34,160 nt of DNA from Pirellulales bacterium (GTDB lineage Bacteria > Planctomycetota > Planctomycetia > Pirellulales > JADZDJ01). The notes below the pieces were generated by a model. That model was not told where the DNA came from, did not search any database, and worked only from the letters and a program-made list of their open reading frames with translations. Where the stretch lies: the NCBI GenBank assembly GCA_035499655.1, contig DATJYL010000066.1:1-34160 (forward strand). Reading direction: 5' to 3'. Positions 1 to 34,160 of the stretch are shown piece after piece. Position 1 is the first letter of the stretch; every line of letters starts with the position of its first letter. The position numbers and the translations under genes are program-made.

Positions 1-807
1 ATCCGCGAGGTCGTCACCGAAGGGCAGCGCGAAGGGCTCATTGAAGAGGATGCCCGCGAAATGATCGAAAGCGTGATCGCGCTGGGCGAAGTGATGGTGT
101 CGGAAATTATGACACCGCGGACCGACATGGCGTCGCTGCCCATCGACCTCTGTTGGGACGAAGCGCTGCAGCAAGTCATAGCGTCAGGGCACACCCGGCT
201 GCCGGTGTATGGCGAAAGCCGCGACAACGTGGTGGGCATTTTGCACATAAAAGATATGCTGCACGAGTTGGCCCGCGGCCCCCGCGCCCCGCATCGCTCC
301 ATTTCCGATTTACTACGGCCGCCGTTTTTTGTGCCGGAAAGCAAGGCCGTTGACGACTTGCTGCAGGAATTTCAACGCAGCCGCAATCACATTGCCGTGG
401 TGATGGACGAATTCGGCGGCGTTTCGGGCCTGGTGACCATTGAAGACGTGTTGGAGGAAATTGTCGGCGAGATTTCCGACGAGCACGACGACGCGGGCGA
501 GGGCATCAAGCCCATCGACGAGCATCATTGCGAAGCGCTGGCCCGGGTCCACATCAGTGAAATCAACGAGCAATTAGGCCTGCACCTGCCGGAAGATGAG
601 CATTTTGACACCATTGGCGGCTTCGTGTTTCATCAATTGGGCCGCATTCCGCACGTGGGCGAAGAATTAATTTACGACGGCGTTAAAATAAAAGTGCTCG
701 AAGCCGCCCGCCGCCGGATTCACCGCGTGGCGATTGAAGTGCTGCCGCCGGCGGAAACCCCTTCGGACGAAGCAACGAGCGAAACCGCCGAGCAAGCCGA
801 ATCGTAA
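1..807 (+). CDS. CBS-pair / CorC_HlyC domain protein (hemolysin C / CorB-like), 5'-truncated
   Basis: The reading frame is open from base 1, so the gene starts outside the window; 268 residues remain. What is left is the cytoplasmic half of an HlyC/CorC (CNNM/CorB-like) membrane protein. It starts in the acidic linker that follows the DUF21 membrane domain, then has a CBS pair opened by the family motif SEIMTPRTDM (about residues 35-44 of the visible part) and continued by DEFGGVSGLVTIEDVLEEIVGEI. The C-terminal CorC_HlyC domain (TIGGFVFHQLGRIPHVGEEL) follows. Family members are proposed divalent-cation (Mg/Co) transporters or regulators, with the CBS pair sensing adenine nucleotides. The tail is rich in Glu, Thr and Ser. 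recO begins 56 nt downstream on the same strand. The family is clear; the transported ion is not. Confidence 0.9.
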   Translation: MREVVTEGQREGLIEEDAREMIESVIALGEVMVSEIMTPRTDMASLPIDLCWDEALQQVIASGHTRLPVYGESRDNVVGILHIKDMLHELARGPRAPHRSISDLLRPPFFVPESKAVDDLLQEFQRSRNHIAVVMDEFGGVSGLVTIEDVLEEIVGEISDEHDDAGEGIKPIDEHHCEALARVHISEINEQLGLHLPEDEHFDTIGGFVFHQLGRIPHVGEELIYDGVKIKVLEAARRRIHRVAIEVLPPAETPSDEATSETAEQAES

Positions 808-863
808 TTTTGGCACCGTGTTCGTCCCTTGCCTTTCGTCCCTCGATCCTCGTCCCTGCCGTC

Positions 864-1610
864 ATGTCTTCCGAAAAAGCCACTGCGCTGGTGCTGAAAG
901 TGGTCGAATTCAGCGAGACCAGCGCGGTCGTGACAGCATTCACCCGTGAATTTGGCAAAATACAGGCTTTGGCTAAGGGTGCGCGCAGGCCGAAAGGCCC
1001 GTTCGAATCCTCCCTTGACCTATTGGCCCTGTGTCGCATAGTGTTCCTCCGCAAATCGTCCGAGGCACTCGACCTGCTGACAGAAGCCAAACTGGAGCGG
1101 CGATTCCGTCCGCCTGGCAGTAACTTGTCGTGTCTGTACGCAGGTTATTACGTTGCCGAATTGCTGAGCGAATTAACCGACGACTACGATCCCCATCCGG
1201 CGCTGTTCGATCTGGCGGAGCAAACTCTGCTGGCGTTGTCGCGGGGTGAAGCGGTATCGAACGTGGTTTTGCGCTGGGAGCTGGCGGCGCTAAACGTGCT
1301 GGGACATTTGCCGTCGTTGGAAACCTGCGTTGAATGCGGCGCGGCGGTTCGCGGGACAGATCGAGTTGCGTTCGGTTTGCTGGCCGGCGGCGTTTTGTGC
1401 CAGAAGTGTCGGACCGGCAAGCGACAGGTGGTTACGGTGCACGGTGGAACCGTCCAGGCGATGGCGCGGCTGGCCGATTTGCAAACGGAAAGTTGGAAAC
1501 AATTGGAGTTGGATGCCCGCACCCGCGGCGAGTTGCGCGGGCTGATGAACAACTACCTGGCGCATTTGCTGGGGCACCGACCGCGCATGCACAAATACCT
1601 GACGGCGTGA
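864..1610 (+). CDS. recO: DNA repair protein RecO
   Basis: RecO (248 aa) is the RecFOR mediator that displaces SSB and loads RecA at gaps. It has the N-terminal OB-fold (ALVLKVVEFSETSAVVTAFTREFGKIQALAKGARRPKG in overlapping pieces) and a helical C-terminal part with a four-cysteine zinc site, C155-x2-C158 and C179-x2-C182, as in zinc-type RecO. The length is normal for the family. I chose the ATG at 864 because the OB-fold starts right after it; an in-frame ATG at 810 would add 18 residues with no family resemblance. The stop TGA at 1608-1610 runs directly into a degenerate AATGACG repeat. No recF or recR is seen nearby. Confidence 0.9.
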   Translation: MSSEKATALVLKVVEFSETSAVVTAFTREFGKIQALAKGARRPKGPFESSLDLLALCRIVFLRKSSEALDLLTEAKLERRFRPPGSNLSCLYAGYYVAELLSELTDDYDPHPALFDLAEQTLLALSRGEAVSNVVLRWELAALNVLGHLPSLETCVECGAAVRGTDRVAFGLLAGGVLCQKCRTGKRQVVTVHGGTVQAMARLADLQTESWKQLELDARTRGELRGLMNNYLAHLLGHRPRMHKYLTA

Positions 1611-1778
1611 ATGACGAATGTCTAAGCTCGAATGATCCGCCGCGGCGAAATAACCAATGACGAATGACCAATATCCAAGGATGGATGATGCCAGCTCTAG
1701 CGGGCCTGCGCTGGCAATATTTCGTCATTCGAAATTCGTGCTTCTTTCGACATCCGACCTTCGACATTCGACATTCTA
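1609..1778. repeat. Degenerate word-pair inverted repeat (AATGACG / CGTCATT)
   Basis: The left side (1610-1620 and 1653-1675) repeats AATGACG/AATGACC. The right side (1720-1738 and 1748-1776) repeats the reverse complement (CGTCATTCG, then CGACATTCGACATTC). Between them lies a short stem, CCAGC at 1691-1695 against GCTGG further on. It fills the gap after recO and covers the start of the next gene. Confidence 0.7.
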
Positions 1779-3054
1779 TCGCGTTGTTTGCTTATTTGCC
1801 GGATTGGCTCTGTCGCTGGCCGCAATTGGCTGCCGCGGCACGCCCATCGACGTGGCCAAGGGGCGGCCCCTTGATTCCGACATTCCCGACGACGTGAAAT
1901 CGGACTATGACCAGCAGGAACCCACTGGTTGGGCCCGGCTGGCTCCGGAAAACGTCGGGAAAGAAATGAAAAAGGCCGTCGGTTTGGGCCCGAACCAAAC
2001 AATTGCCCAAGGTTTTTTCGACGAGGGGGAAAAACTTTTTGTCGCCAAAGAATACGACAAGGCGGCGAAAAAATTCGCGTCGGCCGCCGACCGCTGGCCC
2101 AATTCCACCATGGAAGAAGACGCCATGTTTCTGGAGGCGGAAAGCTACTTCTTCGCCGATCGGTACTCTTACGCCGAAGACGAATACGGCGAACTGCTGA
2201 AGAAGTATCCCAACACGCGCCATCTCGATGCCACCACCGCCCGTGAATTCGCCATTGGCCGCTACTGGCAGCAAAAGGATGAGCAGTACCATCGCTGGAC
2301 CCTGGTGGCAAATTGGACCGACCGCACCCAGCCGATGTTCGATACGGCGGGCCACTCTTCTAACTGCTTCGACAGCGTGCGGGTGAACGATCCACGCGGA
2401 CCGCTGGCCGATGCCGCCGCCATGACCGAAGGAAACATTTTTTTCAAGGAGCATCGCTGGGAAGACGCGGACTACTACTACGGAATTGTCCGCACCGATT
2501 ACCCCAAAAGCAAATATCAACTGCAAGCACATTTGTTGGGCGTGCAGTGCAAGCTGATGAAGTATCAAGGCCCGGGCTACAACAGCAAGCCGCTGGAAGA
2601 AGCCAATCAATTGATCGATCAAACCTTGGCGCAGTTTCCCAGCGAATTGGGCGACGAACGTGAACGGCTGGTCAAAGCCAAGGCCGAAGTGAAAGCCCAA
2701 ATGGCCACCCGCGATATTCGCCTAGCCGAATACTGGGAAAAGGGAGATCACTACGGCGCGGCCCGCATTTATTACGCCCAGGTGCTTAAGGACTATCCGC
2801 AAACGCAATTTGCCGACGCGGCAAAAACCAAGTTGGCGGCCCTGGAAGGAAAACCGAACGAACCGCCCAGCCGGTTGGCGTTTTTGACCGATTGGGCAAA
2901 ACCGAAAGATACCGCTGGAACCGGCGCGGGCCCGACGGGCAGTGGAGGCACCACGCTGGCACAACAAGGAACACAACCCGCCGCAGCCAATCCGGCCAGC
3001 GATGGCCAAACGCAGCAAGCACAAGCGCCGGGTTCAAATCCGGGAACGCGGTAA
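1657..3054 (+). CDS. TPR-containing outer-membrane-type lipoprotein (BamD/YfiO-like)
   Basis: This is a 465-aa product. It carries a lipoprotein signal (about residues 39-59, hydrophobic core then LAAIGC lipobox), so the mature protein should begin at the cysteine of GCRGTP. The middle holds several TPR-like segments (FFDEGEKLFVAKEYDKAAKKFASAA; AESYFFADRYSYAEDEYGELLKKYP; ADYYYGIVRTDYPKSKYQLQAHLLG; GAARIYYAQVLKDYPQTQFADAAKTKL) in the style of BamD/YfiO and YbgF assembly lipoproteins. The tail is rich in Gly, Thr, Gln and Pro and low in complexity. An LptE-like gene follows 46 nt downstream, which suggests an outer-membrane role. The start is uncertain: ATG 1657 lies in a repeat; ATG 1681 and GTG 1738 are in-frame alternatives, and none has a convincing ribosome binding site. 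The BamD role is inference; the lipoprotein-TPR architecture is clear. Confidence 0.75.
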   Translation: MTNDQYPRMDDASSSGPALAIFRHSKFVLLSTSDLRHSTFYRVVCLFAGLALSLAAIGCRGTPIDVAKGRPLDSDIPDDVKSDYDQQEPTGWARLAPENVGKEMKKAVGLGPNQTIAQGFFDEGEKLFVAKEYDKAAKKFASAADRWPNSTMEEDAMFLEAESYFFADRYSYAEDEYGELLKKYPNTRHLDATTAREFAIGRYWQQKDEQYHRWTLVANWTDRTQPMFDTAGHSSNCFDSVRVNDPRGPLADAAAMTEGNIFFKEHRWEDADYYYGIVRTDYPKSKYQLQAHLLGVQCKLMKYQGPGYNSKPLEEANQLIDQTLAQFPSELGDERERLVKAKAEVKAQMATRDIRLAEYWEKGDHYGAARIYYAQVLKDYPQTQFADAAKTKLAALEGKPNEPPSRLAFLTDWAKPKDTAGTGAGPTGSGGTTLAQQGTQPAAANPASDGQTQQAQAPGSNPGTR

Positions 3055-3100
3055 ATTTCCATCCCGGCAGTGGCTCCCGCGAAAACAACCGGTGGGCAGC

Positions 3101-3682
3101 ATGTGTGCAGAATTCAGTAAGCTGACGACGCGGCAGCGCGACCAGCGGTCGCGGCTTTATATCTTCTTCCGCCTTCTGCCTTGCGCCTTCTGCCTTCTGC
3201 TTTCCCTCGCTGGCTGCGCCACCTATCACTTTGGCAATGCGTCGTTGTTTCCGCCGGACATCAGCACGGTGTACGTGCCGATGGCCGAATCGCACAGCTT
3301 TCGTCCCGATTTAGGCGAGGCGCTGACCGAAGCCATCGATAAGCAAATCGAAAAAGAAACGCCATACCGGGTGGTCGGCACCCCGAACGCGGACAGCGTG
3401 CTGACGGTTAAACTGATTCAGGACACCAAGCGGGTGATCGACCTGAACAAATTCGACGAAGCCCGCGCTACCGAAGTTAATTACCAAGTGCAAGTCACGT
3501 GGATCAACCGGAAAGGGGACGTGATTTACAACGGGGTTGTCCCGCTGCCGCCGGAGTTTACATCGATTGGAGCGAGCCAGGCGTACATACCAGAATACGG
3601 GCAATCGTACAGCAGCAGCGAATACGCCGTGGTGCAAAAGCTGGCCAAGCAAGTCGTGGGGCTGATGGAACGGCCGTGGTGA
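3101..3682 (+). CDS. LptE-like lipoprotein (LPS assembly)
   Basis: This is a 193-aa protein with a long basic N-terminus, a hydrophobic run and a lipobox ending at LSLAGC, followed by ATYHFGNASLFPPDISTVYV. A short YxF/G-N-rich start after the lipid cysteine, a conserved I-x-TVYVP strand and a following helix (LGEALTEAIDKQIEKETPYRVV) are typical of the LptE/RlpB family, which plugs the LptD barrel that exports lipopolysaccharide. I place the start at ATG 3101, 47 nt after the previous stop; an in-frame ATG at 3002 would overlap the upstream gene. The hydrophobic core of the signal peptide is encoded by a CTTCTGC-type repeat (3167-3208). No lptD is seen in this window, so the assignment rests on the protein itself. 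Confidence 0.7.
   Translation: MCAEFSKLTTRQRDQRSRLYIFFRLLPCAFCLLLSLAGCATYHFGNASLFPPDISTVYVPMAESHSFRPDLGEALTEAIDKQIEKETPYRVVGTPNADSVLTVKLIQDTKRVIDLNKFDEARATEVNYQVQVTWINRKGDVIYNGVVPLPPEFTSIGASQAYIPEYGQSYSSSEYAVVQKLAKQVVGLMERPW
3167..3210 (+). repeat. Degenerate CTTCTGC word array inside a signal-peptide coding region
   Basis: Five or so imperfect copies of CTTCTGC/CCTTCTGCC run in one orientation. They are translated as the Leu/Cys/Phe-rich hydrophobic core of the LptE-like lipoprotein. I found no reverse-oriented partner arm nearby. Confidence 0.55.
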
Positions 3683-3690
3683 GGGGAGGA

Positions 3691-3746
3691 ATGAGGGTTC
3701 AGGGTTCAGGATTAGCGGGTCGATAGTCAGGAATCAAGAGTCAGGG
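3691..3746 (+). repeat. Degenerate word array (GGGTTCA, then AGTCAGGAATCA)
   Basis: Between the LptE-like gene and folP there are two tandem GGGTTCA words followed by two AGTCAGG words. Both are in one orientation. It is the same class of low-complexity intergenic array as at 6085 and 10830. Confidence 0.5.
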
Positions 3747-3788
3747 CCACACACTGCTGAGCACCACGTATTTTGCTACCATGGTGGC

Positions 3789-4664
3789 ATGCAGCCATCG
3801 TTCACAAATCGCGCCGCAGTGTGGCAACTTCGCACTCGCGTTTTGCAACTGCCGCACCACCCGCTGCTAATGGGGATTGTGAACGTGACGCCCGACAGTT
3901 TTTCCGACGGCGGGCAATTTCTCGACCCGCAAGCGGCCGTCGTCCACGCGCAGAATCTTGTGGAGGAAGGGGCCGATTTGCTGGACATCGGCGGGGAAAG
4001 CACCCGTCCCGGCGCCGAGGGCGTGAGTGAGCAACAGGAACTCGACCGCGTGCTGCCGGTGGTCGAAGCAGTGTGCAAATTTGCGAATGTTCCCGTTTCG
4101 ATCGACACTTCCAAAGCGGCTGTGGCCCGCGCGGCAGTGGCAGCGGGCGCGGAAATTGTCAACGACGTGACCGCTTTGCGCGGCGATTTACAGATGCTGA
4201 ATGTGATCCAAAAAACGGGGGCGGCCATCTGCGTGATGCACATGCAGGGGACGCCGCAAACGATGCAAGCAAATCCGCACTACGTAGATGTCGTCGAGGA
4301 AATCTTCGCGTTTTTGCATGGGGCGCGCGATCGACTTATTGCGGCCGACATTGACCCGGCGCGGATTTGCGTCGATCCCGGGATTGGCTTTGGTAAAACG
4401 CCGCAACATAATTTGGCTCTGCTGGCAAATTGTTGGCGGTTGCACGAGTTGGGCTGCCCTGTGCTCGTTGGCCATTCGCGTAAGAGCTTTCTGTCTTATC
4501 TGACTGGCAGTGAGGCCACGAATCGAACCGCAGCCGGTCTAGGCGTGTCGTGCGCTTTGGCCGCGCAAGGCGTACAAATTCTGCGCGTGCATGATGTGGC
4601 CGTTGTACGGCAAGCGTTAACGCTGTTCAACGCCATCGAATCGAATGCGAAATCTACGCCATAA
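3789..4664 (+). CDS. folP: Dihydropteroate synthase
   Basis: FolP (291 aa) condenses p-aminobenzoate with dihydropterin pyrophosphate to make dihydropteroate in folate synthesis; it is the sulfonamide target. The TIM-barrel motifs are all present: MGIVNVTPDSFSDGG near residue 28, DIGGESTRPGA (pterin/PABA loop), VSIDTSK, EIVNDVTALRGD, MHMQGTPQTMQ, VDPGIGFGKT, LVGHSRKSF and the C-terminal LRVHDV. Length is normal with a slightly extended N-terminus. The ATG at 3789 lies in an imperfect palindrome (about 3774-3788) with no strong ribosome binding site. No other folate genes are adjacent; proA follows after 142 nt with its own promoter candidate. Confidence 0.95.
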   Translation: MQPSFTNRAAVWQLRTRVLQLPHHPLLMGIVNVTPDSFSDGGQFLDPQAAVVHAQNLVEEGADLLDIGGESTRPGAEGVSEQQELDRVLPVVEAVCKFANVPVSIDTSKAAVARAAVAAGAEIVNDVTALRGDLQMLNVIQKTGAAICVMHMQGTPQTMQANPHYVDVVEEIFAFLHGARDRLIAADIDPARICVDPGIGFGKTPQHNLALLANCWRLHELGCPVLVGHSRKSFLSYLTGSEATNRTAAGLGVSCALAAQGVQILRVHDVAVVRQALTLFNAIESNAKSTP

Positions 4665-4690
4665 ACACTGTTTTACTGGCCCCTCCGACG

Positions 4691-4719
4691 TTGACTCTGC
4701 ACGGGGTTTAAGAGATACT
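4691..4719 (+). promoter_or_regulatory. Candidate sigma70-type promoter for proA
   Basis: The -35 box TTGACT (4691-4696, 5/6) and the -10 box GATACT (4714-4719, 4/6) are separated by exactly 17 nt. They lie 88 nt upstream of the proA start. Only sequence match supports this. Confidence 0.5.
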
Positions 4720-4806
4720 TTCAATGGTGCAAGCGGCTTTTTTTGCGAGTTGAGGCAGGATCGCAAGTTACATCACTTCAAGCACTTACCGTACGGCCGT
4801 TGAATT

Positions 4807-6081
4807 ATGGCCATTGTCGAAAACATCGATTTGAAATCGTATTGCCTGGACGTGGCTCGGCGGGCCAAAGTCGCAGCCACGGAGTTGGCCCGCGCCACTG
4901 GGGCGCAAAAAATCGATTGGTTGCGCCGGTCCGCCAAAGCGCTGCGCCAGCGCTCGGCCGAAATTCTGGAAGCCAACCAGCACGACACTGCGGCCGCTCC
5001 CGGCTTCGGACTGACCGATGCGGAAATCGACCGCTTGAAACTGACTCCGGCCCGCATCGAAGGCATTGCGGCGGCGCTGGAGCAAATTGCCATGCTGCCT
5101 AACCCGGTGGGCGAAGTCATGGAATCGTCGGTCCGGCCCAACGGGCTGAAAGTTCTCAAAATGCGCGTACCGCTGGGGGTGGTTTTTTTCATTTATGAAT
5201 CGCGCCCCAATGTCACGGCCGATGCCGCGGCCATTTGCGTCTATAGCGGCAATGCCGTAATTTTGCGCGGCGGGAAAGAAGCGGCGCACAGCAGCCAGGC
5301 GATTGTCGATCTGCTGCGCCAAGCGCTCGACGAGGTGGGCCTGCCGGCCGACGCCGTGCAAATGGTGAATACACCGGACCGAGAAGCGGTGGGGCATTTT
5401 CTGCGGCTGCACGAATACATCGACGTGGCCATTCCCCGCGGCGGCGAAAGCCTGATTCGCCGCGTGGCCGAAGAAGCCACCATGCCGGTTATCAAGCACT
5501 TCACCGGCAACTGCCACGTGTATGTCGATCGCGCGGCCGATTTGGACATGGCCGAGCGGATTACCATCAACGCCAAATGCCAGCGGATGGGCGTGTGCAA
5601 CGCGGCGGAATCGCTGCTGGTGCATGCCGACGTGGCGGCGGAATTTTTGCCTCGCATTGGAGTTGCCTTGGCGCAAAAGGGTGTGGAAATTCGGGGCGAC
5701 GCCAAGGTGCGCGAGTTTGTTCCCGCCGCTAAAACCGCCACCGAGGAAGATTACGCGGCGGAGTATTTGGGCCCGATTATTTCGGCCCGGGTGGTGTCAT
5801 CGCTTGACGAGGCTGTGCGGCAAATCAATCACTACGGTTCGCATCACACCGACGCCATCATCACCGGCGATCTGGAGGCCGCCCAACAATTTACCGAAGA
5901 AGTTGACAGCTCGGCCGTGATGGTCAACGCCAGCACGCGCTTCAACGACGGCGGCGAATTCGGCCTGGGCGCGGAAATCGGCATCAGCACCGATAAATTT
6001 CACGCCCGGGGGCCGTGTGGTTTGAAGGAACTAACCAGCTATAAGTACGTAGTCTTGGGCGTAGGACAAGTGCGAGAGTAG
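4807..6081 (+). CDS. proA: Gamma-glutamyl phosphate reductase
   Basis: ProA (424 aa) reduces gamma-glutamyl phosphate with NADPH to glutamate semialdehyde, the second step of proline synthesis. It is a full-length member of the aldehyde dehydrogenase-like family: cofactor region [36 protein letters not shown], then [11 protein letters not shown], then the catalytic-cysteine motif [13 protein letters not shown] (C264), then YLGPIIS and [25 protein letters not shown] at the C-terminal side. The partner kinase ProB is not in the window. A promoter candidate sits just upstream. After the stop comes a GGGTTCA-type inverted repeat and then fliM. Confidence 0.96.
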
Positions 6082-6082
6082 G

Positions 6083-6158
6083 AGGCAGGGTTCCGGGTTC
6101 AGTATGACGGATTCACGTCCGGCTTCATCACTGAACCCTGCGCACTGAACCCTGTCCA
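6083..6158. repeat. Word-pair inverted repeat (GGGTTCAGT / ACTGAACCC) with a CGGATTC...GTCCGG core
   Basis: The left arm 6085-6103 (GGGTTCC, GGGTTCAGT) is complementary to the right arm 6130-6157 (ACTGAACCCTG twice). The centre, CGGATTCACGTCCGG at 6108-6122, forms its own short stem (CGGA/TCCG). The same centre, one base longer, recurs at 27503-27518. It fills the gap between proA and fliM. Confidence 0.75.
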
Positions 6159-6176
6159 GCGGCATGGAGGCCAACG

Positions 6177-7271
6177 ATGAGCAAAGAAGTTCTCAGTCCG
6201 GCGGATGTGGAAAGGCTGCTTTACCCGGCGGAAGCGGACGGCAACGCCGACGCCAAAGCCGACATTACAGCCGCCCCCGCCGCAATTCCCTTTGCCGACG
6301 GCCATCCCCGCGAAGCGTTTGCCGCCTCCCATTCCAAACGCCCGGAGCTTTTCGGCCCGGAGCAACTGCGGGCCTTGCAAACGCTGCACGAGGGTTTCAG
6401 CCATAGTTACGGCGCGGCCCTGTCCGGCCTATTGCGCAGCACGGTGGACGTGAAGCTGGCGCGCATCGATCAACTCATTTCCAGCGATTTTATCCACGGC
6501 TTGGAAAATCCCACTTGCCTTAATGTGCTGAAAGCCGAGCCGCTGGACGGGCATTGGATGCTGGACATCAACCATTCGATTTTGTTTCCCATGATCGACC
6601 GTATGCTGGGCGGCGGGCGCGAACCCACGCCGCTGATCCGGCGGCCGCTGACGGAAATTGAACTGCGCTTGGCCGGCCGCATTACCGGGCTGTTTTTGGA
6701 TGATTTTCGCCGGGCGTGGACGAGCCTGATTGAACTGCGCATGGCGGTCGAACGGGTCGAAAGTAATCCGCGGTTGGCGTCGATGGCATCACCCAATGAG
6801 GCGGTCGTGCGCTTCGGTTTCGAAATCACGCTGGGCGATTCCCGCGGCATGATGAGCCTATGCATGCCGCTGAGTGCAATCGAGCGGATTGGGCAACAAC
6901 TGTCGTCGAACCCTTGGATGGCCAGTAACCACGGGGCCGTGCCGGATAGCATCGACTACAGCAACCAAGGCCCGCGTGGCGAATTGGTTCAACTGGTGGC
7001 CCAACTTGCCGATTCCAAAATCAACGCCGGCGACCTGATTGGCCTGCGCGTGGGAGACATCATCACGACGGAACATAGCGTCAATGCGCCGATTGTGATT
7101 AGTGTGGATGGAGCGCCCACATATCACGCCCGCTTGGGTGCTTTCCAAGGCCGCAAGGCCATTCGCATTGACGAAGCGCTAACATCGGATGCCCCTGCCG
7201 CGGCGACGGCCGCTGTAGCTGCGTCCAATCAGACGACAGAACCGACCGCCGCCCCGGTGAAAAAAAAATAA
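6177..7271 (+). CDS. fliM: Flagellar motor switch protein FliM
   Basis: This 364-aa protein has the FliM layout. At the N-terminus is a CheY-binding-like peptide (LSPADVERLLYP, matching the LSQxEIDALL pattern) joined by an Ala/Asp-rich linker. The middle domain (FGPEQLRALQTLHEGFSHSYGAAL, then a GGGREP-x-PL-x-RPLTEIE segment) corresponds to the CheC-like fold. The C-terminal SpoA/FliN-like domain (about 265-335) has the typical NAGDLIGLRVGDII strand; an Ala/Thr tail ends in KKK. It forms part of the C-ring and controls rotation direction. The ribosome binding site GGAGG (6165-6169) is 7 nt before the ATG. No other flagellar or chemotaxis gene is near, so it is solitary here. Confidence 0.88.
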   Translation: MSKEVLSPADVERLLYPAEADGNADAKADITAAPAAIPFADGHPREAFAASHSKRPELFGPEQLRALQTLHEGFSHSYGAALSGLLRSTVDVKLARIDQLISSDFIHGLENPTCLNVLKAEPLDGHWMLDINHSILFPMIDRMLGGGREPTPLIRRPLTEIELRLAGRITGLFLDDFRRAWTSLIELRMAVERVESNPRLASMASPNEAVVRFGFEITLGDSRGMMSLCMPLSAIERIGQQLSSNPWMASNHGAVPDSIDYSNQGPRGELVQLVAQLADSKINAGDLIGLRVGDIITTEHSVNAPIVISVDGAPTYHARLGAFQGRKAIRIDEALTSDAPAAATAAVAASNQTTEPTAAPVKKK

Positions 7272-7317
7272 CGTCTTTTGTCTCGCGGCGATTGTCGGCT
7301 AGAGCGCGTCTTGCGAA

Positions 7318-7373
7318 CATGTAGCGGCCCCGGCGCGCCGGGGGCCCAGCCGCTGAGGACAGCGGCCACTACA
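7318..7373. repeat. Three-stem palindromic element between convergent fliM and cstA
   Basis: Outer arms ATGTAGCGGCC (7318-7328) and GGCCACTACAT (7363-7373) pair with one mismatch. Inside are a perfect 16-nt palindrome CCCCGGCGCGCCGGGG (7327-7342) and a second hairpin CCGCTG/CAGCGG (7349-7354 / 7359-7364). No T-tract follows on either strand, so it is not a classical terminator, though it could act as one for both genes. Confidence 0.6.
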
Positions 7374-7382
7374 TCCGTGGCA

Positions 7383-9518
7383 TCATGCTTGAATTCGGGA
7401 ACGATTGGCTCGAGAGTAATTCAGCCACCGCGTGACGGCTTGCAGCAAAATGGTCGTCACGGCAGCCATCATAAAAATTGTCAGGGCGATGTTCAGCCCG
7501 CCTTTGATGAGCAATGCGTAATTGTGTTTGGCCCAGCCGTCGGCCCAATCGTTGTGAAAGCGGCCGCCGATGAGTTGATAGCCCGCCGTCATCGTGGTGG
7601 TGATGACAAACAGCATCGGCGCGATCGTGAGAATGGCATACTTCCCGCGGCCGGAGTTGATGATCCAGGTGGTGACCACGGTCAATGCAATCACGGACAG
7701 CAATTGGTTGGCGATGCCGAACATGGGCCAAATGGTGTCGATCGAGCCGGCCCAAATCAGCCCGCCCCATGCGGCCGTGACGGCGGCGGTGGCCAATACG
7801 GCGCCGGGCAACCAATCGGTTCGTTCGAACGGCTTCCAAATTTTCCCCAGCACTTCCTGCAGCATAAACCGGGCGATGCGCGTGCCGGCGTCAATCGTGG
7901 TAAGAATGAACAGCGCCTCGAACATAATGGCGAAGTGGTACCAGTATTTTTTCACGTCATCGAGGCTGATTGCATCGCCGGCCACGCGCCGCATGGCCTG
8001 CGTGAACACTTCCGACATGCCCACGGCCAGCGTCACCGCTCCGCCGGTGCGACCCCGGAGCGATTCGCCCCCCACCTGCTGTTCGATTTGCGGCAAGTTA
8101 TCGTGATTGGCGCCCAGCGCGGCCAATTGCGTTGCAAATTGCGGGGCGCGGGCTAAATCGATGTTGATGGCCCAATAATCGCCCTGCGGCATTGAAGCGG
8201 CGGCAATTAACGCCACGACGCCCACCAAGCCTTCGATCAGCATCGATCCGTAACCGATGGTCCGCACGTGCGATTCCTTGGAGACCATTTTCGGCGTGGT
8301 TCCGGACGACACCAGGGCGTGAAATCCGGAAATCGCCCCACACATGATGCAAATAAAGCAAAACGGGAAGATCGCGCCGTTCAAGTTCGGCCCGCCGCCA
8401 CTGGCAAATTGCGGATTAACGCTGGGCGCCTGCAATTGCGGATTGGCTACAATCACCGCCGTGACCAGCAGCGCCACCGTGCCGATTTTCAAAAAGCTGG
8501 ACAAATAGTCGCGCGGACACAGCAACAACCACACCGGCAGCACCGAGGCGATAAAGCCATAACTGCACAGAGCGATAATAGTCTCTTCACGAGAGAGCGA
8601 AAAGAAACGTTCCCACGCCGAGCCGGGAATCCAATGGCCGGCTACCGTGACGCCAATTGTGGCCGCCGCGCCGATGATCGAGGCTTCCACAATTTTTCCG
8701 CGCCGCAGCTTATACATGTACAGGCCCACAAATAGCGCGATGGGAATGGTGCAGGCAATGGTGAATGTGCCCCACGAACTGCCCGGCACGGCCTGCGTAA
8801 CACCGGCCGGCACAACCAACTTCCCCTCGGTCACAACCAGCGAAGAAGCTGCCGATTCACTGGCATCTGCAGATTTGGCGCGGGCAATTTTGAACGCTTC
8901 GCTGCGGGTCATGGCGGAGCCATCGGCGTATTGAATTTGCGTTCCCGGCGGAACCGTGGCGTAATCGCGCTGGTCGTCGCTGGTCGCTTCCAACTTTGCT
9001 CCGGGTTGCAGGGTGAAGACTGTTCCCGATGGCAAAATCACTTGTTCGCCACCAAGCGCTTTCACGACGATAAGGCCCAAACCCGCCAGGGCCACAACCA
9101 CGACAAACAAAATCGTGATCGAGGCGGTGTTGCCCGCCACGCGGCCGATTTCGGTCCGGGCGATTTCCGCGAGCGATTTCCCTCCGTGCCGCACGCTAGC
9201 GGCCAGCACCAACATGTCTTGCACGGCGCCGGCCAGGCACACACCGACGACAATCCAAATCAAGCCGGGCAAGTAGCCGAATTGAATGGCCAGCACCGGC
9301 CCAATGAGCGGACCTGCGCCCGAGATGGCTGCAAAATGATGGCCGAACAGCACCCATTTGTTGGTCGGGTCGTAATTCTGTCCGTCGTACTGTGTGTGGG
9401 CGGGCGTGGGGCGCGAATCGTCCAGCGCGGCCACTTTCGCCGCCAGGAACTTGCTGTAAAAGCGGAACGCAATCGCCAGACAGCACAGCACCACAATCAT
9501 CAGCGGCATGGCGTGCAT
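7383..9518 (-). CDS. cstA: Carbon starvation protein CstA (peptide / pyruvate transporter family)
   Basis: A 711-aa polytopic membrane protein of the CstA family, which imports peptides or pyruvate under carbon limitation. Hallmarks visible: VLFGHHFAAISGAGPLIGPVLA (residues 56-77, in part), GAVQDMLVL, VLPVWLLLCPRDYLSSFLKIG, CGAISGFHALVSSGTTPKM, GGAVTLAVGM, WYHFAIMFEALFILTTIDAGTR and WPMFGIANQLL. Compared with E. coli CstA the first membrane segment is absent and about 90 residues (roughly 156-246) are inserted between IVVKAL and SWGTFT, in a hydrophilic loop. ATG 9518 or ATG 9509 may be the start; no strong ribosome binding site is seen. It is divergent from trxB across a 217-nt gap and convergent with fliM. 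Confidence 0.93.
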   Translation of the reverse strand: MHAMPLMIVVLCCLAIAFRFYSKFLAAKVAALDDSRPTPAHTQYDGQNYDPTNKWVLFGHHFAAISGAGPLIGPVLAIQFGYLPGLIWIVVGVCLAGAVQDMLVLAASVRHGGKSLAEIARTEIGRVAGNTASITILFVVVVALAGLGLIVVKALGGEQVILPSGTVFTLQPGAKLEATSDDQRDYATVPPGTQIQYADGSAMTRSEAFKIARAKSADASESAASSLVVTEGKLVVPAGVTQAVPGSSWGTFTIACTIPIALFVGLYMYKLRRGKIVEASIIGAAATIGVTVAGHWIPGSAWERFFSLSREETIIALCSYGFIASVLPVWLLLCPRDYLSSFLKIGTVALLVTAVIVANPQLQAPSVNPQFASGGGPNLNGAIFPFCFICIMCGAISGFHALVSSGTTPKMVSKESHVRTIGYGSMLIEGLVGVVALIAAASMPQGDYWAINIDLARAPQFATQLAALGANHDNLPQIEQQVGGESLRGRTGGAVTLAVGMSEVFTQAMRRVAGDAISLDDVKKYWYHFAIMFEALFILTTIDAGTRIARFMLQEVLGKIWKPFERTDWLPGAVLATAAVTAAWGGLIWAGSIDTIWPMFGIANQLLSVIALTVVTTWIINSGRGKYAILTIAPMLFVITTTMTAGYQLIGGRFHNDWADGWAKHNYALLIKGGLNIALTIFMMAAVTTILLQAVTRWLNYSRANRSRIQA

Positions 9519-9548
9519 GCAATCAACTTTCGTTCAGACTGAAGAATT

Positions 9549-9712
9549 CACCGCAGAGACGCGGAGACACAGAGAAAACGGCTCCTTCGAAAGAATAACC
9601 GACCCACTTGCCGGCGACAAGTTGAATGCCGGTGGACGCCTCGCCCGGTTGCCATATAATTGCGGGCTTGAATAATTTGATGACCTCTGTGCGTCTCAGC
9701 GTCTCAGCGGTT
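9549..9712. repeat. Word-pair inverted repeat (GCAGAGACGC / GCGTCTCAGC) enclosing the trxB promoter region
   Basis: The left arm 9549-9575 (CCGCAGAGACGCGGAGACAC) and the right arm 9683-9712 (CTCTGTGCGTCTCAGCGTCTC) are reverse complements with small differences, about 107 nt apart. The candidate trxB promoter lies in the loop. Confidence 0.7.
9633..9660 (+). promoter_or_regulatory. Candidate sigma70-type promoter for trxB
   Basis: A perfect TATAAT (9655-9660) is preceded at 16 nt by TGGACG (9633-9638, 4/6 to TTGACA). It lies 75 nt upstream of the GTG start of trxB and between the arms of an inverted repeat. Confidence 0.5.
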
Positions 9713-9735
9713 CAATGTAAACGAGGAGTTAACCC

Positions 9736-10800
9736 GTGGCGGAAAAAGTGGTGATTATCGGCAGTGGACCGGCCGCTTGGTCGGCGGCCATTTATGCGGC
9801 GCGGGCGGAACTGAAGCCGCTGGTGTTCGAAGGGGCCATAACGGAGGAAAATCGATTGGCCGGCACGCTGCCCTTGGGGCAATTGGCGCTGACGACCGAG
9901 GTGGAAAATTACGCGGGTTTTCCGGCCGGCGAGCTGCAGCATTTTCTGCACAGCGCGCTCGACCCGGAACGGCTGAAATATATGAACGTGCCGGAGGAAG
10001 AGCACGCCGTCACTGGGCCGGAACTGATGGAGCTGATGCGGCAGCAGGCGTTCAACTTTGGCACGCGGATTATCACAGACGATGTGGTGGAAGTCGATTT
10101 GCGAAATCACCCGTTTACTATTTACTCCGGCGAGGGGCGGCAGACGCACGCACAGTCGCTGATTATCGCCACCGGCGCGCGAGCCAATTATTTGGGCTTG
10201 CCGTCGGAGGAAAAGTTTAAAAACCGAGGCGTCAGCGCTTGCGCGGTGTGTGACGGAGCGCTGCCGCGCTTTCGCAACAAGCCGCTGGTAGTGATCGGCG
10301 GCGGCGATTCGGCGGTGGAGGAAGCCACGTATTTGACGAAGTACGCGTCGCAGGTGCTGATGGTTCATCGCCGCGACAAACTTCGAGCCAGCATGATTAT
10401 GCAAGAACGTGCGCTGGGGAACAGCAAAATCAAAATGGTGTGGAATCACGAACTGGCGGAAGTTCTAGGCAACGACAAAGAAGGGGTTACCGGCGTGCGG
10501 CTAGCATGCACTGCCAAAGACCGCTGCGAAGCGATCGAACATGAAGTGCCCGCCAGCGGCGTGTTTCTGGCCATTGGCCACACGCCCAACACGGCATTTT
10601 TGAACGGCCAGGTGGCAACCAACGAAAAGGGTTACATCCAATGGACCACGCTGTTCCGCACGTACACTAGCGTCGATGGTGTGTTCGCCGCCGGCGACGT
10701 GGCCGACGATTACTACCGCCAGGCGATCACTTCGGCCGGCACCGGCTGCATGGCGGCCCTGGACGCAGAACGCTGGCTAGCGGGGAAAGGAATCCATTGA
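9736..10800 (+). CDS. trxB: Thioredoxin reductase
   Basis: This 354-aa FAD/NADPH flavoenzyme reduces thioredoxin. It shows the N-terminal FAD dinucleotide motif [21 protein letters not shown], the redox pair C169-A-V-C172 in SACAVCDG, the NADPH fold [15 protein letters not shown], the HRRDKLRAS segment that reads the 2'-phosphate, and the second FAD motif [33 protein letters not shown]. It is about 35 residues longer than most bacterial TrxB because of an insertion after the [11 protein letters not shown] segment (around residues 72-98). The start is GTG 9736, set by GAGGAG at 9723-9728. asnS follows at 86 nt. Confidence 0.95.
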
Positions 10801-10827
10801 AAGCGATTGGCGGTCCATTTCAATCTG

Positions 10828-10875
10828 GAATTCTCAACTGACCACTGATCACTGACCACCGATCACTGCTCATCA
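10828..10875 (+). repeat. Degenerate ACTGATCACTGACC word array upstream of asnS
   Basis: Four to five imperfect copies of the word ACTGACC/ACTGATC/ACCGATC run in one orientation up to the asnS ribosome binding site. No opposite arm was seen. Confidence 0.5.
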
Positions 10876-10886
10876 CGGAGGATCAC

Positions 10887-12278
10887 ATGGAAACCATCAG
10901 TGTGGCGGCGGCTCGAAAGGCGGAGGCCATTGGGCGGCAAGTGCGGTTGGGGGGCTGGGTTCGAACCCGGCGAGACAGCAAAGGGGGATTTTCGTTTCTG
11001 GAACTGAACGACGGCTCTTCGCAAGGCAACATTCAAATTGTCGCCGACGGCAAATTGGCCAATTACGAGAGCGAAATCAAGCATCTAACCGCCGGTTCCA
11101 GCGTGACGGTTGAGGGGGAAGTGAAGACCTCGCAAGGCAAGGGACAGGCCACGGAAGTGGCGGCCAGCAAGGTCATCGTGCATGGCGGGGCCGATGCGGA
11201 AACTTATCCGCTGCAGAAAAAGGGGCACTCGTTCGAGTTTCTGCGGACCATCGCTCATTTGCGGCCGCGCACCAATTCCTTCGGCGCGGTGGCCCGAGTG
11301 CGGAACCGTGTGAGCTGGGCCATTCATCAATTTTTCCAAGAACGGGGCTTCATTTATTTGCACACGCCGATTATTACGGCCAGCGATTGCGAAGGGGCCG
11401 GGGCGATGTTCAAAGTCACCACGCTCGATTTGAACAAGCTGCCGCGCAAAGAAGCGGCCGTCGATTACGCGCAAGATTTTTTCCAGCGCGCTGCCTTCCT
11501 GACCGTCAGCGGGCAACTGAACGGCGAGGCGTACGCCTGCGGACTGGGAAAAATCTACACGTTCGGGCCGACATTCCGCGCGGAAAACTCCAACACTTCG
11601 CGGCACCTGGCGGAATTCTGGATGGTGGAGCCGGAAATGGCGTTTTATGAACTGCCCGACAACATGCAACTGGCCGAAGCGTTCATCAAGCACATTCTGT
11701 CCGACGTGCTGCAAAACTGCCCGGAGGAAATGCAGTTTTTTCATGAGCGGATCGACAAAACCGTGCGGACCACGCTGGAACACATTGTGGCCAGCGAATT
11801 TGTGAGGCTGCCGTACACCGAGGCGGTGGAGCGACTGACGAAATCGAAGCAAACCTTCGAATACCCTGTGGCCTGGGGCAATGATTTGCAGGCCGAGCAC
11901 GAACGCTGGCTCACCGAGCAGGAATTCAAAAGCCCGGTGATTTTGTTTGATTATCCGCGGAGCATCAAGCCGTTTTACATGCGCGTGAATGACGACGGCA
12001 AAACCGTGCGGGCGATGGATATTTTAGTGCCCGGCGTGGGGGAAATTATCGGCGGCAGCCAGCGCGAAGAACGGCTCGACGTGCTTCAGCAGCGAATGGC
12101 CGAGCAGGGGCTGAATCCGGAACCGTATTGGTGGTATCTCGATTTGCGGCGCTATGGCACGGTGCCGCATTCCGGATTTGGATTGGGACTGGAGCGCATT
12201 CTGCAATTCATCACGGGCATGGGAAACATCCGCGACGTGATTCCATTCCCGCGCACACCCGGCAGCGCCGATTTCTAA
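10887..12278 (+). CDS. asnS: Asparaginyl-tRNA synthetase
   Basis: AsnS (463 aa) charges tRNA-Asn. It has an N-terminal anticodon-binding OB-fold ([26 protein letters not shown]) and a class II catalytic core with motif 2-type [28 protein letters not shown] and the C-terminal motif 3 [16 protein letters not shown]. The segment [29 protein letters not shown] is typical of AsnS rather than AspS, and there is no GatCAB gene nearby. The ribosome binding site CGGAGGA lies 5 nt before the ATG. Length is normal for the family. Confidence 0.96.
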
Positions 12279-12322
12279 ATGCGCGACTGAACGATTGAAA
12301 CAGTTTTCCGCATGCCGTGTGC

Positions 12323-12349
12323 AAAAAAACCGCCGAGCAAGCTCGGCGG
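12323..12349 (-). terminator. Intrinsic terminator of the cysteine-rich gene
   Basis: A 9-bp perfect stem (CCGCCGAGC/GCTCGGCGG, 12330-12349, 2-nt loop) is followed by seven T on the minus strand (12323-12329). On the plus strand the tract precedes the stem, so it serves the minus-strand gene rather than asnS. Confidence 0.85.
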
Positions 12350-12385
12350 CTAAATTCGCTTCGTTGCGTTTAATTCGGCCGCAAA

Positions 12386-12856
12386 CTATTCGTATCGCAC
12401 GATCACGTCGCCGCAGCGGGTGAAGACAATTTTCACGCAGCAGCCGCAATCGTAGGAATACGTCACCACGCCGCGGCCCAACAGGCCGCACTCACTGCAC
12501 ACTTTTGGATCTTTGCAGCAGGCGGGCAAGCACACGGGAATTTCCGCCACGCAGGGGCAGCAGCAGCAATCGCACGGATCCTGCACTTTTAGCGTTTGGC
12601 TGACTTTTGGCCCGCAGCAATCGCAGCAGCCACGATACGTAATGCAGGGCTGATACGTTTTGCACCCGCACGCCGGCGCCGGGGCGGTTTGGCAACAATC
12701 GCCGTTCATGAGCAGCGAGGCGTTTTTCACCAAGGCGGTTCGGTCATTTTTAACGGCATGGGCCGGCAGTTGGCTGTCAGCCTGCAGATTGGCCGAACAG
12801 GCAATCAACAGCAGCCCGGCGGCTACAAAAAAGCTGATGTTTCTGAATTGCAACAT
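12386..12856 (-). CDS. Small cysteine-rich exported protein, function unknown
   Basis: I do not recognise a named family. The product is 156 aa: a signal sequence (FFVAAGLLLIACSANLQA, about residues 9-26) and a mature part with about two dozen cysteines in CC, CxC and CCxCC clusters (GCCDCCGP; DPCDCCCCPC; ACCKDP; DCGCC). The LIAC tetrapeptide could be a lipobox; alternatively signal peptidase I cuts after LQA. Start ATG 12856 is set by GAGGAG about 8 nt upstream; a start at 12871 would skip it. The gene stands alone with its own terminator, and two palindromes (12874-12886, 12934-12951) lie upstream. The cysteine density recalls the YTV protein at the other end of the window, but the repeats differ. 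A surface or wall protein is plausible; metal binding is another option. Confidence 0.7.
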   Translation of the reverse strand: MLQFRNISFFVAAGLLLIACSANLQADSQLPAHAVKNDRTALVKNASLLMNGDCCQTAPAPACGCKTYQPCITYRGCCDCCGPKVSQTLKVQDPCDCCCCPCVAEIPVCLPACCKDPKVCSECGLLGRGVVTYSYDCGCCVKIVFTRCGDVIVRYE

Positions 12857-13266
12857 CGGATGTCTCCTCAAAAAACCATGATGGTTGTGATTTCGGCAGT
12901 TTATGGCGGAGAGGCATTTTCAGCGCTTTCCACTATGCCAACGATGGCATATTTGCCGTGCTATTCAAGGGGGACACGCGGCGGGGCAGCGGGAAAACAT
13001 TTGCCAGCAACGCGTTCTGGTTTGCTCTTAATCCTTTTATGAACTAGGTTTGCTTTGCGGTGCGGCGCAATTTCATTTCCTGCTGTCGCGCCAGCAATAC
13101 GGTTTCAGGCGCGGGGTTGAACAGCGACCACCGGGCTGTAATCCCAGCGTGTTTCGTCGTTCTGCAACTTATCACTTCGGCAGAACTGCGGCACGGTGAG
13201 CCTGTTGACCGCCGTTAGAAAGCCTTCCTTCGGCAGTTCGAACCTGACTGGTCTGAGGATTCCTCC
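12857..13266. other. 410-nt gap between divergent cysteine-rich and coiled-coil genes
   Basis: No gene was found. It holds two perfect palindromes close to the minus-strand gene: AACCATGATGGTT (12874-12886) and TATGCCA-ACGA-TGGCATA (12934-12951). These could be operators. No convincing -10/-35 pair was found for either gene. Several short open frames here lack codon bias or ribosome binding sites. Confidence 0.4.
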
Positions 13267-13983
13267 GTGTCGATTTCCACCGCTCCTGCGGCCTGCGCGC
13301 CGCTCAAGCAATCACTGGCGGCATTCCGGGCAGGGCAGGAAAAATACGCCCAGTTTGTGAACGATGTGCTAGCCGATTTGGAGACCATGCACCGGCGACT
13401 GACCGAGGCAGAGCATCAAGTGGCACTGCAGCGCCAGCAACTTTCCGAATTGCGCAGTCCCTTGTCCGAAGAATACCAGCAAGCTTCCCCCGAATTGCCG
13501 GCCGGCAATTACGAGCTGCAAATTCGGGTGGCCGAGTTGGAAAGCGAACGCCAGGCACTGGAGGAAGAACTGGAAAACATTCGGGCCCGGGCCGTCGACA
13601 TGGCCGAAACCATCGCCGGCCAAAAACGGCAAATGTCGGAAGAGCACACCCAGTGGATGGATGAGCTGCGGCAGTTGCGCCACATTCTCGACAAACAAAC
13701 CAATTGGATCACGCAGCAAAGCGAGACCGGAATTTCGCTGCCGGCGGCGGGAAAAGTTGGTCGCCCTTTTGGGCCGCTGCCCAGCGAACACGTCGCTTCC
13801 GCCATGCTGCAAATCGATGCCGACGATTATGGAACGCTTCCCGCGGAGCAGGCCCTGACATTTTCGCAGGAACCCGCCGCCAATGATCGTCTTACCGCGC
13901 GGGAAAATGAAGATTTAGATCTGGCGTCGGTGCTTACGCAGTTTGAACGCCAGCCAAAAAACATGTCTCGCCGGGGCAAATAG
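13267..13983 (+). CDS. Coiled-coil protein of unknown function, partner of the GAP1-like gene
   Basis: I do not recognise this 238-aa soluble protein. Residues about 20-150 are Glu/Gln/Arg/Leu-rich with heptad spacing (DLETMHRRLTEAEHQVALQR; RVAELESERQALEEELENIR) and should form long coiled coils. The last third is less regular and acidic, ending in QPKNMSRRGK. There is no signal peptide or membrane segment. The start is GTG 13267, with TGAGG 8 nt upstream. The next gene begins 40 nt after its stop with a strong Shine-Dalgarno, so the two are probably cotranscribed. A scaffold role alongside the next protein is inference. Confidence 0.65.
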   Translation: MSISTAPAACAPLKQSLAAFRAGQEKYAQFVNDVLADLETMHRRLTEAEHQVALQRQQLSELRSPLSEEYQQASPELPAGNYELQIRVAELESERQALEEELENIRARAVDMAETIAGQKRQMSEEHTQWMDELRQLRHILDKQTNWITQQSETGISLPAAGKVGRPFGPLPSEHVASAMLQIDADDYGTLPAEQALTFSQEPAANDRLTARENEDLDLASVLTQFERQPKNMSRRGK

Positions 13984-14022
13984 AAATAGCCGTTATTCCC
14001 CGATTTATCGCAGGAGGACATT

Positions 14023-15414
14023 TTGCTGATCGAACAAGCCATTTTCACTTTCGCCAAAACCGATCATGCGGCCGGTTATCAACTTTTGGCCCGCAGCCCG
14101 GGCGTCACCGACCGTCAGGCGCGCGAATTGGCCGTGTGGGGGCCATCGCACGATGCGTTGAACACCGACCGAGACGAAGCGTCGAGCGTGAATTTTCATT
14201 CCCTACCGTGCGGAACTTACTGCGTATCGAAAACCGTGGCCACGGGGCAGGAGCACAACGGCTGGGGCGGAGCAGATGTGTATACCCAATTTCTGCTCGT
14301 GCCTTCCGCTGTGCTGGCCCGGTTTGCGAATAACCCGTTTGCCGTGTTGCGGGCGGCTTGGGCCAAAGGCGTGTTGGCAGTGCACGAACAGCCGCCATCG
14401 GTGTTGGAGCCGTTCACGCTGGCGGGGCGGTCGGCAACCGTCGACGAAGGTTTGCTCGCGCAATTTGCCGATCAATGGGGACCGCAAGGCGTGGCCCGAT
14501 TGATTGCCGCGGCCCTACGGCCGGGCATCCAATTGTTAGCCGGCGCCCAACATTGTGAAACGTTGATCGGGGGGCTGCTGCAATGCTTTCCGGTGGAATG
14601 CCGGGGCGAATTGACGTTCACCACCGGGTTACGTTTTTCGCCCCGGCGTCCGTTTCGATTGTCTCCGCTTTCCAGTGACGGCGCCGAGCAGCGCCGGGCC
14701 TTACGACACGAAGGGGTCACGCTGGTTGATCTTTCCCGTTGCGACATGGCCGATGCGGAACCGCGCGGATGGGCGGCCTACGTGGCAGAAGCCATCCGTG
14801 GCGATCGACTAGCGCGGCTAATCAGCGTATTGCAGCAACCGCGCCCCAATTTGCGCCTGGACGATTTGAACGCGCTTGGAGAACAGTTGCTGGAAGAATT
14901 GTACTCCGAACCGGCGATTGTCGCTGTCCATTCCGAACAACCCGCCCCGCAGCCTGCCGCGCGATCGGCATCCGGAACGGAGCGGCTGTTTCGCACCGAT
15001 CGACCGCGAAATCCAAAACCTGCGGAGCCAATTTCCAATCTACATCTTTCGGATGCGCATCCAGCCCAATTCAATTCTCGCGAAGCGGAGCGGCATTCAG
15101 CTGGCATAAGTTTTGGCGGGTCGGAAGCAAAAATACCCACCGTGGCCGATCCCGCCGCTGTCGAACTGCTGGAACAACTTGACGATGCCGTGTACGAAGC
15201 CGTCAACGGAGTTGCCGGGGCGGTCAATCATGCTTCCCGGCTATGGGCGCAGCTTACGCAGCTTCTTCCCCCGGCGACGCAGGCAGCCTTGCGCGAACAA
15301 TACTTGCACTACGCCTTTACGCTGTGGAACACTTCGCATGAAGAAGGCGTTCGCAATGCCGACAAAGCGATCGGGGTCCTCGAAGTTCTGGCCGTGCTAT
15401 TTAAGCCGGAATGA
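14023..15414 (+). CDS. GAP1-N2-like (GTPase-associated protein 1) protein
   Basis: This is a 463-aa soluble protein. The N-terminal half (residues 1-160) resembles the GAP1-N2 domain seen in bacterial GTPase-associated systems: IEQAIFTFAK, GYQLLARSPGVTDRQARELA, then VNFHSLPCGTYCVSKTVATG and a GWGGADVYTQFLLVP strand. The middle (about 160-290) has a helical part; from about 295 a Pro/Ser/Arg-rich linker leads to a helical C-terminus. The start is TTG 14023: AGGAGG at 14011-14016 is correctly placed and no ATG is near. It follows the coiled-coil gene at 40 nt. No GTPase, FHA or kinase gene is adjacent, unlike many GAP1 loci. The assignment is from remembered motif pattern only. Confidence 0.5.
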   Translation: MLIEQAIFTFAKTDHAAGYQLLARSPGVTDRQARELAVWGPSHDALNTDRDEASSVNFHSLPCGTYCVSKTVATGQEHNGWGGADVYTQFLLVPSAVLARFANNPFAVLRAAWAKGVLAVHEQPPSVLEPFTLAGRSATVDEGLLAQFADQWGPQGVARLIAAALRPGIQLLAGAQHCETLIGGLLQCFPVECRGELTFTTGLRFSPRRPFRLSPLSSDGAEQRRALRHEGVTLVDLSRCDMADAEPRGWAAYVAEAIRGDRLARLISVLQQPRPNLRLDDLNALGEQLLEELYSEPAIVAVHSEQPAPQPAARSASGTERLFRTDRPRNPKPAEPISNLHLSDAHPAQFNSREAERHSAGISFGGSEAKIPTVADPAAVELLEQLDDAVYEAVNGVAGAVNHASRLWAQLTQLLPPATQAALREQYLHYAFTLWNTSHEEGVRNADKAIGVLEVLAVLFKPE

Positions 15415-15528
15415 CGGAGAATGACCCATGACCAAGCCGAAACGACCAAAGATTTGCGGCTGTACACTCCGTTCTCGATTGTGCATTGGGATTTGCTGGG
15501 CCACTGCGTGTGGTCATTGGTCATTTCC
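15410..15528. repeat. Word-pair inverted repeat (AATGACC / GGTCATT) at a convergent gene end
   Basis: The left arm 15410-15435 has three AATGAC words and the right arm 15509-15528 has GGTCATTGGTCATTTCC. The stop codon of the GAP1-like gene (15412-15414) lies in the left arm and that of carA (15514-15516, minus) in the right arm. Confidence 0.65.
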
Positions 15529-16698
15529 ATCGAGCATCAACTGCTTGAAGTGCGCGAACAAGTACGCGCTGTCGTGCGGCCCGGCCGAGGCTTCCGGATG
15601 ATACTGCACGCAAAAAGCCGGCAGCGTGCGGTGTCGTAAGCCTTCGATGGTGTGGTCGTTCAAATTGCGGTGGGTGATTTCCAACTCGGCGGGCAAAGTG
15701 TCTTCGGCGACGGCAAAGCCGTGGTTTTGCGAAGTGATTTCCACCTTGCCAGTCTCCAAGTTCTGCACCGGCTGGTTGGCCCCGCGATGGCCGAATTTGA
15801 GCTTGAAGGTTTTGGCCCCGCACGCCAGCGACAACAACTGATGCCCCAAGCAAATGCCAAACACCGGCACGCGCCCCAACACGCCGCGAATGGTGCTGAT
15901 GGCGTAGTCCAATGGTTCCGGGTCGCCGGGACCGTTCGACAAAAACACGCCGGCCGGCTTGTGGGCCAGCACATCGTCGGCCGTGGCTGTTCCGGGCAAT
16001 ACGGTAACACGGCAACCCATGTCGGCCAAATGCCGCAGGATGTTCCACTTCATCCCATAATCGAGCGCCACCACGTGCAAATCGGCGGTTGCTAAAGCGG
16101 CGGCCCCGGCTTTGGATGCCGACGGCCCATGACTATGGCCGTTTGATCCGCCGTTGCAATGCAATCGGGCGAGCTCGTGGAGTTTTTCGTTCCAGGTGCG
16201 CGGTTGATCGGGAATCACTTCGCGCACTAAATCGCGCCCGACCAGGCCCGGGCTGGCTTTGGCTTTGGCTACCAGGCGGGCGTCGTCCAAATCGCGGCTG
16301 GACAATACCCCCTTCATCGCCCCGCTGCTTCGCAGCCGCCGGACCAACGCGCGGGTGTCGATTTCCGCAATCCCGGGAATTCCGTGCCGCTCCAAGTATT
16401 CGTGCAGCCGGCCAACCGAGCGAAAATTGCTTTCCCGCCGGCTCCACTGGCGAACAATAAAGCCCGCCAATTGTGGATTTGGGCTTTCCACATCTTCCGG
16501 ATTGACCCCGTAATTGCCGATTTCGGGGTACGTCATGCAGACAATTTGCCCGCGGTAACTGGGGTCGGTCAAAATTTCCTGGTAGCCGGTCATCGAGGTG
16601 TTAAAACAGACCTCGCCATCGACTTCGCCGGCCGCGCCAAACGCAGTGCCGGTAAAAACGGCGCCGTCTTCCAGAGCTAATTTTGCAATTTGGGGCAT
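15514..16698 (-). CDS. carA: Carbamoyl-phosphate synthase small (glutaminase) subunit
   Basis: CarA (394 aa) hydrolyses glutamine and channels ammonia to the large subunit CarB for arginine and pyrimidine synthesis. The N-terminal CPSase domain opens with LALEDGAVFTGTAFGAAGEVDGEVCFNTSMTGYQEILTDPSYRGQIV (seen in pieces). The C-terminal class I amidotransferase has the nucleophile elbow PVFGICLGHQLLSLA, the oxyanion segment GVFLSNGPGDPEPL, SQNHGFAV, and the catalytic His-Glu in QYHPEASAGPHDSAYLF. A short Ser/Gly/His-rich stretch (SNGHSHGPSASKAG) in the interdomain linker is unusual. carB is not in the window. The last residues (LDGNDQ) are encoded by a repeat arm. Confidence 0.95.
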   Translation of the reverse strand: MPQIAKLALEDGAVFTGTAFGAAGEVDGEVCFNTSMTGYQEILTDPSYRGQIVCMTYPEIGNYGVNPEDVESPNPQLAGFIVRQWSRRESNFRSVGRLHEYLERHGIPGIAEIDTRALVRRLRSSGAMKGVLSSRDLDDARLVAKAKASPGLVGRDLVREVIPDQPRTWNEKLHELARLHCNGGSNGHSHGPSASKAGAAALATADLHVVALDYGMKWNILRHLADMGCRVTVLPGTATADDVLAHKPAGVFLSNGPGDPEPLDYAISTIRGVLGRVPVFGICLGHQLLSLACGAKTFKLKFGHRGANQPVQNLETGKVEITSQNHGFAVAEDTLPAELEITHRNLNDHTIEGLRHRTLPAFCVQYHPEASAGPHDSAYLFAHFKQLMLDGNDQ

Positions 16699-16863
16699 CG
16701 TTCAATGTTCAATTCAAGTTGCAGCCGACTGGTTGCAATCGCGAAATGTTTTCGCGGTTTTCAGCATTCGAATTTAGCTGTCGCCATTTCGTGTCGTCAT
16801 TCGTCATTCCGTCGCTGCCGGTTGGTCAGATTGTGCGACTCACGCGGGCGTCCGCAAGGCCCC

Positions 16864-16993
16864 TTAAAGTCTGATAGCACGCTGGCCCGATACGCTTTCT
16901 ACGGCTGTGGGTCTCCAGTTCTGGATGCGAATTCAGAATTGGACAGCCAATTTGGAGGGTTCTTGTCCCGGCGAGCAAGAACCCTCTTTTTTT
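16864..16993 (+). ncRNA. Candidate small RNA with two hairpins, second one a terminator
   Basis: The first stem pairs GGCTGT (16903-16908) and CCAGTTCTG (16915-16923) with CAGAATTGG and ACAGCC (16934-16948). That gives about 15 bp with one mismatch, a 6-nt bulge and a 10-nt loop. The second is an 11-bp perfect terminator stem followed by seven T. Both are on the plus strand although the flanking genes (carA and a methyltransferase) are on the minus strand, so the unit does not end either of them. The 5' end is a guess; a weak TTAAAG/GATACG pair is the best promoter I can offer. It matches no RNA family I know by eye. Confidence 0.4.
16955..16993 (+). terminator. Orphan intrinsic terminator on the plus strand
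   Basis: GAGGGTTCTTG (16955-16965) pairs perfectly with CAAGAACCCTC (16976-16986) across a 10-nt loop. The T-tract runs 16987-16993. No plus-strand protein gene lies upstream within 1.4 kb. Confidence 0.85.
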
Positions 16994-17030
16994 GCGCACA
17001 TTAGCCATGCCAGAGCACGGCCGCAGCACA

Positions 17031-17963
17031 TTATAAAGCAGCGGGCGCGGAAATTACAGATGCAGCCAAGTCGGCCGCATTTCCACTGAGAACGATGGGA
17101 TTGAGCGTGGTCGTTTTCGATTGCGGGACTGCTTCGCGCTGCAAAATCGCGATCAGACTCACGCCGCGGCGATAACCGGCCGATGCGCCGTCAATCGCCC
17201 CGATCAGCCGCCGCCGTTCCCCGGCAAAGCACGCTTCCAAAGCCGAATTGATGGGCGGCGCGGGCAACGTAAAATCGGTATTCGCGGCGCCCGAAGTTCG
17301 GCCGCGCCAACGGTTCATCGCTCGAATTCCGCGAATTAGCGGATATAGCCGGCTATTGAAGTGCGACAACAATCGCGGATTCACTGGCAGGCCGGTCCAC
17401 ACGGCAGCCAAACTTTGTGCGTCGTAACGCCGATAATGGCCAAACGCCTCGTCATGCGGGCTCCACAGCCGCATGTCGGCCGGCACGGTAATTAAAATTT
17501 GAGCACCGGGCGGGCAGGCGTCGACAATGCTGGCCAACAAGTCGCGATCGTCGGCCACGTGTTCCAGCACGTCGGTCAACATTACGACCGCCGCTCGGTT
17601 CAACCTGTGCTTCACATCCTGTGGAGCAAATCCGCAAACGAAGGTGACGCCCAGAAATCGCTGGCGGGCCAGCTCGACAGCCTCAGCCGAGGTGTCGACT
17701 CCCAGGCAGCGATATTCGTCGGCCAAAGCCGCCAAATTCGCCCCGGTGCCGCAGCCGATGTCGACGACCATCGGGCGAGATTCGATGGCTTTGACGGCCT
17801 CTCCCATCGTCAGCCGGCGATGCAGCCGCCACCGGTCATCCAATGGACTCGATCCTGGCGGTGCAATTTTGCGAATCACGTCGCGCAAAATCCGCCGTCG
17901 GGCGACAAACCACCAATGCCGCTGTTCAATCTGCGCATGAAGTTGAAATTGTTCCGACTGCAT
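17031..17963 (-). CDS. Class I SAM-dependent methyltransferase
   Basis: A 310-aa protein with a Rossmann-type methyltransferase core. Motif I is VVDIGCGTGANLAALADEY (about residues 72-90), motif II is the acidic LGVDTSAEAVELAR, and motif IV is VVMLTDVLEHVADDRDLL, the DxLEH pattern of the type 11/12 family. The start EQFQLHAQIEQRHWWFVARRRIL is typical of planctomycete and cyanobacterial methyltransferases that begin with a HWWF motif. The substrate is unknown. The C-terminal part is rich in Arg and Pro. I chose ATG 17963; TTG 17969 is in frame. It starts 13 nt after the aminotransferase stop, so the two should form one operon. Confidence 0.85.
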   Translation of the reverse strand: MQSEQFQLHAQIEQRHWWFVARRRILRDVIRKIAPPGSSPLDDRWRLHRRLTMGEAVKAIESRPMVVDIGCGTGANLAALADEYRCLGVDTSAEAVELARQRFLGVTFVCGFAPQDVKHRLNRAAVVMLTDVLEHVADDRDLLASIVDACPPGAQILITVPADMRLWSPHDEAFGHYRRYDAQSLAAVWTGLPVNPRLLSHFNSRLYPLIRGIRAMNRWRGRTSGAANTDFTLPAPPINSALEACFAGERRRLIGAIDGASAGYRRGVSLIAILQREAVPQSKTTTLNPIVLSGNAADLAASVISAPAAL

Positions 17964-17976
17964 GCACAAGTGTAGG

Positions 17977-19278
17977 TTACGTCTGCGCCGGCGTCTGACG
18001 GCCTACATTTCTGGTCGAAGCGGCAGGGCCGTTGTTTTTCGGCTCGCTACCCAAGCAGCGCGCGATATTCCGCACCGCTTGACGGATGCGGTTTTCGTTT
18101 TCGATGAGCGCCATGCGCACGTAACCCTCACCGGCCGGGCCAAAACCAGCCCCGGGGCTTACGACCACGTCGGCTTCTTCCAGCAGCTTCATGGCAAAAT
18201 CCAGCGAGCCCATTTTCGCCCAGGGCTCCGGAATTTTCGCCCACAGGAACATGCTGGCTCGCGGCGGCGTCACATTCCAGCCGATGCGATTCAACCCGTC
18301 GCACAGCACGTCGCGCCGGAGTTGATATTCCTTGGCTTGCGCCTCCACGGCCGATTCGCAATGCCGCAGCGCCATGATGGCGGCAATTTGCATGGGCCGG
18401 AACATGCCGTAATCGTAATAGGCCTTGATCGTGCCCAAGGCCCGCACAATTTCCGCGTTGCCAGCGCAAAATCCGATTCGCCAGCCGGCCATGCTAAAGC
18501 CCTTGCTCATGGTCGTGAATTCCACGGCCACGTCTTTGGCGCCCGGCACCGCCAGCAGACTGGGAGCTTGATAACCGTCGAAGCACACGTCGGCGTAGGC
18601 CAAATCGCTGATCAAAATGAAGCCATATTTGCGGGCCAGCTTGACCGCCTCGACGTAAAAGGGCGGATCGACCGTCACGGTGGACGGATTGTGCGGATAG
18701 TTCAAAATCACCATTTTCGGACGCGGCTCGATGTGCTGGCAAATGTAGGCCACGTTCGAAAGGAACTTTTCGCTGTCGGCCACTTCCAGCGTAATGGCGT
18801 TGCCAGAAGCCAGCGACACGGCGTACATGTGGGCCGGATACGTGGGGGCCGGCACAATGGCGGTATCGCCCGGGCCAATCAGGGCCAGGCACAAATGGCT
18901 GAAGCCCTCCTTGGAACCCAGGGTCACAATTACTTCGCTTTCCGGGTCCAGCCGCACGCCCCACTTTTTTAAGTAGCGGCTGGCGACTTCGCGCCGCAAT
19001 TGCATGATGCCCAGCGACGGGCTGTAGCCGTGGTTCTTGGGATCGTGGGCCGCTTCGGCCAACTTGTCGATGATCAAATCGGCCGGCGGATCGGTGGGAT
19101 TGCCCATTCCCATGTCGATGACGTCGTCGCCGGCGCGGCGCTTCTGGTACATCAGTTGATTCAGCCGGGCGAACAAATAAGCGGGCAAGCGCTTCATCCG
19201 TTCGGCCAGTTGAATTTGGAAGGGTCGCAGATCGTCAACCGGTTCGGGTTTATCTTCGGAATTGGTCATAGACATCAT
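17977..19278 (-). CDS. Class I/II aminotransferase, AlaC / LL-DAP aminotransferase type
   Basis: A 433-aa PLP enzyme of fold type I. Hallmarks: [22 protein letters not shown] at the N-terminal side, [41 protein letters not shown], the [13 protein letters not shown] asparagine motif, [13 protein letters not shown], and the PLP lysine K259 in [15 protein letters not shown], with [17 protein letters not shown] near the end. This pattern is that of the alanine-synthesising AlaC subgroup (pyruvate/glutamate), close to LL-diaminopimelate aminotransferases; the substrate cannot be settled by eye. The start ATG 19278 has in-frame ATGs 19275 and 19269 just after. It heads the unit with the methyltransferase. 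Confidence 0.9.
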
Positions 19279-19435
19279 GCGGCGCCCCTGGCGAGTTTCA
19301 TTGTGGGGCCCGATCTGGCAAATATTTGGCCAAGAAGCCCTACCTCAAGAATAGCCGCGCATTGGCACGGCGAAAAGAGACGCGCCGTTCGACGTAGGTT
19401 CGGGCAACTTTCCGCGACCTTGAGGATTAAACCGA

Positions 19436-21589
19436 TTATCGCTGCACGGCAGAGCCGGCTCGCGGCTGATCGGCGTCAGATTGCGATGCGGAATCCGACC
19501 GTGCGCTGGAAGGCGAAGCAGTCTGCGTGGACGGCGGGTTTCGCGGCAAAAGGCCCGTCGTTTCGTAGGCGGCCGGCACGGTGGCGGAATCGATCATCGT
19601 GCGATCGATGGGGCCATTGGAACCTGGTCCCGTCGACGAGAGGGCGCGGGCGCCCGCTTTCGCCTCGTTCCGCTGCGGCGATTGCGAGGTTCCGGCCAGG
19701 TAATTGTCGATGCGGGCTTCCTCCTTAAGACGATCGAATTCGCCCGTCATTTTCAGCCGCATCTTCTTTTCGTGCACGTCTTCGTAAATCAGATTCTTCA
19801 CCTCGTCTTTGCTGACCTGGACCGACTTGGTGAATCCTTCCATGTACATAATGACAAACTTATCGCCCACTTGAACGATGCCTGAAATCTCTCCGGGCTT
19901 CAACTTGAAGGCTTCTTTCTCCAGTTCCGGTTGGCCGCTGAATTGGCGGATGGGAGGCACGCGGCCTTCGTTGGCGCGGCTGGCCGGTTCGATGGAATAC
20001 TGCTCCGCCAGCTTGCCGAAGAAATCGACCGATGGATTGTCGCGGGCCTTTTGCCACACTTCCTGGGCCCGACGCTGGGTGTCGAGCACGATGGCCCGCA
20101 CTTGCGCTTTGGAGCCGTAATTCGATTTGTAACCCCGTTCAATGTCTTCATCGGTCACGGGCACGTCGCCGGCGATGAGCTTGAGCGCGGCGCTGGGCCA
20201 CACGGCGTCGTGCAGGTATTTATCCATGGGCATGCCCTCGTCGGTGATCATTTTCAGCCAGGCGTCGACGTCGGGTTTGCCGTCCCGTTTCAATTTGCCG
20301 GCCGCCAGGGCCGCCCGGGCAACTTCCGCGTCGAGTTCTTGCTGAGTGACCGTCATGTGTTTTCGCTTGAGTTCTTGCTCCAGCAGTTTGCGATGGATCA
20401 TGACTTCCAAAACTTGCTCGCCGTGGCGGTCGATGCACGCCTCGGACAGCTCGCGGATGGTAATCGCTTTGCCGTTGATGGTGGCGGCCACGCCGGGCAT
20501 TTGCGCCCGCTTGACCGGATCGTTGTACACGTTGACCACCTGCGATTCGTCCTGCAACTTTTTGAACACTTCGGCGGCGACGGTGCGCAGCTTGCGATCG
20601 CGCACAAATTCCTCCAACCGGCCGCGAACCTGCTCCTTTTGGAAGCCCGAGGGCTCGGTTTGCCCTTCGCATTTGAGGATCACAAATTGGTTATGCACTG
20701 GAACCACCGGCGAAATGTCTCCCTCCTTCATTCCGAAGGCCGCTTTTTCCACGTTGGGGTCGCCAATGTGGCGGCGAATCGGTTGGATCAATCCGCCCAG
20801 GCTGGCGCTGTTCCCGTCGATGCTGTACTTGCGGGCCAGCATTTCAAAATCGCCGGGGTTCGCGGCGGCCTTGGCCTGCACGTCACGCGCTTTGTCGGCA
20901 TTGTCGAGCACGATGATCCGGGCTTTCACGGCCACGCCGAATTCGGCGTCGTAGGCATCGTCGAGTTCCTGCGGCGTGGGCTGAATGCGTTCCGCCGCCA
21001 GGCGGCGTAGCGCCAGCGTCGGCAGAATAATATCGTCGGCGTATTGCTGCGCGTTGATGCCCCGCTCTTGCTTCAGCATTTGCAGCCATTGATCGACCGG
21101 AATGGAAAACTGCTTGGCCATGCGGGCAATTTCCTCGTCGACATCTTGCTTCGTGACCTTGATTCCTTGTTTATCGCAATAGGTGAGAATCAGATATTTA
21201 TTCATCACCGTTTCTAGCACGTCCTTGCCGAACTGGGCCAGGCATTCCTGAGCCAATTCCTGGCGATGAATTTCCTCGCCGTTGACCACGGCCACCGTTT
21301 GCTGCTGCGACGACGTGGCATTGTTGCTTTGCACCGTCCCCGGATTGCCCGGCGCGGGCGCGGAACCATGTGCCGAGGAGTTGCCGCTGGGTGATGCGGC
21401 ATCGGCGGCGCGCGATCCTAAATTGATGCTGCTGCGTCCCGGGGTTTGCGCGCCGGCCTGTTCACGCCCGCCAATGGCGCGAATCGCCACGCAAATCGCC
21501 ACGACGCCAATGGCGCCGGCCAGCGGCAAAAAACGACGTTTCCACTTTCCCCGGCCGAGCGGCTCGGGGGATGCATCCATGCTAGTCAT
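19436..21589 (-). CDS. Double-parvulin peptidyl-prolyl isomerase (SurA/PrsA-like), membrane anchored
   Basis: A 717-aa protein for folding of exported proteins (inference). After a short cytoplasmic tail a single membrane segment (about residues 17-37, FLPLAGAIGVVAICVAIRAIGG in part) is followed by a low-complexity Ser/Gly/Asn linker. Two copies of the same module follow: a SurA-type N-domain (VNGEEIHRQELAQECLAQFG; INGKAITIRELSEACIDRHG) and a parvulin core (ARIIVLDNADKARDVQAKAA ... GGLIQPIRRHIGDPNVEKAAF; VRAIVLDTQRRAQEVWQKAR ... GRVPPIRQFSGQPELEKEAF). Both parvulins depart from the consensus: the usual SGG is SASLGG and RANEGR. I placed the start at ATG 21589 (GGAG about 8 nt upstream); an in-frame start at 21709 lacks family features. 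The C-terminal tail is Ser/Ala/Gln-rich. Confidence 0.85.
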   Translation of the reverse strand: MTSMDASPEPLGRGKWKRRFLPLAGAIGVVAICVAIRAIGGREQAGAQTPGRSSINLGSRAADAASPSGNSSAHGSAPAPGNPGTVQSNNATSSQQQTVAVVNGEEIHRQELAQECLAQFGKDVLETVMNKYLILTYCDKQGIKVTKQDVDEEIARMAKQFSIPVDQWLQMLKQERGINAQQYADDIILPTLALRRLAAERIQPTPQELDDAYDAEFGVAVKARIIVLDNADKARDVQAKAAANPGDFEMLARKYSIDGNSASLGGLIQPIRRHIGDPNVEKAAFGMKEGDISPVVPVHNQFVILKCEGQTEPSGFQKEQVRGRLEEFVRDRKLRTVAAEVFKKLQDESQVVNVYNDPVKRAQMPGVAATINGKAITIRELSEACIDRHGEQVLEVMIHRKLLEQELKRKHMTVTQQELDAEVARAALAAGKLKRDGKPDVDAWLKMITDEGMPMDKYLHDAVWPSAALKLIAGDVPVTDEDIERGYKSNYGSKAQVRAIVLDTQRRAQEVWQKARDNPSVDFFGKLAEQYSIEPASRANEGRVPPIRQFSGQPELEKEAFKLKPGEISGIVQVGDKFVIMYMEGFTKSVQVSKDEVKNLIYEDVHEKKMRLKMTGEFDRLKEEARIDNYLAGTSQSPQRNEAKAGARALSSTGPGSNGPIDRTMIDSATVPAAYETTGLLPRNPPSTQTASPSSARSDSASQSDADQPRAGSAVQR

Positions 21590-21660
21590 GACGGTTTCTC
21601 CATAAACCGTTTGAGAACTGGGTCGTGGGCGTGGCGTGCGATCGTCATCCTTTCCTTCAT

Positions 21661-21704
21661 GGAAAAGCCCCGCCAGAAGGTCTGTTCCGGGCCCTCTGGC
21701 GGGC
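21661..21704 (-). terminator. Probable terminator after the TMTC-like gene
   Basis: A 9-bp stem CCCGCCAGA/TCTGGCGGG (21669-21677 / 21695-21703) with a 17-nt loop lies 100 nt after the minus-strand stop at 21804. On the minus strand it is followed by a short T run (GCTTTTCC). The weak T-tract and long loop lower confidence. Confidence 0.45.
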
Positions 21705-21803
21705 GCCATCGCCTGCTTTGAGGCAAGAACTATAGGCCCGATGCGATGCGGAGGTCAAGAGAACTTGGCCCGTTGGCACAATCTACGAAATCAACAAGCC
21801 ACG

Positions 21804-24068
21804 TCAGCGAACTGCCGGGGCATCGTAAGAAGCAGGGCGGACATCGGTCGATCCGTCCGTGCTAGCTTCATAGGCACTCAACCACGATTGAATTTCCTGG
21901 GCACGCGCTTTTTGCCCCGTCGCATGGGCTATCTCTGCGGCTTGGTGGGCCGCCGCAACGGCCTGCTGGTGTTGATTTGTCCGCGCATACGCCACCGCCA
22001 GGTTCAACGCACAAACCAGGTCGTTCGGACTTAACCGAAGCACTTCCTGAAAGTGTTCAATCGCTGCTGCAGGCTGGCCACAGCCGACCAAGGCAATTCC
22101 CAAGTTAAAGTGGGCTTCCGCATAATTCGGTTTCAATTGCACCGCAAGCTGATACTGCTGAATCGCCTGCGGAACGTGCCCCGTGCTCACCCATGCCGCC
22201 CCCAGGAGGTTATGGGCCTCGGCCAAATTGGGATTCAATTGCAGCGCTTCGGCAAATTGTTCCATTGCTTCGTGCGTGCGGCCCAACTGCTGCAGCGCAT
22301 TGCCCAAATTGCTGTGCGCCGCGGCATCGTCGGCATCGATCAGCAGCGCGGCCTGAAAGTGCTCAAGGGCCGCTTGCCGTTTTCCAGTGTCCAACAGCAA
22401 TGTTCCCCAGTTATTGTGGGCGTCCGCATCGTTGGGATTCAGTCGCAGCGCTTCTTGATATTCGGCCAGCGCCTGCTGCGATTGCCCGGCCTTGGCCAGC
22501 GCCACGCCCAAATGATTGTGGGCCTGCGCGTAATTCGGCTTGAGCGTTAATGCTTGCCGATACTGCTCGATCGCTAGCTCTGTCTGATTGCTTTCGGCCA
22601 GCGCAGTTCCTAAGTTGACGTGTGCTTCGGCGTAATCCGGCTTCAACTGTAATGCCGCTTGATATTCCGCGATAGCTTCGTCGACACGCCCCGCTTGCTC
22701 GAGCGCGTTGCCCAAGTTGTTATAAGCCAGCCAACAATCGGGATTTTTCGTCAGTGTGTCTCGGTACAGCACCTCAGCGCTGCCATATAACCGGCTCTGC
22801 TGCCACGAGAGCAGCATGAACACACCCACGATTGCCACTGCGGCGGCCTGGGCCATTTTCCGGGCCCAAATCGCAGTCCACCGCCCGGCAATTTTCCAAC
22901 CCGTCGCTGTAATTAGCGCAATCAGGGCCGCCGCGGCATGATACTGGAAATGGTCCGCCACGAAGGAAAACCGCTGATAGCACACATTGCAAAATCCGAG
23001 CACCGGCAGCAACAATCCTGCAAATATCAATGCCGCCGCCAGTGGACCACGGCCGATTTTTCCCCGCGCCAACCAGAATACCGCCAAAACCGTAACCGCC
23101 GCCAGCGGAAACAAATACTGCCACCACACGTTGGCATCGATGGTCCACCGCGGATTGATAAATGTCAGCGGATTCGGCCAAATCAATTTGCTGGGATAGA
23201 ACCATAACGCACGACCAGCGATCAGAATGCGCTCCAATAACGAAGCTGCGCCATCAGCCGCGCTGGCTCCGTTGTAAACCGTCTCGATCCAGACCGTGAC
23301 CGCCGCCAAAGCAAAACCCAGCAGAAAGAACGGCGTCAGCGGTATCACCGTGCGCCAGCCAATACTGCCCCGTTTCCACCAGTACAAAACCAAGAGCACC
23401 GCCGGCAATGCCACCACCTGCGTTTTGCTGAGCAGCGCCAGTGCGAACAGAACCAGCGCCGCCGCATAGTATCGCCAACGAAACTTGCACGGAGTCTCAG
23501 CCATCGAACGTGCCGGGGACGGGGAATTTTCAATCGGCTCGAACCGCAAATAACACAACATCGAAGCCAGCCCGAATAGCAGCGACAGCGTGTTTTTCCG
23601 CTCCGCAATCCACGCCACCGATTCCACGCACACCGGATGCACGGCAAAAATCGCCGCCGCCAGCCAAGCCCCGGGCACGCATAACCGAACCAGCAGACGC
23701 CACAACAGCACTGCACTGATGGCATGTAGGGCGATATTCACTGCGTGATAACCCAATGGTGCAAGACCCCACAAATGATATTCCACCCAAAACGTGGAAT
23801 ACACCAGCGTGTAATAGTCGGGTACAGAGCCAGGTTCGAACCAGATGCGCCGCAGCCCGTCGGCGGAGCGCAAGGCCGAATTGCCGGTCACGTAGACGTC
23901 GTCATCAAGCACGTAGCGGCCGCGGAAGGCCGGCGCATACGCCAATCCCACCATCGCCACTAACAACAAACCTGGCAGCCAGCCGCGATGTGACAAGCGG
24001 ATAGTACTGACCACCGATCGCCGAACCGGCGACGGAGCTACCGGGGCGGTTTTTTTTCGTGATTTCAT
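21804..24068 (-). CDS. Membrane TPR protein, TMTC / GT-C glycosyltransferase-like
   Basis: A 754-aa protein. The N-terminal half has about ten membrane segments and features of the GT-C/TMTC group: an acidic pair in the first loop (YVLDDDVYVTGN), FWVEYHLWGLAPLGYHAVNIALHAISAVLLW, then FAVHPVCVESVAWIAERKNTLSLLF. The C-terminal half (from about residue 450) holds eight TPRs, one per 34 residues, starting CWLAYNNLGNALEQAGRVDEAIAEYQAALQLKP. TMTC-type proteins in animals are O-mannosyltransferases; in bacteria such membrane-TPR fusions are common in planctomycetes and of unknown function. The DD pair is the expected catalytic and metal site, which suggests lipid-linked sugar transfer, but that is inference. 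It starts with ATG 24068, 138 nt after frr. Confidence 0.8.
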   Translation of the reverse strand: MKSRKKTAPVAPSPVRRSVVSTIRLSHRGWLPGLLLVAMVGLAYAPAFRGRYVLDDDVYVTGNSALRSADGLRRIWFEPGSVPDYYTLVYSTFWVEYHLWGLAPLGYHAVNIALHAISAVLLWRLLVRLCVPGAWLAAAIFAVHPVCVESVAWIAERKNTLSLLFGLASMLCYLRFEPIENSPSPARSMAETPCKFRWRYYAAALVLFALALLSKTQVVALPAVLLVLYWWKRGSIGWRTVIPLTPFFLLGFALAAVTVWIETVYNGASAADGAASLLERILIAGRALWFYPSKLIWPNPLTFINPRWTIDANVWWQYLFPLAAVTVLAVFWLARGKIGRGPLAAALIFAGLLLPVLGFCNVCYQRFSFVADHFQYHAAAALIALITATGWKIAGRWTAIWARKMAQAAAVAIVGVFMLLSWQQSRLYGSAEVLYRDTLTKNPDCWLAYNNLGNALEQAGRVDEAIAEYQAALQLKPDYAEAHVNLGTALAESNQTELAIEQYRQALTLKPNYAQAHNHLGVALAKAGQSQQALAEYQEALRLNPNDADAHNNWGTLLLDTGKRQAALEHFQAALLIDADDAAAHSNLGNALQQLGRTHEAMEQFAEALQLNPNLAEAHNLLGAAWVSTGHVPQAIQQYQLAVQLKPNYAEAHFNLGIALVGCGQPAAAIEHFQEVLRLSPNDLVCALNLAVAYARTNQHQQAVAAAHQAAEIAHATGQKARAQEIQSWLSAYEASTDGSTDVRPASYDAPAVR

Positions 24069-24205
24069 CGTGATGGCTGAAAAAGTTGCGGCTTGCCCAA
24101 ATGAGGGGCGCGAACTTTAGGCTACATTGGTTGCCGCAGCAAGAGAAATTGCGGCGAACGCAAAAGAGAAGCAGGCAGAAAGGCCCAGCAGCAGTCAGCA
24201 AGAAT

Positions 24206-24766
24206 TTATTGTTCCATCACTTCGGCTTCTTTCGCCTTAGCCAAATCGTTAACCTTGTTTTCATATTGCTTGGTCAACTCTTGAATTTGTTCCTTGGCCT
24301 GCTTGCATTCATCTTCGGTCAAGCTACTGTCTTTTTCGGCATCATCGGCCGCTTTGTTGCCGTCGCGCCGGACATTGCGAATGGAAACCCGGGCGTCTTC
24401 CCCCATTTCCTTGATGCGGCTCACCAGTTTGCGGCGCACGTCGGTGGACAGCGGCGGCACAGCAATGCGAATCACCCGGCCATCGTTCGATGGGTTGAAA
24501 CCCAGGTCGCTGGTCCGAATGGCTTTTTCGATGTCTTTGATCGTGCCCGGATCAAACGGGCGGATGACAATTTGTGTCGGTTCCGGGGCGCCCACTTGCG
24601 CCACCGATTTCAAAATGACCGGAGCGCCGTACACTTCCACCCGGAGCGAATCGACCAAGCCCGGATTCGCCCGGCCCGTGCGAATACCCGTCAGCGCGTG
24701 CTTGAAGACGCTGGCGGCTTTTTCCATCCGCTCTTCCACGTCGAAGAGAATTTCTTCCGAAGACAT
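24206..24766 (-). CDS. frr: Ribosome recycling factor
   Basis: RRF (186 aa) splits post-termination ribosomes with EF-G. It is full length and shows HALTGIRTGRANPGLVDSLRVEVYGAPVILKSVAQVGAPEPTQIVIRPFD (in pieces), GRVIRIAVPPLSTDVRRKLV and the helix VSIRNVRRDGNKAA. It lies 61 nt downstream of pyrH, the usual rpsB-tsf-pyrH-frr order. The pyrH-frr gap has a GCTAAACCGCAAGC motif also found elsewhere in the window. Confidence 0.97.
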   Translation of the reverse strand: MSSEEILFDVEERMEKAASVFKHALTGIRTGRANPGLVDSLRVEVYGAPVILKSVAQVGAPEPTQIVIRPFDPGTIKDIEKAIRTSDLGFNPSNDGRVIRIAVPPLSTDVRRKLVSRIKEMGEDARVSIRNVRRDGNKAADDAEKDSSLTEDECKQAKEQIQELTKQYENKVNDLAKAKEAEVMEQ

Positions 24767-24801
24767 ACCGAGGCGATAACTCCTAGCGATAAACTGCGCG
24801 G

Positions 24802-24815
24802 GCTAAACCGCAAGC
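24802..24815 (+). repeat. Short repeat GCTAAACCGCAAGC
   Basis: The 14-mer occurs identically at about 29317-29330, inside the radical SAM gene. A related hairpin with the same start (GCTAAACCGC) is at 26588-26609. Here it lies between frr and pyrH. Confidence 0.4.
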
Positions 24816-24827
24816 GAATGGAAACTT

Positions 24828-25589
24828 TTATTTCACTGCTTGCTCGCCGTGCTGGCTGGAAATGATGGTGCCCACCCGTTCACCGCGCACCGCCCGTTCG
24901 ATGTTGCCTTCCTTCTTGAAATTGAACACCACGATGGGCATATTGTGTTCCATGCACTGAGCGATGGCGGTGGGATCCATCACCCGCAAGTTTTGATCTC
25001 GCACCTGGCTGAAGCTCAATTCGCGGTACAACAGCGCGTGGGGATTTTTTTCCGGATCGTCGCTGTACACCCCGTCGACCCGCGTGGCTTTGAGCAGGAC
25101 ATCGGCTTCCAATTCCAAGGCTCGTTGGGCGGCGGCGGTGTCGGTGGTGACAAATGGGCTGCCCGTTCCGGCGGCTAAAATGACAATGCGGCCTTTTTCC
25201 AAATGCCGGCGGGCCCGGCGGCGAATATACGGCTCCGCCACGCCATCCATCCGCACGGCCGAAAGCAGCCGCGTTTCGGCCCCTAAACTTTCCAGCGCGT
25301 CTTGCAGCGCCAGGCCGTTAATGACCGTGGCCAGCATGCCCATGTAATGGGCCGTGGCTTCCTGAATGCTTTCGCCGGCCGCGGCGGTGAACTGTGCACC
25401 GCGCAAAATGTTGCCGCCGCCGATCACAATGGCAATTTCCACGCCCCGCTGCGCCGCCTGATACGTTTGTCGGGCCGTATGGATGACTTCATCCATGCTG
25501 ATGCCGCGTTCGCGGGCGTGGCAAAACGTTTCGCCGGAAAGCTTAAGCACGACACGGCGATAAACGAGAGTGGATGAATCGCTCGACAT
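24828..25589 (-). CDS. pyrH: UMP kinase
   Basis: PyrH (253 aa) phosphorylates UMP to UDP, a hexameric enzyme of the amino-acid kinase fold. Visible motifs: [59 protein letters not shown] with its counterpart [71 protein letters not shown] and [20 protein letters not shown]. Third gene of the translation cluster, separated from tsf by a 118-nt gap that contains an inverted repeat element. Confidence 0.97.
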
Positions 25590-25609
25590 TGCCGACCCGC
25601 AAAGTTTGA

Positions 25610-25705
25610 AAATGTCTGAAAGACGGAATGTCTGAATGCCTAAACGATTAGAATCCTACGGTGGTATCAAATTCATTCAGTCCTTCAAGCATTTAGTCAT
25701 TCGCC
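25610..25705. repeat. Word-pair inverted repeat (GTCTGAATG / CATTCAGTC) between tsf and pyrH
   Basis: The left arm 25610-25647 repeats AATGTCTGAA words. The right arm 25671-25705 (ATTCATTCAGTCC, CATTTAGTCATTC) is broadly its reverse complement. It ends 3 nt from the tsf stop codon and lies within the rpsB-tsf-pyrH-frr operon. Confidence 0.6.
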
Positions 25706-25707
25706 CA

Positions 25708-26535
25708 TCATTTTCCCAGTTCCCAGTGCACTAAACGCTTGATCGTCAGCTTGGCCTCTTTGGCCAGTTGGCCGACAGTTTTCTTTTCGTCTTTCACAAA
25801 CGGCTGCTCCAGCAGCACGCGTTCGCTGTAAAAGTTCCGCAAGCGCCCCTCCACCATTTTGCCGATGATGTTTTCCGGCTTGCCTTCCTGCCGAGCCGCA
25901 GCCGAAAGGATTTCCCGCTCTTTGGCCACCACCGCCGGATCAAGCTCTTCCTTGGTCACGGCCTGCGGACGCATGGCCGCCGTGTGCATGGCGATGTCTT
26001 TGGCGACTTCCGGGTTGCCTCCCTCGAATTCAATCAGCACGCCGCTGGCCCCGTTGTGATGCACGTAACCGCCGCTGAGTCCGTCGAACCGCACAATCCG
26101 AGCCAGGTTGAATACTTCGCGGATTTTGTTGGAAAGGTCATCTTTCTGGTCGCCCAGCGTTTTGCCGGCCCTGTTCGGCGAAGGCTGCTTCCACAAATCT
26201 TCAGGTGTTTTTGCACCGGGTCCCAACGCCAACTGCTGGGCCAAACCGCTGGCCAGCGCCAAGAACTCTTCGTTATTGGCCACGGGCGCGCTTTCGCAGC
26301 GCAGTTCGATCATGGCGCCGACTTTTTTCCCGGCGTCGATAAATTGAGCAATGCGTCCGGAGGAAGTTTCCCTTCCGGAGCGTGATTCCATTGTTTTTTT
26401 GCCTTGCTTGCGCAACCAATCGACGGCGGCCGTTTCATCGCCGCCGGAAAACTCCAGGGCCTGTTTGCACTCCATCATCGGCAAATTGGTTTTATCGCGA
26501 AGCGCCTTCACGGCGGCGGCGGAAACTTCGGGCAT
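25708..26535 (-). CDS. tsf: Elongation factor Ts
   Basis: EF-Ts (275 aa) is the guanine-nucleotide exchange factor of EF-Tu. The N-terminal UBA-type helices (VKALRDKTNLPMMECKQALEFSGGDETAAVDWLRKQGKK) include the conserved MMECKQAL signature, followed by the core domain with IVRFDGLSGGYVHHNGASGVLIEFEGG and the C-terminal EGRLRNFYSERVLLEQPFVKDEKKTV. An ACGGAGTG ribosome binding site precedes the ATG at 26535. It follows rpsB with a strong hairpin in the 122-nt gap. Confidence 0.97.
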   Translation of the reverse strand: MPEVSAAAVKALRDKTNLPMMECKQALEFSGGDETAAVDWLRKQGKKTMESRSGRETSSGRIAQFIDAGKKVGAMIELRCESAPVANNEEFLALASGLAQQLALGPGAKTPEDLWKQPSPNRAGKTLGDQKDDLSNKIREVFNLARIVRFDGLSGGYVHHNGASGVLIEFEGGNPEVAKDIAMHTAAMRPQAVTKEELDPAVVAKEREILSAAARQEGKPENIIGKMVEGRLRNFYSERVLLEQPFVKDEKKTVGQLAKEAKLTIKRLVHWELGK

Positions 26536-26586
26536 TGCGCACTCCGTAGATGCAAGGGGCGAAAGACGAATCTAGGCCAGAACTTT

Positions 26587-26610
26587 TGCTAAACCGCCAG
26601 CGGTTTAGCA
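26587..26610. promoter_or_regulatory. 11-bp perfect hairpin between rpsB and tsf
   Basis: TGCTAAACCGC (26587-26597) pairs with GCGGTTTAGCA (26600-26610) across a 2-nt loop. Neither strand has a T-tract after it. It could be an attenuator, RNA-processing or stability element setting S2:EF-Ts ratios, or just a copy of a dispersed palindrome. Confidence 0.5.
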
Positions 26611-26657
26611 GAAACTAATTGAAACCTTCCATTGCTCCTGAATCGTCAAGCGGCATT

Positions 26658-27431
26658 TTATTCTTCTTCCCCGCCCCCGACACTGGCGGCCGCCATCATG
26701 CCTTCCTGCTTTTGCTGCTTGGCCGTGGCAGCACTGGTTTTTCCTTCCAGCACGGCGTCGGCCAGTTGCTGGAGCACGATTTCAATCGACCGAATGCTGT
26801 CGTCGTTGCCGGGAATGGGCAAATCGATTTTGTCCGGGTCGCAATCGGTATCGATCAGCGCCACGGTCGTGATGCCCAGCTTGTTGGCCTCGCTCACGGC
26901 GTTGTGTTCTTTCTTAGGGTCAATCACCACCAGGCATTCCGGCAGGCGATTCATCGTTCGCATACCGTTCAAATTGCGGAACATTTTGCGAAACTCGCGC
27001 TTCAGCGCCGACTGCATTTTTTTGGAGTACGTGTCGAATTGCTCCGATTTGATTAGTCCCTCCAACTCTTCCAACCGGCTCAACCGATTGCGGATGGTGC
27101 GAAAGTTGGTCAGCGTGCCCCCCAGCCAACGGTCGCTAACCCGGGGCTGATTGCAGCGGACCGCTTCCCGTTCGATCGGCTCGGAAGCCTGGCGCTTGGT
27201 CCCCACAAATAAAATCAAGCTCCCGCCGGCGGCCACTTGCTTCAGATATTTTTTCGCCCGCAATAAGCCGCGAACGGTTTCCTTCACGTCGATAATGTGA
27301 ATCAGATTGCGGCGACCGTAAATGTAGGGCCGCATTTTGGGATTCCAGCGACTGGCTCGATGGCCGAAGTGAACCCCGGCTTCTATTAACTCCTTGGCTG
27401 AGATATTAGGTTTGGCGGTGACCGTGGACAA
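26658..27431 (-). CDS. rpsB: 30S ribosomal protein S2
   Basis: S2 (257 aa with this start) is a small-subunit ribosomal protein. Hallmarks: [36 protein letters not shown] near the N-terminus, [40 protein letters not shown] and [48 protein letters not shown] in pieces. The tail is Ala/Gln-rich, ending GGGEEE. The start is taken as TTG 27431, set by AAGGAG 6 nt upstream; GTG 27452 would place that Shine-Dalgarno inside the gene. It leads the operon rpsB-tsf-pyrH-frr. A promoter candidate at 27630-27658 gives a leader of about 190 nt. Confidence 0.96.
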
Positions 27432-27469
27432 ACAAAACTCCTTACTTGGCACACCGGCTCTGGAAAAGC

Positions 27470-27546
27470 AATTAGCGATTAGCGACTAGCAATTAGCGGA
27501 ACCGGATTCGTTGTCCGGCTAGTTGCTAATTGCTAACCGCTAACGG
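27470..27546. repeat. Word-pair inverted repeat (ATTAGCG / CGCTAAT) in the rpsB leader
   Basis: The left arm 27470-27499 has four words of the type ATTAGCG/ACTAGCA and the right arm 27519-27546 has TTGCTAA/ACCGCTAA words of opposite orientation. The core CGGATTCGTTGTCCGG (27503-27518) forms a CCGGA/TCCGG stem (27502-27506 / 27514-27518). The whole 77 nt can fold into one long hairpin. Confidence 0.8.
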
Positions 27547-27629
27547 CTTTCTCGCCGGCGTTGGGCTAATCGGGCGGTTAAAACTACGATGTTGCGCTTG
27601 GCGGAAACATTCCGCGTGGCAAGCCGTTC

Positions 27630-27658
27630 ATGCTATCAATTGTACCAAGTTGCGTCAA
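27630..27658 (-). promoter_or_regulatory. Candidate sigma70-type promoter for the rpsB operon
   Basis: Read on the minus strand, the -35 box TTGACG (27658-27653, 5/6) and the -10 box TAGCAT (27635-27630, 4/6) are 17 nt apart. Transcription would begin near 27623 and give a leader of about 190 nt. Confidence 0.5.
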
Positions 27659-27839
27659 CCGGGCTAGGCAACGAAACTTCTTTACGCGTTTGGATTTAGT
27701 GCGGACGATGAAGTTTACTTTCCAGCGCCGAAATTACAGCGATTTCCCCCCGACGAATTACGCCCGCCGCAAAAGCGGCTAGAATAATGAGTTCTTGTCG
27801 CCGATGGGCACCCGTTTGCCGAGGTCGCATTCTCTCACG

Positions 27840-28838
27840 ATGGGCCGCATCAAACCAAAATCTGTCCCGCAACTGTTTCGTCTGACTCCGGAATTGGAAA
27901 ACCAAACTCTGGCGGCGGCTTTGCGCCACTGGTTGCCCGATTGTTCCTGGTCGCAGGTGCGCAAGCTGATCGAATCACGCCGAATCATGGTTAGCGGAAA
28001 CGTGTGTGTCGATGCCGGCCGGCGGCTGAAATCGGAAGACGTCGTCAAACTACTTTCGCAACCGGCTGTTGCTCCGCCGCAAGAACACGACGTAAAAGTG
28101 CAATATCTCGATGCCCACGTTGTGGTCGTGGAAAAACCGTCCGGCATGACGACGAATCGCCACCGTGAAGAAACGAATTGGCCTAAGCGGCGGCGGCAAA
28201 TTCAGCCCACGCTGGACGAGCTGCTGCCGCACATCATTACGCAAATTGAAGGCCGGCGCGGCAAACGTGGCGTGCCGCCGCCGGTTCGGGCCGTGCATCG
28301 CATCGACCGCGACACCAGCGGACTGGTCGTTTTCGCTCGCACACATGCGGCTGAGCGAATTCTAGCCCAGCAGTTTCGGCAGCACACCACACAGCGGCGC
28401 TATCTGGCCATTGTCGAAGGCGAGGTGAAAGCCCAAACCATCAGCAGCCATCTGGTGCGCGACCGAGGCGATGGCCGCCGCGGCAGCACCACGCTGCCCG
28501 ATGTCGGCAAATTCGCCACGACGCACGTTCAACCCCTGGAAACAGCCGCCGGCTACACGCTCATTCAATGCCGCCTGGAGACCGGCCGAACGCATCAAAT
28601 TCGCATCCATTTGTCGGAGCGCGGCCATCCGGTCTGCGGCGAAAAAGTGTATCGTCAATCCAAATTCGGCAAGCCTGACGAAGATTCAAGCGGCGCCCCG
28701 CGCTTGGCCCTCCACGCCGCTGAACTCGGCTTCGTTCATCCGGTCACGGGCAAAAACCTGCGATTCCAAGCGCCGCTACCGCGCGACCTGGCCGACTTCT
28801 GGCGGCAACTGAAAAAGAAAGCGGCGGCTTCGAAATGA
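27840..28838 (+). CDS. RluA/RluD-family pseudouridine synthase
   Basis: A 332-aa protein with an N-terminal S4 RNA-binding domain (WSQVRKLIESRRIMVSGNVCVDAGRRLKSEDVVKLL) and the RluA-type catalytic core: VVVEKPSGMTTN, then HRIDRDTSGLVVFARTHAAER with the catalytic aspartate in HRID, then RYLAIVEGEV and RLETGRTHQIRIHLSERGHPVCGEKVY, and LALHAAELGFVHPVTG. It isomerises specific uridines in rRNA or tRNA; the exact site cannot be told. Residues about 100-145 hold an Arg-rich insertion (TNWPKRRRQIQPTLDELLP). ATG 27840 is preferred; ATG 27795 is in frame. Its stop overlaps the next start (ATGA). Confidence 0.9.
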   Translation: MGRIKPKSVPQLFRLTPELENQTLAAALRHWLPDCSWSQVRKLIESRRIMVSGNVCVDAGRRLKSEDVVKLLSQPAVAPPQEHDVKVQYLDAHVVVVEKPSGMTTNRHREETNWPKRRRQIQPTLDELLPHIITQIEGRRGKRGVPPPVRAVHRIDRDTSGLVVFARTHAAERILAQQFRQHTTQRRYLAIVEGEVKAQTISSHLVRDRGDGRRGSTTLPDVGKFATTHVQPLETAAGYTLIQCRLETGRTHQIRIHLSERGHPVCGEKVYRQSKFGKPDEDSSGAPRLALHAAELGFVHPVTGKNLRFQAPLPRDLADFWRQLKKKAAASK

Positions 28839-30742
28839 CCAAGCGCACAATCATCCTCGTGCAGCTACCGATTCCGCCCGTCGGCCCGGAGCCGATCCGC
28901 GGCAACGTGCCGCTGGCGGCCGGTTACATGAAAATGTTCGCCCGGCAGTGTGGATTGGAAGCGCATTATGACATCGATTTGCTTCCCACGATCGAAGCGA
29001 ACGCGCTGGGCGATCAAGCCCTGGTCGAAGCCATTCTCGCCCGACGACCATGGATGGTGGGCTTTACGTGTTATCTGTGGAACATCGAACGGACGCTGTG
29101 GATCGCCCAGCAAATCAAACAGCGCGAGCCCAGCGTGCAAATTCTGATCGGCGGGCCCGAAGTCACGCTCGATAATGCGTGGGTGATCCAGCATCCGGCC
29201 GTCGATTACGCAGCCATTGGCGAAGGGGAGCAAACCTTTGCCGATTTGCTGGCGGCGCTGGTCGAGCATGATGAACCAGCAAAAACAATTCCGGGATTGA
29301 TTTGCACGAGCGTGCTAAACCGCAAGCAAGGGGCAGGCGCGGCGGCGAAAAATGGTAATCATCCTCATTCCCCATTCCCCACTCCGCATTCCCCATTTCC
29401 GTTTCTTCCCCGCCCGCCGCTGCCGCATCTGAACAATATTTCCTCGCCGTACCTGGCCGGCATTCTCGATGCCGCCGACGAGCGAATGCTGCTGCTGGAA
29501 ACCATCCGCGGCTGCATCTTCAAATGCAAGTTCTGTTACTACCCGAAAAGCTACGACGATCTGTATTTTGTGTCTAAGGAGAAAATCGTCGCCAACTTGG
29601 AGCACGCCCGGCGGCGCGGCGCGAAGGAAGTGGTGCTGCTTGACCCCACGCTCAACCAGCGCCGCAACTTTCCCGACTTCTTGCGGCTATTGGCTCGCTG
29701 CAATCCGGGGCGGGGATTCACCTATTTCGGCGAGCTGCGGGCGGAAGGTATCACGCCGCAAGTTGCGGCACTGCTGCACGAAGCCGGCTTTACCGAAGTG
29801 GAAATCGGTCTGCAATCGATCGACCCGTTGGCGATGGAGTTGATGGACCGCCACAACAATTTGCGGTCGTTCGAACGCGGGGCCCGGGCGATGCTCGACC
29901 TGGGCATTAAAGTGAAGGTCGATTTAATCATCGGCCTGCCCGGCGACACGGTCGACTCGGTCCGCCGCGGCATCGAGTACATTCGCACCACCGGCCTGTA
30001 CAGCCAGGTGCAGGTGTTCAACCTGGCGGTTCTCCCCGGCACATCGTTCCGCCAAGAAGCCGAGGCCCTGGGTTTGATTTACCAAAATCGCCCGCCGTAT
30101 TACGTGCTGCAAACACCTACGCTTTCGACCCAACAGATGTACGACCTGATGGCCGAAGCCGAAGATGCGTTCGAAACCGAATTCGACCCGCTGCCGGAGC
30201 CGGCACTTCATAAAGCCGCGACCGTTGGTCGCGCAGCGTTCGGCAAAATCGATTTTTGCCACACAAATCTCGACGAACACACCTCATCACCCGATCACCC
30301 CTACACCTGCTCACACCCACACCTCCGCACTCAAGTCTTCACACTGTGGCTGCAATCCGCTGATTTCCACGCTCAGCGCCAGCGCGCGGCCCAAATCGTC
30401 CAACAAATCTTGTCCGACAACCCCTTCACCACTCTGCAGATTGTGCTGGAGCCAACGGGCGATCTGGCCGAATTGCCGGAGACATTGACGACCTGCTGCT
30501 GCGACGCCATTCTCCGCGCCGCCCTCAAGCAGCCGACTTATCTCGACCGCTTTTACAGCGTGCAGCCGGGCCGCATGAAAGGCGCCAAGCGGCTGATTGT
30601 TGTCCTGCCGGCGGAACTGCAGGAGGCGCTGGGCACCGAACATTCAAGATGGCTCGACGAAATTAGCGCGTTTGCAACCCTCGTGTGGCGCGACCAGCAA
30701 ATGGCAGAAACGATTTCGATTGCTGCTGCACAGCAACGATAA
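28835..30742 (+). CDS. B12-binding radical SAM protein with two low-complexity insertions
   Basis: A 635-aa protein. The N-terminal part (1-160) is a cobalamin-binding Rossmann domain (VGFTCYLWN; LIGGPEVTLDN; YAAIGEGEQTFADLL). The radical SAM cluster motif is C227-x3-C231-x2-C234 (GCIFKCKFCYYPKSYDD), followed by VVLLDPTLN, FGELRAEGITPQ, EIGLQSIDP and KVDLIIGLPGDTVDSVRRGIEY. The C-terminal part has no motif I can name; it may be DUF4080-like. The substrate is unknown. Two low-complexity stretches (residues about 161-195, NGNHPHSPFPTPHSPFPF core; and 481-500, HTSSPDHPYTCSHPHL) look like inserted repeats in frame. It overlaps the preceding gene by 4 nt (ATGA), so coupled translation is likely. 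Confidence 0.88.
   Translation: MTKRTIILVQLPIPPVGPEPIRGNVPLAAGYMKMFARQCGLEAHYDIDLLPTIEANALGDQALVEAILARRPWMVGFTCYLWNIERTLWIAQQIKQREPSVQILIGGPEVTLDNAWVIQHPAVDYAAIGEGEQTFADLLAALVEHDEPAKTIPGLICTSVLNRKQGAGAAAKNGNHPHSPFPTPHSPFPFLPRPPLPHLNNISSPYLAGILDAADERMLLLETIRGCIFKCKFCYYPKSYDDLYFVSKEKIVANLEHARRRGAKEVVLLDPTLNQRRNFPDFLRLLARCNPGRGFTYFGELRAEGITPQVAALLHEAGFTEVEIGLQSIDPLAMELMDRHNNLRSFERGARAMLDLGIKVKVDLIIGLPGDTVDSVRRGIEYIRTTGLYSQVQVFNLAVLPGTSFRQEAEALGLIYQNRPPYYVLQTPTLSTQQMYDLMAEAEDAFETEFDPLPEPALHKAATVGRAAFGKIDFCHTNLDEHTSSPDHPYTCSHPHLRTQVFTLWLQSADFHAQRQRAAQIVQQILSDNPFTTLQIVLEPTGDLAELPETLTTCCCDAILRAALKQPTYLDRFYSVQPGRMKGAKRLIVVLPAELQEALGTEHSRWLDEISAFATLVWRDQQMAETISIAAAQQR
29316..29412 (+). repeat. In-frame repeat insertion (CATTCCC words) inside the radical SAM gene
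   Basis: It begins with the GCTAAACCGCAAGC motif (about 29317-29330), followed by four to five degenerate CATTCCC/CACTCCG words (29360-29405). It lies between the B12-binding and radical SAM domains and adds roughly 32 residues without breaking the frame. Confidence 0.6.
30278..30335 (+). repeat. In-frame CAC-rich repeat (TCACCCG / ACACCTC words) in the radical SAM gene
   Basis: Degenerate ATCACCC and CACACC words encode the His/Pro/Ser-rich segment near residues 481-500. Its composition is unlike the surrounding coding sequence. Confidence 0.5.
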
Positions 30743-30757
30743 ACCCGTCCGGCAAGT

Positions 30758-31087
30758 TCAATCGCGCGGTCCAATTTCCGGCGGCGGAGGCAGTGGCTTT
30801 CCTCTGATCCAGTACCAAAACAAACCGATCGGCAGCACCACGATATTAAGGACCATGCCGGCCCCCATCACGGCCAATAGCCACACCATCTCCGCGACCG
30901 CCTTCACCTTGCCGGTGGAACGCTCTGCACCGTCTGGATGGCGCTTGCGCTGAATCCAGGCAACCAACAGAACAATCGCCGCCAGCGGGAGCAATAAAAT
31001 GCCCAGCACAACCGCCACGCAAAACAGTGCAAATAGCGCTACCTGGGCTAGAAACGAATTCTTCGAATGTTGAACTTGACTGTGCAT
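30758..31087 (-). CDS. Small two-helix membrane protein, function unknown
   Basis: A 109-aa protein with two strong hydrophobic segments: about 13-40 (LFALFCVAVVLGILLLPLAAIVLLVAWI) and about 62-85 (VWLLAVMGAGMVLNIVVLPIGLFWYWI), joined by a basic loop (QRKRHPDGAERSTGKVKA). The tail is Pro-rich (GKPLPPPPEIGPRD). I do not recognise the family. ATG 31087 is used; TTG 31093 is in frame. It lies 70 nt downstream of tRNA-Gln on the same strand and is convergent with the radical SAM gene. Confidence 0.7.
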   Translation of the reverse strand: MHSQVQHSKNSFLAQVALFALFCVAVVLGILLLPLAAIVLLVAWIQRKRHPDGAERSTGKVKAVAEMVWLLAVMGAGMVLNIVVLPIGLFWYWIRGKPLPPPPEIGPRD

Positions 31088-31157
31088 AAGCAACCGAGCA
31101 CGATCGCCCGGGCGGCAATCGAGCGCAGGACGGTAGTCGTGCCGCTAAGCTATCCAG

Positions 31158-31228
31158 CTACCGGGCAAGGATTCGAACCTTGAATGAGGGAGCCAAAGTC
31201 CCTAGTGTTACCGTTACACCACCCGGTA
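31158..31228 (-). tRNA. tRNA-Gln (anticodon UUG)
   Basis: Read on the minus strand, a complete 71-nt cloverleaf is seen. The acceptor stem is TACCGGG/CCCGGTA (7 bp perfect), the D-stem GTGT/ACAC, the anticodon stem AGGGA/TCCCT with loop CTTTGGC and anticodon TTG. The T-stem is CAAGG/CCTTG with loop TTCGAAT. The discriminator base is G. The CCA end is not encoded. It lies between the small membrane protein and rex. Confidence 0.97.
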
Positions 31229-31250
31229 GTTTCGCGTTGCCCCTTTGTTT

Positions 31251-31286
31251 CTCCCTCTCCCTTTGGGAGAGGGTTGGGGTGAGGGG
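31251..31286. repeat. CCCTCTCCC-TTT-GGGAGAGGG hairpin with GGGGTGAGGGG tail
   Basis: A perfect 9-bp stem (31253-31261 / 31265-31273) with a TTT loop is followed by TTGGGGTGAGGGG. I recall this element as a REP-like sequence dispersed in many bacterial genomes. It sits between tRNA-Gln and rex with no T-tract. Confidence 0.7.
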
Positions 31287-31427
31287 CCAGCCGCTCGCCG
31301 ACAAGTTTAACCGTTGTGCCGCTTCATGGACAAGGCGCACTGCCCACGGGTCAGGTTCGCGGCAGAAGCAGCCAGATAAGGCTTCGCGCTTCTGAGAAAT
31401 GCGGCGATCTCCGGAGTCCCACAGCAA

Positions 31428-32111
31428 TTACTCGTCGGCAGAGCCCGTTTCGCCGCGGTTGACGACGGCGAACGAAAGCTGCTCCAGCTCCATCGCCAAA
31501 TCGACCCCTACCAGGCTGACGGTCTCCGGCAACACCAGTGTGACCGGGGCAAAGTTCACCACTCCCTCCACGCCGGCGGCCACGAGCTTGTCGGCCACGC
31601 CTTGGGCGGCGGTGGCTGGGACCACAACCATCCCCAGCTTGATCCTTTGCTGACGAACCACTTCGGTGAGTTTGTCGAGATGGTAAATGGGCACGCCTTC
31701 AATCGATTCGCCCACGCGGCCCGGATCGACGTCAAATGCCGCCACGATTCGAAAATTCTGCAGGCCAAATCCTTTGTAGCCCAACAGCGCCCGGCCCAGG
31801 TTGCCGACCCCCACCATCGCCACGGGCCAAATGCGGTCGGTCCCCAAGATGCGGCGAACGGCATCGATCAATTCCTGGCAGCGGTAACCGATGCCCGGAT
31901 AGCCGAAATGCCCAAAATACGCCAAATCTTTCCGCACTTGGGCGTCGGTAAAGCCCAGCAAGTTTCCCAAATGGCTGGAGCTGGTGGTTTGATGTCCATC
32001 GCGCAATAGCCTGTGCAGTTCGCGCAGATACAGGCTCAGCCGGTTCACAACCGCCTTGGGAACGGGACCCTCCGAATCTGACAAGGTTTTAGATTTGGGC
32101 TGGCTCATCAT
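31428..32111 (-). CDS. rex: Redox-sensing transcriptional repressor Rex
   Basis: Rex (227 aa) represses fermentation and respiration genes and is released from DNA when NADH rises. The N-terminal winged helix (VNRLSLYLRELHRLL ... SSHLGNLLGFTDAQVRKDLAYFGHFGYPGIGY) is characteristic, followed by the Rossmann NAD(H) domain (VAMVGVGNLGRALLGYKGF; VAAFDVDPGRVGESIEGVPIYHLDKL; VVPATAAQGVADKLVAAGVEGVVNFAPV). Length is normal. Starts at ATG 32111 or 32108; no clear ribosome binding site. A small palindrome ATTACTGTAAT (32160-32170) lies about 50 nt upstream but does not match the TTGTGAA-type Rex operator. Targets are not evident in this window. Confidence 0.94.
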   Translation of the reverse strand: MMSQPKSKTLSDSEGPVPKAVVNRLSLYLRELHRLLRDGHQTTSSSHLGNLLGFTDAQVRKDLAYFGHFGYPGIGYRCQELIDAVRRILGTDRIWPVAMVGVGNLGRALLGYKGFGLQNFRIVAAFDVDPGRVGESIEGVPIYHLDKLTEVVRQQRIKLGMVVVPATAAQGVADKLVAAGVEGVVNFAPVTLVLPETVSLVGVDLAMELEQLSFAVVNRGETGSADE

Positions 32112-32711
32112 GCGGGCGGTACGTCATTAAGAACGGAAATTGCCGCCGGAGGCAGCGGGATTACTGTAATTCAGCGGTTTCGCGACGGCAAGTCTGAGGC
32201 TGGGCGGCCATTTTGCGGCCCGATTGATTTGCGGTGTCTGCAAACACCCCTCTCCGGGCCTAAAAAACGACCAAAGGCATGTCGCGCGTTTGGAATTGGT
32301 CCGCTCCCGACATCAGAAACTCTCTCCTGGTCGGCTGGCACGTAACTCCATTAGCCCCGAAAGATATTTAGCCCTTACAGTTGGAAAAGCCGTTCAATTG
32401 GGCACAACGGGACGTTGCTAGCACAACCCATGAAGTCGCCATGAACCTACACTATTTCCTCAAATTGGCCAGGACTTGCGGCCAGCTAGCTCATCGTAAT
32501 CCATTTAGATTGACGATATTTCGAGCTAATAAGGCATTAGGACGTAACTCTGCGTCGTTTGCGAACACAATCCTTTTTTCGTCATCTACGAAATATGGGA
32601 TGGATAGCTAATGCGGCACGATTGTATCGTCCGATGAAAACCGTTGACGGGCGCTCTCCGTCTCGACCAGACAACATACCGCTCAAGGCGACTTACCAAG
32701 GGAGTAAAGCG
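32112..32711. other. 600-nt divergent region between rex and the YTV repeat gene
   Basis: I see no gene here. The sequence is more AT-rich than the coding regions, especially 32400-32640. It contains a small palindrome (32160-32170) and TTGACG boxes (about 32519-32524 and 32644-32649), but neither has a well-spaced -10 box. Two short open frames (32224-32421 and 32381-32611) have no ribosome binding site or coding bias. A strong promoter for the downstream surface protein is expected but was not located. Confidence 0.4.
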
Positions 32712-34160
32712 ATGAACAGGTTTTTGGGTGTAATGCTGACCACGGTGGTGCTCACCGTCGCCACAGCTCAACTCGCCCAAGCCGGATACTGTGGGGCAGG
32801 CAGCTTCAAGCTGTGTTCCTGCAGTTGTGATTCCGTGAGCTATGCCGGCGCGCGACAAAACTGTTACACGGTAATGAAGACCTGCAAAGAGGTCGTCTAC
32901 GAACAGCAGAACTACACCTGCTACAAAACGGTTTGCGAGCCGGTCACGGAAACCAAAACTATCGACTGCGTGAAGTACGTCGCCGAAACCGCCTGCCGCG
33001 AGTGCGAATACACGGTCTGCAAGCCGGTCTGGGAGACCAAGACCCGCACCTGCACTTACACCTGCTGCAAGCCGGTTTACGAAACTTGCTCCAAAAACAT
33101 CTGCTACACCTGCTGCAAGCCCGTCTGGGAGACCAAGACTAAGGAAATCTGCTACACCGTCTGCAAGCCGGTCTACGAAACCAAGACGCGTGACATCTGC
33201 TACACCGTCTGCAAGCCGGTCTACGAAACCAAGACCCGCGACATCTGCTACACCGTCTGCAAACCGGTCTACGAAACCAAGACTTGCAACTACACCGTGT
33301 GCAAGCCAGTTTACGAGACTAAGACGCGCGACATCTGCTACACCGTCTGCAAACCGGTGTATGAAACCAAGACTTGCACCTACACGGTCTGCAAGCCGGT
33401 TTACGAAACTAAGACCCGCGACATCTGCTACACCGTTTGCAAGCCGGTGTATGAAACCAAGACCCGCGAAATCTGCTATACGGTCTGCAAGCCGGTGTAC
33501 GAGACTAAGACTCGCGACATCTGCTACACCGTCTGCAAGCCGGTTTACGAAACCAAGACCTGCACTTACACGGTCTGCAAGCCCGTGTATGAGACCAAGA
33601 CGCGTGAAATCTGCTACACCGTTTGCAAGCCGGTCTATGAAACCAAGACCCGCGAAATTTGCTACACCGTTTGCAAACCAGTTTACGAGACTAAGACTCG
33701 CGACATCTGCTACACGGTCTGCAAACCGGTCTACGAAACCAAGACCTGCTCCTATACGGTCTGCAAGCCCGTCTACGAAACCAAGACGCGTGAGATTTGC
33801 TACACCGTTTGCAAACCCGTCTACGAAACCAAGACGCGCGACATCTGCTACACCGTTTGCAAACCGGTTTACGAAACCAAGACCTGCACGTATACGGTCT
33901 GCAAGCCGGTCTACGAAACCAAGACTCGCGACATTTGCTACACCGTCTGCAAGCCCGTCTACGAAACCAAGACGCGTGAAATCTGCTACACCGTCTGCAA
34001 GCCGGTTTACGAAACCAAAACTCGCGACATCTGCTACACCGTTTGCAAGCCGGTTTACGAAACCAAAACCTGCACGTACACGGTCTGCAAGCCGGTCTAC
34101 GAAACCAAGACGCGTGAAATCTGCTACACGGTCTGCAAGCCGGTCTATGAAACCAAGACC
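32712..34160 (+). CDS. YTV-repeat cysteine-rich surface protein, 3'-truncated
   Basis: The reading frame runs from ATG 32712 to the last base without a stop (483 codons), so the gene is cut by the window. AAGGGAG (32698-32704) sits 7 nt upstream. Residues 1-24 are a signal peptide (MNRFLGVMLTTVVLTVATAQ then LAQA) with cleavage expected after AQA. A divergent Cys-rich start (25-103) leads into at least 24 tandem units KPVYETKT plus a linker. Linkers are of two sizes: R(D/E)ICYTVC (16-aa unit, 48 nt) and C(T/N/S)YTVC (14-aa unit, 42 nt). This is the YTV repeat known from planctomycete proteins, proposed to build the proteinaceous cell wall. Each unit has two cysteines, so a disulfide-crosslinked fibre is plausible (inference). 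Confidence 0.9.
   Translation, partial: MNRFLGVMLTTVVLTVATAQLAQAGYCGAGSFKLCSCSCDSVSYAGARQNCYTVMKTCKEVVYEQQNYTCYKTVCEPVTETKTIDCVKYVAETACRECEYTVCKPVWETKTRTCTYTCCKPVYETCSKNICYTCCKPVWETKTKEICYTVCKPVYETKTRDICYTVCKPVYETKTRDICYTVCKPVYETKTCNYTVCKPVYETKTRDICYTVCKPVYETKTCTYTVCKPVYETKTRDICYTVCKPVYETKTREICYTVCKPVYETKTRDICYTVCKPVYETKTCTYTVCKPVYETKTREICYTVCKPVYETKTREICYTVCKPVYETKTRDICYTVCKPVYETKTCSYTVCKPVYETKTREICYTVCKPVYETKTRDICYTVCKPVYETKTCTYTVCKPVYETKTRDICYTVCKPVYETKTREICYTVCKPVYETKTRDICYTVCKPVYETKTCTYTVCKPVYETKTREICYTVCKPVYETKT
33021..34160 (+). repeat. In-frame 48/42-nt tandem repeat array encoding YTV units
   Basis: Twenty-four full units and a partial one are present. The first three are divergent (KPVWETKT-RTCTYTCC, KPVYETCS-KNICYTCC, KPVWETKT-KEICYTVC). 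From about unit 9 the short unit returns every third or fourth position, giving a higher-order period near 186 nt. Synonymous codons vary between units (GTC/GTG/GTT, TAC/TAT, AAG/AAA), so the array is old or protein-selected rather than freshly duplicated. Confidence 0.95.

Follow-up and report, generated by a model that had tools for sequence, protein, structure and literature searches.

A segment of about 93 nt on the plus strand, divergent from carA, is almost certainly a genuine RNA gene, as judged from comparison of related genomes with the analysed stretch of DNA (a 34,160-nucleotide contig of a Pirellulales bacterium, further called the window). The original prediction had read this intergenic segment as a short independent plus-strand transcript, and this reading is now supported by promoter-like boxes, covarying hairpins, a terminator, the strand bias of G-U pairs and the lack of a conserved reading frame. 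Taken as a whole, the statement that the product is a trans-acting, Hfq-independent regulatory RNA of a new family, transcribed on its own and with a dose tied to carA, seems to us rather probable. Conservation, strand, fold, terminator and linkage are read from the sequences, and from these we infer transcription and its start, action in trans, the partners and the role.

Architecture of the locus

The following features were distinguished within the locus:

15514-16698, minus strand: carA, carbamoyl-phosphate synthase small subunit (TIGR01368, 485.7 bits; PF00988; PF00117)
16865-16870, plus strand: -35-like box TAAAGT (in relatives, 17 or 18 nt separate an AAAG-type box from CGATA)
16887-16892, plus strand: -10-like box CCGATA (CGATA at the same place in relatives)
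16901-16993, plus strand: predicted small RNA, ~93 nt (covariance model match at 16902-16995; fold z -5.19)
16903-16948, plus strand: hairpin 1, with a GGCUG/CAGCC base stem, a one-sided bulge, a covarying upper stem and an apical part that differs among copies in both length and sequence
16908-16913, plus strand: one-sided, nearly invariant bulge UGGGUC (GGCTGTGGGYC in 91 of the 92 distinct loci, i.e., all but L064)
16955-16986, plus strand: terminator hairpin (11 Watson-Crick pairs here; two-sided changes in 12 of 12 helix pairs of the 52-sequence alignment)
16969-16975, plus strand: terminator loop CGGCGAG (CGGCGA in 92 of 92 distinct loci; invariant in both lineages)
16987-16993, plus strand: T tract (at least four T in 90 of the 92 distinct loci)

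The terminator pointed out in the original prediction was found as described, i.e., GAGGGTTCTTG (16955-16965) pairs with CAAGAACCCTC (16976-16986) in 11 perfect base pairs followed by seven T, and G-U stands at each end of this stem (16955-16965/16976-16986). The bulged stem noted upstream of it corresponds to the hairpin at 16903-16948, with its one-sided bulge of six bases. The strands were also assigned correctly: the terminator is on the plus strand, and both carA (15514-16698) and the methyltransferase gene (17031-17969) are on the minus strand. The start at 16864 has to be corrected, as it falls outside the RNA; positions 16865-16892 hold the promoter-like boxes. The 5' end given here was placed from the -10-like box and the point at which conservation starts, and the 3' end from the T tract. 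Of the two genes between which the element had been located, carA is a constant partner, whereas the methyltransferase gene is an incidental neighbour.

Distribution among planctomycete genomes

A 181-base stretch of the locus matched DNA of 36 out of 57 genomes of the order, its own included. This search gave 38 places, 30 of which were taken as loci, and 29 of these loci entered the alignment A1 (L027 was omitted, having the same sequence as L026), on which the covariance model R1 was built. With R1 (E <= 0.001, strict filters), the RNA was found in 127 of the 296 sampled genomes of the order, always with one match per genome except for G102, which has two, and the remaining 169 gave no match under the same filters. 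A pattern scan of named genomes indicated 77 stretches, 73 of which were confirmed by R1 (67 bits or more), and all of these are planctomycete by their titles (Pirellulaceae, Pirellulales, Mariniblastus, Planctomycetaceae and similar names); the four unconfirmed ones come from Oligoflexia, Treponema, Hyphomonadaceae and Streptomyces records.

Within the samples of the phylum, R1 matched 8 of 294 genomes (4 from the order) and the model R2 matched 14 of 392 (11 from the order). One match outside the order was strong (G352), and of the 13 genomes in its family, f67, 10 carry the RNA; in the order to which f67 belongs, the RNA is present in 10 of 148 genomes, all of them f67. The other matches outside the order (27-34 bits) look like chance ones. 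Another 22 genomes, from a sister family within the class and from further lineages, were examined at one carA locus each, and none gave a convincing copy (best score 18.9 bits).

L065, L066 and L067 were dropped as chance matches (29-34 bits, with no core sequence, no boxes and no carA within 1500 nt), and so were three loci with a pattern match but no model match (L069, L114 and L123) and one with 22.6 bits (L124). L064 (34.6 bits), which has the boxes and carA but a different bulge sequence, was kept. Identical cores were counted once (L029/L061 and L106/L126) and L063, of f67, was left out, which gave 92 distinct loci. Their sources are genomes of the order together with named records that are planctomycete by title. 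For the alignment A3, 52 rows were picked by hand for diversity from the loci then known.

Twenty genomes of the order without an R1 match were checked at carA, and in 19 of them the carA start was readable. In one the RNA is cut by the contig end (L145), in another a possible partial copy lies at the contig end (L147, recognised by eye only), the third has a degenerate copy with 16.9 bits (L162), and in the remaining 16 nothing recognisable was found beside carA. The RNA is therefore dispensable in evolution, or was replaced. The degenerate copy (G007, 1217-1312, minus strand, upstream of carA) reads, by eye, GGCTGTGGATGC and has a strong terminator hairpin; the RNA family may thus decay or change in some lineages. 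In family f21 (L169-L174, L179, L180 and L186), visual inspection showed an ArsR-type-like convergent gene in the place of the RNA upstream of carA, with a strong hairpin between this gene and carA.

Secondary structure, covariation and coding strand

A terminator consensus alone proves little, since terminator-like sites within 14000-20000 were no commoner than expected by chance (6 versus a shuffle mean of 8.8), and therefore the weight has to come from comparison. Conservation ruled out a terminator arisen by chance. The segment 16901-16995 (95 nt) folds with -45.6 kcal/mol (z -5.19), and none of 200 shuffles was as good. Two-sided changes that keep the pair were found in 12 of 23 pairs in the 29-sequence alignment and in 17 of 23 pairs in the alignment of 52 sequences from both lineages, where 97.7% of the cells are paired. 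None of 500 shuffles was as good on any measure, a result whose significance is overstated, as the sequences are related; the slid controls, which preserve this relatedness, were lower on every measure. A lack of conservation of the stems, for which a covariation analysis had been proposed, was one of the two outcomes that would have refuted the original prediction; both stems are kept and covary across relatives.

Particular parts of the structure vary in different ways. The five pairs of the GGCUG/CAGCC base stem are constant in the 52 sequences, in spite of free covariation in the upper and terminator stems, and the letters invariant in all 52 rows are GGCUGUGGG with a C two places on, CAGCC, and CGGCGA of the terminator loop. 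A base stem kept constant where other stems covary suggests sequence-specific recognition of the helix and its bulge, and the two could then serve to bind a protein or a small molecule, as a receptor and not as a pairing seed. We consider this unlikely, as there is no known receptor of such a shape among the Rfam families, and the terminator loop, which looks like a pairing site, is equally invariant. On visual inspection, a pseudoknot between GGG of the bulge and CCC of the terminator loop was discarded, since the bulge is conserved and the CCC is not.

The helices contain 116 G-U cells versus 8 A-C cells, which fixes the plus strand. A small coding ORF was considered and rejected: the frame opened by the invariant GTG stops at many lengths or never, and the apical part occurs in all lengths modulo 3. 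When frames were compared across the copies, no conserved reading frame was found in the RNA. The element is thus a conserved, covarying and non-coding structure followed by an intrinsic terminator on the same strand (as read from sequence and conservation), and these are features expected of an independently transcribed bacterial small RNA.

Promoter-like boxes

CGATA is present just upstream of the RNA in 83 of the 92 distinct loci, and both boxes, with the AAAG-type one 17 or 18 nt above CGATA, in 71. In 1900 shuffled upstream sequences CGATA occurred 26 times and in 95 reverse-complement controls twice, and both boxes together occurred in none of either set (0/1900 and 0/95). The boxes are therefore likely to act as the promoter of the RNA. 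The exact promoter pattern was not enriched elsewhere in 12 genomes, where 24 matches comprised 10 at this RNA and 14 others, against 14 in the reversed control; for the exact form, a wider regulon under this motif was thus rejected in these genomes.

The consensus of sigma28 (FliA) promoters is TAAAGTTT-N11-GCCGATAA. The AAAG and CGATA boxes of the RNA resemble it, although they are spaced by 17-18 nt and those of the consensus by 16. A FliA_WhiG-type sigma factor was found above the cut-off in 51 of 54 genomes. In these genomes (G000, i.e., the genome of the window, and its relatives) there are 6 to 25 FliA_WhiG matches per genome at E <= 0.001, most of them below the curated cut-off, which points to many sigma-like proteins.

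Linkage to carA and other neighbours

Outside f67, carA is divergent and upstream of the RNA in all 88 distinct loci that could be tested (L095, L097, L134 and L143 being too short upstream), and the distance from its codon 1 to the RNA ranges from 41 to 413 nt, with a median of 158 (outside f67; extrapolated from tblastn). At three loci (L026, L018 and L038) the gap between the RNA and the carA start is about 40-70 nt, which implies that the two promoters are very close or overlapping. In L026 (G032) and L018 (G022) the tblastn positions give about 40-60 nt between the carA start and the 5' end of the RNA, and here the carA promoter probably overlaps that of the RNA or sits inside the RNA gene.

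Other neighbours turn over, and the linkage of carA and the RNA is therefore not a mere effect of slow rearrangement. Beyond the 3' end of carA, the largest gene family occurs in only 5 of 28 loci; in the window, the plus-strand gene at this place (14023-15414) matches GAP1-N2 (GTPase-associated protein 1, PF20013, 45.3 bits). Downstream of the terminator the commonest family, an aminotransferase like that encoded at 17977-19278, was found in about 29-30 of 88 loci. As it is convergent with the RNA in 28 loci and codirectional in 2, the RNA is as a rule not a leader of the aminotransferase gene.

The ten copies of f67 are different: carA is divergent in four, has no match within 1.5 kb in five, and one locus is too short to test. 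In four of the five loci without carA, recO lies nearby (L191-L193 by the Pfam profile, and L190, whose product is 83.5% identical to RecO of L191). With these five copies, an action on carA in cis only is unlikely. The bulge and the terminator loop are no more complementary to the region of the carA start than shuffles are (mean z 0.15 and -0.13, respectively, over 90 loci), and this, together with the copies away from carA, favours action in trans.

Two other explanations of the linkage were considered. The element could be a cis-acting leader or attenuator of carA, transcribed from the minus strand, and its position upstream of carA in every testable locus outside f67 would fit it. The T tract and the promoter-like boxes are on the plus strand, though, the excess of G-U over A-C cells is the opposite of what is expected for a minus-strand RNA, and five copies in f67 lie away from carA; this explanation, rejected on the G-U and A-C counts, is in our opinion very improbable. 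The RNA could also be a feedback regulator, pairing with or otherwise controlling the divergent carA mRNA, like CarZ in Vibrio cholerae. Such a role would agree with the linkage itself (88 of 88 loci outside f67 and four of nine inside, where other neighbours reach only 5/28 and 29/88) and with the carA starts close to the RNA in L026, L018 and L038. As the complementarity of the bulge and the loop to the carA start does not exceed that of shuffles, and the RNA is retained in five f67 loci without a nearby carA, we regard feedback on carA as quite unlikely.

Proposed mode of action and its significance

In the trans-acting reading preferred here, RNA polymerase would start at ~16901, using a promoter that belongs to the RNA itself (the AAAG and CGATA boxes, 17-18 nt apart); it would move away from carA and release a transcript of about 93 nt at the intrinsic terminator. 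The folded RNA would expose two fixed sequences, the bulge UGGGUC(U) and the terminator loop CGGCGAG, and one or both of them would meet partner mRNAs or a protein, in trans and without Hfq. The divergent coupling to carA suggests that the RNA output would be tied to the supply of carbamoyl phosphate (for pyrimidines and arginine). An Hfq-dependent sRNA calls for Hfq in its host, and Hfq (PF17209) was detected in none of 30 genomes, including that of the window, although the control search was positive in 5 of 14 known genomes.

A bolder proposal, improbable in our view, is that this is an ancient Hfq-independent RNA of Planctomycetota, whose invariant bulged helix would serve as the receptor of either a protein or some carbamoyl-phosphate pathway metabolite (e.g., glutamine, carbamoyl phosphate or UMP), sensing the nitrogen/pyrimidine state and broadcasting it via the terminator loop. 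If this were true, one free-standing RNA of 93 nt would both sense the nitrogen/pyrimidine state and signal it to other genes.

Few small RNAs of planctomycetes have been described; for the PVC group as a whole, a table of a 2022 review gives 8 annotated sRNAs (PMC9029176). The candidate presented here is well supported and genetically simple, with one copy, a fixed address by carA, invariant letters to mutate and hosts that appear to lack Hfq. It offers a handle on post-transcriptional control in planctomycetes and on how carbamoyl-phosphate synthesis may connect with other genes.

Comparison with known RNAs

No Rfam 15 family matched over the RNA at the gathering score, either in the window or at the loci of six relatives. 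In a permissive search of the window, the best score was 14.8 bits (mir-4782), and this match, as well as BjrC68 (13.7 bits), was taken as chance, being far below the cut-off. Open-access papers, without their supplements, were searched for small RNAs of planctomycetes, for RNAs linked with carA and for the core letters, and none of the matches listed showed a description of this RNA; the main text of PMC11109978, in a text search, mentions neither planctomycetes nor carA. The RNA thus appears to represent a new family as far as Rfam 15 is concerned, and outside Rfam it may be identical with the Rhodopirellula-1 motif. In a published table row (PMC2864571), this motif is reported from Planctomycetes, like our RNA, but the row also names Proteobacteria and gives no Rfam number.

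6S RNA (RF00013) is similarly a single-copy independent RNA. Pirellula staleyi and Rhodopirellula baltica are reported to lack it (PMC5673643, citing another paper), and another RNA could then have taken its place. That the RNA is a diverged 6S is nevertheless scarcely credible: it differs in length, being about half of the 187-position 6S model, in fold and in locus. Neither the window nor its own genome (G000) has an RF00013 match, the Rfam gathering cut-off not being reached in either, and the RNA coexists with an RF00013-like match in four genomes (G003, G011, G020 and G051, of which only G011 is over the cut-off). Among 54 genomes of the order, 6S exceeded the gathering score in two (L231, G011:C95:5993-6185, 57 bits; L232, G041:C11:1562-1767, 48.1 bits), and four further genomes have matches below it.

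Two RNAs are, like this one, associated with carA. CarZ of V. cholerae (PMC7398697) is a small RNA also tied by gene order to carA/carAB; RNase E releases it from the carAB 3' UTR, and it binds Hfq and base-pairs to the 5' UTR of carA. In contrast, the RNA described here does not, by its position, derive from a carAB 3' UTR, shows no excess pairing with the carA start, comes from hosts in which Hfq was not found, and has promoter-like boxes of its own, divergent upstream of carA. The carA motif of Betaproteobacteria (PMC8632094) is likewise a conserved RNA structure adjoining carA; it was described, mostly from Polynucleobacter, as an extended imperfect hairpin that immediately precedes the carA RBS and has little covariation support, and was proposed to be a cis riboswitch. 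A riboswitch of this type is part of the carA leader and shares the strand of the gene, whereas the planctomycete RNA occupies the opposite strand, ends at a terminator and covaries strongly.
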